A DNA stretch of 64,000 bases from the NCBI RefSeq assembly GCF_000969905.1, contig NZ_CP009520.1, positions 744,001 through 808,000 on the forward strand. Direction: 5' to 3'. Numbering within the stretch: the stretch's first letter is position 1; every line of letters begins with the position of its first letter. This document shows, one piece after another, positions 1 through 64,000 of the stretch. Position numbers and translations under genes: made by a program. Source of the stretch: Methanosarcina vacuolata Z-761. Lineage in GTDB: Archaea > Halobacteriota > Methanosarcinia > Methanosarcinales > Methanosarcinaceae. The notes beneath the pieces are model-generated. The model was not told the DNA's origin. It ran no database searches and saw nothing but the letters and a program-made list of their open reading frames with translations.

Positions 1-392
1 AGTTCGTCCTTCTGGTCAGGTCTGTTCTTTTTGAGGTCTTTCAAAAAAAGGATCTGGCTGTCAATCTTCTGCTCAATCCAGCCTTTTGCAAGCCTGAACC
101 CTTTGGGCTCGTCCGAAATTTCAAGCTGCCTTCTTCTTATGTAAGTTGTGCTTCCGAGTTTTGAGTGCCACACTCGTCCGTAAGGGTCTCCAAAATTATC
201 CAGAAAAACGATATCAATATTGTTTTCTACTGCAAATTTGATGGCATCGGTTGTTATGGTTGCAGAAGTTGTAATCAAAATGCTGTCAACTTTCTTTTCA
301 GAGACCTCGAAGGTTTTGTCGTCAACTTTTACAAAAAAGCAGTTGTTTTGCTTTTTCAGGAATGAACCGCGGGTGTTGATTACAAGCTGCAT
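1..392 (-). CDS. cas1: Cas1, CRISPR adaptation integrase (partial, N-terminal ~130 aa)
   Basis: Reading the minus strand from an ATG at 392 gives an open frame that runs off the left edge. It begins MQLVINTRGSFLKKQNN and continues with a beta-rich N-terminal domain (ITTSATITTDAIKFAVENN, then IDIVFLDNFGDPYGRVWHS), which is the usual start of Cas1. Cas1 is the metal-dependent endonuclease that, with Cas2, inserts new spacers. The catalytic Glu/His/Asp region lies outside the window. The start overlaps the last 13 bases of cas6, which shows translational coupling in the cas operon. cas2, and cas4 if present, are expected further left. The family assignment is strong although only about 40 percent of a normal Cas1 is visible. 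Confidence 0.9.
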   Translation of the reverse strand, partial: MQLVINTRGSFLKKQNNCFFVKVDDKTFEVSEKKVDSILITTSATITTDAIKFAVENNIDIVFLDNFGDPYGRVWHSKLGSTTYIRRRQLEISDEPKGFRLAKGWIEQKIDSQILFLKDLKKNRPDQKDE

Positions 393-1048
393 CTTTTCAC
401 CGTTCCAAAACCGCGAGATACGGATTTTCCAATACCGAAATAGTCGGGGATAAGGAAATTTGTGATAAAAGACCCTTTGAACGTAGCAATTTCCACTCCT
501 TTCATTTTACTGCTACCGGGATGCAAATTTATCTCACATTTTATTTGCTCTGGAACAGTATACCCAAGGGACTTGGACATTGAAAGTATATTTCCGACTA
601 GGGTCTTTTGAAGGAGTTCTTTTTGTTCGGCGGTTCCTATTTTCTTGTATCGATCTGTAAAATTTTCCTGATTGAGGGCAAACCAGGGAGTCTCAAATCT
701 ATAGGTGTGAAATTTGTCTGAAATGCCGAAATCCTGTTCTTTAAGAGATATCTTCTTTTCCAGGATTTCATATGTTGATTCGCCTAGCTCTATTTTTTCA
801 TATTTATTGAAAATTTCCTGAAGGACTTCTAAACCCTCGTTTATCCCGAAAACTAGAGGAATTCCTTTCAAAATTTTATATTGAACCAGGGGATACATAT
901 AGATAACTTTATCACAGTTATGTTGATGCAAAAGTGTATACTCATTAAACCGGGTAGCGAAAAAACCTCGAAGTTTTGAGGCGTTTGTTCCTACTTTTCG
1001 GTCAGGAACAAGGGTTAGAGTCAGCGTTTTGACTTTCATATCAATCAC
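380..1048 (-). CDS. cas6: Cas6, CRISPR pre-crRNA endoribonuclease
   Basis: Cas6 cuts the repeat part of the pre-crRNA and stays in, or hands the crRNA to, Cascade. The 222-aa product has the N-terminal ferredoxin-like strand (KTLTLTLVPDRK), an early histidine-containing helix (NEYTLLHQHNCDKVIYMYP) and the C-terminal glycine-rich loop GIGKSVSRGFGTVKR, which is the hallmark of Cas6 proteins. The exact catalytic residues cannot be fixed by eye; His41 and His43 are candidates. The ATG at 1048 overlaps the end of cas3 by 8 bases; an internal ATG at 1039 (MKVKTLTL) is an alternative start. Its place between cas3 and cas1 is unusual, since type I-B operons often have cas6 first. Confidence 0.88.
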   Translation of the reverse strand: MIDMKVKTLTLTLVPDRKVGTNASKLRGFFATRFNEYTLLHQHNCDKVIYMYPLVQYKILKGIPLVFGINEGLEVLQEIFNKYEKIELGESTYEILEKKISLKEQDFGISDKFHTYRFETPWFALNQENFTDRYKKIGTAEQKELLQKTLVGNILSMSKSLGYTVPEQIKCEINLHPGSSKMKGVEIATFKGSFITNFLIPDYFGIGKSVSRGFGTVKRCSL

Positions 1049-3473
1049 ACATCATGGTGGACTTTAATTCAAAAACAAAACCGGTTTCAGGATCATAATA
1101 ATGTTTTATTTGTTCAAAAGGAATATATCCTATATTGAGATCCTCTAGTTCTTCACAGGAAAAGTCTTTTTTAGGCACCGAAATGATGTATTCATTGAAT
1201 TGTTTCCTGATGGACAAGAATTTCTCTTTTCTATCCAGTGGATTTTTAAGTGATTTCATTACGAGGTATTCTTTCCAGATTTCAGTAGCTTCTTTATCAT
1301 TTTCTACAAACACATCTATTTTTTCGTATCCTGCTTTGTCATCTATTAACCTGAAATCGGATGTAAGCATTTTGAATTTAAGCTCATTTATGTATGAGAG
1401 TAGCTCTTTGGACTCATCTTCACTTGAAGTATCTTTAACTTTCCTGAAATAGTTGTTATTTAAAAAGAGCAGGTCTTTTTCATAAATTTCAGAGGGAAAC
1501 TCTTTCAACACTTCTTTTGTTTTGTCAATAAGAAAACTCGAATATATATATCGATGAAACTCTTTCCTTTCATCTTTCAGAACCACAATATTTACTTGTC
1601 CTCGAGAACTCTTAGAAGAATTCCTGTTACATCTCCCTGAAACCTGATTTATTGAGTCAATTGTGGCAAAATCTCTGTAAACAATATCCACGTCTATATC
1701 TACTCCGGCTTCTATAAGCTGTGTGCTAACAATAATTTTTCTTTTTTCCGATTTTTCTTTAATCATCTTAATTTTCTTAAGCCTCTCTTTTGGAATAATG
1801 TTAGTAGAAAGATAATAATAATCACTATTTTCAAGTTTTAAATTCTTTAAATGGTTAAATACCTCCAGAGACGATTTAACAGTGTTCAATACAAACAAAA
1901 AGTCCTTTTCTGGATTCTTTTTGACTTCTGATTCAATTATTTCCTTGAAATGATCCATGCCCATTTGATTCAGATTTATTTCTAACTTAACTCGATCAAA
2001 TTCCCTGAAATACGTATCTTTATTTTTTACCAGCTCAACAATTTCCCCTTTTTCAGGATCAAAAATGAGAGGTTGAGTTGCGGTTACAAAAATGAAGTAT
2101 GTATTAAAATATTCTGCAAAACCCGAAATGATCTGTTTTAACAGTAGCCAGTACTTATGAGGAATTGACTGGATTTCATCAAGTATTACAATCGAATTTG
2201 CAATTGTATGAAATTTCCTGAGGGAGCGATTTTTATTAGATACAATTGTGTGGAAAAACTGGACAAATGTGGTTACGACTATCTCAGCGTTCCACCCCTC
2301 GATTAAAAATAAACCTTTAAGCCCTTCAAATTCTTCATCGTCTTGCGTTCTATAAAATATATCTGCAAGGTGATGATGTTTAAGTAGCACCTCCTCAGAA
2401 GGATTTGCGATCTCAACTGTCTTAAAAACATCTTCAAAAACATCGTAATTCTGGTCTATGATACTCAAGAAAGGTAGAGAATAAATTATTTTTGCCTTGA
2501 TTCTCTTTTCCTCTCTTAATCTTGCTTTCAATTTTAATGCAAAAGAAAGTGATGTGAGAGTTTTTCCCGAACCTGTAGGGACACTTATCGAATATATTTT
2601 TTTATTAAGATCAAGTTTCTCAATACTTTCTGTAACTTCCTCATAAATCTCGTTACGCACTTTATTCATTATACCTTCATTATTTTGGAAACCCTTTTCT
2701 ACCTTGTACTTATCCACAAGTTCAGGTGAAATTTCGATATCACTGGAAACATCGATAGAAGACGCATCTACCTTATCAGAGTTTATAAGAATTGAGTAAA
2801 GAGTTAATGTAATCAAATAATAACCTGTAAATTGCTCCTTCTTGAGCAATTTTATGAATTTCCTTCTATTTTTTAAAATTTCGTCAGTGATGGAACGGTG
2901 CTCATTGCAGAAAGTATCCATATCAAAAGAAATATTATACCCATCAAATAACGTTTCATATATTGTTTTCAATTCACCTGTATCTAATGACCTTATTTGA
3001 AGATCAATAATTTCAAGAGTATCTTCATCTAGTTCTAGTATTTCATCCTCAGCGTCTTTCAGGTTTCCATGATGCCTTTTTACAATAAGATATCCTATGA
3101 TAGGAATATATTCCAGAATATTTTTATCATTAAGTGAATCTACATACTTTTTTAATATGTAATAGGTAAAAATAGCTGAGATCAAGCCATGATGATATTC
3201 TTTTTTATTTTTTAAGCTCCTCTGGATGGAAGGATTAGTCTCCAAAAGATACCTTTGAAAATACCCTGTGCCTTTCCCAAAATCGTGACAAACTCCTATA
3301 AGATATGTCATTTTTGAAAAAGTATTTTCATCAATTCCAAACTTTTCCAGTGATAAACTTTTCTCCTTACTGGTTGAGATTGATTTGTTTCCTACGTTGG
3401 ATAAGTGTCTAAATAATAGTTTATCGGGATGGGAACGAAGATGGAAATCACATGAAGACAATTCCTTCTCCAT
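1041..3473 (-). CDS. cas3: Cas3, HD nuclease-helicase of type I CRISPR interference
   Basis: Cas3 is recruited by Cascade to the R-loop, nicks the displaced strand and degrades the target while translocating. The N-terminal HD nuclease domain shows CHDFGKGTGYFQ (HD at about residues 63-64), a YHHG motif near 94 and RHHGN near 134. The SF2 helicase part shows Walker A PTGSGKT near 300, the DEAH-like box DEIQ near 433, TATQP near 465 and motif VI QVSGRCNR near 620. The length of ~810 aa is normal for a fused HD-helicase Cas3. A TTG at 3479 is possible, but I prefer the ATG at 3473. The start overlaps the end of cas5 by 26 bases. All motifs look intact. Confidence 0.95.
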   Translation of the reverse strand: MEKELSSCDFHLRSHPDKLLFRHLSNVGNKSISTSKEKSLSLEKFGIDENTFSKMTYLIGVCHDFGKGTGYFQRYLLETNPSIQRSLKNKKEYHHGLISAIFTYYILKKYVDSLNDKNILEYIPIIGYLIVKRHHGNLKDAEDEILELDEDTLEIIDLQIRSLDTGELKTIYETLFDGYNISFDMDTFCNEHRSITDEILKNRRKFIKLLKKEQFTGYYLITLTLYSILINSDKVDASSIDVSSDIEISPELVDKYKVEKGFQNNEGIMNKVRNEIYEEVTESIEKLDLNKKIYSISVPTGSGKTLTSLSFALKLKARLREEKRIKAKIIYSLPFLSIIDQNYDVFEDVFKTVEIANPSEEVLLKHHHLADIFYRTQDDEEFEGLKGLFLIEGWNAEIVVTTFVQFFHTIVSNKNRSLRKFHTIANSIVILDEIQSIPHKYWLLLKQIISGFAEYFNTYFIFVTATQPLIFDPEKGEIVELVKNKDTYFREFDRVKLEINLNQMGMDHFKEIIESEVKKNPEKDFLFVLNTVKSSLEVFNHLKNLKLENSDYYYLSTNIIPKERLKKIKMIKEKSEKRKIIVSTQLIEAGVDIDVDIVYRDFATIDSINQVSGRCNRNSSKSSRGQVNIVVLKDERKEFHRYIYSSFLIDKTKEVLKEFPSEIYEKDLLFLNNNYFRKVKDTSSEDESKELLSYINELKFKMLTSDFRLIDDKAGYEKIDVFVENDKEATEIWKEYLVMKSLKNPLDRKEKFLSIRKQFNEYIISVPKKDFSCEELEDLNIGYIPFEQIKHYYDPETGFVFELKSTMMCD

Positions 3474-4149
3474 TCTCAAGCCTCCAGAGATTACTTACAT
3501 TAGCAAGAATGCATTTTGCATTTTTTTCAAACAAAATTTTGCCATATTCTGTAACTTCCCTATTTGGAAGCATTTCTATTGGAATAGTTTCTGAAAAATA
3601 CTCTTTTCCTTCTTCAAAACTGATTTTTATTAGCTCTTTTTCAGGAATTACAGAATGGATTTCCCTTTCGGAATCTGAAAGTTCACTGACAGCTTCCATT
3701 TCTCCTATGAATTCATAATTAGCAATGTGTTCACTCAGACCGAGACACAGAGTATACACCGATTTGTGTTCTTTCAACATAGAATAAAGTTTGTTATATA
3801 CTTCCTCAGAAGAATGAGAAAAATATATCCTGTATTTTACATCTTTCAATACTTCGAATCTGATCTGGGTTCTGGTCTTTATTCTGCTCATCATAGGAGC
3901 AATTTTAGTGTCGATTAAATTTTCTGAAATTCTGGTCTTTTTAATAGGATGACTTATTTTTACCGCAATATTTGCCTTTTCTTTAGAGAAATACTGCAGA
4001 TACTCGTCTTTTCCAAACCCTTCTATAGCACCAATCATTCCTGCAATAGCCGTTCTAGGAGGAATAGAATATGTAAGGGGAGAAGTTGTAGTATAGTGTT
4101 TTCGGAAATGACCGAATTCTCCCCATACATCGAACACTAATACTTTCAT
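3448..4149 (-). CDS. cas5: Cas5 (type I-B), Cascade subunit
   Basis: Cas5 caps the 5-prime handle of the crRNA within Cascade. The 233-aa protein starts MKVLVFDVWGEFGHFRKHYT and has TSPLTYSIPPRTAIAGMIGAI, a Cas5 RAMP-fold signature in which the conserved PPRTA(I/L)-GM(I/L)GA(I/L) helix follows the first beta strand. A C-terminal region rich in aromatic and glycine residues ends at WRLENGEGIVFM. The gene lies 9 bases downstream of cas7 and overlaps cas3, so it is clearly within one transcript. In type I-B systems Cas5 is normally not catalytic because Cas6 processes the crRNA. I would place it in the Cas5h/Cas5b group from context. Confidence 0.9.
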   Translation of the reverse strand: MKVLVFDVWGEFGHFRKHYTTTSPLTYSIPPRTAIAGMIGAIEGFGKDEYLQYFSKEKANIAVKISHPIKKTRISENLIDTKIAPMMSRIKTRTQIRFEVLKDVKYRIYFSHSSEEVYNKLYSMLKEHKSVYTLCLGLSEHIANYEFIGEMEAVSELSDSEREIHSVIPEKELIKISFEEGKEYFSETIPIEMLPNREVTEYGKILFEKNAKCILANVSNLWRLENGEGIVFM

Positions 4150-4158
4150 GTTCTTAGC

Positions 4159-5142
4159 TCACATTGTTAGTATTTTAGTATTAATCCCGGCTTCCACAAG
4201 GCTTTTTTCAAAGTCAATCTCTTCTTCGTCATATGTAAACGTAATCGACTCATCCGAGCAAATCTGGGCATTTTCAATTTTATCTTTGTTTTTACCCAAT
4301 ACATCAATCAGCCTCTGGACCTCAATCTTTACCTGTGAAATATCCCGAATCTCTTCATCTATCAAATCAGACTTAAGACTGAAAAGGTTATTCAGATCTC
4401 CAATGTGATAATTTCCTTCTTTGTAATTTACTTTGAACAGGAGGCGGGGAACCTGGCCGACTTTTGACCTGGAAATAAGGTTCTTAGTTCCATTCCACAT
4501 TCCATCAAGAAGCAGGTCTATATCTTCCTCTGAAAGTTTCGTATCCTTAGCCGCGTTTTCATTAATAATTCCGTAAAAACTTATCAAAGAATAAGGTAAG
4601 AAATCTTCTTCACGAAACGTTTTTTGACTGGCTCCTTCCTTCGAAGCAAAAGCTCCCGTTCCACGGAAATGTTTCATGAAGACCTTATGCATTGATCTGC
4701 CTATCTTAAACTGTACAGGACCAGTATGAGTTATTGAACCGGTTTCATTTTTATTTCCCTTTTTGACTTTAAGTTCAAGTGGGACAGTTCCTCCAAATAA
4801 ACGAACGTCAATACAATCAGCCAGAAGTTTCTCATTAATGGCGTTTTTACCAGTTTCGAATGAATCAAGAGGCTCGTCAATTGCCAAAAAATCTTTTGCC
4901 CTCATTTTTGCATCCTGAATAGAACCGTTTTCAGCTGAGATTTCCCTAACAAAAATTTCCTTACCTCTAAACTTGTAGAGATGATCACGTATTGTTCTCT
5001 TAAGCCTGACATCTGTTACAAGGTTTATTCCTGTTTCTTCATCAATACGTGGTTTATTTTCATCAAGTGGATCTCCGTTTGGATTTCCATCTTTTATATC
5101 ATACAAAAATACAATTTCAGATCTTCTGTTTACTTCAGTCAT
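4159..5142 (-). CDS. cas7: Cas7 (Csh2 family), Cascade backbone subunit
   Basis: Several Cas7 copies form the helical backbone that holds the crRNA. The 327-aa protein opens with NRRSEIVFLYDIKDGNPNGD (DGNPNGDP at residues 18-25) and DVRLKRTIRDHLY near 44-56, both characteristic of the type I-B Csh2/Cst2-like Cas7 proteins that form the RRM-fold core. SITHTGPVQFKIGRSMHKV around residue 135 is also typical of the family. The start overlaps the end of cas8b by 8 bases. The length is normal and nothing looks damaged. The Csh2 class makes this a type I-B rather than a type I-A locus. Confidence 0.93.
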   Translation of the reverse strand: MTEVNRRSEIVFLYDIKDGNPNGDPLDENKPRIDEETGINLVTDVRLKRTIRDHLYKFRGKEIFVREISAENGSIQDAKMRAKDFLAIDEPLDSFETGKNAINEKLLADCIDVRLFGGTVPLELKVKKGNKNETGSITHTGPVQFKIGRSMHKVFMKHFRGTGAFASKEGASQKTFREEDFLPYSLISFYGIINENAAKDTKLSEEDIDLLLDGMWNGTKNLISRSKVGQVPRLLFKVNYKEGNYHIGDLNNLFSLKSDLIDEEIRDISQVKIEVQRLIDVLGKNKDKIENAQICSDESITFTYDEEEIDFEKSLVEAGINTKILTM

Positions 5143-7003
5143 TTTTAATCTCCTTTTCAGGTTTAGGTGACTTTAAAAGGTTTGATAGATTCATACCAAG
5201 AACAAAATAAAAACTGATTTCATCGTTTGACATTTTCCAATTATTGCCAGACTGAATCATATATTTTGAGATCAGAGATTCAAGTTCTTTATAATAATTA
5301 GCATCATACTCTTCTAGTTTATTTATGATTTCAGGGAAGAGCCTTTTTATATAACGCTCATCAAGATTCAGGCCTCGAAGTTTAGTTCTGAAAGGAGCGC
5401 TTCCACGCTGAAATTTTTGAATATTTAGTAAATACTGAACAAGTGTGCCTTCTAAAAAAATAGCCTTCTTTGCATCGGTATTGAAAAAATGTTCAAATTC
5501 CGAAAAGACAACATTTGCTCGCTCCTCATAACCATTGTTTTCCTTTGGTGCCATGTCCCCTAATAAAGTAGATAAATTCGTAGAATTCACACAATTACCT
5601 CCTGTATAATTTCCAAGCAAACATAAATTACTTAAAAAGTCTAACATTTGGAATCCTAAAAATAGAGAATACCTTATTGGATTTTCATTTCTGAAATCTT
5701 TTCGAATACGCCGCATAATATACTTTAACAGAAAATCATAATCAATTGATGTTCCTGTAAATATCCCGTTTGTGATTTCTAAAAAGTATTTGTTTAAATC
5801 AGGGTCATCTAGAGTATTAGGGAAGAACCATCTTACATTACCTAATGTAAATTGGATGGATTTTACTTCGGTATCATTAGAATAATAATTACTGAATATT
5901 TTTCTTTTGTCAACGATTTCTTTGAATTTGAAAAGATCTCTTAACCTTGAAGGAAGAATGTCCTCTATATACAAAAGAATTCGATATGCAGAATTGGACT
6001 TTTCATAAAATTGGAAATTAAAATTAAGATAATCATCCTCTTCACTTAGAATTTCAAGGATATCGTTTTCATTAGCTGTCAAAAATCTTTTATACTCTTT
6101 ATTAAATGTAAATTTTTTCTCATTGAATTTCTCAAAAGTATCGAAAAGGTCCTCGTTAGTGCTATTATTAAGTAGCTTGGGGATAATGAGGAAATTAAAC
6201 CCATAAAAACCAAAAGACATGTATTTTTCGATATATTCTCTTCCCGCTGTAATTTTCAAGGCACATTCGAGGCAAACGGGGTTATTTCTCCATGCCTTAC
6301 TTTGGTCAAATCCTCCACTAACAAATCCCCGCTTATCTACGGTATAGAATTCATAAGGTGTAACAAAACCATAAACTTCTCTATGTGTTTTGCAAATAGA
6401 ACATATTTTATTATCGGCTTTGGAGATAATACCATATTTACTGTAAAACTTGGAAGCCCCATTGTTCTTAAGGATCTTACGAAATACTTCAAAATCTCCG
6501 ACATATCTGATGAAGTCATTTTCTTCAATAATTAAGGTTAATATCGAGTTCTCCTTTGCATCGATAGAATTAAGTTTAGGTTCAAGATCTAAAAGTATTT
6601 TATCTTCATTCTCTTTTATACACTTTCCAAGAAGCTCCAAAAATTGGACTTCTTCATTGTCTAATATAGGCTTTGCTTCTTTCAAGGGCTTTGAAAACCA
6701 GCCTATAATCTTATTAGAAAACGTTTTTTTGAGTTCTGTGACTCGTGCAGTAGGAGTAATGTCTGGACCATTAGACGATCCTCTTTTATAGAGATATTTT
6801 ACAATTTTTTCTTTTGAGTACTCTTGATGCTCGATTTCTTTAAACTCAAAAATGTTTTGGCAAGAGACCAACTTAATGCAAAATACATGTTTATAAGTTT
6901 CATTGCTTGCAGGATTTTCAACTAGAATTGACACAAAATCATTTAAATCCTTATTTTCTTTTTCGAGCGCATACTCACCAATTTCTTTCATCGCTTCGAT
7001 CAC
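5135..7003 (-). CDS. cas8b: Cas8b (Csh1 family), Cascade large subunit
   Basis: Cas8b is the large subunit that recognises the PAM and recruits Cas3. The 622-aa product carries the Csh1-type zinc finger: CSIC at residues 201-204 and CLEC at 244-247, about 40 residues apart and followed by ALKITAGREYIE. The rest is divergent, as is normal for Cas8. It is the first gene of the operon. Translation probably starts at GTG 7003, which has AGAGGGTG about 8 bases upstream; an in-frame ATG at 6991 is the alternative. The AT-rich stretch just upstream (7015-7045) is the likely promoter. Identification rests on the Cys4 motif, the size and its place before cas7. Confidence 0.88.
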   Translation of the reverse strand: MIEAMKEIGEYALEKENKDLNDFVSILVENPASNETYKHVFCIKLVSCQNIFEFKEIEHQEYSKEKIVKYLYKRGSSNGPDITPTARVTELKKTFSNKIIGWFSKPLKEAKPILDNEEVQFLELLGKCIKENEDKILLDLEPKLNSIDAKENSILTLIIEENDFIRYVGDFEVFRKILKNNGASKFYSKYGIISKADNKICSICKTHREVYGFVTPYEFYTVDKRGFVSGGFDQSKAWRNNPVCLECALKITAGREYIEKYMSFGFYGFNFLIIPKLLNNSTNEDLFDTFEKFNEKKFTFNKEYKRFLTANENDILEILSEEDDYLNFNFQFYEKSNSAYRILLYIEDILPSRLRDLFKFKEIVDKRKIFSNYYSNDTEVKSIQFTLGNVRWFFPNTLDDPDLNKYFLEITNGIFTGTSIDYDFLLKYIMRRIRKDFRNENPIRYSLFLGFQMLDFLSNLCLLGNYTGGNCVNSTNLSTLLGDMAPKENNGYEERANVVFSEFEHFFNTDAKKAIFLEGTLVQYLLNIQKFQRGSAPFRTKLRGLNLDERYIKRLFPEIINKLEEYDANYYKELESLISKYMIQSGNNWKMSNDEISFYFVLGMNLSNLLKSPKPEKEIKND

Positions 7004-7229
7004 AGAAATTACACCCTCTTAATATAGTATAATAGACCCAATGTTTAATTTATCACAATTATGCATCTTTGAAGTTTTCTCCATGATTTGTGAACCATTA
7101 GGGTTCATAGTTAACATATTATATATACATTTCTAAAAATTAATTATAAAAATATGTATATACTGTTAAATATCAACCGAAGCCTATATCGGAAAACATT
7201 TAACCCAATCCCACAATACTAAGCACTTA
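7004..7229. promoter_or_regulatory. Divergent promoter region of cas8b and the Csa3-like gene, with a palindromic operator candidate
   Basis: This 226-base AT-rich gap separates the leftward cas operon from the rightward regulator gene. It contains a perfect inverted repeat, TGAACC (7091-7096) and GGTTCA (7102-7107), separated by 5 bases. TATA-like stretches lie on both sides (about 7018-7035 for the cas operon and 7118-7172 for the regulator). A palindrome midway between a regulator and its neighbouring operon is a natural operator candidate; the binding itself is inference. Confidence 0.55.
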
Positions 7230-7832
7230 ATGTCAAAGCTTACACTTATCTCCACAATCTATTCCCTTGAGCCTGTTATCATCTGCGTGACCAGGCTTTC
7301 CCCTTCAAAAATTATACTGCTGTCAGAGGAAGGGGCGCCCGATAAAAAGGTGCAGTCTGAAGAAATGATCGAAAAAACGTTTAAAAACGCGCTTGAGATT
7401 GAGAAAAAGTACACGTCTGTTTATGACACCGTGCGCGTAGCGAAAGACGTTGCTGAACTGATTGAACAGGAACATGACAGGGGTAACCAGGTAATTGTAA
7501 ATGTGTCTGGTGGGCGGAAACCACAGGCTTTTGGAGCGCTTTTCGGGGCTTATGCAAGAAACGATATGGTGCAGAGAGTTGTATATGTGACCGAAGAAGA
7601 CAGTTTCATGATTGATTTTCCGGTTTTGAGTTTTAACCTTTCGGAAACAAAGAAACTGATACTTGAAGAGATCCAGAAAGGAGTTTCTTCGGTTACCCAG
7701 ATTGCGGTGACTGCCGGAATTTCTAAAGGAATGACTTACAACCATATTCGAGAACTAAAAGCAATGGGATATATAACCGATGGGGAAAATGGATACATTA
7801 TAACGGACGCGGGAAGAATCGCATCGATTTGA
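7230..7832 (+). CDS. Csa3-like CRISPR-associated transcriptional regulator (CARF + winged HTH)
   Basis: The 200-aa protein has two parts. Residues 1 to ~130 look like a CARF (Rossmann-like ligand-sensing) domain with the motif VNVSGGRKPQAFGALFGAYA, the usual nucleotide-binding loop of Csa3/Csm6-type CARF proteins. Residues ~140-200 form a winged helix (EEIQKGVSSVTQIAVTAGISK, then MTYNHIRELKAMGYI). In Sulfolobus, Csa3 proteins sense cyclic oligoadenylate and control cas and CRISPR transcription. The gene is divergent from the cas operon and is the likely regulator of it. It has an ATG start and is followed by a gene-free stretch. I am sure of the architecture and less sure that it is an orthologue of Csa3 rather than another CARF-HTH. 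Confidence 0.82.
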   Translation: MSKLTLISTIYSLEPVIICVTRLSPSKIILLSEEGAPDKKVQSEEMIEKTFKNALEIEKKYTSVYDTVRVAKDVAELIEQEHDRGNQVIVNVSGGRKPQAFGALFGAYARNDMVQRVVYVTEEDSFMIDFPVLSFNLSETKKLILEEIQKGVSSVTQIAVTAGISKGMTYNHIRELKAMGYITDGENGYIITDAGRIASI

Positions 7833-8371
7833 TTTTAAGAACCAATTGTAAAAATCATTTCGATTAGACCAGTCAGAGAATACCTTTTTTGATCAGATAA
7901 AACTTTCAACAGCCTGTTTTCTTACTATTCTCCCTGATCGTTCACATTTTTTCTCAAAAAATGAAACTCAAGCCTCTTAAAAACCCCAAACAGTAAAAGA
8001 AATTTTTAAAATAAATCGATTTGGGGAGAACTTTATTATTAAAACGGTTAAAAGTGTTAAATTCGTATCATGTCTGGGTAAATAGAACAAAATACTTGTG
8101 AAGAGATCCTTTTAACTGTAACGTAGACCAAAATTGTGTGAATGAGCTCCTGCAGAATTGAGTTGCAGGCAAAGATACAGGAATATAGGGGAACACCCGG
8201 GGAGTAAGGGGCAAGATGCAGTATGGGGGTATTGTATCGGGAAAGCTCTTTACTCCCTTCCACCTCTAACTTTTCTTCTATACACTTTTTATCCAATTTC
8301 TAATATTTTCTCATTTTTCTGGTTTCTATAAAATTTCTCGGACTTTTCCCTGCTTTTTTCCGGAATTAGCT
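7833..8371. other. Gene-free stretch
   Basis: About 540 bases separate the CARF regulator from the alkylation repair gene. I looked for CRISPR repeats, tRNAs and small genes and found none. A 79-codon leftward frame (8057-8296) has no ribosome-binding site or recognisable composition, and I do not count it as a gene. Confidence 0.5.
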
Positions 8372-9094
8372 CTATTTTTTCCAGTTTTTTTCCATAGCTC
8401 TGGCTCTCAAATCTGGTGGCATTTTCTCGATTGCATATCTGAGGGCGGTTCTGGGCATCTCTTTTTTGTTATTCATCACGTATTCAAATACTTCCTGCCT
8501 GTGGGGTTTGCTGGCTTCTTTTAGCATCCAGCCGTAGCCTTTCTGGACCAGGTCGTCTCTGTCTTTGAGCAGCAGGTCGGATATTTCAAAAACGTCGTCA
8601 AGGAAATTGCCTTTTCGGGCAGGCAGGATCAGGGTTACTGCAGCCGCTCGCCTTACCCACCTGTTGTCCGACAGGGCCCAGGTCTTGAGTTTTTCCACAT
8701 ACGCTGGAAATTTTTCTATAAAAGAGCCCACTGCATGGTTGCATAGGGTATCACACTTTGCCCAGTTGTTAACGTAGTTTTCAACCCAACGCTCAAAGGT
8801 AAAGAAATCGTCCTCAGAGTAATTATTTCTTACCAGGTAGGCCCACTCGGCTGCAATAAAGGCTTCCTCGCAGTAATCGGACCTAAATAGGTCCTCGCAC
8901 AGGCTAAAGATCTCTTTTTTGTCTTTGGACTTTATTTCGTTAAAGTAATTTTTCGCAATTCTTCCCACAAGCGCAGATTTTACTCCGTAGCAGTGAACTT
9001 CTTCTTTGAAAAAGCGAGATGAGCTGGCTTTTGTTTTCTCATCCACATTAAGGGCTAGTTCCTCTCTTATCCTGGGTATAATATTGGGTTCCAC
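8372..9094 (-). CDS. DNA alkylation repair protein (AlkD-like, HEAT-repeat glycosylase family)
   Basis: Members of this family remove cationic alkylated bases such as 3- and 7-methylpurines by sliding along DNA on HEAT-like helical repeats. The 240-aa all-helical protein contains the family motifs: FERWVENYVNNWAKCDTLCN around residues 100-119 (the WxxxxxxWxxxD region that places the catalytic Asp), NRWVRRAAAVTLIL around 143-156 (conserved Arg) and DLVQKGYGWMLKEASK around 180-195 (conserved Trp). Length and motif spacing fit AlkD. The gene is monocistronic and divergent from the GNAT gene. Nothing links it functionally to the cas locus apart from proximity. Confidence 0.88.
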   Translation of the reverse strand: MEPNIIPRIREELALNVDEKTKASSSRFFKEEVHCYGVKSALVGRIAKNYFNEIKSKDKKEIFSLCEDLFRSDYCEEAFIAAEWAYLVRNNYSEDDFFTFERWVENYVNNWAKCDTLCNHAVGSFIEKFPAYVEKLKTWALSDNRWVRRAAAVTLILPARKGNFLDDVFEISDLLLKDRDDLVQKGYGWMLKEASKPHRQEVFEYVMNNKKEMPRTALRYAIEKMPPDLRARAMEKNWKK

Positions 9095-9269
9095 AGTTCT
9101 CTATTTATTGAGAGATGTACTTATATTTTGTTTATATATATTTACATTTTATTCATCTTAATTTACAGTCCACTTCTTTATTACTTTTAAAAATTTTCAG
9201 AATAATTGCAAAGTATATATAAAAACAGAGCCTGAAAACATTTTTCATAAAGAAATTCAATTTCTATTT
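9095..9269. promoter_or_regulatory. Divergent promoter region (alkD-like / GNAT)
   Basis: The 175-base gap holds TATA-like boxes facing both ways: TATATATAAA near 9212-9222, about 50 bases before the GNAT start, and an AT run near 9120-9150 for the leftward gene. No palindromic operator stands out. Confidence 0.45.
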
Positions 9270-9764
9270 ATGCCCAAAGTAAAAATTCGTCCTCAAGAAC
9301 TCTTTGATGCCAAATGTTTCTTTGATATAATTACACGTACAAATCTTGAGTTCATTGAGTTTCCTATAAAAACACTTGATGAAGAAAGGTATTTTCTGGG
9401 GCTAAATGAAACTAAAAGAAAGGCTAATTTTGAATACAACTTTTCCATTCTCTATTACGGAAGACTTGTGGGGGCCTGCGGGATAAAGATCGACCAGCAT
9501 AGGCCCTGGATAGGAGAAATCGGATACTTCATTGACAGGGACTATCAGGGAATGGGAATTGCAACCGAAGCTGTAAGACAGCTTGAAAAGGTCGGGTTTG
9601 AGCAACTGGATTTACAGAGAATTGTCATCCTTATGGACACCCGGAACCTTGCAAGCGAACGCGTGGCCCAGAAATGCGGGTACAAAAAAGAAGGCACAAT
9701 GAAAAAAGTTCATCGCATAGGTGAAGATTATTACGATTGTTTCCTTTATGCGAAAATCAGGTAA
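9270..9764 (+). CDS. GNAT-family N-acetyltransferase (RimJ/RimL type)
   Basis: The 164-aa protein fits Acetyltransf_3/RimJ-RimL acetyltransferases, which move an acetyl group from acetyl-CoA to a protein N-terminus or small amine. Visible elements are the early helix (DAKCFFDIITRTNLEFIEF), the strand pair YGRLVGACGIKIDQ and WIGEIGYFIDRDYQGMGIAT, where the R/Q-x-x-G-x-G/A acetyl-CoA loop is YQGMGIA, and the C-terminal NLASERVAQKCGYKKEGTM, the classic N-x-x-S-x-x-V-x-x-K-x-G-F/Y signature. The substrate cannot be told from sequence. It appears monocistronic. Confidence 0.88.
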   Translation: MPKVKIRPQELFDAKCFFDIITRTNLEFIEFPIKTLDEERYFLGLNETKRKANFEYNFSILYYGRLVGACGIKIDQHRPWIGEIGYFIDRDYQGMGIATEAVRQLEKVGFEQLDLQRIVILMDTRNLASERVAQKCGYKKEGTMKKVHRIGEDYYDCFLYAKIR

Positions 9765-9830
9765 TGGAAAAATTATGCAGGGCGAAAGAAATTAAGATAT
9801 GTCCGGATGGGTGTTCGAAAGTTAAAATCA

Positions 9831-9978
9831 AACAGTCTGGAATCGTCTGAAATCGTTTGGAATTGATTGGAATCAATGGAATCGTTTGGAATTATTTGGA
9901 ATTGATTGGAACAAATTAAAATAAATTGGAATTATTTGGAATTGATTAACATAAATTGGAATTACTTGAAATAATAAT
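9831..9978. repeat. Degenerate short tandem repeat (TTGGAATTGATT-like unit)
   Basis: Roughly a dozen imperfect copies of a 10-12 base unit around TTGGAATT(G/A)ATT fill the space after the GNAT gene. No other structure is evident. Confidence 0.7.
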
Positions 9979-10045
9979 TCAGTTCAACCTGTAAACCTGT
10001 AATAAGGGACGGAAAAAACAGGCAGGTTGCACAGGTCTGACTGAA

Positions 10046-10405
10046 TCAGACAAGCCCGATAGCCTGTATAAGGCTGTTTCCATACCAGACAACCATCAGA
10101 TTATTTGCGGTTACAAAGACCCCAACGGATTCTATAATATGTTTTGTGAGATTCCATTTTTTCCCCGACGATTTTATCATAGGGGCTGTATAAAAAAGCA
10201 GGAAAATAAAACCTACTTTTACAAGCAAAAGGTGGTATATCCCGTAGTTTTCCAGAATCATTGCAGGAACCGGATTATATTCTGTACCCTGAGATAAAGC
10301 ACAAACAGTGGAGACCCAATCTCCAATTACATAGAAAAGAATAATGAAACGTATCTCGTAGAGGTAAGAACTGAACGAACCCCGAGTGCTGTAGACTTCC
10401 AACAA
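10046..10405 (-). CDS. Small integral membrane protein, possibly DUF5658-like
   Basis: The 119-aa product has about three membrane segments: FIILFYVIGDWVSTVCAL, YHLLLVKVGFIFLLFYTAP and IIESVGVFVTANNLMVVWYG. An acidic residue within the first helix, followed by a loop with EYNPVPAMIL, resembles the D-x-x-(S/T)T ... E-x-NP pattern of DUF5658-type proteins. The same pattern, in weaker form, is seen in the DUF63 protein at 49673. Function is unknown. The name is tentative, but the frame is convincing because of its clean hydrophobic pattern. Confidence 0.6.
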   Translation of the reverse strand: MLEVYSTRGSFSSYLYEIRFIILFYVIGDWVSTVCALSQGTEYNPVPAMILENYGIYHLLLVKVGFIFLLFYTAPMIKSSGKKWNLTKHIIESVGVFVTANNLMVVWYGNSLIQAIGLV

Positions 10406-10891
10406 AGAACCTCCCAGAAATCCCCATTTTCCGGTAAAGGCAAAACTATATTATAAGATTATATATACGTAAGAAACAAAAACAAGAAACTAAAATAGAG
10501 CTTAATAATTTTTAGAAAAGTCATGTCAAAAATTTTTAGACAATTAGGGGCAAGAAAACGCGTTAAATGAATATATTAGCGAGCTTGTTACAGTTATTAG
10601 ATGATTGCACTTAGATAATTGCACTTAGATGGTTGTATTCATAGATTTATTCAGTTTTATTATTTCGGTTACCATATTTTAAAAAAGCTAACTGTAAACT
10701 TTAAACAATTATATCTGAAAGTATATGTTAGTCCATTCATAGAAAACAAACATTATATTCTTTGAATAACATTCACAATCAATGAAATTGCTTGCAGATG
10801 GCAGCATTTTCATGCTAATTGAATAAAATCTTAAACTTTTGGCATTCCCATTCATAGTGTTCATGAATCTTTTATCCACATTTTCAGATAG
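10406..10891. other. Gene-free AT-rich stretch
   Basis: About 490 bases separate the membrane-protein gene from the ABC ATPase. Apart from a small direct duplication near 10602-10630 (the words AGATGATTGCACTTAG and AGATAATTGCACTTAG) I see nothing that looks like a gene or RNA. The promoter of the ATPase must lie at its right end. Confidence 0.45.
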
Positions 10892-11719
10892 ATGGTAAAA
10901 ATGACTCAAAATATGGAATTTCCAGGGAAGACTAATTCTCCTTCTTTGCTTGAACTGAAAAATGTAACCGTTGTCAGGGGTGGTAGAAAAATCCTTGATT
11001 CGGTGTCCCTGTCAATTGGGCAGGGAGAACATGTTGCGATTATCGGGCCTAACGGTTCTGGGAAATCTTCTCTAATCAAGACATTTACAAAGGAATATCA
11101 CCCTCTTGCAGCAGCCGATGGGCTTGTTCTCAATATTATGGGCAAAGGGACCTGGAACGTCTTTGAGCTAAGAAAACTGCTCGGGATAGTTTCAGGGGAC
11201 CTTCAGCAGACATACTTCCGTCAGGTTAGTGTGCTGGATGTCGTACTCTCAGGGTTTTTCAGCAGCATAGGAATTTACTATAACCATAAAGTTACCCCTG
11301 AAATGGAAACTAGGGCAAGGGAAGTGCTTGAGTTTCTTGAGATTTCCCACCTTGAAGACAGGCTGATGTCCGAACTTTCCTCAGGAGAAGCCAGGAGGGT
11401 ACTTATAGGGAGAGCCCTTGTGCATGACCCCGAGGCTCTGATTTTAGATGAGCCTGCAAACAGCCTTGACCTCAAAGCTCTTCACAGCTTCCGCGAAATT
11501 ATTCGGAAAATTGCCGGCTCGGGAAAGAGTATCATTCTCGTTACTCACACCCTTGAAGATATTATTCCTGAAATTAACCGTGTGATCCTCATAAAAAACG
11601 GAAAAATCTTCAGGGACGGGAAAAAGCAGGAAATCCTGACCGACGCCAACCTATCTGAACTGTTTTCCATGCCGGTTGAAGTCGTGAAGAAGAATGGTTA
11701 CTACCAGGCCCTTATCTGA
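10892..11719 (+). CDS. ABC transporter ATP-binding protein (orphan)
   Basis: A complete 275-aa ABC ATPase: Walker A GPNGSGKS at residues 52-59, signature LSSGEARRV, Walker B ALILDEPANSLD with the D-loop, and the H-loop histidine in VTHTLEDI. The overall sequence (ELKNVTVVRGGRKILDSVSL, then a C-terminal FSMPVEVVKKNGYY) resembles the group of stand-alone ATPases related to iron/molybdate-type importers (YlmA/ModF-like). No permease or binding protein lies next to it, so it may serve a transporter elsewhere or act in a non-transport role. Start at ATG 10892 or the ATG at 10901; neither has a strong ribosome-binding site. Confidence 0.85.
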   Translation: MVKMTQNMEFPGKTNSPSLLELKNVTVVRGGRKILDSVSLSIGQGEHVAIIGPNGSGKSSLIKTFTKEYHPLAAADGLVLNIMGKGTWNVFELRKLLGIVSGDLQQTYFRQVSVLDVVLSGFFSSIGIYYNHKVTPEMETRAREVLEFLEISHLEDRLMSELSSGEARRVLIGRALVHDPEALILDEPANSLDLKALHSFREIIRKIAGSGKSIILVTHTLEDIIPEINRVILIKNGKIFRDGKKQEILTDANLSELFSMPVEVVKKNGYYQALI

Positions 11720-11816
11720 AGACCATGCATGGATTAGGCGACAAACTTGACAATATAAGAAAGTATTAACGTAGGCATCTCAAGAACCCAGGCATATCAA
11801 CAATGCAAGAATATCT

Positions 11817-12555
11817 GTTGTATCCTGAAATGATTTCGCAGACTCCAAACTATTTGGAAGTCCAATACATAATACAATAACAGGCGATGCAAAAGTTAAA
11901 CACTGAGTAAGTTCCAATTCCATTTTGGTATTTTGGAATGATTATGTAAAATGAAACAAATTCGAAGTTGGAGTGTTGTATCCTGAAATGATTTCGCAGA
12001 CTCCAAACTATTTGGAAGTCCAATACATAATACAACCTGCTTTCGGCAGGTCGACATAAAAATCCATTCAATTTTTCTATTGATATCGTTTTTTTCAGAA
12101 CTTTTGAATTTCCATTTAAATCAAAAATTACTAAATGTTAACCATGATATAATTAATATATATTTATAGTAATTGAGATAAAAGACAAACCCTGCTATAT
12201 ACATAGTCCGTATGATACTGGTTATTAACTGAACCTACAAAAAATAACAATTAAAGATATTTCAATGTTGGGATGTGCTTGCTGCCGAATGTAGGATACA
12301 ATAACAGGCGATGCAAAAGTTAAACACTGAGTAAGTTCCAATTCCATTTTGGTATTTTGGAATGATTATGTAAAATGAAACAAATTCGAAGTTGGAGTGT
12401 TGTATCCTGAAATTATTTTGCAGATTCAAAACCAATTGAAAGTTTAATACACGATGCAACAGCAGGTGCTACAAATAGTTAAACACCGAGCAAATTCCAA
12501 TTTTATATTGATACTTTGGAATGATCGTGGAAAAGAAACAAATTCGAAGTTGAGG
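11817..12555. repeat. 158-bp repeat cluster with internal palindromes (about 3.5 copies)
   Basis: A unit of 158 bases starts near 11821 and repeats at 11979. After an interruption (12036-12295) the remainder continues from 12296, a third start appears at 12403 and a diverged copy runs to 12555. Corresponding positions in the two blocks are offset by exactly 424 bases. Each unit contains the perfect palindrome CCAAACTATTTGG and an inverted pair TTCCAA ... TTGGAA. No coding frame is conserved between copies. This is not a CRISPR: the unit is far too long and there are no unique spacers. Confidence 0.8.
12036..12295. mobile_element. Candidate ~260-bp non-autonomous element splitting the 158-bp repeats
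   Basis: This segment interrupts the repeat cluster exactly between position 61 of one unit and the equivalent continuing position at 12296. Its left edge forms a hairpin (ACCTGC, loop TTTCG, GCAGGT) followed by GTCGACAT, and its right edge carries TTGCTGCCGAATGTAG. The word GGCAGGTCGACAT recurs, inverted, at 28400-28412 at the edge of a similar ~240-base block. The IS-like nature is inferred from the precise interruption and the related ends. Confidence 0.45.
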
Positions 12556-12826
12556 TAGAACGGTGGGTCACATGTATACGATATATAACGCAATAAAATA
12601 AATTAAAAAAGAGAAATAATTTTGGGATAAAACAAAGTATTTTCTTGCAGAAAATGCATTCTATCGGCACAGAATCTTCCGGAAAAATGAAAAATGTCCA
12701 AAACCCAAAAAACACAAGACAGAACTTTGAATTGTATGAAGAAAACAGAAGCTTGAAGCTCATATATACATTATAATATGTGTGCTTCTGTCATCTAAGG
12801 GATAAAATCTAAAAAGAAATTACTCA

Positions 12827-13900
12827 TCATTCGCTGCTGCTCTGTGAAAAATTTAGAATGTCAGGTAATCCCAGATTAAATCTATATTTCTCAAATCTTG
12901 AGGTTTCAATAATCTGCTGCTTTATGTAATATAACGCGCTCAGCAGGCTATCACTATTTTCAGATTCTATCTCTCCTGCATATGGGTGAATATTTTCTGC
13001 AAGGACATCCAGAAGTTTTGGATCAAGGTCATTTATAAAGTAAGTATTCAGAATCAGCAGGCTTGAGATCTGCTCATAGAAACTTACAAGCTCCTGAAGC
13101 CACTCCGGAACTCCGTAGTCTGTTGCGTATTTCTGCCTGTTGAGGAACATAAGGTAACTGAAAATAGTATTTATGAGATCCTCGGTTAGCTTGTCATCCG
13201 GAAATACAATTGGAAAACGGCTCAGGACTGTAGGATTTGTGTAACTCGAGAAGATCATTTCAGACTTACACACTGCGGGAAAGAGTCTGGCAATAGGACT
13301 GTTAAGAACGGCAGTAACATAAGGATATCTATCCGAGTCTTTGAGAACAATCCCACACCCTTTTCTAAACACATGATTTCCAGTTGCATCGTATGCAGCC
13401 TGTAAATGATAGCCTTCAGTTGCAATGATTTTAGGAGTGTTAAGATACTCCAGAAGTTTACTTCCATTTATACTATAATCTGCTACTTTAAGAGAGGAGG
13501 TATCATGACGAAACTCATTTTTGAATTCCATAATTCTCTCGTAAGCCTGAGGAAATCTTGTCTTTATGTCTTCAGGAGGAATAGCTCTGTATTCTTTCTT
13601 TTTACTCCCATAGGACAGCTCATAAGGCAGCATAAAATGGTAAGGTGAAGGGCGAAACGCAAATTGATTGGAAAATGCTCCTGATACATATGGATAGACA
13701 ATTTCAGGTTCTGAAAATACAGGTTTACACAGGCCTTCGCAAAGATAATATGAGTCCAAACCGCCTTCCTCAGGAGAGAGAAGCCTATGCATCATAATGT
13801 TTTCTGTACTTACACCTGAAAAGATGCTTTCGGAGACATCTTCAAGTGTAACCGGGATTTCACAAATTTTTTCTACGATTTTGTTTTCTTTGAGTAACAT
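12827..13900 (-). pseudogene. Remnant of a type IIG restriction-modification enzyme (target-recognition part only)
   Basis: The 357-aa frame resembles the TaqI-like C-terminal specificity domain of Eco57I-type (type IIG) enzymes, which fuse nuclease, adenine methylase and target recognition in one chain. Supporting motifs are IFSGVSTENIMMHRLL, KPVFSEPEIVYPYVSGAFS and a typical stretch with KIIATEGYHLQAAYD and VTAVLNSPIARLFPAVCKS. Full-length members have about 900-1200 residues with an NPPY methylase motif. No such motif occurs here, and upstream (13901-14340) there is no trace of the missing part. It could be expressed as a lone DNA-binding domain, but decay is simpler. The family call is moderately sure. 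Confidence 0.6.
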
Positions 13901-14344
13901 CTAGCTTCCACTTCTATAGAAGTACATCGAGGATGTATCTTCTTTTGTATTTTAGGACTTACGTAGTTGAACTGAGGAATCAATAACATCGAACTTTCAA
14001 TTGTTTAAATGACGGCTTTAACCACAAAGTCTATTGCATTTGATTTTATGCATCGATTGCATAAGTTCTATTTTTATTTTCAGGACTTGATTCTCAGGAT
14101 GGCACATATCAATCGATGGCCATTTAAGGATTGCGGACTTTTAGACCCCTAGTAAAAAACTATAAAGCCCTAGTTTAAAATATATAGAATTATATTAGTT
14201 ACTATATGGAGTAATAAAACAATATAGTATATAAACCTATTCTCAGTGAAAAATATACTATAATTATAATTATAATTATAATTATTTTTATGATGAATAA
14301 GCATTTTCGAGCATGAAAAGTATTTTCGACATCTCAATCATCCC
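13901..14344. other. Gene-free stretch with IS-end-like words
   Basis: Nothing coding is seen. Near 13960 the sequence GACTTACGTAGTTGAACTG occurs, and near 14064 GCATAAGTTCT in the opposite sense. Related pairs occur at 14708/14820 and 21430, which suggests worn inverted-repeat ends of one element family. A (TAATTA)n run lies at 14256-14288. Confidence 0.4.
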
Positions 14345-14541
14345 CTAGTGTCGAGTCAACTACAAAATGTCGTATAAAACTGAGTGCAATTATTCGGGAT
14401 CATCGAATTCTTGATGATTGACTCGACACTAGTGTCATGGCAACTTAATTATTGAGCATAATTTTTAGTAGTTTCTTGTCAGCGCACAATGATTCTGAGC
14501 TTTAAATGACCAATAACTAAATTTTCTTGACACTAGCCTAA

Positions 14542-14953
14542 GAGCCTGTCTTAAAATTAAATTTGATCTAGAGCTCATCCCAAAACCAGTTCCTTCTTAA
14601 ATCAATAAAAGTTTCAGAACCGTATTTCATAAAGAGAAACTCGATCTATCGTTCAAAATTCGCGACTCAGGAAACCAATTTTGAGTTTTGGGATGAGCTC
14701 CTACAATTGGGATATGACTTATGCATTTGAACTGAAAAACGGTAGGATTAAACAGTTAAATATTTAAGATGTAAGTTTAAATCATAATATACAATGTAAT
14801 TGATTTTAGACCTCGTGTGCATAAGTTCTATGAAATAAAGTACTCTCTTTAAGGTCAATGTGTACCTGAATTTTGGAAAATTCACGATATGAATTTAAAG
14901 TTACGTTGACCATTATCCAATTGTAGAAATGGTTTGAATTTTAAGACAGCCTC
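14542..14953. mobile_element. 412-bp IS-like element with 17-bp terminal inverted repeats
   Basis: The ends are GAGCCTGTCTTAAAATT and, inverted, GAGGCTGTCTTAAAATT (one mismatch). TAA flanks both ends (14539-14541 and 14954-14956), a likely 3-bp target duplication of the kind some IS5-family groups make. There is no transposase frame, so the element is a MITE or an internally deleted IS. A second MITE (14571-14700) sits inside it. Confidence 0.7.
14571..14700. mobile_element. GAGCTCATCCCAAAAC MITE, copy 1
   Basis: A 130-bp element with ends GAGCTCATCCCAAAAC and GTTTTGGGATGAGCTC, flanked by CTA on both sides. It is nested in the 412-bp element. Related copies lie at 33476-33655 and 33923-34050. 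Confidence 0.75.
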
Positions 14954-15353
14954 TAAGTGAGGAATCATGAGAAATCACACTGATTTTCATAATAATTTAG
15001 AACCGTTTATTTTAATTATGTTAGATATCCAGCTAAAAAACTAGTGTTGAGTCAATCATCAAGGATTCAATGATTTCGAATAATTGCACTCAGTTTTATA
15101 CGACATTTTGTGTTTGATCCGACACTAGTGTCACGTCAATTCTCAAAGATAAAATAATTCTGAATCATTTTAACCAATTATATACGACATTTTAATGCTG
15201 ACGCAAAATTAGTGTTATGGCAATTTAATTATTGAGCAGAATGTATAATAGCTTCTCATCAATATGTAGTGATTTAGAGTAAACATGTGACCAATAACTA
15301 AATTTTCAAGACACTAGGAAACCAGCTAATTTCAATATTGACTTTCTTCGAGT

Positions 15354-15587
15354 TTATTTCCCTGTTTTGATCATTTCTTGAACCATTCGGATGTTAGCTA
15401 TACCCTTTTTCTTAAACTCGATCATCTTTTCCATATCATTTATTTTTGTTTCCATCCATTGTATTTTCATATCAATCTTCATTACTGCAACTTTCTTTTT
15501 CTGTTCTTCAGTCAAAAATCCCCAAATATCAGACATCGGCTCATCATGCATCATTGGATGTGTTCCTGTTGAATGCTCTTTAAACAT
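15354..15587 (-). CDS. Small coiled-coil protein of unknown function (77 aa)
   Basis: The product begins MFKEHSTGTHPMMHDEPMSD and continues as a single charged amphipathic helix (LTEEQKKKVAVMKIDMKIQW onward) with Met/Lys/Ile heptad-like spacing. AAGGGG lies about 9 bases before the ATG at 15587, a good ribosome-binding site, which together with the composition makes a real gene likely. I do not recognise a family. The N-terminal His/Met/Asp cluster might bind a metal, but that is only a guess from composition. Confidence 0.6.
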   Translation of the reverse strand: MFKEHSTGTHPMMHDEPMSDIWGFLTEEQKKKVAVMKIDMKIQWMETKINDMEKMIEFKKKGIANIRMVQEMIKTGK

Positions 15588-15746
15588 GTTTAATACCCCT
15601 TAATTTATATTAACAAATCGAATGTTATAGATCTTTTTAATTTTTAATCTCTTATGAAATCAAAACGTTCTCGTTTCTGTAAACCTATAAATGTAAATCG
15701 AGATGAATAGTTGATTGCAGTAGTCATTTTAACGTTAACAGATTTC

Positions 15747-15944
15747 TTAACCGAATGCAAATGAAAGGATACTATTAATTTTACTATTAATTTTACTAGC
15801 AATTGACTGCCAGTAAAACAGTAAATATTTTTTTATTTGTTTAATCATTTTATTCACCCATTTTCTTGCTCGTGAATTATTGTTATGTGAATTACTGATT
15901 TTAGATAATATGTATGAGATAGGCTTCTTGCGAAACTTATCCAA
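15747..15944 (-). CDS. Hypothetical basic 65-aa protein, copy 1
   Basis: A Lys/Asn/Ser-rich frame (starting FRKKPISYILSKISNSHNN; C-terminal half moderately hydrophobic, KKYLLFYWQSIASK) starts at a TTG 15 bases after the stop of the 30-aa peptide gene. Its start codon is therefore close enough for coupling. The duplicate at 30165-30362 differs by one residue (D2E). Since the whole kilobase is duplicated, this conservation does not prove that it is translated. No family is recognised. Confidence 0.35.
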   Translation of the reverse strand: MDKFRKKPISYILSKISNSHNNNSRARKWVNKMIKQIKKYLLFYWQSIASKINSKINSILSFAFG

Positions 15945-15958
15945 ATAAACCGCTTACT

Positions 15959-16051
15959 TTATTTTTTTACGCTGCCTTCTGCGGCTTTTGTTGGCTCGAC
16001 TTTTTCTTTTGCATCTTCCTTTGTAGGCTCTACTTTCTTATTGTCTATCAT
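15959..16051 (-). CDS. 30-aa Lys/Glu-rich peptide, KKVEPTKEDAK family, copy 1
   Basis: An ATG at 16051 begins a 30-codon frame: MIDNKKVEPTKEDAKEKVEP, then TKAAEGSVKK. It is hydrophilic, highly charged and surely disordered. GAGTG lies just before the start. The gene follows a 270-base upstream region that is conserved in front of three genes; in one of them the same first codons (MIDNN) start a PRC-barrel protein instead. A second copy is at 30377-30469 with one substitution (A22T), and a relative (MSEEKKAEPKKEDAKVEQ) is at 19013-19126. Function is unknown. Conservation of frame and promoter across paralogues supports a real gene. Confidence 0.65.
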   Translation of the reverse strand: MIDNKKVEPTKEDAKEKVEPTKAAEGSVKK

Positions 16052-16320
16052 ATATTACACTCCTTTGTTTGTTTACTTGAATTGTTTTTAAAATGTTGGC
16101 CAATTTCACTTTCAATCATATTACTATTCCATTAAACGGTAAGTCGAGTTATGATCGATCACCGAAATACTCGACTCGACAATCTATATTGTATTTCAGC
16201 AATCTATTCTAGATACATTTAGGTCTATATATGTATATGTATTCACTAAATATCTTACTATTTGAATATATAGTATTGATATGTACTATAAACATTTGAA
16301 CACGTATGTTGATTTTACAT
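16052..16320 (-). promoter_or_regulatory. Conserved upstream region type 1 (P1), copy 1
   Basis: These ~270 bases precede the 30-aa peptide gene and are nearly identical to 30470-30738 and, in the opposite orientation, very similar to 20570-20833. A conspicuous internal structure is GTCGAGT (16143-16149) opposed to ACTCGAC (16169-16175), with the palindrome GATCGATC between them. AT-rich TATA-like boxes lie at 16220-16300. Conservation upstream of different genes points to shared regulation. Confidence 0.7.
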
Positions 16321-16575
16321 TTTGATCCCCTCCCTAAAAAGCTACTTGTTTTTTTTATATATACAGTTCAGTACTTATTTTGCCCTATTCTGAATTAATT
16401 ATTCAACCCTCAATGAAATCTCACTGGAAAATATGTTAAACTTTACAATATTTTTTATTAGTTAGGTCCAGAATTTTTAAATAATTGTGGGATTCAGCCA
16501 AAATCATTGATTTTGTTGAGCTTGTACCCCCTACAAATTTAATAAATATGTAAAGTTGTTGCAAAAATCACCTTA

Positions 16576-16724
16576 TTTTTGAAAGAGGGGTCGAAATGTA
16601 AATTGATGTATTTGTTCAAGGAAAATAAATTTGTGTCTAATGTTGACGTTATCAACATGGACATAGGAAAGAGAACATATAAGAAAATAGCAGAACGTTT
16701 TGGAGTATCAAAAAGATACATGTT
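16576..16724 (+). pseudogene. Truncated HTH-like frame at the end of the 1.05-kb repeat
   Basis: Both repeat copies encode MYLFKENKFVSNVDVINMDI followed by GKRTYKKIAERFGVSKRYM, which reads like a helix-turn-helix (KKIAERFGVSKRYM). In copy 1 it runs into the ISL3 end, and in copy 2 into unrelated sequence, so any parent gene is lost. An AGAGGGG ribosome-binding-like word precedes it. It may be a relic of a transposase or resolvase N-terminus; confidence is low. Confidence 0.35.
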
Positions 16725-18050
16725 GGCTCTTCGCTGTATAATATGGGTAAGTTATTATATTAGTAATATAATATAAATAAGTATTATATTAGTTAGTACA
16801 AATAACTGCAGGAGTTTGATATCCCATTTGCGAAAAAACATTTGAAATACCTTTGAATGTCAAAGACCCTTGGCAAATAACCAGTACTGAATTTGATTTA
16901 ACATCTGAAAAACTTAATATTTGGATTGATTTTACACGTGGTTCCAAATTTCCCTGTCCTAAGTGTGGCAAACTAAACTGCTCAGCTTATGATACTAAGG
17001 AAAAAGTGTTACGGCACATTAACTACTTTCAATATTCTACATATTTACACTGTAGAATTCCAAGAATATAATGTGAAAAATGTGGAGTTCTCCAAATAAA
17101 AGTTCCATGAGCTCGCGAAAAAAGCAACTTTACTCTTCGAATGGAAGCTCATATCCTGGAGCTCTCAAAAAGAATGCCAGTGTTACAAATTGGGAAGTTG
17201 CTTGGAGAAAATGACACGAAACTTTGGAGAGTCATAAACCATTACACTGACAATGCAAGGTCTAAAGAGGATTTATCGGATGTATGTGTTGTTGGTATAG
17301 ATGAAACTTCATGCAAGAAAGGACATGAATACATAACTCTTGTTGTTGATATAAAAGATTCAAAAGTAATATTTGCTTGTGAAGGAAAAGACTCTTCGAC
17401 TATTACCAGTTTTAGCAAAGATCTGCAAGATCATAATGGAAACAAAAGCAACATTAAATCAGTATGTTGCGACATGTCTCCCTCATATATCAGTGGAATT
17501 TCTAAAGAATTTCCAGATGCAAAAATTACATTCGATAGATTTCATGTGATGAAAGCGATGAATGAAGGATTAAATGAAGTAAGGATACAAGAACAAAAAA
17601 AACCAAGGAACTCAAAAATACCAAATTCATATGGATTACGAACAAGGAAAATCTAACTGATAAACAGAAAAAAAAGCTTTTAAACCTCCAAAATAAAAAA
17701 CTGAATACATTCAGAGCATATAATATAAAAGAAAGTCTTAGAAAGTTCTGGGAATGCAAAAGCCGAGAGGAAGCTGAACAATATCTAAAAAAGTGGTATT
17801 TTTGGGCAACTCATAGCAGATTAGAGGCAATAATTGAGGTTGCTAAAACCATTAAAAGTCATTGGGATGGAATTCTAAACTACTTTGATTCCAGGATTAC
17901 TAACGGAGTTGTGGAAGGTATTAACAGTATTGTACAGTTAATAAAAAGAAATGCGAGAGGGTATCGAAACACTAAGTATTTTATTACTATGATCTATCTA
18001 AAATTAGGAAAGTTAGATTTCAAACTACCCATATGAAATGACGAAGAGCC
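16725..18050 (+). mobile_element. ISL3-family insertion sequence (1326 bp, defective)
   Basis: The ends are GGCTCTTCGCTGTATAATA on the left and, inverted on the right, GGCTCTTCGTCATTTCATA, both followed by TGGGTA at the same distance. Between them lies a broken ISL3 transposase. ISL3 elements normally leave an 8-bp target duplication, but the flanks here (ACATGTT and CAAATCTT) do not match. This implies a rearrangement at one side after insertion. Confidence 0.85.
16800..18036 (+). pseudogene. ISL3 transposase pseudogene
   Basis: The reading frame can be followed in pieces. The first has the N-terminal CPKCGKLNCSAYDT zinc finger region after FEIPLNVKDPWQI and is broken by stops near 16817 and 17069. 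The second is the DDE catalytic part from 17141, with VVGIDETSCKKGHEYITLVV and ITFDRFHVMKAMNEGL. The last is the C-terminal part from about 17600 to 18036 (LRKFWECKSREEAEQYLKKW, then FDSRITNGVVEGINSIVQ), reached by a frameshift near 17600. At least three lesions make it inactive. The family is clear from the GIDE, FDRFH and NGVVEG motifs of DDE_Tnp_ISL3. Confidence 0.88.
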
Positions 18051-18150
18051 CAAATCTTGAAGACCTTATGTTTATAGGGTCTAGCATATTTTTCCAAAAT
18101 GAAACATGGAAAAACATTTGAATATTCGATAACAGTAAGACTTGAATCAA

Positions 18151-18465
18151 AGTTGCGCTGGCGCACCCCGCTGCAAGCAACGGGGTATGTTCGCGCCACC
18201 GCTCGAAATTCCGTTAAAGGAAATAATAACCCTAAACAGTTTAGTTTGAGCAGAAGTTAACAACCGAAAAATGGAATTGATAAATTATGGCTCTTCGCTA
18301 TTCTCTATGGGTAAGATGATTTTCAATTCAAGACCGCATTGGTTTTTATGAGGACGTTATGCGGATCCCCACACAAAACAACGAAGAGCCTAAATTATAT
18401 AATCATCAACGATTACCGGGGAAGTTTCCATCCCCACAGCAAGCTAGCGGGGTATTCGACTGAAA
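18151..18465. other. Two GC-rich hairpins resembling IS200/IS605 end structures
   Basis: At 18156-18185 CCCCGCTG-CAAG-CAACGGGG and at 18432-18453 CCCCACAGCAAGCTAGCGGGG, both followed by TAT(G/T)(T)TCG, form strong stems in otherwise AT-rich DNA. Such CCCC-loop-GGGG structures near TATTC are common at ends of IS200/IS605-type elements. No TnpA or TnpB remnant lies between them; instead an ISL3-type MITE is present (18289-18390). Confidence 0.45.
18289..18390. mobile_element. ISL3-derived MITE, copy 1 (102 bp)
   Basis: It has GGCTCTTCG inverted ends and the TATGGGTAAG sub-end shared with the full ISL3 element. It is flanked by a perfect 8-bp target duplication, TAAATTAT (18281-18288 and 18391-18398). 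It is mobilisable only in trans. Confidence 0.9.
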
Positions 18466-18576
18466 TAAAAATTTAATAAGAATACCCCCGATAATACAGA
18501 GGGAAATGCAGGTATAAAACAGTCTTTAAATCCGTTTCCTGAGAGCCAGGACCTGAAATCCTGAACCTTCAAAAAA

Positions 18577-18783
18577 TCAATCTTCCACTTCAAGAGACTG
18601 AATTATATCATGGACTGTAAGTTCTCCTTTATTCACACGCTGGACAAGCGGATAAATAAACGAACAATCATCGATTGCCGCCCAGCGTTTTTCTCCGACC
18701 TCTCTGATAACTTTATTCATAATGGCGCCACATGTTTTACAATATCTGCCTTCACATTCTGCTTCACAAGATTCGCATTTCAT
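18577..18783 (-). CDS. Small zinc-ribbon protein (68 aa)
   Basis: The protein starts MKCESCEAECEGRYCKTCGA, with two CxxC pairs at residues 3-6 and 15-18, a compact zinc ribbon. A ~45-residue acidic/hydrophobic tail follows (EKRWAAIDDCSFIYPLVQRV, then NKGELTVHDIIQSLEVED). I chose the ATG at 18783 because GAGGT lies 8 bases upstream; a longer frame from 18810 lacks one. The tail reads like a short helical partner-binding region. No exact family is recognised. It lies in the accessory segment downstream of the 37-aa peptide gene and DUF1269 gene on the same strand, and these may be co-transcribed. Confidence 0.65.
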   Translation of the reverse strand: MKCESCEAECEGRYCKTCGAIMNKVIREVGEKRWAAIDDCSFIYPLVQRVNKGELTVHDIIQSLEVED

Positions 18784-19012
18784 TGAAAATACCTCATAAC
18801 TTAACAGCACTTGTCAGTTTTGTAGGATTACTACTCGGACTTTTATTAATGGCAATTATCAAAATTGAGTCGTTGGGGTGAGGTATTGAAAAACGTAAGC
18901 ATCAGAACATCTAGAACATCTTATTGTATTTTTCCCCAATAAGGAAATGTGCTCGCTTTTCATATTTGATCAAAGACCCACCCTTACTATCAAATAGAAG
19001 CCTACTTGCTTC

Positions 19013-19126
19013 TTACTTACAGGCATCCAGAAGACCTTTCTTTTTACCTCCCCTCATTTCAGAGGGATGTATTTGCTCAACTTTAGCATCTTCTTTCTTT
19101 GGTTCTGCCTTCTTTTCTTCTGACAT
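19013..19126 (-). CDS. 37-aa Lys/Glu-rich peptide, KEDAK family member
   Basis: ATG at 19126 with a strong AAGGAG 9 bases upstream starts MSEEKKAEPKKEDAKVEQIH, ending in GGKKKGLLDACK. The N-terminal half matches the 30-aa peptides at 15959 and 30377 in pattern (KK-x-EP-x-KEDAK), which makes chance unlikely. The C-terminal GGKKKGLLDACK differs and ends with a Cys-Lys. The gene lies 128 bases downstream of the DUF1269 gene in the same direction. Function is unknown. Confidence 0.7.
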   Translation of the reverse strand: MSEEKKAEPKKEDAKVEQIHPSEMRGGKKKGLLDACK

Positions 19127-19253
19127 AGATTAACTCCTTAATCAGCTTATACCTTTGAAAAACAATATTTTTATCTTAGTTTTCAATTTCATGTTCAAGG
19201 ACCTAGTGTTCAAGGATCCAGTTAACCTTTAGAGGATTTTCAGTTTTCTTTAG

Positions 19254-19742
19254 TTAATCCCCGGCGCCAAAAGCGGCTTTAAGTTTGAGTTCCTCTTCTT
19301 TGGAAAGGGATGTTCTGACGATTGTTGCATTGAATTTATTTAGTTTTTCAAGAGACTTGTCTTCAGTCCATTTTGAGATCAATAGGAAGAGAGCGGATCC
19401 ACCTGGCTGAATGGTTTCGCCCACTTCTTTGATGAAGTCATCGTTGATTCCATAGTCGGACAGTTTACCAGTTATTGCACCAGTAACAGCACCGATGGCT
19501 AGTCCTAGCCAAGGCACCCAGAAAAGAAATCCTATCAGCATACCCCAAAATGCTCCACCCACTGCGCCTGCACCAACGAGGTTTGTTGCTTGTTTCACCT
19601 TTATTTTACCATCAGGTTTACGAACAACAGTGGCAGCATCAGCAAGAACCATCAGTTCTTCCTTTTTAAGCTGATGGATAGTTTCATCCATCTCAGATGC
19701 ACCGGTCTCACTAGGAAATGCAAAAACAATTAAATCACTCAT
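19254..19742 (-). CDS. DUF1269 family membrane-associated protein
   Basis: The 162-aa protein shows the DUF1269 layout: an N-terminal ferredoxin-like part (MSDLIVFAFPSETGASEMDE, DAATVVRKPDGKIKVKQ), a central glycine-zipper hairpin likely to enter the membrane (VGAGAVGGAFWGMLIGFLF, then WVPWLGLAIGAVTGAITGKL) and a C-terminal domain with GGSALFLLISKWTEDK. Such proteins are often induced by envelope or general stress in bacteria, but their biochemical role is unknown. AAGGAG precedes the ATG at 19742. Transcription probably comes from the conserved P2 region at 19930-20150. Confidence 0.85.
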   Translation of the reverse strand: MSDLIVFAFPSETGASEMDETIHQLKKEELMVLADAATVVRKPDGKIKVKQATNLVGAGAVGGAFWGMLIGFLFWVPWLGLAIGAVTGAITGKLSDYGINDDFIKEVGETIQPGGSALFLLISKWTEDKSLEKLNKFNATIVRTSLSKEEELKLKAAFGAGD

Positions 19743-19924
19743 GTTCTAAATCTCCTTTTATTCTTGATTTATACAAAAGTATGATGTTGAATTTCAAAAA
19801 ACACTACTTTTACACGCTGTGCTGTGCAGTTCCTTGCACTATAACCTCAAGTAACCCCTTATGCTCCGCCAGCACGACGTTTATGCCAGGAGGTTATAAA
19901 TTTAAAGTTATTTCGTACCACACA

Positions 19925-20150
19925 TGATATAACAGTACTTGAACATATAAATAGCCACGGATATTTTAAATTTATTTTAAATGAGAAAACAATCAAAATT
20001 TAGTGTCTAAGTTGTAATGCAAAATATGAAAGATGTAGCGAAAAATGTAGCTTCTAATCCGAATCTTTGGGAATCGCTACCGAGTCAATACAAAATGAAC
20101 TATAAACCGTTATGATAGCAACATTTTAGGGTAAATGTCGCTACCCACAA
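19925..20150 (-). promoter_or_regulatory. Conserved upstream region type 2 (P2), copy a
   Basis: Read leftward, this stretch closely matches 31480-31815 and 32800-33005. Shared words in order are ATGTTGCTATCATAA, TTTTGTATTGAC, TTCCCAAAGATTCG, TTTTGCATTACA, CTAAATTTTGATC and TTTAAAATAAATTTAAAAT, the last a plausible TATA/BRE zone ~180 bases before the DUF1269 start. The other two copies precede the 65-aa MSETDKN protein genes. Shared control is inferred. Confidence 0.65.
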
Positions 20151-20152
20151 AA

Positions 20153-20541
20153 ATCAAATTGCGGGCGGCCACCTCACCCTAAACAGGCTGTCCGATAATT
20201 ATTGATAGTAATAAAAAAGTGCTAAAAAGAAAGCAAATAAGACCTTTAAATCAAAAAAAAGAAGGAATTCTTTTATTACCGAAGGTAATTGTCGGACAGC
20301 CTGTAAAGGATGGGGTATGCTTCGGGCCGCCCGCCCGGTTTCTGGGGATAGTTAAGTATCACATTTACAAGACTTTCTTAATGCAGAGTTGCATTACCAA
20401 CTTCTGTAACCGTGACGTTAAGAAACCTTACTTTACAAAGAAGCAACGGTACAGAAGTTTAAACGAAACCAAAAAGAGGCGAGGGTTCACTTCATCCCCA
20501 ATCTAAAGAATGGGGTATTCGTGACCCTCTGCACTCCCGAT
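20153..20541 (-). mobile_element. Hairpin-ended element, copy a (IS200/IS605-like ends)
   Basis: One end is the compound hairpin GCGGGCGGCC ... GGCCGCCCGC around CCCCATCCTTTAGGGTGGGGT-type sequence; the other is GAGGGTTCAC ... GTGACCCTC around CCCCAATC ... GATTGGGG. Both ends recur at 31210-31479 in the other orientation, while the core differs. Next to the GAGGG-side hairpin stands TTTATTAC in both copies, like the TTAC target of some IS200/IS605 elements. No protein is encoded. In this copy the first hairpin is split by a 120-bp MITE. Confidence 0.65.
20184..20303. mobile_element. 120-bp MITE with CAGGCTGTCCGA ends
   Basis: The ends are CAGGCTGTCCGATAATTA and, inverted, CAGGCTGTCCGACAATTA. 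TAAA flanks both sides (20180-20183, 20304-20307). The uninterrupted homologue at 31440-31470 has a single TAAA at this point, which proves insertion with a 4-bp duplication (or 2 bp if the ends extend one base). Confidence 0.9.
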
Positions 20542-20569
20542 GTAATAAATTTAGTTTTATTGAACAAAT

Positions 20570-20833
20570 ACATCAACATACATGTTCAAATGTTTATAGT
20601 ATCCATCAATACTATATATTTAGATGGAAAGATATTTAGTGAATACATATACATATATAGACCTAAAGATATATAGAATAGATTGCTGAGATACAATATA
20701 AATTGTCGAGTCGAGTATTTCGGTGATCGATCATAACTCGACTTACCGTTTAATGGAATAGTAATATGATCGAAAGTGAAATTGGCCAGCATTTTAAAAA
20801 CGATTCAAGTAAACAAACAAATGAGTGTAATAT
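20570..20833 (+). promoter_or_regulatory. Conserved upstream region type 1 (P1), copy 3, before the PRC-barrel gene
   Basis: Rightward counterpart of 16052-16320 and 30470-30738. It keeps the GTCGAG/CTCGAC inverted pair around GATCGATC (20702-20748) and the AT-rich stretch, and is followed by the same first codons ATG-ATA-GAC-AAT. Confidence 0.7.
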
Positions 20834-21271
20834 ATGATAGACAATAATATGGTAAGTAGAGAGAATTCACACTTTTTGTCAGCAAGTACACTAAAAGGAG
20901 ATAAGGTTGTCAATAGAGCTGGAGAGGATTTAGGACAGATTGAAGACTTTATGATTGATTTGGAAAATGGAAGGATAGCATATGCAGTGCTTTCTTTTGG
21001 CGGATTCCTGGGTATGGGCGATAAACGGTTTGCTATCCCTTGGCAGGCTCTTAAACTGAGGCTGTATGAGCATGCTTTCATCCTTGATGTTAATAAAGAA
21101 GTACTGGAAAAGGCAGAAGGCTTTGATAAGGACAAATGGCCTTTAACTTGTGAAGAGCTATCCAGAGTGTATACTTACTACGGATATCAACCTTATTGGC
21201 AGAAAGGAGTGTTTGAGCAACCGATAATTCCAGGAGAGACATCAGCAGAGAGACTGGGGTCGGTTCAGTGA
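20834..21271 (+). CDS. PRC-barrel domain protein
   Basis: The 145-aa product contains a PRC-barrel (residues ~13-80: HFLSASTLKGDKVVNRAGED then LGQIEDFMIDLENGRIAYAV and LSFGGFLGMGDKRFAIPW). It ends in a helical tail with several Tyr/Trp residues (VYTYYGYQPYWQKGVFEQ). PRC-barrels act as small beta-barrel adaptor or RNA/protein-binding modules; stand-alone ones are often stress-induced in bacteria. The first five residues (MIDNN) are those of the 30-aa peptides, because the gene is fused to the same P1 upstream region. The true core may therefore start later (MVSRENSHFLSAS). No obvious damage. Confidence 0.88.
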   Translation: MIDNNMVSRENSHFLSASTLKGDKVVNRAGEDLGQIEDFMIDLENGRIAYAVLSFGGFLGMGDKRFAIPWQALKLRLYEHAFILDVNKEVLEKAEGFDKDKWPLTCEELSRVYTYYGYQPYWQKGVFEQPIIPGETSAERLGSVQ

Positions 21272-21520
21272 ATTATTGAAAATCATAAACATGAGATTTT
21301 CTCTACATTTTCTCAAAAATGGGAGATATACTCGTTTCTGATAGGACCTACGTTGAGGTCCAAAATAAAGCACGAGGATATCTGTCATAAATATTATAAT
21401 TTAGACCATTTGGAGCGTCATGCTACTTGTTTTCCAGTTCAACTGCATAAGTCTATATCTGCAATTTAATAGTTAACTTATCGATTAAAATAACCAGTGG
21501 GGGAGTGAAATATACCAGGG

Positions 21521-21676
21521 TTGGTAGGACTTGCAATATTCTTTCTGATATTAGCAATGATTGCATATATATTGGGCGCAAGAGGAATTGCCGGGTTCTC
21601 TATGGAGATTGCAAAATGGCTCATCATAATCTTTGTCATACTTGCGATTATCTCAATTTTTTATGGGTGCATGTGA
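21521..21676 (+). CDS. DUF1328-like small membrane protein (about 51-54 aa)
   Basis: The frame reads [51 protein letters not shown]: two membrane helices linked by a G-x-x-G-I-A turn, matching DUF1328 proteins. A strong GGGGGAG lies at 21499-21504, but the codon at the best distance (21512) is ATA, not ATG. The nearest standard start is TTG at 21521, a little far. Either a non-standard start is used or a start mutation has occurred. DUF1328, DUF1269 and PRC-barrel genes often co-occur in bacterial stress regulons, which supports the assignment by context. Confidence 0.6.
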
Positions 21677-21815
21677 CATTATATCGGTGAATACACGATG
21701 AAATAACCCAATTTATACAAATCTAGACTTTCAATTCATTATAAAGAAGTTAAGGATAGAAAAGTAAAGGGAAGATTTCTGTACTTTTCTCAAACCGCTT
21801 TATTAAATAAATTGT

Positions 21816-21916
21816 GCTCTTCGTTGTTTTGTGTGGCTATCCTCATAATATTCTCATAAAATCCAGCGCGGTCTTGAATTGAAAATAGTATTATCCATAA
21901 AGAATGGCGAAGAGCC
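21816..21916. mobile_element. ISL3-derived MITE, copy 2 (101 bp)
   Basis: Inverse orientation to copy 1. The left end has lost its first G. The flanks TAAATTGT (21808-21815) and AAAATTGT (21917-21924) match at 7 of 8 bases, so the 8-bp duplication is still visible. Confidence 0.85.
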
Positions 21917-21921
21917 AAAAT

Positions 21922-22053
21922 TGTATATTCAGCCGGGGAAAAACAACCTCAATAGCCATATTTCATAAAATTCAATGGACAAATTTTTCTGATCCGTTTC
22001 CTTTAATAAATCAATATCATTCAACTTATTTTGGGTAGGCTGAATAATTACAA
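21922..22053. repeat. ATTCAGCC inverted-repeat element, copy 1
   Basis: The ends are GTATATTCAGCC and, inverted, GTAATTATTCAGCC, with inner words CTCAATAGCCAT and AATGGACAAAT that recur in the copies at 28530-28864, 29833-30028 and around 34300-34370. It encodes nothing. Confidence 0.65.
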
Positions 22054-22117
22054 ATTTTATTTAATTGAATTTATGCAATAGATCCGAATTGTCTAATTCA
22101 CATATGGAGGGTAAAGA

Positions 22118-23041
22118 ATGAAAACTAGATTAATAGTTTCTCTGATAGTGCTATGCTTAGTTTTTTCTCTTGGCGCCGCGCAAGCATCAGAGCCTGCAGG
22201 AAACATGACTGGAAATATGAGCAACGTGACCGAAAATATTAATGGAACCATAATTTGTAACATGACTGGGAATATGACCATGACCGGAATCATGACTGGG
22301 GCCATGACTGGTATGAGTAATATGACCGGGAACATGGATAACATGACTGAAAACATGGGTAATATGGCCGATATGGGTAACATGACTGGGAATATGACAT
22401 GTAATATGACTGGAACCATGATCGGGAACATGGGAAACATGAACGATATGGGTAATATGACTGGGAATATGACATGTAATATGACTGGAACCATGATCGG
22501 AAACATGAGTAACATGACCGAGATGGGTAACATAACTGAAAACATGAGTAACATGACCGGTATGGGTAATATGACATGTAATATGACTGGAACCATGATC
22601 GGAAACATGAGTAACATGACCGGTATGGGTAATATGACATGTAATATGACTGGAACCATGATCGGAAACATGAGTAACATGAACGATATGGGTAACATGA
22701 CTGGAAATATGACATGTAATATGACTGGAACCATGATCGGAAACCTGAATAACATGACCGAGATGGGTAACATAACTGAAAACATGAGTAACATGACTGG
22801 AGTTATGACCGGAAACATGACCGGTATGGGTAATATGACCGGTAATATGACCGGAGTCATGATATGTCATATGACTGAAAACATGACCGATATGGGTAAT
22901 ATGACTGGAAACATGACCGATATGGGTAACATGACTGGAAACATGACTGGAAACATGACTGGAAACATGAGTAACATGAATGACATGATCAGAAACATGA
23001 ATGACATGATCAGAAACATGAGTAACATGATCAAAAGATAA
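22118..23041 (+). CDS. Secreted Met-rich, N-M-T sequon repeat protein (307 aa)
   Basis: A strong GGAGGG precedes the ATG. Residues 1-24 form a signal peptide (KTRLIVSLIVLCLVFSLGAA, then QASE). The rest is almost wholly built from Asn-Met-Thr-Gly style units. A longer unit, MGNMTGNMTCNMTGTMIGNM, recurs about five times, and the C-terminus ends in NDMIRNMNDMIRNMSNM. More than 30 NMT triplets, plus NMS, NIT and NVT, make nearly every Asn a possible N-glycosylation sequon. Methionine is roughly a quarter of all residues, and cysteines recur within NMTCNMT. Thioether-rich extracellular proteins can bind soft metals such as Cu(I); together with the P-type ATPase 136 bases downstream, this suggests metal or ion handling at the surface, as inference only. 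No known family. Confidence 0.85.
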   Translation: MKTRLIVSLIVLCLVFSLGAAQASEPAGNMTGNMSNVTENINGTIICNMTGNMTMTGIMTGAMTGMSNMTGNMDNMTENMGNMADMGNMTGNMTCNMTGTMIGNMGNMNDMGNMTGNMTCNMTGTMIGNMSNMTEMGNITENMSNMTGMGNMTCNMTGTMIGNMSNMTGMGNMTCNMTGTMIGNMSNMNDMGNMTGNMTCNMTGTMIGNLNNMTEMGNITENMSNMTGVMTGNMTGMGNMTGNMTGVMICHMTENMTDMGNMTGNMTDMGNMTGNMTGNMTGNMSNMNDMIRNMNDMIRNMSNMIKR

Positions 23042-23177
23042 TAACTACATCGATGACAGTAAAGACGATACCGATGACTATGACAGCAGACAATAACGAA
23101 GTTACAGAAAGACAACAACAAGGATAAGATCTCTTAAGTTTCTTATTCTTATGCCACATTGAGTTATAGGATATTCG

Positions 23178-26027
23178 ATGGAGACAAAATTGACTGGTAG
23201 CAAAAGCAAGATTTGTCCTCCGCAGGGCGATGAGCATAAAATCGCTCTTCCCGAGTTTCTTCAAAGATTAGGAGTTGACGAAAGCGGACTTCGCGAGCAG
23301 GAAGCTGCAAGGAGACTTCAGGAATGCGGACCTAACGTTCTCGAAGAAACAGGAAAGGAAAGCATATTAAGTAAGTATATGAGGCAATTTCGGAATTTTT
23401 TTTCAATTTTGCTGATTATAGGAGCTATTCTGTCTTTCCTTGGAGAATACCTTGATCCTGGAAAAGGGAATCTGTATATTGGAATTGCTCTTGGTGTGGT
23501 CGTAATCCTTAATGGAACCTTCACATTTGTCCAAGAATACCAGGCTGCAAAAACGATGGAAAGTTTTCGGCAGCTCCTTCCTCCCCGTGCAAAGGTTTTA
23601 AGGGAAGGTAAAGTCAGAGATGTTCTGGCTTCGGAACTTGTTGTAGGAGATATCATCCTTCTTGAGGAAGGAGATAAGGTCCCGGCTGACGGGCGCTTAA
23701 TTGAGACAAACTCTCTGAAAGTTGATCATTCGACCATAACAGGAGAAGCAGAGCCTCAACTACGCTCTCTTGAATGCACTAACTCGAATATACTTGAGTG
23801 CAGAAATATGGTTTTTTCCGGGACGCTAGTACAAAGCGGGAATGGAAAGGCTGTCGTCTTCGGAACAGGACAGAACACCCAGATTGGAAAACTTGCAATA
23901 CTCACAGAACAGATTTTGAGGGTAGACACTCCCATCCGGAGAGAGCTCAATCGCTTCATAAAAATCATCTCTACAATTGCGATTTTAATGGGAGTAACCT
24001 TCTTCATTCTTGCGTTTCTTATTCAGGATACCTTTCTTGCAAGCCTCATCTTTGCGATCGGAATCATAGTTGCAAATGTGCCTGAAGGGCTTTTGCCCAC
24101 GGTAACTCTTGCTCTTAGCCTGGCTTCCAGGCGAATGGCTTCGAGGAATGCCCTTATAAAGAACCTCGAATCCGTAGAAACTCTGGGCTCGACTACTGTC
24201 ATCTGCACTGACAAAACCGGAACTCTTACCCAGAACAGGATGGCAGTAAATTCTCTCATCGTCGGTTTTGAAAATTTAGTACCTAAAATAACTTCAGGTC
24301 TCGAAAAAAGGGTTGTAGAGCAGGAGACAGAAGAAAGTACAAAACAAGGCATTGCAGGAAAAGTTACGGGTTCAGGAGCAAAAAGGGTTTATGTTGTAGA
24401 AAGTCCCATATGGGATCCTAAAAAGGTACCTCCTACTTTAATAAGGGTTGCAGGGCTCTGCAATAACGCAAAACTTCGCGAATTACCAACTGGATACACT
24501 GGCGATCCTACCGAAGGAGCACTTCTTGTTTTTGCAAACAGTTTCCAGGACATAAAAACACTTCAAAGTGATTATCAAAGGCTGAAAGAGTTTCCTTTTG
24601 ATTCACTTACCAAAAGAATGGAAGTTATCTGCCGCACTCCTGAAGGTAACCTTGAAATCTATCTTAAGGGAGCCCCTGAGGTGGTTGTGAAGATGTGCGG
24701 TTCAGTTAGAGATTCAGGTGAGGTTAGAACACTTATCGAAAATGATAAAAAAGAACTTCTGGACAGGCACCTGGAACTGGCAAGAAAGGGAGAACGGATA
24801 ATTGCCCTTGCGTACAGGCAAGCAGAAGAGCAGAAAGAGTATACTGAGGATTTTATTTTCCTGGGATTTATCGGGATTGTAGACCCTCCGCGGCCTGAAG
24901 TCAGAGAAGCTATTGCAAAGTGCCATGCAGCCGGGATCAAGGTTGTTATGATCACCGGTGATCACCCAGTCACTGCAGAAGCAATCGCGAAAAACGTGGG
25001 ACTTGTGGATTTTGGAAACCTTGAAATTATTACTGGAGACGAGCTGGAGTCACTCTCACGTACAGATCTTTCTTCAAGATTGAAAAATCCGAGCATTGTA
25101 TTTGCCCGTACTTCTCCTATTCAAAAACTGAAAATCGTACAGCTTTTCCAGGCTGAAGGGGAAATCGTGACCATGACAGGAGATGGGGTCAATGATGCTC
25201 CTGCAATTAAGAACGCAGATATGGGGGTTGCAATGGGCAGCGGCACGGACGTAGCTCGTGAAGCTGCGGATATGGTGCTTCTGGACGACAATTTCGCCAC
25301 TATCGTGAATGCTGTAGAGGAAGGTAGAACTGTTTTTGATAATATAAAAAAGTTCATTGTATACATCCTTGCCAGTAATATCCCTGAGGTTCTGCCTTTC
25401 ATAGCCTTCGTTCTCTTTGCTCTTCCCCTTCCTATGCAAGTACAGCTTATTCTGGCAATTGATCTGGGTACGGATATGTTACCTGCCATTGCTCTGGGAA
25501 TGGAAAAAGCAGAAGGAGATATTATGAAAAGGCCTCCAAGGGCTAGGGACGAAAAGCTGCTAACGCCTCAAGTGCTTTTAACAGCTTATGGAATAAAGGG
25601 ACCTATAGAAGCTGCAGCAGGCTTTTTCTGTTATTTTGCCGTACTTTTTGAAGGGGGCTGGAAATTCGGCGAGCAACTTGCAAACAGCAATCCCCTTTAT
25701 ATGCAGGCGATTACTGCTTTCTTTTCAGCGGTGATTATCTGCCAGATAGCTAATGTTTTTGCTTCCAGAACCCGGTTTCAGTCAGTGTTCACAATGGGCT
25801 TGTTCAGCAACCATACGATTCTGTTAGGGATTGCAAGTGAATTACTGATTCTAGTTTTTATTATCTGGAATCCATTTGCCAATCTTATTTTTAACACTTC
25901 GCCCCTTGACCTCAGATATTTATTATTTGCTGTTCCTTTTGCAATCTTCCTGCTTGGAATCGATGAGTTAAGGAAATATTTGCTTAGAAAAAACGTGAGC
26001 TGGGCGGCTAGATTCTTAAAGTGGTAA
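23178..26027 (+). CDS. P-type cation-transporting ATPase (P2, Na,K-ATPase-like)
   Basis: The 949-aa pump has the cation-ATPase N domain (residues ~24-90), the A-domain TGE at 188-190, the M4 motif VPEGLLPTV (301-309), the phosphorylation motif DKTGTLTQ at 345-352, MITGDHP and TGDGVNDAPAIK in the P domain, and a C-terminal six-helix cation domain. The sequence around M4 and the phosphorylation site (NLESVETLGSTTVICTDKTG) is of the P2C Na,K/H,K-ATPase style rather than the bacterial copper (P1B) type, since CPx and metal-binding domains are absent. Likely ions are Na+, K+ or Ca2+. It is the next gene after the Met-rich repeat protein in the same direction and may share its transcript. Complete and apparently functional. 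Confidence 0.93.
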   Translation: METKLTGSKSKICPPQGDEHKIALPEFLQRLGVDESGLREQEAARRLQECGPNVLEETGKESILSKYMRQFRNFFSILLIIGAILSFLGEYLDPGKGNLYIGIALGVVVILNGTFTFVQEYQAAKTMESFRQLLPPRAKVLREGKVRDVLASELVVGDIILLEEGDKVPADGRLIETNSLKVDHSTITGEAEPQLRSLECTNSNILECRNMVFSGTLVQSGNGKAVVFGTGQNTQIGKLAILTEQILRVDTPIRRELNRFIKIISTIAILMGVTFFILAFLIQDTFLASLIFAIGIIVANVPEGLLPTVTLALSLASRRMASRNALIKNLESVETLGSTTVICTDKTGTLTQNRMAVNSLIVGFENLVPKITSGLEKRVVEQETEESTKQGIAGKVTGSGAKRVYVVESPIWDPKKVPPTLIRVAGLCNNAKLRELPTGYTGDPTEGALLVFANSFQDIKTLQSDYQRLKEFPFDSLTKRMEVICRTPEGNLEIYLKGAPEVVVKMCGSVRDSGEVRTLIENDKKELLDRHLELARKGERIIALAYRQAEEQKEYTEDFIFLGFIGIVDPPRPEVREAIAKCHAAGIKVVMITGDHPVTAEAIAKNVGLVDFGNLEIITGDELESLSRTDLSSRLKNPSIVFARTSPIQKLKIVQLFQAEGEIVTMTGDGVNDAPAIKNADMGVAMGSGTDVAREAADMVLLDDNFATIVNAVEEGRTVFDNIKKFIVYILASNIPEVLPFIAFVLFALPLPMQVQLILAIDLGTDMLPAIALGMEKAEGDIMKRPPRARDEKLLTPQVLLTAYGIKGPIEAAAGFFCYFAVLFEGGWKFGEQLANSNPLYMQAITAFFSAVIICQIANVFASRTRFQSVFTMGLFSNHTILLGIASELLILVFIIWNPFANLIFNTSPLDLRYLLFAVPFAIFLLGIDELRKYLLRKNVSWAARFLKW

Positions 26028-26285
26028 CTTAAACGATGACTAAGGATGAACTATAAGGCTTATAATGTGATATAGTTGTGGCTTTGTAGAAAACCTATCT
26101 TAATCAGCTGCAAGAAGCTGAAAATAAGTGAGTAAAACACATCGGACAATTCAATTCAAATTAATGGAGATTGGTTCTTTTAGAGGATTTCTACATACCC
26201 ATTTTTTAAAAACTAAATCTTGAAGAGCAGAAGATATTTTCATGGCATAGTAATGCTTATTTTAGTTCAAAGCTGATAATTGTAT

Positions 26286-26516
26286 ATGGATATTCCAGAG
26301 AGAAAAGACCTTCTAGGAGCTAACCTTGAAGGAGCTGACCTTATAGAGGCTAATCTTGAAGGAGCTAATCTTGAAGGGGCTAACCTTGAAGGAGCTCAAC
26401 ATTTATCACTTGACCCGCTTTCTACAGTGAAAACACTTCATAATGCAAAATTAGACAACGAGCTCCTCATAACCCTAAAAAAGAAGTGCCCTGCCCTTTT
26501 TAAAGTATCTGATTGA
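26286..26516 (+). CDS. Short pentapeptide-repeat protein
   Basis: About six pentapeptides of the A(D/N)LxG type (LLGANLEGADLIEANLEGAN, LEGANLEGA) are followed by a 35-residue tail, LSLDPLSTVKTLHNAKLDNE and LITLKKKCPALF. That tail ends longer Methanosarcina pentapeptide-repeat proteins, so this looks like a shortened version in which most of the right-handed beta-helix is missing. TTG at 26280 or ATG at 26286 could start translation; no good ribosome-binding site is seen. The larger paralogue at 28832-29473 has the opposite defect, repeats without the tail. Confidence 0.65.
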   Translation: MDIPERKDLLGANLEGADLIEANLEGANLEGANLEGAQHLSLDPLSTVKTLHNAKLDNELLITLKKKCPALFKVSD

Positions 26517-26650
26517 GCTCCATCCCCAAACCAATTCTTATATCGCCCTTTGATTAATCAAGCTCTGGACCTACTGCTCTCAGCTGGGTCATTAGCATAA
26601 GTCCTAGTTTATTCCCTTAATACTTGTCCTAAACTCAAAAACCTAAAAGC

Positions 26651-27529
26651 TCACATTTCTTTGAGTCTCTTAATTCTTTCATCAATGGGCGGATGTGTTG
26701 CAAATAGAGAATTTGCATTCTTTGAGAGGAATGGGTTGGTAAAATAAAGATGTGAAACAGCCCCATTTACCTTCGTATTAACATTATTGGCCTTAATCTT
26801 CTCAAGTGCAGAAGCAAGCCCCATCGGATTGCGCGTAAGGTACGCCCCGCTTGAATCAGCAAGATACTCCCTCTGTCGTGAAACTGCAAGCTGAATCAAC
26901 TGCGTGAAAATCGGTGCAAGTATAGCAAGTACAACGCCAATCACTATAAATATAACATTTCCATCTCTTCGGTCTCTGTTTCCACCTGAGAACCACAAGC
27001 TTCTAAGGAAAATCTGTGAAGCAATCACAATAATACCGACAAGCACAGCAATCATAGACGCGAGCCTGATATCATAATTATTGATATGCGACATCTCATG
27101 TGCAATCACGCCCTCAAGCTCCTCTCTGTTCATGGTCTTAAGAAGCGCAGAGGTCACAGCAAGAACAGCATGCTCAGGATCTCTTCCCGTCGCAAAAGCA
27201 TTCAGGTTAACCTCATCAGCTATAATCACAAAACGTGGGGCAGGAATTCCTGCTGCAATCGCAAGCCCTTCAACCACATTCGAAAGGTGTGCATTTTCAA
27301 GTGGTGTCGGCTCACGTGTCTTCGTCACAGCAAGCACAATCTTATCTGAATACCAGTAAGAAGCAATTGTGCCAAGAGTAGAAAGAATCACAGCGATAAT
27401 CAGAAAGACAAAAACAAGCGAAGGGTCATAAATCTGCGCGAATACATAGCCCAAAGTTACAAGGACAATGCTTACAATTCCAATAAGGATAAACGAATCT
27501 CTCTTATTCGCAGCTATTTGCTCTTCCAT
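26651..27529 (-). CDS. htpX: HtpX-like membrane zinc metalloprotease (M48)
   Basis: The 292-aa enzyme has two N-terminal membrane helices (DSFILIGIVSIVLVTLGYVF and VFVFLIIAVILSTLGTIASY), the zinc motif HEMSH (LEGVIAHEMSHINNYDIR), a second hydrophobic hairpin, and the third-ligand region REYLADSSGAYLTRNP. HtpX degrades misfolded membrane proteins. I placed the start at the ATG at 27529 (MEEQIAANKRDSF). A longer frame to 27664 would run into the lemA gene and adds nothing conserved. It lies directly downstream of lemA, a pairing very common in bacteria and archaea. Intact. Confidence 0.92.
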   Translation of the reverse strand: MEEQIAANKRDSFILIGIVSIVLVTLGYVFAQIYDPSLVFVFLIIAVILSTLGTIASYWYSDKIVLAVTKTREPTPLENAHLSNVVEGLAIAAGIPAPRFVIIADEVNLNAFATGRDPEHAVLAVTSALLKTMNREELEGVIAHEMSHINNYDIRLASMIAVLVGIIVIASQIFLRSLWFSGGNRDRRDGNVIFIVIGVVLAILAPIFTQLIQLAVSRQREYLADSSGAYLTRNPMGLASALEKIKANNVNTKVNGAVSHLYFTNPFLSKNANSLFATHPPIDERIKRLKEM

Positions 27530-27581
27530 AGTTCGCAAAGATATCACACCCACAAAATAAAGAAAATGGAAAACCTTAATA

Positions 27582-28130
27582 TTAGAACTGAACCTTGACA
27601 GGCTCTCTTTCCTTAGACTCAATCTCAAGATAAGTCCTTGTCTTCTTACTAAGGATTCCAGCAAAAATCGAGCCCGGTAGAGTAGTCACAAGGTTGTTAA
27701 AAATAAGCACACTGTCATTATAGTGTTGCCTTGCATAAGCAACCTTGTTCTCAATTCCAGAAAGTTCTTCCTGAAGCATAAGGAAATTCTGGTTTGCCTT
27801 AAGTTCTGGATAATTCTCGGCTATTGCAAAAAGCGACTTAAGAGTCCCGGCGAGCACATTTCCAGCTTGATCCTTTTCTTCAATTGTCTTTGCGCCCATC
27901 ATCCTTGCTCTTGCATCAGACACGGCCTCAAAAATTGATTTTTCATGCGCTGCATAACCCTTCACAGTTTCAACAAGGTTTGGCACAAGGTCAGCTCTCT
28001 TCTTCAGCTGAACATCAATCTGAGCCCATGAATTATCTATTATGTTGGAAAGCACATTAAGTCTGTTGAAATAATACACAAAGACTAGCACAAATACAAG
28101 CAAAATGCCTAAAATAATATACCCACTCAT
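27582..28130 (-). CDS. lemA: LemA family protein
   Basis: The product has one N-terminal membrane anchor (MSGYIILGILLVFVLVFVYY) followed by the LemA helical domain with the signature WAQIDVQLKKRADLVPNLVE, then KGYAAHEKSIFEAVSDARAR and AENYPELKANQNFLMLQEEL. LemA proteins are membrane-anchored coiled helices of unclear function, nearly always beside HtpX or similar proteases. Start at the ATG at 28130 because GGGAGGT lies about 8 bases upstream; an earlier ATG (28145) lies before that site. Co-transcribed with htpX. Confidence 0.92.
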   Translation of the reverse strand: MSGYIILGILLVFVLVFVYYFNRLNVLSNIIDNSWAQIDVQLKKRADLVPNLVETVKGYAAHEKSIFEAVSDARARMMGAKTIEEKDQAGNVLAGTLKSLFAIAENYPELKANQNFLMLQEELSGIENKVAYARQHYNDSVLIFNNLVTTLPGSIFAGILSKKTRTYLEIESKEREPVKVQF

Positions 28131-28169
28131 ATAATTACCTCCCAATATAAATACAACCTACTATCTGCT

Positions 28170-28420
28170 ATCTACTACATCCCACTTTCGACAGGCAACT
28201 TGTTTTTTCATAACATTTTTAATGATAGTGTTTTTGCTGGAAAGCACATATCCCTGATACTAAACATTATTGCAAAAATGCTTCATTGCTTATATATGTC
28301 GTAAGATTCGGGTTATATATTTACCAGCTTCAAAACCAATACATATTTATATACTGTTTGAAAAGCGCAATCAGTAAAATATCTCAAAATCTAATGTCGA
28401 CCTGCCAAATGTAGATAGAA
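28170..28420. mobile_element. Candidate ~240-bp element related to 12036-12295
   Basis: Read leftward from 28420 it starts CTACATTTGGCAGGTCGACAT and ends near GACAGGC ... GGGATGTAGTAG. CTACAT/ATGTAG form inverted ends, and GGCAGGTCGACAT is shared with the block at 12036. The interior is AT-rich and has no gene. Tentative. Confidence 0.35.
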
Positions 28421-28427
28421 AGTAAAG

Positions 28428-28494
28428 ATAAGACGAAATAAAAAATATTATGACGAAATAAATAATATTATGACGAAATAAAAAATATTATCAA
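28428..28494. repeat. Three tandem copies of a 21-bp unit (GACGAAATAAAAAATATTAT)
   Basis: Units begin near 28432, 28453 and 28474. There is no sign of regulation or coding. Confidence 0.75.
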
Positions 28495-28529
28495 CGGGCA
28501 TACGAAAAATTCGCCGACTTACCATTTAG

Positions 28530-28864
28530 GTAACGATTCAGCCTGGAAAAAACAATATCAATAGCTGTCTTTAGTAATCTTTAATGGGTAAATTTCACTT
28601 GGTTTATTTTTCTCTAATTGCTGGCTATTGATCATGTTTTTGCATTTCCCATAAGTTCCATCAGTTATCAGTTAGTACTCAAAAGTATCTATTAAGTGCC
28701 CGCAACGAAATAAACTATGCAACTTATAATTTATTGTAACTTTTACTGGCGACCTATATAGTGAAAATCAAAATGTCCAATCGGAAATCTGCAGAGGTTA
28801 TTCTGTGACGGGGCCTAAGTCAAAATCGAGATCAACAATGATTTTTGGTAGGCTGAATAGTTAC
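28530..28864. repeat. ATTCAGCC inverted-repeat element, copy 2 (335 bp)
   Basis: The ends are GTAACGATTCAGCC and, inverted, GTAACTATTCAGCC. Its right end supplies the last codons of the pentapeptide-repeat gene (stop at 28832), so it inserted into or truncated that gene. Confidence 0.7.
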
Positions 28865-29473
28865 CATTTTAGAAAGCTGGTCAAATGTCAAATAATGAGC
28901 TTCTCTAAGGTTAACTCCATTAAGGTTAGCTCCGTCAAACTTAGCTCCTTTAATATTCGCCCATCTAAAGTTAGCTCCATCGAGGCTAGCCTTTATAAGA
29001 TCAGCTCCTTCCAGATTAGCCCCTGTAAAGTTAGTCCCTTCAAGGTCAGCTTCTTCCAGGTTAGCTCCTCTAAGCATAGCCCAATTAAGATCAGCTCTTT
29101 CAAGGTTAACTTCTCTAAGGTTAGCCCTATGAAGATTAGCTCCTCTAAGATTGGCTCCTTCAAGATTAGCTCCTTCAAGGTTAGACCATTCAAGGTCAGT
29201 TCCTTCAAGGTCAGCTCCTTCAAGGTTAACTTCTCTAAGGTCAGCTCCTTTCAGGTTAACTTCTTTAAGGTTAGACCATTTAAGGTTAGCTTCGCTAAAG
29301 TTAGCTCCTTCAAGATTAGCTCCTTCAAGGTTAGCTTCTCTGAGGTTAGCTCCCTCAAAATGGGATTCTTTCAGATCAGCTACTCTAAGGTCAGCCCCTA
29401 TAAAGTTAGCTCTTTTAAGGTTAGTCTCTATAAGGTTACCCTCATTAAAATTAACTTTTTTAATTTCATGCAT
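28832..29473 (-). CDS. Pentapeptide-repeat protein, C-terminus truncated by an element
   Basis: From an ATG at 29473 with AGGGGAG upstream, the 213-aa protein consists of about 35 consecutive A(N/D)LxG-type pentapeptides (FEGANLREANLEGANLEGAN and so on), which fold as a right-handed square beta-helix. The end reads NLREAHYLTFDQLSKM, then VTIQPTKNHC. The last ten residues come from the inverted-repeat end GTAACTATTCAGCC of the 28530-28864 element, whereas the paralogue at 26286 continues KTLHNAKLDNELL after the same point. Function of such proteins varies (gyrase mimics, envelope scaffolds) and is unknown here. A longer N-terminus up to 29560 is possible but lacks a ribosome-binding site. Confidence 0.8.
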   Translation of the reverse strand: MHEIKKVNFNEGNLIETNLKRANFIGADLRVADLKESHFEGANLREANLEGANLEGANFSEANLKWSNLKEVNLKGADLREVNLEGADLEGTDLEWSNLEGANLEGANLRGANLHRANLREVNLERADLNWAMLRGANLEEADLEGTNFTGANLEGADLIKASLDGANFRWANIKGAKFDGANLNGVNLREAHYLTFDQLSKMVTIQPTKNHC

Positions 29474-29832
29474 ATAATAACCACTCCCCTTTATCACAAA
29501 AATTTTGTTGTCTTGTATCAAGTTTGAATGTATATTTCGAACCCCTGCCATTATAGGCAAATAATGCCTGATTTCAGGTTATTTTGTAGACTTTATGTCA
29601 GCGAAATAATCCTTTTGTGCAGGATCTTAACACAAGAGTGCCAGGGTTCGAAATGTGCATTTGAATAGAAATAAACATAATTATTGGGGTTCTACATAAA
29701 CACAAGACGCTTATATAGTTTTTGTATGTGTTCTATATTTTTTAAATGAATGATAAATAGAACAGACATATACTCTCTCCAATATGTTTGAGTTTTTCTT
29801 CTTTTGTCTAATTGATATTCTGTTAAATAATC

Positions 29833-30028
29833 GTAACTATTCAACCTATATAATACAGAATCAATAGTCATCTTTGTTAAAACTCAATAGACAAATTTCT
29901 GCAAATTGATTTTATGGAACTGTTGGCGATTGACTGCATTTTGTCCTCTTATATAGGTTATTTCTTTGATTTCTTGCTTTCACTATAATCAATATCAATA
30001 GACATGTTTTGATATGCTGAATAGTTAC
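29833..30028. repeat. ATTCAGCC-type inverted-repeat element, copy 3 (196 bp)
   Basis: Perfect ends GTAACTATTCA / TGAATAGTTAC. The inner words AATCAATAGTCATCTTTG and AACTCAATAGACAAATTTC match copies 1 and 4. The rest of the gap 29474-30090 shows no gene. Confidence 0.65.
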
Positions 30029-30164
30029 AAATAATCAATCATTTGTATTCGGTCAAGATACGATTATAAGAAATGTGTTATTTTCGTCGTCATTTCTGTA
30101 AACTTATGTTATAAATCGAGATGAATAGATGATTGCAGTAGTCATTTTAACGTTAATAGATTTC

Positions 30165-30362
30165 TTAACCGAATGCAAATGAAAGGATACTATTAATTTT
30201 ACTATTAATTTTACTAGCAATTGACTGCCAGTAAAACAGTAAATATTTTTTTATTTGTTTAATCATTTTATTCACCCATTTTCTTGCTCGTGAATTATTG
30301 TTATGTGAATTACTGATTTTAGATAATATGTATGAGATAGGCTTCTTGCGAAACTTCTCCAA
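30165..30362 (-). CDS. Hypothetical basic 65-aa protein, copy 2
   Basis: Duplicate of the 15747-15944 frame (second residue Glu instead of Asp). It starts at a TTG just after the 30-aa peptide gene. There is no independent evidence of translation. Confidence 0.35.
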   Translation of the reverse strand: MEKFRKKPISYILSKISNSHNNNSRARKWVNKMIKQIKKYLLFYWQSIASKINSKINSILSFAFG

Positions 30363-30376
30363 AGAAACCGCTTACT

Positions 30377-30469
30377 TTATTTTTTTACGCTTCCTTCTGC
30401 GGTTTTTGTTGGCTCGACTTTTTCTTTTGCATCTTCCTTTGTAGGCTCTACTTTCTTATTGTCTATCAT
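30377..30469 (-). CDS. 30-aa Lys/Glu-rich peptide, KKVEPTKEDAK family, copy 2
   Basis: Same as the gene at 15959-16051 with Thr for Ala at residue 22 (ends TKTAEGSVKK). It is preceded by P1 copy 2. In this copy GAGTG precedes the start at the same distance. Differences between the two 1.05-kb copies are few, and within this gene only one changes the product. Confidence 0.65.
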   Translation of the reverse strand: MIDNKKVEPTKEDAKEKVEPTKTAEGSVKK

Positions 30470-30738
30470 ATATTACACTCATTTGTTTGTTTACTTGAAT
30501 CGTTTTTAAAATGCTGGCCAATTTCACTTTCAATCATATTACTATTCCATTAAACGGTAAGTCGAGTTATGATCGATCACCGAAATACTCGACTCGACAA
30601 TCTATATTGTATTTCAGCAATCTATTCTAGATACATTTAGGTCTATATACGTATATGTATTCACTAAATATCTTACTATTTGAATATATAGTATTGATAT
30701 GTACTATAAACATTTGAACACGTATGTTGATTTTACAT
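30470..30738 (-). promoter_or_regulatory. Conserved upstream region type 1 (P1), copy 2
   Basis: Near-identical to 16052-16320, including the GTCGAGT/ACTCGAC pair around GATCGATC. Confidence 0.7.
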
Positions 30739-31209
30739 TTTGATCCCCTCCCTAAAAAGCTACTTGTTTTTTTTATATATACAGTTCAGTACTTATTTTG
30801 CCCTATTCTGAATTAATTATTCAACCCTCAATGAAATCTCACTGGAAAATATGTTAAACTTTACAATATTTTTTATTAGTTAGGTCCAGAATTTTTAAAT
30901 AATTGTGGGATTCAGCCAAAATCATTGATTTTGTTGAGCTTGTACCCCCTACAAATTTAATAAATATGTAAAGTTGTTGCAAAAATCACCTTATTTTTGA
31001 AAGAGGGGTCGAAATGTAAATTGATGTATTTGTTCAAGGAAAATAAATTTGTGTCTAATGTTGACGTTATCAACATGGACATAGGAAAGAGAACATATAA
31101 GAAAATGGCAGAACGTTTTGGAGTCTCAAAAAGATACATGTTTTTTATTTTTGTGGATAGCGATATTTGCCCGAAAATGTTGCTATCATAAAGGTTTATA
31201 GTTTATTAC

Positions 31210-31479
31210 AACGGGAGCGCAGAGGGTCACGAATACCCCATTCTTTAGATTGGGGATGAAGTGAACCCTCGCCTCTTCGTATTTCTCTTTGAATATCTAA
31301 ACCATAGCTTCCTTTTATAGATACATCAAATCTGATAGGAAACCGAGGGTCAAAATTTCAATCACTTATGTTAAGGAAACCTTGTTAAAGGATACTTAAT
31401 CATCTGTCTCCAAGTAACCGGGCGGGCGGCCCGAAGCATACCCCATCCTTTAGGGTGGGGTGGCCGCCCGCAATTTGAT
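31210..31479 (+). mobile_element. Hairpin-ended element, copy b (IS200/IS605-like ends), about 270 bp
   Basis: It runs from the hairpin GAGGGTCACG ... GTGAACCCTC (31221-31269) to the hairpin GGGCGGGCGGCC ... GGCCGCCCGC (31412-31470), which encloses CCCCATCC-TTTA-GGGTGGGG. It interrupts the P2 region: copy c at 32800 reads straight through from GTTTATAGTCTC to TTTTGTATTGAC, while here the element lies between these words. TTTATTAC precedes it. No protein gene. The CCCCATCC...GGGTGGGG structure is common at the right end of tnpB-carrying elements, so this may be a tnpB-less derivative or a retained structured RNA. Confidence 0.65.
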
Positions 31480-31815
31480 TTTGTATTGACCCCGTGATGG
31501 TTCCCAAAGATTCGAACCAGGAACTACATTTTTCGCTATATCTTTCAGATCTTGCATTATAAATTTCATATTTTTCGCTACATCTTTTATATTTTGCATT
31601 CCAAATTTCATATTTTTCGCTACATCTTTTATATTTTACATTCCAAATTTCATATTTTGCATTTCAAATTTCACATTTTGCATTCCAAATTTCACATTTT
31701 GCATTCCAAATTTCATATTTTACATTATAACTTCAGCACTAAATTTTGATCACGTGCTTCAGTTAAAATAAATTTAAAATATACATGGATATTTATAGGT
31801 TTAAATACTGTAATA
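31480..31815 (+). promoter_or_regulatory. Conserved upstream region type 2 (P2), copy b, with expanded internal repeats
   Basis: It contains the P2 words TTTTGTATTGACC, TTCCCAAAGATTCG, ACTAAATTTTGATC and TTAAAATAAATTTAAAAT. Between them the TTTCATATTTTTCGCTACA / TTTTGCATTCCAAA unit has been amplified about six times (31545-31735). The region before 31210 (31148-31200) also belongs to P2 and is separated by the hairpin element. Confidence 0.6.
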
Positions 31816-31871
31816 TCATGCAGGATATCCAGTGAATTAAAATTTATTACTTTCCTGCATAAAAGGCTCAT

Positions 31872-32069
31872 ATGGAATATTTGAGAAAGCTAAAATTGGA
31901 TATTTTGGTAGCCAAATTCATAAATCACTTACATAAAAAATATGTAAAGGTAAAAACCATGAGTGAAACAGACAAAAATATTGCGCCGGAAGTTGTAGGC
32001 AAAACTGATGCAGCAATAAAAGACGAAAAAGTATCAAATCCAGATGTCAAAGTAGAGACATCTAAATGA
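31872..32069 (+). CDS. 65-aa MSETDKN small protein, copy 1
   Basis: MEYLRKLKLDILVAKFINHL is a basic amphipathic N-terminus; the rest, from MSETDKNIAPEVVGKTDAAI to KDEKVSNPDVKVETSK, is acidic/lysine-rich and disordered. AAAGG precedes the ATG at 31872 by 7 bases. An internal ATG at 31959 with AAGG upstream could give a 36-aa product that looks like the MSEEKKAEPKKEDAK peptide at 19013. The next gene is a tandem duplicate, and a third, decayed copy lies at 33057. Downstream of P2 copy b. No known family; function unknown. Confidence 0.6.
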   Translation: MEYLRKLKLDILVAKFINHLHKKYVKVKTMSETDKNIAPEVVGKTDAAIKDEKVSNPDVKVETSK

Positions 32070-32078
32070 AAGGTTCAT

Positions 32079-32276
32079 ATGGGATATTTGAGGAAGCTAT
32101 GTTGGAATATTTGGGGAGCTAAATTCACAAATTACTTGAATAAAAAATGTGCAAATATGAAAACCATGAGTGAAACAGACAAAAATATTACGCTGGAAGT
32201 TGTAGGCAAAACTAATGCAGCAATAAAAGACGAGAAAGTATCAAATACAGATGTCAAAGTAGAGACATATAGATAA
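32079..32276 (+). CDS. 65-aa MSETDKN small protein, copy 2
   Basis: Tandem duplicate starting 10 bases after the first copy (MGYLRKLCWNIWGAKFTNYL, then ANMKTMSETDKNITLEVVGK). The frame is kept although many codons have changed, and the C-terminal part from MSETDKN on is better conserved than the N-terminal part, which suggests selection on the protein. AAAGG lies upstream. Confidence 0.6.
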   Translation: MGYLRKLCWNIWGAKFTNYLNKKCANMKTMSETDKNITLEVVGKTNAAIKDEKVSNTDVKVETYR

Positions 32277-32304
32277 TAGATCTTGTCCGTGAGTTATTGA
32301 TTAA

Positions 32305-32400
32305 GACTTACGCAGTTAAGAAACCATAAACTTGAGGCCCTGGGTTGTTAAAGTAAAATGCTTTTTCAAAAACTCAGGTGTATCCGTTTCTTTAAGTTGC
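32305..32400. mobile_element. 96-bp MITE with GACTTACGCAGTTAAG end and 9-bp target duplication
   Basis: ATTGATTAA stands on both sides (32296-32304 and 32401-32409). The homologous region after the third small-gene copy (33293-33315) has this word once and no insert, which confirms insertion. The ends GACTTACGCAGTTAAGAAAC and, inverted, GCAACTTAAAGAAAC are related. Other GACTTA(C/T)G words at 13960, 14708 and 21430 may be relatives. Confidence 0.75.
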
Positions 32401-32530
32401 ATTGATTAAATCTGAAAAACCAAGCACAATTTTCATCACATAAACAAGCCCACATTTGGAAAAATGTAGAGATAGTATTGTGTTTTTGTTTTTCAATAAC
32501 TCACCCTAACGATCCTAGGAATAATAACTG

Positions 32531-32719
32531 ATGGGAAAGCAAATGTTTGACAGAATCAAAAAGATGCTGAGTATTAAAAAGATACTGTGTGTTTTCGTGG
32601 TACCCTTTTTTGTAGTGTCAGTAACAGCTGTGGTAGTACTCTTATTGGCATATGACGGGGGGATAAAATTTGCCAAGAATATATTCTTTCATAAATTAAT
32701 ATGGCCGATTAATTGGTAA
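32531..32719 (+). CDS. Small single-span membrane protein (62 aa), hypothetical
   Basis: A basic start (MGKQMFDRIKKMLSIKKI) is followed by one clear membrane helix (LCVFVVPFFVVSVTAVVVLL) and a short tail with aromatic residues (FHKLIWPINW). AGGAAT lies about 9 bases upstream. Hydrophobic pattern and start region make a real gene plausible, but it has no recognised family. Confidence 0.45.
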   Translation: MGKQMFDRIKKMLSIKKILCVFVVPFFVVSVTAVVVLLLAYDGGIKFAKNIFFHKLIWPINW

Positions 32720-32799
32720 AATAATTCCTACATTTAAGTTTTTTATATACCTCAACAGTTTCTATGTTCAACTATTTAAGGACAACAACGTTTAATACC

Positions 32800-33005
32800 T
32801 GAAATGTTGCTATCATAACAGTTTATAGTCTCTTTTGTATTGACCCTGTAGCGGTTCCCAAAGATTCGGATTAGAAGCCACATTTTCTCTACAGTTTTCA
32901 TATTTTGCATTACAGCTTAGGAACTAAATTTTGATCGTTTTCTTCATTTAAAATAAATTTAAAAAATCAATGGTTATTTATATATCCAACTACTATTATA
33001 GTTTA
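32800..33005 (+). promoter_or_regulatory. Conserved upstream region type 2 (P2), copy c (uninterrupted)
   Basis: Continuous version of P2, from ATGTTGCTATCATAA through TTTTGTATTGACC and TTCCCAAAGATTCGG to TTTAAAATAAATTTAAAA. It is used here as the reference that shows the insertion in copy b. It leads into a decayed small gene. Confidence 0.65.
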
Positions 33006-33056
33006 CTAGTTATTCAGGATCTTTAAATTTATATCTTTAATGCATAAAAGGCTCAT

Positions 33057-33275
33057 ATGGAATATTTAAAAAAGCTTAAATGGGATATTTAGAGCTCTAA
33101 ATTTAAAACCTGTCTACGTAAAAAATATATATATGTAATGAGCGAAACAGACAAAATTATTGCACCATAAGCAGCAGGCAAAATTAATGCATCAGCAGCA
33201 GGCAAAATTAATGCATCACTAAAAGAGACGAGAAAATATCAAATCAAGACATCAAAAAAGAAACACCTAAATAAT
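33057..33275 (+). pseudogene. Decayed third copy of the MSETDKN small protein
   Basis: ATG-GAA-TAT-TTA-AAA-AAG after AAAGG reproduces the start of copies 1 and 2, but TAG follows at codon 12. ATGAGCGAAACAGACAAAAT restarts the conserved part, then stops at a TAA. A duplicated GCAGCAGGCAAAATTAATGC segment and frame changes follow, up to ACACCTAAATAA. Confidence 0.75.
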
Positions 33276-33475
33276 AGGTTTTGGCCATGAGTATTGATTG
33301 TGAGTATTGATTAAATCTGAAAAATCGAGCACAATTTACATGTTGGGAAAATGTAAAGGGGTTCTTGTAAGGGGTTCTTGTGTTTAAGTTTTTCAATAAA
33401 TCCTCCACTAAAAGTTTGCACTAAAAGTTTGAGTAGTAATCCTATAAAATTGACAAGTGCCGTTATTTTAGTTTG

Positions 33476-33655
33476 GAGCTTATCCCAAAACTTGATTAAT
33501 CGTTTAAAATTCAAGATTCAGGGAATCATTTAAAATTCAAGATTCAGGGAATCATTTAAAATTCAAGATTCAGGGAATCGTTTAAAATTCAAGATTCAGG
33601 GAATCGTTTAAAATTCAAGATTCAGGGAACCAATTTTGAGTTCTGGAATGAGCTC
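33476..33655. mobile_element. GAGCTC MITE, copy 3, with internal 26-bp tandem expansion
   Basis: The ends are GAGCTTATCCCAAAAC and TTCTGGAATGAGCTC. Inside, AATC(A/G)TTTAAAATTCAAG-ATTCAGGG (26 bp) is repeated five times (33498-33628). The same inner sequence occurs once in the other copies, so the element has grown by replication slippage. Confidence 0.75.
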
Positions 33656-33688
33656 AAAATTAAAATAAAAATTCAAGGAGTTTTATTC

Positions 33689-33829
33689 ATGAGAAATCTA
33701 AAAATGTGTCCAAAATGCCACGCTAACCTGAAATTGTGCTCAGATGGCGAGACTCAGTATTGTAGTATTTGCAAGTACTGGACAAAAGTAGGTACTGCAA
33801 GACTCGATTCGATAATGATTTACGGATGA
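33689..33829 (+). CDS. 46-aa zinc-ribbon protein
   Basis: ATG at 33689 with AAGGAG 9 bases upstream. The product has CPKC at residues 7-10 and CSIC at 25-28 (MRNLKMCPKCHANLKLCSDG, then ETQYCSICKYWTKVGTARLD): a minimal treble-clef/zinc ribbon with 14 residues between pairs, the usual spacing. The tail ends SIMIYG. Conserved small archaeal zinc ribbons of this type are poorly characterised. The strong ribosome-binding site and perfect Cys4 spacing make it a confident small gene. Confidence 0.7.
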   Translation: MRNLKMCPKCHANLKLCSDGETQYCSICKYWTKVGTARLDSIMIYG

Positions 33830-33922
33830 GGAGTCTGCATGAAGAATACTGAGATTTTTAATATCTGGAACTATAAAATTTTATATTTTTTAAAAATCCA
33901 TTGACTGAAATTTCTTATGTAT

Positions 33923-34050
33923 GAGCTCATCCCAAAACCAATTTTCTTAAATCAATAAAAGTTTTAAAACTATATCCCATGACAAGAAACTCTATCGATC
34001 ATTCAAAATTCGAGGTCCAGGGAATATATTTTGAGTTTTGGGATGAGCTC
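33923..34050. mobile_element. GAGCTC MITE, copy 2 (128 bp)
   Basis: The ends are GAGCTCATCCCAAAAC / GTTTTGGGATGAGCTC; the interior is ~80 percent like 14571-14700 (shared words AAATCAATAAAAGTTT, GTTCAAAATTCG/CATTCAAAATTCG and TTTTGAGTTTTGGG). The rest of the gap to 34443 holds a worn ATTCAGCC-type element (34300-34372: words TTTGCCTATTGAACC and GATGAATAGTTTCC) and no gene I can support. Confidence 0.75.
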
Positions 34051-34443
34051 TTGATCTGGAATTTTATCTTAATCTAGATTTTGGTAGTATCCGTGAGTTA
34101 TTGATCTATTTTGAAAAAATAGTACTTCCCCTGCATTTGAGGAAAATGAAGAGAGATTATTATGCTCACTATTTGTAACTACTCATCCTGCAAGAATAAG
34201 TTAATTGATATCGATTTTAATGAAATTGATATGTTTGATTTTAGCCAAGGAGAATTGAAAAGACGCAATCAATAGCTAACAATCAAATATAATCAATTTC
34301 CCAAAATTTGCCTATTGAACCATAATAAAGATGGCTATTGATGTTGTTTCACTCGAGATGAATAGTTTCCACTATTTTAAGTAACTCGTGGGCACGACCA
34401 GATATCAAAACGTCTATAAATGATGTAAGTTTGGAGGGATTAT

Positions 34444-36828
34444 TTGAATAAGCAATTGAGAGTATTATTTATAGGAACTTATGTTCCAAAAGAATGTGGG
34501 ATTGCCACATTCACGTCTGATCTTTTAAATTCAGTTTTGGGAGAAAACAACGACGTTCATTGTGAAGTTATTGTTTTGAGTGATCCTTCTGAAACTTATA
34601 ATTATCCGGAAGAAGTTGTTTTTCAAATTCGGAGGGACAGGATCGAGGATTATTACTCGGCTGCGGATTATATAAATCAATCTGGTGCTGATATCGTATG
34701 TCTTCAGCACGAATTCGGGCTTTTTGGTGGGGATGCAGGAGATTACATTTTTGCTCTTCTATCTGGAATAAATAAGCCTGTAATAACCACAATGCATACT
34801 GTAATCCGGGAACCTGACCCTGAGTACCGGGCGTCCACAGAAAAACTCATCAGGTATTCCGAAAAGCTGGTTGTAATGAGCCAGTCTGCAGTCAATATGT
34901 TAAAAGAAGTTTATAAAGCTCCTGAAGACAAGATAGAATTAATATTTCATGGAGTACCTGACTACCCATTTAACAATTGCAGTAAGTACAAAAAGATGCT
35001 GAATCTGAAAGGGGCTCCTCTTATCCTTACTTTCGGCCTGCTGAGCCAGAATAAAGGTATTGAAAGTGTGCTCGAGGCTCTTCCTGGAGTTGTAAGCCAG
35101 TATCCTGACCTTATTTACCTTGTACTGGGTGCCACACACCCAATGGTCAAAAAGATTAATGGAGAATCATACAGGCATTATCTTGAGAACAAGGTTTCCG
35201 AACTCGGGCTTGAAAACAATGTAGTATTCCACGACAAATTTGTCGAAAAAGAAGAACTCTGTAATTATATCCTTGCCAGTGATATTTACGCATCCCCTTA
35301 CCTTTCCAGAGAACAGATAGTAAGTGGCGCTCTGACCTATGCAATGGGTATGGGAAAAGCAATAGTATCCACTCCTTACTGGTACGCCCAGGAAATGCTT
35401 TCCGAAAATCGTGGGTTGCTTGTAGATTTTGGAGACACTGATGGCTTTAAAAAATCCCTGCTATACTTAATTGAAAATCCAGAAGAGTGTAATGGTATGC
35501 GCAAAAAGGCATACGATTTTGGCAGAAAAATGACATGGAAAAATGTAGGTAAAGAATATAATACTGTTTTTGATAAGGCTTTAAAGAATTACAATACCCA
35601 TCCTGGAATACAAAACAGATTTAATTTCCTTCCGATTCAGCTTCCTGAAATTAAACTTGATCATCTTAAGTTGTTGACCGATGATGTGGGCATTATCCAG
35701 CATACCAATTTTGGTATACCGGCTCGCCGTTATGGATACAGTACTGATGACGTAGGCCGAGCTCTTGTTGCACTGACACAGCTGATAGACAGCCAGAAAA
35801 AAGCCGAAGAGTTTAGGAGGTTAATTACCACATACATGAGCTTTCTTGAACATGCCCAGACCGACACGGGTCACTTTCATAACTTCATGAGTTATAAAAG
35901 GGAATTTTTGGATGAAAAGGGCAGTGAAGACACTTTAGGGCGTGCAATTTACGGACTCGGACATGTGGTGAGCTGCCCTTACCTGTCAAAAAATATACGT
36001 ACCCTTGCAAATACCCTGATCAGTAAATCCAGGCAGGAAATCAAAAATTTGGGTTCTCCGAGAGCAAAAGCCTATACGATGTGCGGTTTGTATGAGATGC
36101 TCAGGGCAGGCGTGGATGCAGATGAATTTGAATCTGTATTCAACTCACGCAGGGATACAGTCAAATCCATAGATTCTCTTGTAGACAAGGATAACTTTGA
36201 ATCCATATTTATCACCCATGCGGATTCCCTGGTTGATTTATATGAGGCTAACCATAAAGAAGACTGGAACTGGTTTGAGCCCACAGTTACCTACAGTAAT
36301 GCAAAACTAAGTGAATCCCTTTTACTGGCGTATAATTACACTAAAGACAGAACTTACAGAAAAATTGGCCTTGCTACCCTGGATTTTCTTACTGAGATTC
36401 AATGGAGAGGCGACTTTTTTGATCTAGTTGGAAATCACGGTTGGTATTCCTATAATGGAAAAATACCGCTTTTTGACCAGCAGCCTATAGAGGCAGGTTA
36501 CCTGACTCAGGCTTATATTTCAGCCTATGAGATTGCGCATGAAAGGAAATATCTGGAACTCGCAAAATATTCTTTTGAATATTTTCTAGGCAGAAACCGC
36601 TTGCGAACTGTTATGTACGATTACTCAACAGGTGGGGTCTTTGACGGACTTGGCAGCGATGGCATGAACTGTAACCAGGGGGCAGAATCCGTAATTTGCT
36701 TCCTTATGGCTTTGAGCTCTTTAAATAAACACACAAATGAACCCATCATTGTGGCGTTCCAGCCCAAAGTAAGTGATGGGGGTCTACAAAAGAAAAAGAG
36801 CCTGCTATCAATAAATCAGGAAGAATGA
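34444..36828 (+). CDS. GT4 glycosyltransferase fused to a C-terminal helical (glycosidase-like) domain
   Basis: Residues 1 to ~385 form a GT-B, family GT4 enzyme: RVLFIGTYVPKECGIATFTS near the N-terminus, the acceptor side ICLQHEFGLFGGDAGD-like loop, TFGLLSQNKGIESVLEALPG, and the donor-site YASPYLSREQIVSGALTYAM in place of the E-x7-E motif. Residues ~430-770 are a second all-helical domain resembling (alpha/alpha) barrels (STDDVGRALVALTQL, WFEPTVTYSNAKLSESLLLA, WYSYNGKIPLFDQQPIEAGY). This domain is also found in predicted mannoside-acting GT fusions. The start is TTG at 34444 after GGAGGGA. It overlaps the GH130 gene by 4 bases when that gene's first ATG is counted. Probably makes or remodels a mannose-containing polysaccharide; the substrate is inferred from the neighbours. 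Confidence 0.85.
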   Translation: MNKQLRVLFIGTYVPKECGIATFTSDLLNSVLGENNDVHCEVIVLSDPSETYNYPEEVVFQIRRDRIEDYYSAADYINQSGADIVCLQHEFGLFGGDAGDYIFALLSGINKPVITTMHTVIREPDPEYRASTEKLIRYSEKLVVMSQSAVNMLKEVYKAPEDKIELIFHGVPDYPFNNCSKYKKMLNLKGAPLILTFGLLSQNKGIESVLEALPGVVSQYPDLIYLVLGATHPMVKKINGESYRHYLENKVSELGLENNVVFHDKFVEKEELCNYILASDIYASPYLSREQIVSGALTYAMGMGKAIVSTPYWYAQEMLSENRGLLVDFGDTDGFKKSLLYLIENPEECNGMRKKAYDFGRKMTWKNVGKEYNTVFDKALKNYNTHPGIQNRFNFLPIQLPEIKLDHLKLLTDDVGIIQHTNFGIPARRYGYSTDDVGRALVALTQLIDSQKKAEEFRRLITTYMSFLEHAQTDTGHFHNFMSYKREFLDEKGSEDTLGRAIYGLGHVVSCPYLSKNIRTLANTLISKSRQEIKNLGSPRAKAYTMCGLYEMLRAGVDADEFESVFNSRRDTVKSIDSLVDKDNFESIFITHADSLVDLYEANHKEDWNWFEPTVTYSNAKLSESLLLAYNYTKDRTYRKIGLATLDFLTEIQWRGDFFDLVGNHGWYSYNGKIPLFDQQPIEAGYLTQAYISAYEIAHERKYLELAKYSFEYFLGRNRLRTVMYDYSTGGVFDGLGSDGMNCNQGAESVICFLMALSSLNKHTNEPIIVAFQPKVSDGGLQKKKSLLSINQEE

Positions 36829-36839
36829 GGGAGATTATT

Positions 36840-37886
36840 ATGTGGAAAGACCAAGGAGAACTATTCCAAAGGTATAAGAAAAATCCTATACTTAATGTTG
36901 AAGATTGGCCGTATCAGGCCCATTCAGTGTTTAACCCTGCAGCGGCTATAGTTAATGGTATAACTCTATTAATGGTACGTGTCGAAGACCATCGAGGCTT
37001 TTCTCACCTTACAGTAGCAAGGAGTAAGAATGGAATTGATGGCTGGGAAATTGACCGCGAACCAACTTTGTCTCCGGATCCTGTAAACTATCCTGAAGAA
37101 ATATACGGCATTGAAGACCCGCGCATAACTTACATAGATGAGATAGGAAAATGGGCTGTAGCATATACTGCTTATTCAGATTCAGGCCCCTTACCATCTC
37201 TTGCCCTTACTGAAGATTTCCGAAATTTTGAACGAATGGGAGCTATCCTGCCGCCTGAAAATAAAGATGCTGCTATTTTTCCTGTAAGGTTTAAAGACAG
37301 ATGGGCAATGCTACACAGACCAGTATCTGGTATGGCGGGTGCGAAGGCAAATATCTGGATATCTTTTTCCCCGGATATGAAATACTGGGGAGAACACGAG
37401 GTTCTTCTGTATGCTCGGGAAGGTGGATGGTGGGATGCCAACAAGATAGGTCTATCCCCGCAGCCACTCCTCACATCTGATGGATGGTTAATAATGTACC
37501 ATGGGGTACGCCAGACAACATCTAAAGCAAGTTATCGGCTTGGACTGGCTCTTCTTGATCTCGAAGACCCCAGAAAAGTGCTCCACAGGTCCGAAGGATG
37601 GGTTTTCGGACCTCGTGAAATGTATGAACGCAGTGGAGACGTTAATGATGTTGTTTTCCCTTGCGGATGGGTCTTAGTGAATGATGAAATCCGTATTTAT
37701 TATGGAAGTGCGGATGTATCAGTATCAATGGCCAGTGCAAAATTATGTGATATACTGGAGTATATACATGGGTGCCCTGAGACACAATGCCCTGACGAAT
37801 ACTGCAGATGGTTTGAAGAAAACAGGGGAATTTCAAATGATCCAAAAAAAGGTGATTGTAAATTAAAACTAAATTTGGGGATCTGA
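36840..37886 (+). CDS. GH130-family glycoside phosphorylase/hydrolase
   Basis: GH130 enzymes are five-bladed beta-propellers that phosphorolyse or hydrolyse beta-mannosides. The ~348-aa protein shows NPILNVEDWPYQAHSVFNPA, a strand motif LLMVRVEDHRGFSHLTVARS, the signature YGIEDPRITYI, and a later HRPVSGMAGAKANIWIS and LIMYHGVRQT. An ATG at 36825 overlaps the previous stop (ATGA), but the ATG at 36840 has GGGAG at the right distance and is preferred. Together with the upstream GT4 fusion and the PMI cupin downstream, it points to mannose metabolism. Whether it is a phosphorylase or a hydrolase cannot be judged without structure-based alignment. Confidence 0.85.
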   Translation: MWKDQGELFQRYKKNPILNVEDWPYQAHSVFNPAAAIVNGITLLMVRVEDHRGFSHLTVARSKNGIDGWEIDREPTLSPDPVNYPEEIYGIEDPRITYIDEIGKWAVAYTAYSDSGPLPSLALTEDFRNFERMGAILPPENKDAAIFPVRFKDRWAMLHRPVSGMAGAKANIWISFSPDMKYWGEHEVLLYAREGGWWDANKIGLSPQPLLTSDGWLIMYHGVRQTTSKASYRLGLALLDLEDPRKVLHRSEGWVFGPREMYERSGDVNDVVFPCGWVLVNDEIRIYYGSADVSVSMASAKLCDILEYIHGCPETQCPDEYCRWFEENRGISNDPKKGDCKLKLNLGI

Positions 37887-37906
37887 GTATTTTGGGGGTA
37901 TTATTA

Positions 37907-38327
37907 TAAGAATTTCAATGTTATCTCCTCTTTTTATCCCGCCTGCACAAAGGCAAAGGTGCGAAAGACGCAATAGAAGTTGCAAAAAGACAGGAATAAA
38001 ACTTAGAATAGCCGGTTATATTGCGGATCAGGCCTGTTATGATGGAGCCTTCGGGCTTGATGTGGTTGAAGCCATGGAAAGCGGTACTCAGGTAATTGCA
38101 ATGAATAGGGCTCAATGCCTGAGCTGATCTTGGATGGAGAAACTAAATTCTTGTCAACAGTGTTGATGAACTTCAGAGGCTGTGCAGAGGGTTGTTTCCA
38201 TATTCCGCAAAAATGTAGGTAATGTGTAGAAAAACGTTCCTCTGTTGACAGGATAATAGATGATTACATCAATGTGTACGAAACAATTCTGGAGAAATGC
38301 AAACGTGAGTCCAAAATGCAAAAATGA
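37907..38327 (+). pseudogene. Decayed GT4 glycosyltransferase gene
   Basis: Pieces of a GT4 can be read in three frames: RISMLSPLF (a typical first strand) directly followed by KGKGAKDAIEVAK, then after a frameshift KTGIKLRIAGYIADQACYDG and FGLDVVEAMESGTQVIAMNR (donor-site E-x7-E region), after another shift GSMPELILDGETKFL, and finally SSVDRIIDDYINVYETILEK, the usual C-terminal helix. About half of the normal ~360 residues are missing between the first two pieces. The end overlaps the start of the PMI gene, as in a former operon. Confidence 0.8.
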
Positions 38328-38661
38328 GTCAGAAAGGCCCTGGGGGCACTATGAGGTGCTTATGCAGAGGCCAGGATATAAAGTCAAAATCCTTACGGTT
38401 TTACCTCATAGTGAAATATCACTTCAACGTCATTCCCACAGAAGCGAGCACTGGCACATAGTCAGTGGAAAGGGAATTGTAACTAAAAATGAAAGTGAAA
38501 TCAAGGTTCTTGCAGGAGATTCTGTCGATTTTCCGGTAAACGAGGTACATCGTGTAAAAAATATAGACAATGAAAATCTCGTTTTAGTTGAGATAGCGCA
38601 GGGAAATTACCTTGGAGAGGATGACATCGTAAGACTTGAGGATAAATACGGGAGGATCTAA
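38305..38661 (+). CDS. Mannose-6-phosphate isomerase, type II cupin (stand-alone)
   Basis: This 118-aa cupin matches the isomerase domain at the C-terminus of bifunctional ManC/AlgA proteins: RPWGHYEVLMQRPGYKVKIL, SLQRHSHRSEHWHIVSGKGI with the His/Glu metal ligands, NEVHRVKNIDNENLVLVEIA, and the signature GNYLGEDDIVRLEDKYGR. It interconverts fructose-6-phosphate and mannose-6-phosphate for GDP-mannose supply. I prefer a GTG start at 38305 with GGAG 10 bases upstream; the extra 15 residues from the ATG at 38260 overlap the C-terminal codons of the GT4 pseudogene and are not family-like. All metal-binding residues are present. Confidence 0.9.
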   Translation: MSPKCKNESERPWGHYEVLMQRPGYKVKILTVLPHSEISLQRHSHRSEHWHIVSGKGIVTKNESEIKVLAGDSVDFPVNEVHRVKNIDNENLVLVEIAQGNYLGEDDIVRLEDKYGRI

Positions 38662-38751
38662 AAAAATTTGTATTTATGGGATTGTATTTTGGAAAACCTA
38701 TATCACAAACTCCATATACATTTCTCTAATTCTATGTTACATTTTCTTAAC

Positions 38752-38936
38752 TGACTCTGGTCCAAAATCTAGTGATTTTTGGACTGAAACACTGAATTTG
38801 TAGGAGAAAAACGTTCTTCAATCAAATATATTATTTGTTATCTAAAGACTTCAATCAGGAAGATATGTTCAAAGGATTGTAACCAATTTTAAAAATCTAG
38901 TGATTTTTAATTTTATGTTCATCACTAGATTTTACA
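38752..38936. mobile_element. CTAGTGATTTTT MITE, copy 1
   Basis: It starts ACTCTGGTCCAAAATCTAG and matches, inverted, 62937-63129 (shared words GTTCTTCAATCAAA, AAAGACTTC and TAACCAATT, then AAATCTAGTGATTTT). Its right end is changed relative to the other copy and lies next to the IS110 element. Confidence 0.7.
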
Positions 38937-38960
38937 TGAAAGTACATGAGGACATCTTCC

Positions 38961-40315
38961 TCAAGTACTCTCTTCTTCCTTTTTTTCCATAATCGCGATT
39001 ATCCCACTAATAATTTTTATGCGTTCATCAACCGAAAAGATTTCAGTCTCAACAATTTTCCTCTTATGAACTTCTCCTTTTTGATATCCTGTTTCATCTT
39101 GATACATCTCATCGTTTGTGATAAGGTGCCAAATTATCGTAACTATTTTTCTTGCCAACGCAATAATTGCCTTAGCATACCCAATAGACTTCATTTTCCG
39201 GTTAAAAAACTCTTTTAATCTGCTATTTTTCTTTCTTGCTGCTGCCTGAGCTATCTGTGTTAGAATCCACCTTGCTACTTTCGACCCTCTCTTTGTGATT
39301 CTCCCTTTGTAGTATTTATCAGCAGATTGATACACATTTGGAACTATTCCAAGCCATGAAGCAAGTTTATCTCCTGAAGGAAAATCTCTTAAATTTCCAA
39401 TTTCAGAAATTAGAGTTGCTGCACCTATTTCTCCAATACCTGGAATTGACATCAAAATATCGGCTCTTCGTTGTTTTGTGTGGATATCCTCATAATGTCT
39501 TCATAAAAACCAATGCGGTCTTGAATTGAAAATCATCTTATCCACAGGAAATGACGAAGAGCCAAAATATCCATTTCACGCTTATGCTTTCCATAAGAAT
39601 AAATGAAGATTTCTTTTTCCAAAACTTCTATTTCATCGTCAAGGTGCTTTATTAATTTAAGACATATTTGAAGCCTTATTGCTGCACTTTGAGATATTTC
39701 TCTATCCAGAGTCTCTCTTATCTGAGAACTTTTTTTACGAACGTTTGGAGAAAGGCTTTCTATAATTTGGTCAACAGTTTTACCTGAAGAGATTCCTGAT
39801 AGAATTGCTACGCCATTTTTACCAAAAATATCTGCCAGTACATCATGTAAATTAAACATTTCAGATGTAAGAATAGCATGAGCTTCATTTTTTATATCTG
39901 TTCTTTTTCTAACAAGTGCTAAACGAAGTCGAATGTATGAACGAAATTCCCTCTGATCTTTTGGGAAAACTCTTGATGGCTGAATCATATTATTAAGTGC
40001 AAGTTGTGCAATAACTTCTGAGTCAATTTTATCTGTTTTTTTGTGTGTAAATGCCTTCATATCTCGAGCATTTCCAATTATAACAGGTAGATGCTTTATC
40101 AATGAATCATGAATAGGTACCCAAAAGTCACTGGTTGATTCGCATGCAACAACATCACATTCTTCTGATACAACCCAATTTTTAAGAGCTAAAATTCCTT
40201 CATCATTCCTATCAAAACGTTGTTGCTGTTTTTCACCCGACTTACTAAGAATAGTAGCAATTAAAAAACGTTTATGGATATCTAAACCACAAGATTTGTT
40301 TACAATTCCAATCAA
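38961..40315 (-). pseudogene. IS110-family transposase, interrupted by a MITE
   Basis: The N-terminal DEDD half is 40315 down to 39572 (CGLDIHKRFLIATIL with the first Asp, DVVACESTSDFWVPI with Glu, HKKTDKIDSEVIAQLA with the Asp pair). The C-terminal Transposase_20 half resumes at 39453 (SIPGIGEIGAATLISEIGN, ASWLGIVPNVYQSADKYYKG and RITKRGSKVARWIL with the catalytic Ser region). Removing the MITE at 39462-39563 and one 8-bp duplication restores a continuous ...REMDILMSIPGIG... frame, so the gene was intact until the MITE arrived. The start is TTG 40315. IS110 elements have no long inverted repeats, so exact element ends are unclear. Confidence 0.9.
39462..39563. mobile_element. ISL3-derived MITE, copy 3 (102 bp)
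   Basis: The ends are GGCTCTTCGTTGTTTTGTG and, inverted, GGCTCTTCGTCATTTCCTG. A perfect 8-bp duplication AAAATATC flanks it (39454-39461, 39564-39571). It splits the IS110 transposase gene. Confidence 0.92.
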
Positions 40316-40922
40316 CTTAAATCACCCAATTTTTTGGGCAGTGGAATTGCCTAAAAGGCAATTTTGCATCCGTGATCAAAGTCACATTTAAGCCTTCGAT
40401 GACAATTCACTGATTAGTTTTGGAAAGGTTTTTAAAACCAAATCTAGTACAACCTTCCTGCCCAAGGTAATGATGAAATCAATAGTCAAAAAAGGTAAGG
40501 TAAAGGTACTTTCATTTCTTTGTGCCTGTTATTCGAAGAATTTCATGTTTGTTTTGGAACTGAGTCAGGATTGTGGAAAGCTGCTATGCGAAAACAAAAA
40601 CGGCTGTACTTGATCTCGGCACCTGAAAAATCTCCTTGAATAATTCTTTTTCCTGTGTATCTCAAGCCACTTTTATTCTTTTTATCGACATCTTCAATAG
40701 ATCCAGCGGCTTCTATGTTTATTCCTTTTTTTCTTTAATCTCTATCTTTAATCTCTACTATCTTCAGTTCTTCTAACAGGCCGTAATCATAAACTTAGAT
40801 ATTTCCGTCATACATCCTGCATCCCTTACAATTTTATCTTCCAATTGATACACTTTAATACTTATACGTGAATTTAAACATAAATTATAACTGAATGGCA
40901 AAAGGTCCTGGGGGATTAAAAT
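40316..40922. other. IS110 non-coding end (possible bridge-RNA region) and gene-free DNA
   Basis: Directly upstream of the transposase start lie the small hairpins CCCAATTTTTTGGG, AATTGCC-TAAAA-GGCAATT and GGTTTTTAAAACC (to about 40440). In IS110 elements the non-coding end before the recombinase gene encodes the bridge RNA, so this is where one would be. From ~40500 to 40922 nothing coding is seen. Confidence 0.4.
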
Positions 40923-42719
40923 TTGGGAAAACATTTTGTCATAATTGCCGGAGAAGAAGCAGGCCCTAAATCAAATAAAATGGGCGGGATCTGGAATGTT
41001 ATTCATGAAGAAGCACAAACCCTTGCTTCTCTTTTCGATTCAGGACAATTGGATACAAAAGAAGATAAAGAGATCCTTGTTGTGGGCCCTTATTATGCTC
41101 ACAGAGGCGCGGACTGGAATCGAGGATTAAACCGGATTACGGAGATGGAGGAATTTGAATCCCTGAACCCTGGCGAAGAACTCCGGAAAAGCCTTGAATC
41201 CCTTGAAAACTCAGGTATCAAGGTATTTACAGGATGCAAGTTCGTGGGGGGAATGAAGATAGGCTATTTGCAGTTTCAAACCTCGGATTTTGGAAAAATA
41301 CGTTGCATGTATCAGGGAAAGGAGATGAACCTTGAAAGCAAGATCAAATCCGAAGCCTATGAGCACCTTGGGCTTGATTCCCTGAAATATGAAAATATGT
41401 CAAACGGGCCTGAGTATACCCATTACCTATGCCTGTCCTATGCGGTTTCCGAACTTGTCAGGCTCCTTCTAAGCACAGCTTCGGAAAATTCCGAAACCAC
41501 TGGTGCAGCTTCAACTCATAATTTTATTCCCTGCCCAGGCGTCTCTCTGCACTGCCATGAATTTGGGGTATTTTATGCGCCAGCCAGGCTTAAGAAACTT
41601 GGAATTCCAGTAAATACTGTTGCAACTCTGCATGCAACTCTACCTGGAAGGACTGCAGGATATAATACTATCCAGAAAAGAAGGAATAATGACAGCACAT
41701 GGCCTTCAGGCGTGCCTGAAAACCTGGCTGCCCTTGAAGCGCTGGCTGCATATGCCGATACGGTCACTGCAGTAGGAGAATCGACCCGACAGGAAGCCAG
41801 GCTCTTTTACGGGATTAACGGAATTGTGATCCGAAACGGAATAACCATAGAATCCGACAAGATAAACTGGGACCTGAAAGAAAGCTCCCTTGAACGGATC
41901 CGAAAATTCCTTTCCGAAAATCTGTATAAGTACCACGGAGGGGAAAGGATAGAACCCGAAAAGATAATTCCGATTTTCACAATATCTCGCCTGGAAGTGG
42001 AAAATAAAGGATATCCGGACCTTCTCGATTCCCTTGTTGCACTTGAGCACATAATAAAAAACAGCATTCTCGAAGGACATATGCAGGAGGGAATCAGGGT
42101 AATCTGTTTCCTTGTTACAGCCGAAGGGTCCAAAACAAACCTTCCGTCAGGATTTCCTGTGAACCTGCCAAAAGAGGTGCTTGTAGGAAACGAACTGAGA
42201 ATCCAGCAGATGATTGAGAAAAGGGGGCTGGATTTTCCAAAAATGGTACGGGGGAAACGCTCGGTTGCAGCACTTTTATACCCACAGATTCTTTCAAGCT
42301 CGGACGGAGGTCTGGGCATGGAAGTTGGAGAATTTATGGCAGGCTGCTGTGCAGGTATCTTTCCCTCGCGTTATGACCCCTTCCTGCTCACCGGGCTTGA
42401 AGCCGGAAAAGAAGGAACCCCAAGTGTGGTCAGTAGGGTATGCGGCTTTAGTGATGCCATAAAGACAATTGAGTCCCTTAAAGAAGCGCTTGGTGGAGTG
42501 ATAGTAGTAGACAATATAGGTCTTTCCTATTACGAAACAGTCCTTGACTACGCCCTGGCAGTCAGTTATTTTACACGGAATTTCATAGAAGATAGGGTAA
42601 AATATAAACTTCTCTGCAGGGAAGCCTTCCTCCTTGCAAAAGATATGGACTGGAAAGCTCCTACTGAACAGTATTATGAACTGATAAGCGGGGCTCGGTT
42701 CTGCAAACAGGAAAAATGA
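40923..42719 (+). CDS. Glycogen synthase-like glycosyltransferase (GT3/GT5 type)
   Basis: The 598-aa GT-B protein starts at a TTG after GGGGG. It has the N-terminal donor-loop GPKSNKMGGIWNVIHEEAQT, the acceptor-side VSLHCHEFGVFYAPARLK and VNTVATLHATLPGRTAGYNT, and the C-terminal nucleotide-binding FPSRYDPFLLTGLEAGKEGT followed by PSVVSRVCGFSDAI. The latter resembles the eukaryotic GT3 glycogen synthases (E-A-x-x-x-G-x-PS-V-x-x-x-x-x-GF) more than bacterial GlgA. It probably elongates glycogen from UDP- or ADP-glucose. It is followed directly by the 16-bp minisatellite and by galT, which supplies UDP-sugars. Intact. Confidence 0.85.
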   Translation: MGKHFVIIAGEEAGPKSNKMGGIWNVIHEEAQTLASLFDSGQLDTKEDKEILVVGPYYAHRGADWNRGLNRITEMEEFESLNPGEELRKSLESLENSGIKVFTGCKFVGGMKIGYLQFQTSDFGKIRCMYQGKEMNLESKIKSEAYEHLGLDSLKYENMSNGPEYTHYLCLSYAVSELVRLLLSTASENSETTGAASTHNFIPCPGVSLHCHEFGVFYAPARLKKLGIPVNTVATLHATLPGRTAGYNTIQKRRNNDSTWPSGVPENLAALEALAAYADTVTAVGESTRQEARLFYGINGIVIRNGITIESDKINWDLKESSLERIRKFLSENLYKYHGGERIEPEKIIPIFTISRLEVENKGYPDLLDSLVALEHIIKNSILEGHMQEGIRVICFLVTAEGSKTNLPSGFPVNLPKEVLVGNELRIQQMIEKRGLDFPKMVRGKRSVAALLYPQILSSSDGGLGMEVGEFMAGCCAGIFPSRYDPFLLTGLEAGKEGTPSVVSRVCGFSDAIKTIESLKEALGGVIVVDNIGLSYYETVLDYALAVSYFTRNFIEDRVKYKLLCREAFLLAKDMDWKAPTEQYYELISGARFCKQEK

Positions 42720-43085
42720 ATATCAGGAAAAATGAATATCAGGAAAAACGAATATCAGGAAAAACGAATATCAGGAAAAACGAATATCAGGAAAAACGAA
42801 TATCAGGAAAAACGAATATCAGGAAAAACGAATATCAGGAAAAACGAATATCAGGAAAAACGAATATCAGGAAAAACGAATATCAGGAAAAACGAATATC
42901 AGGAAAAACGAATATCAGGAAAAACGAATATCAGGAAAAACGAATATCAGGAAAAACGAATATCAGGAAAAACGAATATCAGGAAAAACGAATATCAGGA
43001 AAAACGAATATCAGGAAAAACGAATATCAGGAAAAACGAATATCAGGAAAAACGAATATCAGGAAAAACGAATATCAGGAAAAAC
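42718..43085. repeat. Minisatellite: 23 perfect-length tandem copies of a 16-bp unit (GAATATCAGGAAAAAC)
   Basis: The array begins in the last codons of the glycogen synthase gene and ends 29 bases before galT. Units 2-23 are identical apart from an occasional base. Because 16 is not a multiple of 3, all rightward frames read a 16-residue repeat without stops (KRISGKTNIRKNEYQE), so long frames here are a by-product and not genes. Each unit holds CAGGAAAAA, whose AGGA could act as a ribosome-binding word. Confidence 0.95.
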
Positions 43086-43114
43086 GAAAAGAAATATGGT
43101 GAGGTTTTCCTGAA

Positions 43115-44119
43115 ATGTCAGAAATCAGAAAGCATTACTTTCTTTCCGAGTACTGTATAATTGCCGAAGAAAGAGCTAAAAGGCCTTCGGACTTTGCAGT
43201 TGCGGACAAAGACCGCGGGAAAAATGGATCTGAAAACTGCCTTTTTTGCGGAGGAGCCGAGGAAAATACTCCTCTTGCCACTGCTGTCTATAAAAATGGG
43301 AAAATCTATTCAGATACCCCTGAAAAAAGGGTACGCAACTGGGATTTCCGCTGCTTTCCGAACCTTTATCCTGCCCTTTCACCTGTGTCTGGGTCCCCAG
43401 AGCCGGAGAAAAGTGGGCTGCAGGCTGAACCTGGATATGGGTTTCATGAAGTTATCGTAGAGTCACCTTTGCATGGGAGAAGGCTTGAGGACTTTTCTAA
43501 ATCTGAAATTTCAGAACTCATGCAGGTCTATAGAGACCGTACATGCAATTATGCAACCCGTGAAAATATCCGCTACGTTTCCCTGTTTAAAAATTCAGGG
43601 GAGAAAGCAGGGGCTTCGATTAATCACCTTCACAGCCAGATTCTTGCCCTGCCGTTTTGTCCTTCTCCTCTTGCAAGGGAATTGAAGGTTATCAGGAAAA
43701 TAAAGAAATGCCCTTACTGTGAAATCTTTGACCTGGAAAAAGCGTCTCCCCGTTTAATATCTGAAAATAGTGAATGGATAGCCTTTACTCCTTATTCCTC
43801 AATGGGACCATTTGAAGTGTGGTTCCTTCCCAGAAAGCATGTCAGTTCTCTTGGCGGTTGCAGTGACCAACTTCTTTTTGCTCTGGGAGATATTCTGAAA
43901 GCCATTCTCAAAAGTTATGGACGAATTCTTGGAAAACCGCCCTTTAATTACATGTTTTACCAGCTTTCCGAATCTCCTGAATATCACCTGAACATCCGTT
44001 TGCTCCCCAGGATTTCTATTCATGCGGGTTTTGAGCTCAATACAGGAACTTATATTAATACGGTTTCTCCGGAAAGGGCAGCCTCTTATTTACGGGAAGA
44101 CCTTATGCATGGAGAATGA
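43115..44119 (+). CDS. galT: Galactose-1-phosphate uridylyltransferase
   Basis: GalT exchanges UMP between UDP-glucose and galactose-1-phosphate via a uridylyl-histidine. The 334-aa protein has CLFCGGAEENTP (zinc Cys pair), FPNLYPALSPV, the substrate region GYGFHEVIVESPLHGRRLED, the HIT-type active site SINHLHSQILALP with the H-x-H nucleophile, a second zinc site KKCPYCEIFDLE, and the C-terminal YHLNIRLLPRIS. A complete histidine-triad fold is therefore present. It follows the glycogen synthase gene after the minisatellite and likely shares its operon. GAGG lies upstream of the ATG. Confidence 0.92.
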   Translation: MSEIRKHYFLSEYCIIAEERAKRPSDFAVADKDRGKNGSENCLFCGGAEENTPLATAVYKNGKIYSDTPEKRVRNWDFRCFPNLYPALSPVSGSPEPEKSGLQAEPGYGFHEVIVESPLHGRRLEDFSKSEISELMQVYRDRTCNYATRENIRYVSLFKNSGEKAGASINHLHSQILALPFCPSPLARELKVIRKIKKCPYCEIFDLEKASPRLISENSEWIAFTPYSSMGPFEVWFLPRKHVSSLGGCSDQLLFALGDILKAILKSYGRILGKPPFNYMFYQLSESPEYHLNIRLLPRISIHAGFELNTGTYINTVSPERAASYLREDLMHGE

Positions 44120-44718
44120 GGCTTGTAAAACAAACTGATTAAGAGGATTCAAAAGAGTTATTTTTATTTATAGCTTAAATTATAACAAAAATTTACAGAT
44201 ATATTTATCTACCATTAAAAAGGAATAAAGTTAGTAAAATATAAAAAATACGATTCTTTATACAAAAATTATCTTCATGTCACGTAAATCAAAGTCATAC
44301 TCCTTTTGATTTATACGACTCGTTGAAGGCTTAAGGGGTATAGAATTATAGACAGATTCTAGTAAGCTGGATTCAGTAAACTTAAGATAAGTATAACTGA
44401 ACTAACTAATATACTTTTAATAAAGGATTAATCCAACTAATTAATATATACTTTTAATAAAGGATTAATCCAACTAATTAATATATACTTTTAATAAAGG
44501 ATTAATCCAACTAATTAATATATACTGTTACCATAAATTCTTAATGTAACCTATTGATAAATTAGTATAAACTATTACTATAAATTACTAATATCATAAA
44601 CCAGTAATATGACCGAATTCAGCAAACTAAAGAATGTAATTATTAAAAAGGCAAGGAGGAGCCTGCATTCTTCGTTACTCCTTAACTCCCATTTTGATAA
44701 AAAGGGATAAGTGAGCTT
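44120..44718. repeat. Gene-free AT-rich stretch with a 37-bp tandem repeat
   Basis: At about 44395-44525 the unit GGATTAATCCAACTAATTAA plus TATATACTTTTAATAAA (37 bp) occurs a little over three times; it contains the palindrome GGATTAATCC. No gene. AAGGGATAAG near 44700 is a plausible translation signal for the next gene. Confidence 0.75.
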
Positions 44719-45906
44719 ATGAAAAAGATTCGAATAGGAATATTTACCTGGGAAAGTTTGTATTCGATACGTGTAGGGGGGATCTCACCCCATGTGTCCG
44801 AGCTCTCTGATGCTCTTGCGGCAGAGGGGCATGAGGTCCACCTGTTTACACGAGGCCATGAAAACAAAGATGAGGTGATAAATGGGGTTTATTATCACAA
44901 AATTGCCTGTGATCAAAATGGAGGAATCGTTGAGCAGATGAACCATATGTGTGATGGTATGTACTGCCGGTTCCTCGAAGTGAGAGAAAGTGCAGGGGAA
45001 TTTGATGTTCTCCACGGTCACGACTGGCACCCTGTAAATGTGCTTTGCAGGATAAAAACCCAGTTCGGACTGCCCTTTGTGATGACCTTCCACAGTACGG
45101 AATGGGGGCGTAATGGAAATCGCCATGGAGACTGGTGGGAGGCAAAGGAAATCTCACACAGAGAATGGCTTGGAGGCTATGAATCTTCGGAGATTATCAT
45201 AACCTCGACCATATTGAGAGAAGAAATCAAGCATATCTACAAAATTCCCGATTACAAGCTCTGGGAAGTTCCCAATGGCATAAACGTGGGAAAAATAAAA
45301 AGACAAATCGACCCCGGAGATGTGAAAAGGCACTATGGTATCCATCCATGTCTTCCAGTGGTGCTTTTCACGGGAAGGATGTCCTATCAGAAAGGGCCTG
45401 ACCTTCTGGTGGAAGCTGCTGCTAAAGTACTGAAGAAAAGGAATGCCCAATTTGTGCTTATCGGTGAAGGAGAAATGCGCTCTCAGTGTGAAAATCAGGC
45501 TAATAGGCTTGGCATTGGAAATTCATGCAATTTCCTTGGGTACGCTCCGGATAATACTGTAATAGACTGGTTCAATGCCTGCGACCTTGTGTGCGTTCCC
45601 AGCCGGAATGAGCCCTTCGGAATTGTGGTGCTTGAAGCCTGGGACGCAATGAAACCGGTAGTTGCAAGCGATGCAGTTGCCCTCGTAGAAAATTTCAGGA
45701 CAGGCGTTATCGCACATAAAGAGCCCTCTTCTATTGCCTGGGGACTTAATTATGTACTTGAAGGGCTTGGCCACAATAGAATGGGAGAAAAAGGTTATGA
45801 TCTTCTTAAAAAGCGGTATAACTGGAAAACCATAGCTGAAAAAACTCTCGAAGTATACAAAAAAGTAATCGAAAAACATGAGACTGAGGCAGAAAAAGTC
45901 ATTTGA
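44719..45906 (+). CDS. GT4 glycosyltransferase (GlgA/sucrose-synthase-like)
   Basis: The 395-aa enzyme has the N-terminal IRIGIFTWESLYSIRVGGIS loop (GG at the sugar-nucleotide site), the acceptor helix DVLHGHDWHPVNVLCRIKTQ, TFHSTEWGRNGN, a central VPNGINVGKIKRQ, and the C-terminal FTGRMSYQKGPDLLVEAAA and PSRNEPFGIVVLEAWDAMKP with the E-x7-E motif. This set is typical of archaeal glycogen synthase-like GT4 proteins. Substrate is likely UDP- or ADP-glucose, inferred from the glycogen synthase-like enzyme and GalT upstream. Monocistronic with a long AT-rich leader. Complete. Confidence 0.87.
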   Translation: MKKIRIGIFTWESLYSIRVGGISPHVSELSDALAAEGHEVHLFTRGHENKDEVINGVYYHKIACDQNGGIVEQMNHMCDGMYCRFLEVRESAGEFDVLHGHDWHPVNVLCRIKTQFGLPFVMTFHSTEWGRNGNRHGDWWEAKEISHREWLGGYESSEIIITSTILREEIKHIYKIPDYKLWEVPNGINVGKIKRQIDPGDVKRHYGIHPCLPVVLFTGRMSYQKGPDLLVEAAAKVLKKRNAQFVLIGEGEMRSQCENQANRLGIGNSCNFLGYAPDNTVIDWFNACDLVCVPSRNEPFGIVVLEAWDAMKPVVASDAVALVENFRTGVIAHKEPSSIAWGLNYVLEGLGHNRMGEKGYDLLKKRYNWKTIAEKTLEVYKKVIEKHETEAEKVI

Positions 45907-45938
45907 AGCTCAGGAATTCGAGATAGAAGTACCTTTAA

Positions 45939-46050
45939 ATATTTAATTTTTTAACACATTTTTCAATAATATTTAATTTTTTAACCACTTTTTTCAATAA
46001 TATTTAATTTTTTAACCACTTTTTTCAATAATATTTAATTTTTTTAATTG
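45939..46050. repeat. 31-bp AT-rich tandem repeat (3.5 copies)
   Basis: Unit AATATTTAATTTTTTAACCA plus CTTTTTTCAAT. It lies between converging genes; the T-runs could also serve as terminators for either gene. Confidence 0.8.
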
Positions 46051-46211
46051 ATTTTTGAGCTAATATTTGGTTTTCGACAAAGTATTGAGTGCTTTAAGTC
46101 TATTTATCTCAAAATTTACTCATTTTACTTCAAGATTTGCTTCTCATAAATTTTCAAAGGACTTCCGTATTCCTAAAAACTGGAAACGGAATCCTTTGTT
46201 TGTAGGAGAGT

Positions 46212-46847
46212 TTAGGCTATATCCTCTTCATCCTCTTCATCAAATTCCTTGTAGCTATCGCTTCCTACCATTGCAGCCGAGATGGAGTCAATTCCATCAA
46301 GCCATTCTGCGACAATGCCGTAGGGAAGATCGGCCATAACCTCTTCAGGCAGGCTTTTTCCTTTCAGTACGAGTGCACCGCATTGTGCAGTATAGTCAAG
46401 AGCAATCTCAAGATTGTCAGAGGATTCTGCCTCAATGGCTGATTTTACAAGCTCTGCAATATTGGCTCCCTCATCATAGTCGCCCATAACGTAGCATTCG
46501 AAGGCGATAAGAGCCCCCATCAGAGAGGTCTGGACAGAGTCGATCATAAGGTTGATATCTTCTGAAATTGGCTCGACATCGGAAAGTACAATGTCCCGGA
46601 TCTCAGCCAGGATTTCCAGAGCTGTTTCTCTGGAGAGCATACCCTTATCAAAGCGTGCAACTACTTTCAGGCAGGCCAGAATCACATCATCAACCATATT
46701 TACGAATATTGCACTTTCTTTTCCAGATTCATCTTCCGACTCTTTAATCTGGAAACCGCTCTCTCTTGCCCGTCCGAGCCAGTTTTCCCAGCGCTTTTGG
46801 GTATAAAATTCATAGGGGGGGACCTGGTTCATTCCTTGTTCAGGCAC
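46212..46847 (-). CDS. DUF2150-like conserved archaeal protein
   Basis: The 211-aa acidic, helical protein (start MPEQGMNQVPPYEFYTQKRW) has FVNMVDDVILACLKVVARFD and a long stretch of regularly spaced leucines up to DLPYGIVAEWLDGIDSISAA, ending in an acidic tail KEFDEEDEEDIA. I believe it belongs to the DUF2150 family of methanogen proteins, whose function is unknown; the name is from memory of the pattern. It is a convincing gene by composition and lies tail to tail with the GT4 gene. Confidence 0.65.
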   Translation of the reverse strand: MPEQGMNQVPPYEFYTQKRWENWLGRARESGFQIKESEDESGKESAIFVNMVDDVILACLKVVARFDKGMLSRETALEILAEIRDIVLSDVEPISEDINLMIDSVQTSLMGALIAFECYVMGDYDEGANIAELVKSAIEAESSDNLEIALDYTAQCGALVLKGKSLPEEVMADLPYGIVAEWLDGIDSISAAMVGSDSYKEFDEEDEEDIA

Positions 46848-46921
46848 TTATAACACCGCTTCTTACCTTTTTTATTTATTGATAATCAATCTTACTATTA
46901 CTAAAATGTGTTTGTTTACAT

Positions 46922-47371
46922 TCACCAGGATAATTTCACTTTTTTCAGGGAATAGTTGGCTTCACACTTGGAATCAAGGTTTTCGAGGACCTCTACAATT
47001 TTGCATTTATCGCCTTTTACGAGTCCCTCGGGGTGGCAGGTCTCATAAATCTCGCATTCTCTCTTGCCACATTTTGGAGGCTCATACATGATTCTTGCCC
47101 CGTCGACTGCTTTTCTTGATTCCAACGTAGTCAGGATAGGTGCCTTGCTCACATCGACGGCAAGCACGCCGCTATCATGCAGGAAACATTCATGGATATC
47201 TTTGTTCCTTATTCTTTCGACTCTGTACCTGCGCCCGGGTTCGAGGTTAAGACAGGTATTTTTCAGCCGGCATTTCTTACATTCAGGCATCTCACCTTTA
47301 AATATGAATTCCAGCCCTTCCCTTGCAAGCCGTGATCCGATAAGTGTTATTTTGGTATCGCTTTCTGTCAT
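46922..47371 (-). CDS. UPF0179 family protein
   Basis: A 149-aa protein with eight or more Cys residues in pairs: ECKKCRLKNTCLNLEPGRRY and PPKCGKRECEIYETCHPEGL. This is a Cys-rich domain that likely binds metal or an Fe-S cluster, conserved among euryarchaea as UPF0179. Start at the ATG at 47371 (MTESDTKITLIGSRLAREG) because AAGGAAGAG lies 7-15 bases upstream; the in-frame extension to 47458 is unlike the family. Function is unknown. Confidence 0.82.
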   Translation of the reverse strand: MTESDTKITLIGSRLAREGLEFIFKGEMPECKKCRLKNTCLNLEPGRRYRVERIRNKDIHECFLHDSGVLAVDVSKAPILTTLESRKAVDGARIMYEPPKCGKRECEIYETCHPEGLVKGDKCKIVEVLENLDSKCEANYSLKKVKLSW

Positions 47372-47489
47372 AATAACTCTTCCTTTTAATTGTTTTTGGG
47401 CCTGTGCCCCATTTATCGGGGTCACCTGGAGCTTATTCCAAGATAATTTGAAGTTCAATATCTGGTTTGATTTGAGATATTTCTTTAAT

Positions 47490-47715
47490 TGGAAAGTTAA
47501 GTGATTACTTGATTGGAAGTTAAGTGATTACTTGATTGGAAAGTTAAGTGATTACTTGATTGGAAAGTTAAGTGATTGCCTGATTGGAAAGTTAAGTTAT
47601 TACTTGATTGGAAAGTTAAGTTATTACTTGATTGGAAAGTTAAGTTATTACTTGATTGGAAAGTTAAGTGATTACTTGATTGGAAAGTTAAGTGATTACT
47701 TGATTAGAAGTTAAA
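47490..47715. repeat. 24-bp tandem repeat (about 9 copies)
   Basis: The unit TTGATTGGAAAGTTAAGTGA plus TTAC is repeated with one 23-bp copy and a few changes (GTGATTAC to GTTATTAC). Since 24 is a multiple of 3 it yields an apparent LIGKLSDY repeat frame, but there is no ribosome-binding site and I do not call a gene. Confidence 0.9.
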
Positions 47716-47865
47716 TGATTCCCTTATTGAAATTTAATGGACTCCAGATTAACCGAATTTTTTAACCGGTACAGGTTGTTGGATTTCTGAACTGAAACCC
47801 ACCTTAAACTCTGGTATCTTGAGCAGGCATTCATTATTGGCTTTAGACTGAATAAGAATAACTTT

Positions 47866-48939
47866 TCAATTTATGACCTTTGTGATTCTTGCAACTTTCT
47901 CAGCCGCGGAGGGATTAAGGCCACTACCGAGAATTGTATAACGCTCAGGGCGAATGCTGTGTGCATGTAACAGGGCTTCAATTATATACTTATCTTCTAT
48001 ACCCAGTTCTTCGGCAGTTACAGGAGCCCCTATCTTTTTTAAGGCTTCCCTTATTTCCTGCCAGTTTCCTCCGTGGAGGTACATCATCATAATTGTCCCT
48101 ACTCCACATTGTTCTCCGTGGAGCGCGGGTTTTGGAGCTATCTTGTCAAGTGCATGGCTAAACATATGTTCCGAGCCTGAAGCAGGTCTTGAAGAGCCTG
48201 CGATACTCATCGCAACCCCGTTCGATACAAGAGCTTTTACCACAAGCCTTGCCGAGGTCTCGTGCTCAGGCTTAATCGAATCCGCACAATCAATAATAAC
48301 TCGGGCAGCCATACGGGAAAGTGCTGCAGCATATGCCCCAAAATATTCATTCCTGAGTCTGCTTGCAAATTCCCAGTCCAGCACTGCTGTATAATTGGAA
48401 ATTATGTCTCCACAGCCAGCCGCAAGAAAGCGGAAAGGGGCTGCTGAAATAATCTCAGTATCTGCAATAACGGCAATAGGAGCCTGGGCCTGTGCAGACG
48501 TACTTATCCCATTATCCACAATTGAGGCACGGGAAGATGCGATGCCATCGTGGGAAGCTGCCGTCGGCACGCTAATAAAAGGAAGTTCAAGTCGGGTCGA
48601 AGCAAGTTTTGCAAGGTCGATAGACCTGCCGCTCCCAACCCCAAGGAGAAAAGTAGCCTCTACTTCAAGGGCCTTTTCCATAACTTTTTCGACCTCTTCC
48701 TTAGTAGCTTTGCACGTCAGAACCGTTTCCGCACTACAACAACCCGCACTCTCAAGGAGGTTACCGACTCTCTTGCCTGCAATATTCTTTGTAGTACTTC
48801 CGGTTACGATCAGCGCATTTCCTTTCAGTTTCAGGTCCCTGCAGACATCTCCAATTTCCTCAAGCACGCCATGCCCGACAAGCACATCTCTTGGAAGCTG
48901 CATCCATTTTGCGCTGTTTTTGTTAATGGTCAATTTCAT
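47866..48939 (-). CDS. egsA: sn-Glycerol-1-phosphate dehydrogenase
   Basis: EgsA reduces dihydroxyacetone phosphate to sn-glycerol-1-phosphate with NAD(P)H, the step that sets archaeal lipid stereochemistry. The 357-aa enzyme begins [20 protein letters not shown] and shows the nucleotide-binding [32 protein letters not shown], the metal site with [17 protein letters not shown] (Asp), and the histidine ligands in [13 protein letters not shown] and [14 protein letters not shown]. These match the iron-alcohol-dehydrogenase-like fold with zinc. Start at the ATG at 48939; a TTG at 48957 is less likely. Intact and essential; also a good marker that the genome is archaeal. Confidence 0.95.
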
Positions 48940-49672
48940 ACCTGCATCAGTATTCAATTACGATAGATTGTAAATTGGCTCTTATAAACCCGAATATACG
49001 TACGAAGTCATAAGTTTAGAGTATCAATAAGTTTAGATTATCATAAGTTTAGATTATCATAAGTTTAGAGTATCAGCAGACTGCGGCATATCAGGTACAT
49101 TCAATTTCGTTAACTCATTAACTTGATTCTTTATAATCCCAGTCTGGAATATGTCTCAAGTCAGAGATTTATTAATATTTAAAAATGTTTTCAAGTCTGA
49201 TATGTTGTTTAAAATGTTTTTTGGGTCTGAGATATTATTTAAAGTATTATTTGGGTCTGAGATCTTATTTAAAGTGTTTTTTGGGTCTGAGGTCTTATTT
49301 TAAGTGCATTTGAAGCATGAGATATCAAAACTCATAATTTATAATTCTTTACTCATAACTTATTTAAGACTATTTCCAGGTTTATATTAGAATAATCTTT
49401 ATGTTTACATCATTATAAATTCTCTATTCTTATCATTATATTATGTATGACAATTTTACTACTAACATATCATAAATAATTATAAAAATACAGTAATACA
49501 TCAAAGCTTATATAATATTGCTAACGCTTATTGGGTAGAACCCTTCGGAAAGAAATATCTTATATTAGAACGAAGATCGAGCACCGGAGAAGAACACTAT
49601 CCTCTTGATTAAGGAAGTAAGTTCGGCATATACATTGTAAGTATTGATTGTATTAGGATATTGCCATTTTGA
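48940..49672. repeat. Gene-free stretch with two different tandem repeats
   Basis: 49008-49076 holds four copies of a ~17-bp unit (ATCATAAGTTTAGATT). 49190-49310 holds three to four copies of a ~32-bp unit (GGGTCTGAGATCTTATTTAA plus AGTGTTTTTT). The rest (to 49672) is AT-rich and carries the promoter of the next gene. Confidence 0.75.
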
Positions 49673-50542
49673 ATGAGTGATAAGATGAGTTTTTCAATAG
49701 ATAATATCTCACAGTTTATTAATACCTATTATCTTGACCCCATAAGAGGTGATGAAGGGTATAATACTGTAAATACCATTACCTGGGCAATAATACTGGG
49801 TATTTGTATATTTGGGGTTTTCAGGCTGCTCGAAAAGCTTGAGGTAAAAATAACCCCTCGCTTTATTGCATCTGTCCTGCCTTTCGTACTTGCAGGGTCT
49901 TCTCTGCGTGTAATTGAAGATTCTCCTGCAGGTATCTTCCACCCGCCATTTAGCTATCTTCTCATAACTCCCAATATTTATTTCCTGGTTTTTGCGATAA
50001 CCATAAGCTGCCTCTGGATTTCAATCCGCATGCAGAAAGCAGGGCTTGTAAAAGATTTTCATCTCACTTTTGCAGGCTTCGGACTCGCATGGTTTTTCAT
50101 AAATCTCGCTGTCCTCCTCCATTTCGATAATATAGTATACCCTTACGTTCCCGTATTCGTAATCGTGGCAGGAATAGGTCTAACCTTTATTTTTTATCTT
50201 ATTGCCCGTCATTTCAAGTCCTCAATATTCACCAATCCCCTGAACCTTTCTATCCTGATGGCTCACTTGATGGATGCTTCTTCGACATACATAGGAGTAG
50301 ATCATCTTGGATACTTTGAAAAACATGTAGTGCCCACCTATCTTATTAACTTGACTGGCACCGCATTGGTTATGTATCCATTAAAGCTTATTATCTTTGT
50401 AGGGGTTCTTTATGTGCTTGACACTCAGTTTGAGGATGACGAGCGTTCCTTGAACTTAAAAATGCTAATAAAAATGGTCATTTTGATCCTTGGTCTCTCT
50501 CCTGCAACCCGGAACACGATCCGGATGATGATGGGAATTTGA
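49673..50542 (+). CDS. DUF63 family membrane protein
   Basis: A 289-aa multi-span protein (about eight helices) with the DUF63 pattern: FINTYYLDPIRGDEGYNTVN near the N-terminus, PFVLAGSSLRVIEDSPAGIF, LSILMAHLMDASSTYIGVDH and PLKLIIFVGVLYVLDTQFED. The polar residues within helices (R-x-x-E-D, H-x-x-D-A-S/T-T) suggest an enzymatic or transport role in the membrane, unknown so far. It is followed by the SpoIIM-like gene in the same direction. Complete. Confidence 0.87.
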   Translation: MSDKMSFSIDNISQFINTYYLDPIRGDEGYNTVNTITWAIILGICIFGVFRLLEKLEVKITPRFIASVLPFVLAGSSLRVIEDSPAGIFHPPFSYLLITPNIYFLVFAITISCLWISIRMQKAGLVKDFHLTFAGFGLAWFFINLAVLLHFDNIVYPYVPVFVIVAGIGLTFIFYLIARHFKSSIFTNPLNLSILMAHLMDASSTYIGVDHLGYFEKHVVPTYLINLTGTALVMYPLKLIIFVGVLYVLDTQFEDDERSLNLKMLIKMVILILGLSPATRNTIRMMMGI

Positions 50543-50620
50543 GATAAAAAGATATTTAGCAGGCATCATATGTATTTGGAACAGAATTAAATGAGCTGAG
50601 AATTACTGGTGGGGATAGGT

Positions 50621-51364
50621 ATGGAAAGAGAGGACGATTATAATTCAGATGAGAGAAAAACAGGAGTACAGACTGCAGGAACTCCTGAAGGAGAGATGGG
50701 AAACAGGGGATATGCTGCAGAAGAGAAAGGTTTCTTTCCCGGAAGCAGCGCGGTCGAAGCCTGGCACGATAGCAGAAAAGACCCAAAAAAAGGGTTTACA
50801 GAATATCTGCGATTTATCTGGCCTTATGCACTTCTTATGGCCTTTATATTTTTTGTATTTTTAGGTGTAGGCTATTATTCAGCTGCAAGTTTTCCTTCTA
50901 TGGCTGAGACTCTCAGAGAAAGTTTTAGCTCCCGCTTTGCGTCAATCATGACACTGAACCCTCTTTTCATAATGTTTACAATTTTTCTTAATAATGCATT
51001 TTTAAGCCTGCTTTTTCTGGTGCTCGGGCTGGCTCTGGGAATTCTTCCGGTAATTTTTATAGCCTTTAATGGATATGTTGTGGGGGTTATCGTTTATCTT
51101 ATAGCTCAGGAAAGAGGAATGTTCTTTATTTTGCTTGGTCTTCTTCCCCATGGGATACTGGAACTGCCTATGGTCTTCCTTTCTGCAGGAATAGGACTTC
51201 GGCTCGGATACCAGGTATTTTCTGCCCTTATAGGTAGACCTACCCAGATAAAAAGTGAATTTAAAGAGGGGCTTACGTTTTATTTCCACTGGATCTTGCC
51301 TCTTCTTCTGGTTGCAGCCATAATTGAGACTTTTATTACACCTGTTATCCTCAGGTCGATTTAA
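50621..51364 (+). CDS. SpoIIM/DUF95-like membrane protein
   Basis: After a ~65-residue hydrophilic N-terminus, the protein has about five helices with the stage II sporulation protein M family pattern: FTIFLNNAFLSLLFLVLGLA, LGILPVIFIAFNGYVVGVI and LLPHGILELPMVFLSAGIGL. The LLPHGILELP loop is diagnostic. Archaeal members have no link to sporulation and no known role. A GTG at 50609 and an ATG at 50621 are possible starts; GGGGATAGG just before the ATG favours 50621. It lies 78 bases after DUF63 and is probably in the same transcript. Confidence 0.85.
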   Translation: MEREDDYNSDERKTGVQTAGTPEGEMGNRGYAAEEKGFFPGSSAVEAWHDSRKDPKKGFTEYLRFIWPYALLMAFIFFVFLGVGYYSAASFPSMAETLRESFSSRFASIMTLNPLFIMFTIFLNNAFLSLLFLVLGLALGILPVIFIAFNGYVVGVIVYLIAQERGMFFILLGLLPHGILELPMVFLSAGIGLRLGYQVFSALIGRPTQIKSEFKEGLTFYFHWILPLLLVAAIIETFITPVILRSI

Positions 51365-51742
51365 GTAAGTGTCAAAAACTGAAGGAAACTCTGAATTCGG
51401 AAACCAACTGAAAAGTGTCAAAAACTATGGAAACTCTGAATTCGGAAACCAATGGAAAAGGTTCAGATATCTGTTCTGGTCTAACTTTTTCTGGCTTTAG
51501 AGCTTTCTTGCTTTCTTTCATTATATAAATGATTACTTATATTAGAAAGGGATTTTATAGGTAAAAGCCGTTAATGGGGAAAACCTCTCAGGATTTTTAC
51601 TTCATAATATCTGGTGAATAGTCGTGAGACCTGTATTTCGAGGAATCTCTATCGAGTGGCAGGTTTCAAAATCATATCTTAAAGTCATACCTATTACCAT
51701 TTCATTGAAAGGATTTATTTCCAAAGCCAAGGAACATTAAAT
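51365..51742. other. Gene-free stretch with a 46-bp tandem duplication
   Basis: 51367-51460 contains two copies of a 46-bp unit beginning AAGTGTCAAAAACT and containing CTCTGAATTCGGAAACCAA. The remainder shows a likely promoter before purP (AT-rich zone near 51515-51560) but no gene. Confidence 0.6.
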
Positions 51743-52906
51743 ATGATTGACAGGAACGAAATTAAGGAAATCGTTGAAGGCTACTATACCCACGCTGATA
51801 AGATAAAAGTCGGAACTATAGGCTCTCACTCAGGACTCGACATCTGTGATGGGGCAGTTGAAGAGGAGTTCAGGACTCTTGCTGTATGTCAGGCTGGCAG
51901 GGAGAAAACATACAGCGAATACTTCAGGGCTCAGAGAGACCTTTCTGGAAAAGTAATGAGGGGGATTGTTGACGAGGCCGTTGTTTTCAAAAAATACAAC
52001 GAAATTCTCCTGCCTGAAAACCAGCAGAAACTGGTTGATGAAAATGTGCTTTTTGTCCCAAACAGATCCTTTACTTCATACTGCAGTATAGATGAGATTG
52101 AAGAGAACTTCAGAGTGCCTCTTGTGGGAAGCAGGAACCTTCTCCGAAGCGAGGAACGCAGTGAGCAGCAGAGCTATTACTGGATTCTGGAAAAAGCAGG
52201 GCTTCCTTTTCCGGAAAAAATCGAGTCTCCAAAGGATATTAATGAGCTTGTAATGGTCAAGCTCCCGCATGCAGTAAAAAAACTCGAACGGGGATTCTTT
52301 ACCGCTTCAAGTTACAGAGAATATACGGAGAAATCCGAGGCTCTAATTAAGCAGGGAGTTATCACACGTGAGGCCCTTGAGAATGCAAGGATAGAGCGTT
52401 ATATCATAGGTCCTGTGTTCAACCTTGATATGTTTTATTCCCCAATCGAGCCGAAAATGAGCAAGCTGGAGCTCCTTGGGATTGACTGGCGCTTTGAGAC
52501 CAGCCTTGACGGGCATGTAAGGCTTCCTGCCCCGCAGCAAATGTCCCTGGCAGAAAGCCAGTTAACTCCTGAATACACGGTGTGCGGGCATAACTCTGCA
52601 ACTCTGCGCGAGTCTCTCCTTGAGAAAGTCTTTCAAATGGGAGAAAAATATGTAAAAGCTACACAGGAACATTATTCTCCTGGAATTATAGGGCCTTTCT
52701 GCCTGCAGACCTGCGTTGATAAGGATCTTAACTTCTATATTTATGATGTGGCCCCAAGAGTAGGCGGCGGGACCAACGTTCATATGTCATTAGGTCATTC
52801 TTACGGCAACTCGCTCTGGAGAAGACCAATGAGTACAGGAAGAAGACTGGCCTTTGAGATCAGGCGTGCCCTCGAACTGGAGAAGCTTGACGCTATCGTC
52901 ACATAA
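51743..52906 (+). CDS. purP: Formate-dependent FAICAR synthetase PurP
   Basis: PurP makes FAICAR from AICAR, formate and ATP, replacing the folate-dependent PurH step in archaea. The 387-aa ATP-grasp-like protein has KVGTIGSHSGLDICDGAVEE (the SHSAL-like AICAR site), FVPNRSFTSYCSIDEIEENF, MVKLPHAVKKLERGFFTASS (K and the HGAxGGRG-like loop in altered form), ERYIIGPVFNLDMFYSP, and the C-terminal FYIYDVAPRVGGGTNVHM with metal-binding residues (usually E-x-S-x-R-x-x-G-G-T in paralogues; D-V-A-P-R here). The altered PHAVKKLERGFFTASS and DVAPR could mean it belongs to the PurO-side or PurP paralogue group with changed activity. Start at ATG 51743. Confidence 0.85.
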   Translation: MIDRNEIKEIVEGYYTHADKIKVGTIGSHSGLDICDGAVEEEFRTLAVCQAGREKTYSEYFRAQRDLSGKVMRGIVDEAVVFKKYNEILLPENQQKLVDENVLFVPNRSFTSYCSIDEIEENFRVPLVGSRNLLRSEERSEQQSYYWILEKAGLPFPEKIESPKDINELVMVKLPHAVKKLERGFFTASSYREYTEKSEALIKQGVITREALENARIERYIIGPVFNLDMFYSPIEPKMSKLELLGIDWRFETSLDGHVRLPAPQQMSLAESQLTPEYTVCGHNSATLRESLLEKVFQMGEKYVKATQEHYSPGIIGPFCLQTCVDKDLNFYIYDVAPRVGGGTNVHMSLGHSYGNSLWRRPMSTGRRLAFEIRRALELEKLDAIVT

Positions 52907-53249
52907 ATTTATTAAGGCTTTCCGGCATTAGTAGATATTAACTATGAAGGTACCGTAAACTTTAAAAGTATCACCTGAATCTGCAAGCTTTAAACCGTGA
53001 TACGAAAACATAATTATAAAATTTACCCGAACTTACAATTCAGGAAATCCAGACTATGGGCCGGGGAATATTTCCGTTCCCCCAAACCCGCTTTAATTCA
53101 AAATTGCATTTTAAATTACAGACCAGATGAGTTAAGGGTTGGAATCTGCGGACCTACTGGAAAAATAATTCAAAATTTTATGGTTCAGGTTTAGAATGAT
53201 AGACCTGCTTTATATCGGATCACTTCACTTTACTGGAGGAAATTACAAC
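52907..53249. other. Gene-free stretch before the aIF2-gamma operon
   Basis: A 65-codon frame (52997-53194) has no ribosome-binding site and no recognisable pattern. I treat this gap as the operon leader; GGAGGA at 53235-53240 is the translation signal for eif2g. Confidence 0.5.
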
Positions 53250-54476
53250 TTGAGTCAGCCTTGTGTTAATATCGGCATGGTAGGACATGTCGACCATGGA
53301 AAAACCACACTTGTTAAAGCCTTATCAGGCGTTTGGACAGATACACATAGTGAGGAAGTAAAAAGAGGGATTTCTATCAGACTGGGGTATGCAGACTCCC
53401 TGTTCATGAAATGTCCCAAATGCCCTTCTCCTCAATGTTATACTGTAGAAAAGACCTGCCCTAACTGTGGAGAAAAGACGGAAGAACACAGGACAGTGTC
53501 TTTTGTAGACGCTCCTGGACACGAAACCCTGATGGCTACCATGCTATCAGGTGCTGCTATTATGGATGGGGCAGTACTGGTAATTGCAGCAAACGAAGAC
53601 TGCCCGCAGCCCCAGACAAAAGAACACCTTATGGCCCTGGATATTATAGGGATTAAGAATATTGTTATAGTGCAAAATAAGATTGACCTTGTATCCAGAG
53701 AACGCCTTCTTGAGAACTATCGTCAGATAAAGGAATTTGTTAAAGGCACGGTTGCAGAGAATGCACCTGTAATCCCGATCTCGGCTCAGCAGAATATCAA
53801 CATCGATATCCTTATTGATGCTCTGGAAACCGTGATCCCGACTCCTGTCCACAAAGTAGACAAGCCTGCCAGCATGTTGATTGCCCGTTCTTTTGATATT
53901 AACAAGCCAGGAGCTTCAATTGAAGAAATGCGTGGGGGAGTTATCGGAGGAACTCTGACTGAAGGAGTCCTTCACCCCGGAGACGAGCTGGAAATAAGGC
54001 CAGGAATCAAGGTTACAACCGAAGGCGCCACAAGATGGATTCCGATTTTGACAACGATTTCGTCTATCTTTGCAGGCGCAACAAAGGTAGAAGAAGCAAC
54101 TCCCGGAGGCCTTCTGGCTGTCGGAACTTATCTTGACCCTACACTGACAAAAGGCGACTCTTTAACAGGACAGATTGCAGGCGCACCTGGTACTCTTCCT
54201 GAGACCAGACATCAGTTCGTCATGGAATTACACCTGCTAGAGAGAGTAGTGGGAGTTACAAGAGAAGAAAAAATCAATGAAATCAAAACCAGCGAACCCC
54301 TTATGCTCAATATAGGAACAGCAACCACAGTTGGTGTGGTTACAAGTGCCAGGAAAAATGAAGCGCAGGTGGCCCTTAAACGTCCGATTAGCGCAGCCAT
54401 CGGGTCAAGGGTTGCTATCAGCAGGAGAATCGACTCTCGCTGGCGGCTTATTGGAGTAGGGGTAATTAAGAGTTGA
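53250..54476 (+). CDS. eif2g: Translation initiation factor aIF2, gamma subunit
   Basis: The GTPase of aIF2 delivers initiator tRNA to the ribosome. The 408-aa product has G1 [10 protein letters not shown], switch 1 with [14 protein letters not shown], the inserted zinc knuckle [21 protein letters not shown]3 DAPGHE, G4 QNKIDL and G5 SAQQ, followed by two beta-barrels ([40 protein letters not shown]). I set the start at TTG 53250 ([17 protein letters not shown]) because GGAGGA lies 10 bases upstream; an in-frame ATG at 53196 gives an unlikely extension. First gene of a seven-gene translation/transcription operon. Confidence 0.95.
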
Positions 54477-54841
54477 AAGTTATAATTGATACTAATGGGT
54501 TCATGATCCCGGTCCAGTTCGGAGTGGATATTTTCGAAGAACTGAAAAGGCTGGGATTTGACGAATTTTTTGTTCCTGAGGCTGTAGTATTCGAGATAGA
54601 AAAACTCATAAAGCGGGAAAGAGGTTCGGACAGAACAGCTGCAAAGGTTGCCAGGTCCATGATGGACAGGTGCGAGCGTATAACTCCTGCTGTAGGTCCT
54701 GCAGATGATGTAATTCTAAGGCTGGCAAAGGAAATGGAGGCAGCGGTTCTGACAAATGATATCGGGTTAAAGCGCAGGCTTGCCGAAAAAGGAATCCAGA
54801 CCATATCCCTTAGACAGAAAAATAAACTGGACTTTGTCTGA
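54473..54841 (+). CDS. PIN-domain ribonuclease-like protein (Fcf1/VapC9-like)
   Basis: A 122-aa PIN domain: [20 protein letters not shown] with the first Asp, [20 protein letters not shown] with Glu, [20 protein letters not shown] with the Asp pair, and [20 protein letters not shown] with the last Asp. All four acidic residues of a metal-dependent nuclease are present. Its fixed place behind eif2g in many euryarchaea suggests rRNA or translation-linked RNA processing rather than a toxin. No antitoxin gene is nearby. Starts at a TTG that overlaps the eif2g stop by 4 bases. Confidence 0.88.
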
Positions 54842-54897
54842 ACTATGGTATTTTACCGGGCAGCATTAAATTGATTGTTTTTACGGGTGATTAGCAG

Positions 54898-55482
54898 ATG
54901 TATAAAATGATGAAGCTCGTTGATACGGTCCGTATCCCTCCGACCCTTTTAGGGGAAGAGGTGACGCAAACTGTTAAAAACGCGTTAAGAGAAAAACTCG
55001 AGGGGCAGGTTGACAAAAAACTTGGTTCTCTCGTTGCTATTTGCAAGATAGTCGAGATAGGGGAAGGGCATATCCTCGTAGGAGATGGGGCAGTATATTA
55101 CGATGTTACATTCGAGGCAATAATGTTCGTGCCTGAGCTCCAGGAGATTATTGAGGGCGAAGTTGTTGAAGCTGTTGGTTTTGGAGTTTTCGTAGGGATG
55201 GGACCAATGGACGGCTTACTTCACGTCAGCCAGATTACTGATGATTTTATTTCATACGACGCCAAAAATGCAAGGCTTGTGACAAAGAACGGAGGCAAAT
55301 CCATTGCTGAAGGTGACCATGTAAGGGCCAGGGTTGTCGCTGTAAGCATCAACGAGAGAGAGCCTAAAGAGAGTAAAATAGGCCTTACTATGCGTCAGAC
55401 TGCTCTTGGAAAGTTGCAGTGGCTTGAGGAAGCCCGTATAAAGAAACAGTCCAATGAAGCTGTTCCTGAAGGAACTGTCTGA
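54898..55482 (+). CDS. rpo7: DNA-directed RNA polymerase subunit Rpo7 (E')
   Basis: Rpo7 forms the polymerase stalk with Rpo4 and binds emerging RNA. The 194-aa protein has the N-terminal tip domain (MYKMMKLVDTVRIPPTLLGE, KLGSLVAICKIVEIGEGHIL, GDGAVYYDVTFEAIMFVPEL) and an S1/OB domain (GEVVEAVGFGVFVGMGPMDG, LLHVSQITDD, VRARVVAVSINE). Standard length for archaea. 56 bases after the PIN gene and 17 bases before spt4. Confidence 0.95.
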   Translation: MYKMMKLVDTVRIPPTLLGEEVTQTVKNALREKLEGQVDKKLGSLVAICKIVEIGEGHILVGDGAVYYDVTFEAIMFVPELQEIIEGEVVEAVGFGVFVGMGPMDGLLHVSQITDDFISYDAKNARLVTKNGGKSIAEGDHVRARVVAVSINEREPKESKIGLTMRQTALGKLQWLEEARIKKQSNEAVPEGTV

Positions 55483-55499
55483 AAAGGAAAAGGATTTGT

Positions 55500-55685
55500 A
55501 TGGCAGAAAAAGTGTGTCGACACTGCATGAGAGTTCTGGAAGGACAAAACTGCCCTATATGTGGGACTTCGGACCTTGCAGAGGAATGGAGTGGGCTTGT
55601 AATTATTCTGGACCCTGAACGCTCAGAAATAGCAAAAAAGCTTGGGGTTGACATTCCTGATAAATTTGCTTTGAAGGTGCGCTGA
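55500..55685 (+). CDS. spt4: Transcription elongation factor Spt4 (RpoE'')
   Basis: A 61-aa zinc ribbon: CRHCMRVLEGQNCPICG supplies the four Cys ligands, and SGLVIILDPERSEIAKKLGV is the Spt5-contact region. Spt4 pairs with the Spt5 NGN domain to keep RNA polymerase processive. Start at ATG 55500; ends one base before the next gene. Complete. Confidence 0.95.
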   Translation: MAEKVCRHCMRVLEGQNCPICGTSDLAEEWSGLVIILDPERSEIAKKLGVDIPDKFALKVR

Positions 55686-55686
55686 T

Positions 55687-56274
55687 TTGAGTGTTCACAT
55701 TGAGCTTCCAAGAGAGCTTCGTCCACTGATGAAGAAGCCCCTGGGTATACTTTACAGGGGCAAGGGCAGGGATACTATAGAGAAATTTGAAGGAGAGCTT
55801 GGAAGCCCCACAAAACTTATATCCGTAGGGGATGTTACTACCTTCCACCTGCTTGAGGTCGGGATTATTCCGGATATCTGTATTGTGGACAACCGTACCA
55901 AAAGAAAGCCGGTTTCCAGTGATGTCTCAGCCCGGAATATGGACAAGGTATATAGTGAAGTATCTGTGGACAACCCTGCAGGAATTATTACTGATGAGTT
56001 AATTAAAACTCTTTGTGAGGCGTTTGCTTTCGAAAAGCCTCTCAGGATCTTTGTAAGGGGAGAAGAGGATCTGGCAACTCTTCCTGTAATCCTTCTGGCT
56101 CCTCTGGACTCTGTAGTCCTGTACGGACAGCCCGATGAAGGCGTGGTCTTTGTAAAGGTCACTGAGGAGAAAAAAGGGGAGATAAGAACTCTCTTTGAGA
56201 AACTCATCAGCAAAAATCAGAATTATGAATTGGATAAGCTACGGAGAATTTTAGATGGACATAAGAATTCTTAA
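55687..56274 (+). CDS. GTP-dependent dephospho-CoA kinase (DUF359)
   Basis: This 195-aa protein belongs to the DUF359 family, shown in Thermococcus to phosphorylate dephospho-CoA with GTP, the last step of archaeal CoA synthesis. Visible conserved blocks are [67 protein letters not shown], and [16 protein letters not shown], which includes Asp/Glu residues reported as catalytic. Starts at TTG 55687, right behind spt4, and overlaps the rps24e start by 20 bases. Complete. Confidence 0.9.
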
Positions 56275-56560
56275 AGACAAGAATAATGCACTTTTAAACC
56301 GAAGGGAACTGGATTTCATTGTGAAATATGAAGGTTCGACTCCTTCCAGAAATGACGTCAGGAATAAACTCGCTGCAATGCTGAACGCCCCTCTTGAACT
56401 GTTGGTAGTCCAGAGAATCAAAACCGAGTACGGAATGCAGGAAGGCAAAGGATATGCCAAACTCTACGAAAATGCTGACCGCATGAAGGAAGTAGAACTG
56501 GAATACGTCCTGAAGAGAAACACTGCCCCAGGAACGGAAACTGAGGGAGAAGAGGCTTAA
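56255..56560 (+). CDS. rps24e: Ribosomal protein eS24
   Basis: The 101-aa protein [20 protein letters not shown] has the eS24 core: [59 protein letters not shown]. It overlaps the CoA kinase gene by 20 bases, and an AT-rich charged tail ([10 protein letters not shown]) follows the conserved part. Small-subunit protein specific to Archaea and Eukarya. Confidence 0.95.
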
Positions 56561-56575
56561 GCGAGGTGCATATAC

Positions 56576-56725
56576 ATGGCAGTAAAAGATTACTATAAAG
56601 TCCAGGGCGACTCCGTAACCAGAATCAAACAGTTCTGTCCCAGATGCGGACCGGGTACATTCCTTGCCGATCACAAGAACCGCCTCGCCTGCGGGAAGTG
56701 CGGCTATACCGAATTCAAGAAGTAA
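56576..56725 (+). CDS. rps27ae: Ribosomal protein eS31 (S27ae)
   Basis: A 49-aa zinc-ribbon protein beginning [20 protein letters not shown] with CPRC (residues 21-24) and CGKC (39-42), ending CGYTEFKK. This is the archaeal counterpart of the ribosomal part of eukaryotic ubiquitin-S27a. GCGAGGTG precedes the ATG by about 6 bases. It is always behind rps24e in euryarchaea and ends the operon here, followed by a terminator hairpin. Confidence 0.95.
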
Positions 56726-56762
56726 TCTACTTCAATAATTGATCTTACTTTTTTTCAATCCG

Positions 56763-56792
56763 AGCCGCAGGAATTTCCTGCGGTTCTTTTAA
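56763..56792 (+). terminator. Hairpin terminator after the rps27ae gene
   Basis: CCGCAGGAA ... TTCCTGCGG (56765-56783) followed by TTCTTTT forms a strong stem with a T-rich tail, in the right place to end the eif2g-rps27ae transcript. Confidence 0.65.
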
Positions 56793-56803
56793 TTTTCTAG
56801 TTC

Positions 56804-56962
56804 TTTCACCCGAGTCCCGTCTCGGGAGGACGGGACCGTTTCGCTCACTTCGTTCGCTCAAGCGGGGTAATTTATGAATACAAAAGTTTTGCTTCACGAG
56901 TCCCGCCTCGGGAGGACTGTGTCCTTTTCGCTCACTTCGTTCGTTCAAGAGGGCTGAATCAT
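56804..56962. repeat. GC-rich inverted-repeat arm, left of the TPR gene
   Basis: It contains CGAGTCCCGTCTCGGGAGGA, TTTCGCTCACTTCGTTCGCT and AATTTATGAATACAAAAGTTT, with a second, similar half at 56897-56950. The whole occurs again in reverse orientation at 60236-60430. It contrasts sharply with the AT-rich surroundings. No coding function. Confidence 0.85.
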
Positions 56963-57170
56963 AATGAAGATGTTTAGCTGAGCCCAGAGATGGATGATTT
57001 TTTATTGAATCTATTTTCATTATAATGTCCAGGCTTAAGTTTTAAGGAAATAGTGAGTTATTGAGTATCAAATCAGTAACTATCTTCTGCGCCCGTATTT
57101 ATAATAGGTATCGTATATAATTTAATGAATTTTAAATTAGCTAAATTTTACTAAAAGATTCCGAGGGCTT

Positions 57171-60100
57171 ATGAATTCTCTTTATGCCAGAGCCTGGTAT
57201 AGTAAAGCTCTTGCTTTTTTGAACTTGAAAAATCAGATTGGCGCAGAGAAAAATTTTGAGAAGGCGCTTGAGGCTTTTGATGCCGTACTTGAGGTTAATC
57301 CTGAGGATAGCATTGCCTGGCAGTACAGGGGAAATATACTTCGCTATCTGGACCGTCCGGAAGAAGCACTGAAGGCTTTTGAAGTGGCGCTTGATTTTGA
57401 TCCTGACAATATTCCTGCCCGATACCTCAAAGGGCTTACCTTCGGATATCTGAACCTGCCAGAACAGGCGCTTGAGGCTTTTAATGGTGTGCTTGGGAGA
57501 GATGAAAAGCACATCGGTGCCCTGTACTACAGCGGGCTTGCTTTAAAACAGCTCTCACGAGATGAAGAAGCACTTGAGGCTTTTACCAGAGCTTCCGAGT
57601 TAAATCCTGAAAACCTGAAAGCCTGGTACTATAGAGGGATAACCCTGTCCGTGCTTGGGAAAAATGAAGAAGCACTTGAGGCTTATGGAAAAACTCTGAA
57701 AATGGAACCTTCGCATTCGGGAGCATTGGAAGGTGAGGCAAAAGCATACCTTGCCCTGGGCAGAAGGAGAGAAGCTTTGAGAACCTGTGAAAAGGCTCTG
57801 GAACTCGAACCCGCGTCTGCCGTGGCCTGGGAAACCCAGGGAAGAATTCTCGAAGGCATGGGGAGAAAAGAGGAAGCCCTTTCAGCTTTCGAAAAAAGCC
57901 TTATCCTTGAGCCAGGAAATGCAAAAAACAGGCTAGAAAAGGGCAGGCTTCTCGGACAGCTTGGCAAGCCCCAGAAAGCTCTTGACGTGTTTGAAGGTGT
58001 GCTTGAACTGGACAACTCTAGCATAGAGGCAAAAGCCGGTAAAGGAAAAGCCCTGCTGGCACTTGGAAGATACCAGGAATCTCTTGATGCTTTCAGTAAC
58101 GTTCTTGAGACCGAGCCTTTAAGTCCGGAAGGATGGAAAGGAACAGGCAACTGCTTTCTAGCAATGCGGATGCCTTATGAAGCTTTGCAGGCTTATGAAA
58201 AAGCCCTCTCTTCCGGAACTGAAAATTGTGGCATTTTGAGCGGTCTTGGAGAGGCATATTATACGCTTGGGGATTATTCAAGAGCTCTTGAAAGCTTTGA
58301 AGAGGCTCTCATACTTGATTCCGAAAACCTTTTTTCCTGGAACGGAAGGGGAAATGCACTCTATAAGCTTGGAAGATACGGTGAAGCTCTTGAAGCCTAT
58401 GAAGCTCTTCTCGAACTTGACTATGAAAGTCTACCTGCACGATATAACCGGGGTGTCACTCTCTCCCGACTCAAACATTATAATTCTAATTTTGATTCTG
58501 TTCTCGTAAGTCAGCACCAGACAGCTTTTAAAAAATATCTGGAATTGTCTGGTGAGCTTTCTGAAGGAGAAATTGGAGATGAGAGCTGGAAGTACAGGGG
58601 TTTTGCTTTTGCCGAGTTGGGAGAGTATAGTGAAGCTCTTAAAGCCTTTGATAATGCTGCAAAAAAGGAATCTGAAAATTCTTTTTCCCTGATTTGTAAA
58701 GGAATTACTCTTTTCTGCCTAAAAAATTATGACGAAGCTCTGAAAACGTTTGAGGGTGCCGAAAAGGATCTTTACGCATCTCTGGATGCAAAGAAATCCA
58801 TAAAAAGTGAGGAGCGCAAAGAATCTGGAATTTTGAGCTCTAATGAACTAAATTTCAGGCTGGAAATTCTCTTGAATGCTAAAGGGCTTGCTCTGGACTC
58901 CCTTGGTGGGTATCAGGATGCTTTAAAAGCTTTTGAAAGCGCCAGGAAACTTTCTGAAGCTGAAAATATTGCATGTTCCGGAAAAGGCCTGGTTTTTGCG
59001 CATTGTGGAGAGTGGGAAAAAGCCCTGAAAGTGTTTGATAGAATTCTTACCCTCGACCCTCAAAACACCCAGGCTTCAGTCATGAAAGCTTTTACCCTCA
59101 TAAAGCTGCAGGAGTTTGAGAAAGCCATTTCAGTACTTGAGGAACTGACAACTAACGAGATTAACTCGGACTTGCCTTTCTGCCTTCTGGGCTTTGCCTG
59201 TTTCAAGTTGGAAGATTTCGAAGGTGCACTCAAGGCGTACAGGAAGGCAATCGATATAAATCCAAAAAATTTCCACGCAAGAAACGGACTTGCAGAGCTT
59301 TACTTCAGACTTGGAAACAGCAGGGGCGCATTTAAAGAGCTTGAAGATTCAATTGCAGAAGCCCCTGAAAATGCATTCTCAAGAAACCTGAAAGGCCGGG
59401 TAGAACTTGAAGAGCAGGCCTGTGAGGAGGCACTTGAGTCTTTCAGGCGAGCTCTTGCCCTGGATACGGAAGACCTGAAACTGCTGCTCTGGGACGTGTA
59501 TGCGAGGTATATGTATGCAGAAGCGTCTTTTGAGGAGAATAGTGCACGTTTCAGGTCTATGCTCCTTGCAGCTGCAGGAAAACTTGAAAAAGCAGCTATC
59601 CGGCAAAGGTCCGAAGATAATGAACTGAAAGCTTATGCCCTTTATTTTCTGGGGCTTTTTTACTGCCGAGCGCATTACTTCCGAAAAGCTGCCTCTCGGC
59701 TTGATGAATGCCTGAGATTGGATCCCCCAGACGAAGTAAAAAAGCCTGCAGACTTGCTCCTGAAAAATCTTCGTACAGGCCCTCTGAAACCTGCCTGGTG
59801 GAAGTGGTGGCTTGATGCAAAAACAAACCACCTGCTTAAAAAGCTTAGTTTCGGGTTAATTTTCCTCTTTATATTCGGTCTTCTGCTGTCCCATCCGGCA
59901 GCGCTATCCCTTCCAATTATCTCCTGGCCCGCGGCTTATATAAATCACCTTTTCTCTCTCACAGGGAGTATTTCATGGCCGGTTTACGGCAGAGAATACA
60001 TGGTCTTTATCCTGTTTTTAGTTCTCATCCTGCTCCTCCCCGGTTTCAGGCAAGTCAGGCCGAGTGAAGACGAACTTGAGCCTCTTACGCCTCCATACCC

Positions 60101-60212
60101 TGATCTCGATATTCCTGAATCCATACTTGAGGAGTTTGGTGAAAAGCTTGAGAGAAGCCTTTTCTTTCCTGAACCTATGGAAGAAAGCGTGAGAAAACTC
60201 GGAGATTTTTGA
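57171..60212 (+). CDS. Large TPR-repeat membrane protein (1013 aa)
   Basis: At least 18 tetratricopeptide repeats cover residues ~1-870, with the usual pattern W-x-x-x-G-x-x-L ... Y-x-x-A-L-x-x-F (for example AWQYRGNILRYLDRPEEALK, AWYYRGITLSVLGKNEEALE, ARNGLAELYFRLGNSRGAF). Near the C-terminus are two membrane segments (FGLIFLFIFGLLLSHPAALS and YMVFILFLVLILLLPGF), then a cytoplasm- or outside-facing tail with many Pro/Glu. It probably scaffolds a membrane complex. The N-terminus has no signal peptide, so the repeats are likely cytoplasmic. The gene stands alone, with GC-rich inverted repeats on both sides. Start at ATG 57171. Confidence 0.88.
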   Translation: MNSLYARAWYSKALAFLNLKNQIGAEKNFEKALEAFDAVLEVNPEDSIAWQYRGNILRYLDRPEEALKAFEVALDFDPDNIPARYLKGLTFGYLNLPEQALEAFNGVLGRDEKHIGALYYSGLALKQLSRDEEALEAFTRASELNPENLKAWYYRGITLSVLGKNEEALEAYGKTLKMEPSHSGALEGEAKAYLALGRRREALRTCEKALELEPASAVAWETQGRILEGMGRKEEALSAFEKSLILEPGNAKNRLEKGRLLGQLGKPQKALDVFEGVLELDNSSIEAKAGKGKALLALGRYQESLDAFSNVLETEPLSPEGWKGTGNCFLAMRMPYEALQAYEKALSSGTENCGILSGLGEAYYTLGDYSRALESFEEALILDSENLFSWNGRGNALYKLGRYGEALEAYEALLELDYESLPARYNRGVTLSRLKHYNSNFDSVLVSQHQTAFKKYLELSGELSEGEIGDESWKYRGFAFAELGEYSEALKAFDNAAKKESENSFSLICKGITLFCLKNYDEALKTFEGAEKDLYASLDAKKSIKSEERKESGILSSNELNFRLEILLNAKGLALDSLGGYQDALKAFESARKLSEAENIACSGKGLVFAHCGEWEKALKVFDRILTLDPQNTQASVMKAFTLIKLQEFEKAISVLEELTTNEINSDLPFCLLGFACFKLEDFEGALKAYRKAIDINPKNFHARNGLAELYFRLGNSRGAFKELEDSIAEAPENAFSRNLKGRVELEEQACEEALESFRRALALDTEDLKLLLWDVYARYMYAEASFEENSARFRSMLLAAAGKLEKAAIRQRSEDNELKAYALYFLGLFYCRAHYFRKAASRLDECLRLDPPDEVKKPADLLLKNLRTGPLKPAWWKWWLDAKTNHLLKKLSFGLIFLFIFGLLLSHPAALSLPIISWPAAYINHLFSLTGSISWPVYGREYMVFILFLVLILLLPGFRQVRPSEDELEPLTPPYPDLDIPESILEEFGEKLERSLFFPEPMEESVRKLGDF

Positions 60213-60235
60213 AGCCCTGGAAAAAATAAAAGTAC

Positions 60236-60430
60236 TCTTGAGCGAGCGAAATGAAATCCTGTAAGTATTATGAATTATCCCTCTTGAGCCCAGCAAAAAG
60301 GGCTTCACCCTCCCGAGGTGGAACTCGTGAAGCGAAACTTTTGTGTTCATAAATTATCCCGCTTGAGCGAACGAAGTGAGCGAAACGGCCCCGTCCTCCC
60401 GAGACGGGACTCGGGTGACTGGACTCGGGA
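60236..60430. repeat. GC-rich inverted-repeat arm, right of the TPR gene
   Basis: Reverse-orientation counterpart of 56804-56962: AGCGAACGAAGTGAGCGAAA, TCCTCCCGAGACGGGACTCG and AAACTTTTGTGTTCATAAATT appear as complements. It lies 24 bases after the TPR stop and before the promoter of kae1-bud32. Confidence 0.85.
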
Positions 60431-60508
60431 GATGCAAACGTATATAAGTTCTCTCCTGTATTATCGAAGGCAGTGACAGCAAAAAGGACTGGAAGGAGAC
60501 CGTAAGCC

Positions 60509-62146
60509 TTGAAAAACACGTTCATCCTTGGAATCGAGGGCACTGCCTGGAATCTGAGTGCCGCAATCGTTACCGAAACCGAGATTATTGCCGAGGTCAC
60601 AGAGACCTATAAACCCACAGTCGGAGGGATTCACCCCAGGGAAGCAGCCCAGCATCATGCAAAGTATGCAGCCAGCGTTATAAAGAGGCTTCTTGCAGAA
60701 GCAAAAGAAAAGGGAGTCAAGCCTTCAGAGATTGACGGAATAGCTTTCTCCCAGGGGCCTGGGCTTGGACCGTGCCTGAGAACGGTTGCAACGGCAGCCA
60801 GAATGCTTTCCATATCTCTTGGCGTTCCATTGATAGGGGTCAACCACTGTATCGCCCATATCGAAATTGGGATCTGGAGAACTCCTGCAACGGACCCTGT
60901 AGTGGTTTATGTAAGCGGTGCCAATTCTCAGGTTATTTCCTATATGGGAGGGCGGTATAGAGTCTTTGGGGAAACACTGGATATAGGGCTTGGAAATGCC
61001 CTTGATAAGTTTGCGCGAGGGGCTAACCTGCCGCATCCTGGAGGACCAAAGATCGAGGCATACGCAAAAGACGCAAAGAAATTTATCCATCTTCCCTATG
61101 TGGTAAAAGGCATGGACCTTTCCTTTTCCGGACTTTCCACGGCCGCCAGCGAAGCCCTGAAAAAAGCGCCTATTGAGGATGTTTGTTATTCTTACCAGGA
61201 AACGGCTTTTGCAATGGTTGTTGAGGTTGCAGAGCGAGCCCTTGCTCACACCGGAAAAAAAGAAGTCTTGCTGGCAGGAGGAGTAGGGGCAAACACAAGG
61301 CTTCGGGAAATGTTAAACGATATGTGCGAAGCCAGAGGCGCGAAGTTCTATGTGCCCGAAAAACGCTTCATGGGAGATAACGGGACAATGATCGCATATA
61401 CGGGGCTTCTAATGTATAAGTCCGGAAACATTCTTTCCCTTGAAGATTCTCGCGTAAACCCCAGTTACCGGACTGATGACGTGAAAGTGACCTGGATACA
61501 GGAAGAAAAGATGAAAAGGGTTCCTGAAATTTCCCCCGAAACTTCTCTCAAACATGGGGAAATGCTGGATAATGGGGCCGAAGCTATTGTTTACCTGGAA
61601 GAAGGGCCTGAAGGGAAGAAGGTACTTGTTAAGGAAAGAGTCCCGAAGGTTTACAGGCATAAAGAGATTGATGAAAGGATAAGGACTGAAAGAAACCGGA
61701 CAGAAGCCCGTCTGATGTCTGAAGCCCGGCGACACGGGGTTTCTACGCCGATTATCTATGATGTGGAAGATTTCAAGCTCAAGATGCAGTATATTGATGG
61801 TGTTCCCATAAAATACCTGGTTACCCCTGACCTTTCTGAAAAAGTAGGAGAACTTGTAGGAAAACTCCACAGTGGGGGTATAGTACACGGGGACCTTACG
61901 ACCTCAAATCTCCTGCTTGCAGGCGAGAGGCTTTATCTCCTTGACTTCGGGCTTGCGTATTACGATAAAGGACTTGAGGCCAGAGGGGTAGATGTCCATG
62001 TATTTTTCCAGACTTTTGAGAGTACACACCGTAACCACGAGGCACTTATCAAGGCTTTCAAAAAAGGGTACCAGAGAACTTTTATAGATTCAGAGGATGT
62101 ACTCAAGCGTGTTGATGAGATAAAAAAGAGGGCTCGTTATGCATAA
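60509..62146 (+). CDS. Kae1-Bud32 fusion (KEOPS, tRNA t6A37 synthesis)
   Basis: Residues 1 to ~325 are Kae1: GIEGTAWNLSAAIV, the metal-binding VNHCIAHIEIG (His113 and His117), YVSGANSQVISYMGGRYRVF, GLGNALDKFARG and LLAGGVGANTRLREML. Residues ~335-545 are the Bud32 kinase: LDNGAEAIVYLEEG, VLVKERVPKVYRHKEIDERI, GIVHGDLTTSNLLL (catalytic loop) and LYLLDFGLAYYDKGLEARGV (DFG). The complex moves threonylcarbamoyl from the AMP adduct to tRNA A37; Bud32 ATPase supports it. The fusion occurs in methanogens and a few other archaea. TTG start at 60509 with GGAAGGAG upstream. Overlaps the next gene by 8 bases. Confidence 0.95.
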   Translation: MKNTFILGIEGTAWNLSAAIVTETEIIAEVTETYKPTVGGIHPREAAQHHAKYAASVIKRLLAEAKEKGVKPSEIDGIAFSQGPGLGPCLRTVATAARMLSISLGVPLIGVNHCIAHIEIGIWRTPATDPVVVYVSGANSQVISYMGGRYRVFGETLDIGLGNALDKFARGANLPHPGGPKIEAYAKDAKKFIHLPYVVKGMDLSFSGLSTAASEALKKAPIEDVCYSYQETAFAMVVEVAERALAHTGKKEVLLAGGVGANTRLREMLNDMCEARGAKFYVPEKRFMGDNGTMIAYTGLLMYKSGNILSLEDSRVNPSYRTDDVKVTWIQEEKMKRVPEISPETSLKHGEMLDNGAEAIVYLEEGPEGKKVLVKERVPKVYRHKEIDERIRTERNRTEARLMSEARRHGVSTPIIYDVEDFKLKMQYIDGVPIKYLVTPDLSEKVGELVGKLHSGGIVHGDLTTSNLLLAGERLYLLDFGLAYYDKGLEARGVDVHVFFQTFESTHRNHEALIKAFKKGYQRTFIDSEDVLKRVDEIKKRARYA

Positions 62147-62702
62147 AATCGTATTTGTTACGGGAAATAAAGGCAAATTTGCCGAGGTAAGGGACATCCT
62201 CAAGGCTTTCGAAATTGAGGTAATTCAGGACAAAAACGGCTACCCTGAACTTCAGGAGGACGACCTTGAGCCCATTGCATCTTATGGGGCGCAGTATGTT
62301 GCAAACAAACTGAACATGCCTGTAATGGTAGATGATTCCGGGATCTTCATAAAAGCCTTAAACGGCTTTCCAGGCCCTTATTCTCGTTTCGTAGAGGATA
62401 GACTCGGAAACCCTAAAGTGCTTAAGCTCATGGAAGGGGAAACCGACAGGACAGCGTATTTTAAGACTGTTATCGGATACTGTGAGCCCGGAAAAGAGCC
62501 TCTGGTTTTCCCTGGGATAGTTGAAGGGAAAATCGCGTATGAAGAGAGAGGTACGGGCGGTTTTGGATACGACCCTATTTTCGAGTACCAGGGCATAACC
62601 TTCGGGGAACTCGGAGATGCCGAGAAAAATAAAGTTTCCCATCGTCGCAGGGCTATCGACAGTTTTCTGGAATGGTATAAGGGTAGACTTGAAAAAACCT
62701 GA
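62139..62702 (+). CDS. XTP/dITP pyrophosphatase (RdgB/HAM1 family)
   Basis: This 187-aa enzyme removes deaminated purine nucleotides from the pool. Motifs: VTGNKGKFAEVRDIL (substrate loop), the metal-site acidic residue in PVMVDDSGIFIKALNGFPGP, YSRFVEDRLGN, GTGGFGYDPIFEYQG (the FGYDP family signature) and KNKVSHRRRAIDSFLEWY. Full length. The start codon lies inside the end of kae1-bud32, an arrangement that allows translational coupling. Confidence 0.94.
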   Translation: MHKIVFVTGNKGKFAEVRDILKAFEIEVIQDKNGYPELQEDDLEPIASYGAQYVANKLNMPVMVDDSGIFIKALNGFPGPYSRFVEDRLGNPKVLKLMEGETDRTAYFKTVIGYCEPGKEPLVFPGIVEGKIAYEERGTGGFGYDPIFEYQGITFGELGDAEKNKVSHRRRAIDSFLEWYKGRLEKT

Positions 62703-62786
62703 CAGTAAGGCATTAAGATTTGACAAAACTTAACCTCAAGAATTAGTAAACTGCAACCACAGAAAAGCTTACTGGAAAGACCTGAA

Positions 62787-62852
62787 GGTAAGGTTTGACA
62801 GCAAGTTTAAAAGTAAGATTTGACAGCAAGTCTAAATGTAAGATTTGACCAT
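62787..62852. repeat. ~25-bp tandem repeat (about 3 copies)
   Basis: GGTAAGGTTTGACAGCAAGTT, AGTAAGATTTGACAGCAAGT and TGTAAGATTTGACC-like units follow each other. No coding frame. Confidence 0.65.
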
Positions 62853-62936
62853 AATTCTGACAGTATGAATAATTAATCTGCAACTGCAGAAAAACTGACT
62901 GGAAAGGATTGTTTGTATTAATCCTTCCCTTTTTCG

Positions 62937-63129
62937 ACTCAGTACCAAAATCCAGTGATAAACGTGAAATTGAAAATCACTAGATTTTATAATTGGTTAT
63001 AATCCATTAAATACGTCCTCTCGATGGAAGTCTTTCGATATCAAATATTGAGTTTGATTGAAGAACGAATTCTTCCTGCAAGTTCATGATTTCAATCGAA
63101 AAATACAAAAATCACTAGATTTTGGACCA
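62937..63129. mobile_element. CTAGTGATTTTT MITE, copy 2 (about 190 bp)
   Basis: The ends are ACTCAGTACCAAAATCCAG and, inverted, ACTCTGGTCCAAAATCTAG (20 of ~24 positions agree). Homologous to 38752-38936 in the opposite orientation. The right end reaches to within 25 bases of the next gene. Confidence 0.75.
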
Positions 63130-63152
63130 GAGTCCCTTTTTCCCACGCTTAC

Positions 63153-63578
63153 TCATTCTTTCAGTTTATCTTTAAGCAGGCTAAGGGCTACACTGAGCTG
63201 GTTTAGGCCCAGTTTCAGAGCAATAGTGATAATCCTGTTATTTGAAACATTGCCGAACTCTCGTTTGATTGTAAATAAATCCATAATACACTGCTGATCC
63301 AGAACGAGTGGTCCATTGAGCAGATCTTTTGAGGTTGGGCCCTTCTTTTGGCCTTTAAACTCAACTTTTCTTGGTTCTATTTTTAGTCCGATGTCCGTTT
63401 TTGCAGCGCCTTCTATGGCTTCAGGGGCTTCTGTTTTTTCCCCATAAAGACATTCCATTTGCTGGATACAGTGAGCCAGGCAAACACTTTTTATAAATTC
63501 TTCAACTTCCATGCCACTAATGCCTGCATATTTCTTTATCTCGGCAAGCTGTTCTTCTGAAAAACATATACAGAGCAA
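63153..63578 (-). CDS. Hypothetical protein with CopG-like N-terminus (141 aa)
   Basis: The N-terminal ~40 residues (CICFSEEQLAEIKKYAGISG, MEVEEFIKSVCLAHCIQQ) look like a ribbon-helix-helix motif. A linker rich in Glu/Ala/Lys follows, then a C-terminal helical part (VLDQQCIMDLFTIKREFGNV, IITIALKLGLNQLSVALSLL). That may make it a small DNA-binding regulator; I do not recognise the family. Start is a TTG at 63578; GGAGGG lies further upstream (~30 bases) and a better start was not found. Confidence 0.5.
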   Translation of the reverse strand: MLCICFSEEQLAEIKKYAGISGMEVEEFIKSVCLAHCIQQMECLYGEKTEAPEAIEGAAKTDIGLKIEPRKVEFKGQKKGPTSKDLLNGPLVLDQQCIMDLFTIKREFGNVSNNRIITIALKLGLNQLSVALSLLKDKLKE

Positions 63579-63875
63579 GTTTTCGTTAGACTCTTCTTCT
63601 ATCCCAAACCCTCCATGTATTTTTCATTATCTCTTGATTTTCTTTATTTTTATCCTTTGATGATTTATTCTTTTCTTCTTTATTGTTTATGTTTTAATCT
63701 ATTCTTTGTCCTTCAAGTTTTCTCTTTATTTTATTGTTCTCAAAGTTGTCTGTTAATCAAAGACGACGTATTAATCAAATTTTGTCCATTAGTCAAAAGT
63801 GATTTGTTAACCAGGGATTATCTGTTTTAAAATCTAAGTAAAATTTTTTATTGTGTACAGCATGTTACTTCTTAT

Positions 63876-64000
63876 ATGAAAAATCTTGCCTCAGACACTA
63901 CGGCTGCAGATACTATCCCACTAAAACTCATTGTATATCTTGGGCTGCTTGCAGTAGTGATGATTCTTGCCATTCAGGCCTGGCATACCGCGAGCCCTGT
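63876..64000 (+). CDS. Membrane-anchored protein (partial, N-terminal 41 aa)
   Basis: ATG at 63876 starts MKNLASDTTAADTIPLKLIV, then YLGLLAVVMILAIQAWHTAS, running off the right edge. One membrane helix follows a short polar start, similar to type IV pilin-like or other N-anchored archaeal surface proteins. Too little remains to assign a function. Confidence 0.55.
   Translation, partial: MKNLASDTTAADTIPLKLIVYLGLLAVVMILAIQAWHTASP

Follow-up and report, generated by a model that had tools for sequence, protein, structure and literature searches.

A methionine-rich, sequon-dense secreted protein of Methanosarcina vacuolata belongs to a genus-limited family and is a candidate for dense N-glycosylation

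Methanosarcina species carry a genus-limited, previously undescribed family of sequon-dense secreted proteins. One member is encoded by M. vacuolata Z-761 within the window considered here, a stretch of 64,000 nucleotides (NZ_CP009520.1, positions 744,001 to 808,000; coordinates are those of the window unless a contig or locus is named). Judged from its own sequence and those of its relatives, this protein is probably (we put the probability at roughly 0.6) a densely N-glycosylated, extended chain that is secreted or associated with the cell envelope.

The gene occupies positions 22118-23041 on the plus strand, as do all features of this gene and of its immediate neighbours given below, and it encodes 307 amino acids from an ATG start. 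It is preceded by a leader (22045-22117; CACATATGGAGGGTAAAG and similar) that includes a ribosome-binding site of the GGAGGG type and aligns with the leaders of A-type and B-type family members, two forms described below, and of the c12 paralogue. Residues 1-23 (22118-22186) form a signal peptide, MKTRLIVSLIVLCLVFSLGAAQA|SEP, with a cleavage site (...GAAQA|SEP) read by eye; it is kept in relatives, where its consensus is MKxKLIVSLLALCLxLSxVSVQAQ, and is the only hydrophobic segment of the protein. Residues 27-282 (22196-22963) constitute an array, recognized by composition, shuffles and tandem repeats, that is built of NMTG, NMTC and NMS units, contains no Pro and follows a loose super-repeat of 24-25 residues, with a tandem-repeat period of ~75 bp in the DNA. 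Across residues 27-307 (281 aa) there are 73 Met (26.0%, against a background of 2.0% in 15 other long ORFs of the window), 60 Asn (21.4%), 46 Thr (16.4%), 44 Gly (15.7%) and 7 Cys, and Met follows Met at a spacing of 3 or 4 almost throughout. The same residues hold 44 N-x-S/T sequons, an excess far beyond chance because 2000 composition-preserving shuffles yielded 11.7 +/- 2.8 sequons with a maximum of 22.

The ORF, the signal peptide, the 26% Met and the sequon excess thus establish as real the secreted Met-rich repeat protein described in a first-pass annotation, including its Met at roughly every fourth position. The accompanying statement that nearly every Asn lies in a sequon went too far (44 of 60, or 73%), and the periodic Cys that it reported are present but come mainly from five copies of a single unit. 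These five 33-nt units, each encoding TCNMTGTMIGN, are near-identical, which marks part of the array as a recent duplication. The 21 NMTG units, by their third positions, fall into eight DNA versions, and this variation is synonymous. Comparison with homologues, which keep the frame and show dS above dN, shows that the plus-strand frame of the array is coding. Reverse-strand ORFs of 255, 227 and 141 aa across the array were dismissed as a side effect of the absence of stop codons from the repeat, since it is the plus frame that has the signal peptide and is conserved. Beyond the gene, positions 23055-23134 contain a 24-codon open frame (MTVKTIPMTMTADNNEVTERQQQG) that resembles a leftover coding end.

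A search with the window protein returned matches in 23 of 31 Methanosarcina genomes, and a profile of its longer relatives matched 22 of the 238 genomes of the class, belonging to 1 of 39 genera (Methanosarcina). All strong matches fall within this genus, as do all named relatives in public genomes. No NCBIfam family matched the window protein, no Pfam model matched family members above cut-off apart from DUF4430, found in the extended member L034, and literature searches found no described Met-rich Methanosarcina protein, in agreement with the initial remark that no such family had been described. The main form of the family, designated A-type, is about 300-640 aa long and is found mostly at a conserved locus, next to an Ion_trans channel gene and a thioesterase-like gene, often with a Kef-like antiporter as well; its neighbours also include a DNA polymerase X-like gene, and the thioesterase and polymerase X-like identities were named by eye from sequence. 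In the 4.56 Mb host genome the A-type gene is at C2:3244121; the window protein, encoded away from that locus, is a paralogue of a second form, the B-type. Its nearest relatives are two genes of genome G012 (52-55% identity), followed by a 130-aa gene of G002 (L076) with a TCNMTG unit. With the A1 profile the window gene was matched at E-values of 1.1e-17 and 2.7e-11; these values, like the identities to the G012 copies, are inflated to an unstated extent by shared composition, a bias that does not affect the leader and the MKxKLIVSLL.. signal peptide, which also place the gene in the family. Nearly all members have in common a leader with a G-rich ribosome site at its end, and throughout the genus leader, signal peptide and, for the A-type, position on the chromosome are conserved.

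A-type relatives (e.g. L023:8122-9213 in the same genome, L029 and L062) share with the window copy the signal peptide, the leader, TCNMTG units and the enrichment in sequons and Met. They differ in their greater length, their conserved locus and their strand-like segments (TGKMIIIRNM, GKMDNMPGKVVIFG), whereas the window copy has lost these segments and is a nearly pure array with a Met heptad at its end. Other variants were encountered. In several genomes the A-type gene is followed directly by a second sequon-rich secreted paralogue with the family leader and signal peptide (L024:8800-10890, L080:2399-3586; the L024 copy has no Pfam match), and one A-type member (L034:7095-9023, in G009) bears an extra C-terminal DUF4430 domain. 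A short B-type-like gene apparently devoid of a signal peptide is found elsewhere in the host genome (G000:C2:2312284-2312646; L082, L086), with counterparts in G003 and G005; these are possibly decaying copies.

The sequon excess is a property of the whole family. In 20 of 20 family proteins sequons are about 3-5 times as frequent as expected from shuffling and more numerous than the reversed motif, and in all 20 NxT outnumbers NxS, with x mostly Met, then Ile, Val and Ala; Met content ranges from 8 to 26%. In the A-type alignment, conservation of Asn is 0.66 inside sequons versus 0.46 outside, and that of Ser/Thr 0.74 versus 0.47. In some relatives, expanded linkers have kept the sequon and lost the Met, as NATEAD repeats in L032 and as NVTE/NVTD in L034 and L030, and stretches of NMTG are found within surface domains of the DUF4430/fasciclin type, or between them, in L031, L070 and L071 (the domains of L070 and L071 being assigned by sequence likeness, with no domain scan). 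The host genome has three genes for STT3 oligosaccharyltransferases, so that, as expected of an N-glycoprotein, a secreted protein with excess sequons coincides with the enzyme. Linker sequons, surface-protein NMTG runs and STT3 genes together give indirect support to a cell-surface glycosylation-site array. Two of the three STT3/AglB genes are near each other (G000:C2:844191-850375), ~77 kb downstream from the array. Three aglB homologues are also present in M. mazei, whose surface proteins carry N-glycans (PMC4350412). The literature examined contained no glycopeptides or occupancy data for this family, and site crowding could leave most of the sequons unused.

The contribution of Met is harder to separate from that of the sequon. 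At NM[S/T] sites, Met was lost and the sequon kept in 406 comparisons, as against 439 with Met kept and the sequon lost; with counts so nearly equal, a fixed sequon with a free Met was rejected as a clean separator of the competing readings. Taken with the conservation of Met outside sequons (0.59 in the A-type alignment), these counts suggest that Met is probably under some selection of its own, perhaps as a hydrophobic residue, an idea supported by the amphipathic character of the C-terminal heptad. The first-pass annotation had posed a choice between extreme N-glycosylation and a thioether array for soft metals, and the family pattern favours the former. An extracellular sponge for Cu(I), Ag(I) or Hg(II), or a scavenger of oxidants, with glycosylation secondary, would accommodate the abundance of Met (26% in the window protein and 8-19% in A-type relatives, against 2% background), its conservation beyond the sequons, a 3-4 spacing like that of MxxM/MxxxM metal motifs and the recurrence of one Cys position in the repeats. 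Yet His is almost absent (0-1 per family protein), the family loci have no conserved metal-resistance gene, Ala, Val or Gln replaces Met in the arrays of several species, and the sequon excess would be left unexplained. Searches of Pfam and NCBIfam for metal-binding domains in the window protein gave sub-threshold matches only (CsoZ, E=0.57), and we regard the metal array as unsupported and quite unlikely.

It is also conceivable that the sequence is essentially non-functional low complexity that arose when an ancestral A-type surface gene expanded through slippage or unequal crossing-over. The five near-identical 33-nt units are what such a process would leave behind, linker length varies widely between species, and both the host and other genomes contain short relatives, of which some lack a signal peptide (L076, L077, L079, L082). 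In the window gene, however, signal peptide, leader and frame are all intact, the NMTG units vary synonymously at third positions, dS exceeds dN against the G012 copies and the sequon bias is retained. Between near A-type orthologues dN/dS is roughly 0.25-0.45, which indicates purifying but relaxed selection, as one would expect for a surface protein whose linkers vary. Freely varying repeat length, named at the outset as grounds for invoking slippage alone, is partly seen, in the wide range of linker lengths, but it is accompanied by purifying selection and by retention of sequons, leader and signal peptide, and a purely slippage-born origin without function is unlikely.

The glycosylation reading extends to the C-terminal end of the window protein, where the array gives way to a Met heptad, NMSNMNDMIRNMNDMIRNMSNMIKR (22964-23038), with Met gaps of 3-3-4-3-4-3. 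Its hydrophobic moment is 1.73 versus 0.58 for shuffled sequences (p=0.0002), and the G012 relatives (L021, L022) have MDxMTKK heptads with an equal 3-4 Met spacing (p=0.006 and 0.06), these p-values being optimistic because the segments were picked by eye before the test. The segment is probably an amphipathic or coiled-coil helix with a Met core, and a C-terminal helix is present in an AlphaFold2 model of low confidence. Overall confidence was very low both for the window protein (9-row alignment, mean pLDDT 31) and for an A-type relative (8-row alignment, mean pLDDT 30). A bactofilin-like beta-solenoid was considered as an idea for the A-type; comparison of the very-low-confidence A-type model (pLDDT 30) with PDB folds gave no match above Z 4.2 and carries no weight for or against it, and a PDB sequence search with the A-type profile gave zero matches at E<=1.

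The next gene in the same direction encodes, as first annotated, a cation pump: a full-length P-type ATPase of the Na,K-ATPase type (P2C/IIC; 23178-26027), identified by Pfam, NCBIfam and PDB matches, with a copy elsewhere in the host genome (C2:238195) and orthologues across Methanosarcina. It shares with archaeal P2C pumps the motifs PEGL, SNIPE and IDLGTDM, placed at its ion-binding helices; among PDB entries it matches animal alpha subunits best, and its score against NCBIfam TIGR01106 (749.6) lies below the cut-off of 946.1. Archaeal pumps of this type are known yet uncharacterized, and their role is open (PMC10654040). With 136 bp between the array stop codon and the pump gene, both on one strand, and with a glycosylated beta subunit in the animal P2C pumps (PMC10654040), it is enticing to view the array protein as an accessory subunit. 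The comparative evidence makes this very improbable. No Met/Asn-rich ORF lies near any of 19 further pump loci, one of them the second copy in the host and the rest from 18 other Methanosarcina genomes (several kb inspected at each), and in 22 of 22 other genomes with a family match the matches lie off the pump contig or hundreds of kilobases away. The pump is present and the family absent in the near-complete genomes G008, G011, G023 and G024, and the family is present in G006 and G030, which lack a close pump orthologue. The pump gene has its own leader (23134-23177), defined by aligned leaders and by blastn homology that begins at 23132-23136, inside the intergenic gap, in most orthologues; in G002, which has the nearest orthologue (92%), pump and B-type gene lie on separate contigs; and the array protein has no hydrophobic segment beyond its signal peptide. 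Because pump loci occur without the array gene, each gene occurs independently, the leaders are separate and the G002 genes lie on separate contigs, the adjacency is judged, from these genomes, to be local to the host, and the functional link is rejected, together with the pairing of the two genes implied by the first-pass annotation, which had itself named the occurrence of homologues without the ATPase as a refutation.

Upstream, a PRC-barrel protein (PF05239; 20834-21271) is encoded. The same gene also precedes the B-type genes in 2 of 2 testable relatives, those of G012 (L021) and of G002 (L083), although in the latter its coding sequence is broken into two frames. As PRC-barrel genes are numerous in Methanosarcina, this association may reflect synteny rather than function. 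Other repeats are found in the window. A 16-bp unit, CAGGAAAAACGAATAT, is repeated 23.8 times at 99% identity (42708-43088); the run begins where a glycogen-synthase-like ORF (40923-42719) ends, at its stop codon, and gives an open frame of NIRKNEYQEKRISGKT repeats. Pentapeptide-repeat-like DNA of 15-bp AGGAGCTAACCTTGA units (26287-26515 and 28907-29438) flanks a gene pair resembling an HtpX-type protease and a LemA-type protein. Near-perfect tandem arrays lie at 47488-47720 (24 bp x 9.8), 33498-33629 (26 bp x 5.1) and 44409-44530 (37 bp x 3.3).

Several known systems invite comparison. The fasciclin/DUF4430 surface proteins (L031:5688-8039, L070, L071) are likewise sequon-rich, presumably extracellular and endowed with NMTG runs, but they have large folded domains, none of which was detected in the window protein. 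Mucins combine low-complexity tandem glycosylation sites with variable length, and are mainly O-glycosylated on Ser/Thr/Pro-rich repeats. The array shares the variable-length tandem sites and differs in that its sites are N-linked sequons without Pro. The DUF1608 S-layer proteins of Methanosarcina (MA0829, MM1976), for which glycosylation has been reported (PMC4350412), resemble the window protein as secreted surface proteins. Pfam gave no DUF1608 match in the latter even at E=1, and on this evidence it is not an S-layer lattice protein.

If the family is indeed glycosylated, the N-M-T and N-M-S motifs, displayed on a long flexible array, would be substrates of AglB (STT3), and dense N-glycosylation would yield a mucin- or stalk-like chain. 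In B-type members the terminal Met-heptad helix would probably oligomerize or dock the protein, and the main role of Met, both at the heptad core and between Asn and Thr, would be that of a small, flexible hydrophobic residue. The resulting structure might serve spacing, hydration or adhesion at the envelope. More tentatively, one may speculate that these genus-specific proteins are N-linked mucins, in which up to 44 glycan sites in ~280 residues, mostly occupied by AglB, and Met-heptad coiled coils build a surface glycan brush. The present analysis removes a false link between a repeat protein and an archaeal Na,K-ATPase, and delimits a genus-wide family of surface proteins absent from profile libraries. 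Should the sequons be used, the protein would represent natural N-glycosylation of very high density and offer a ready test substrate for how close together sites can be modified by an archaeal oligosaccharyltransferase.
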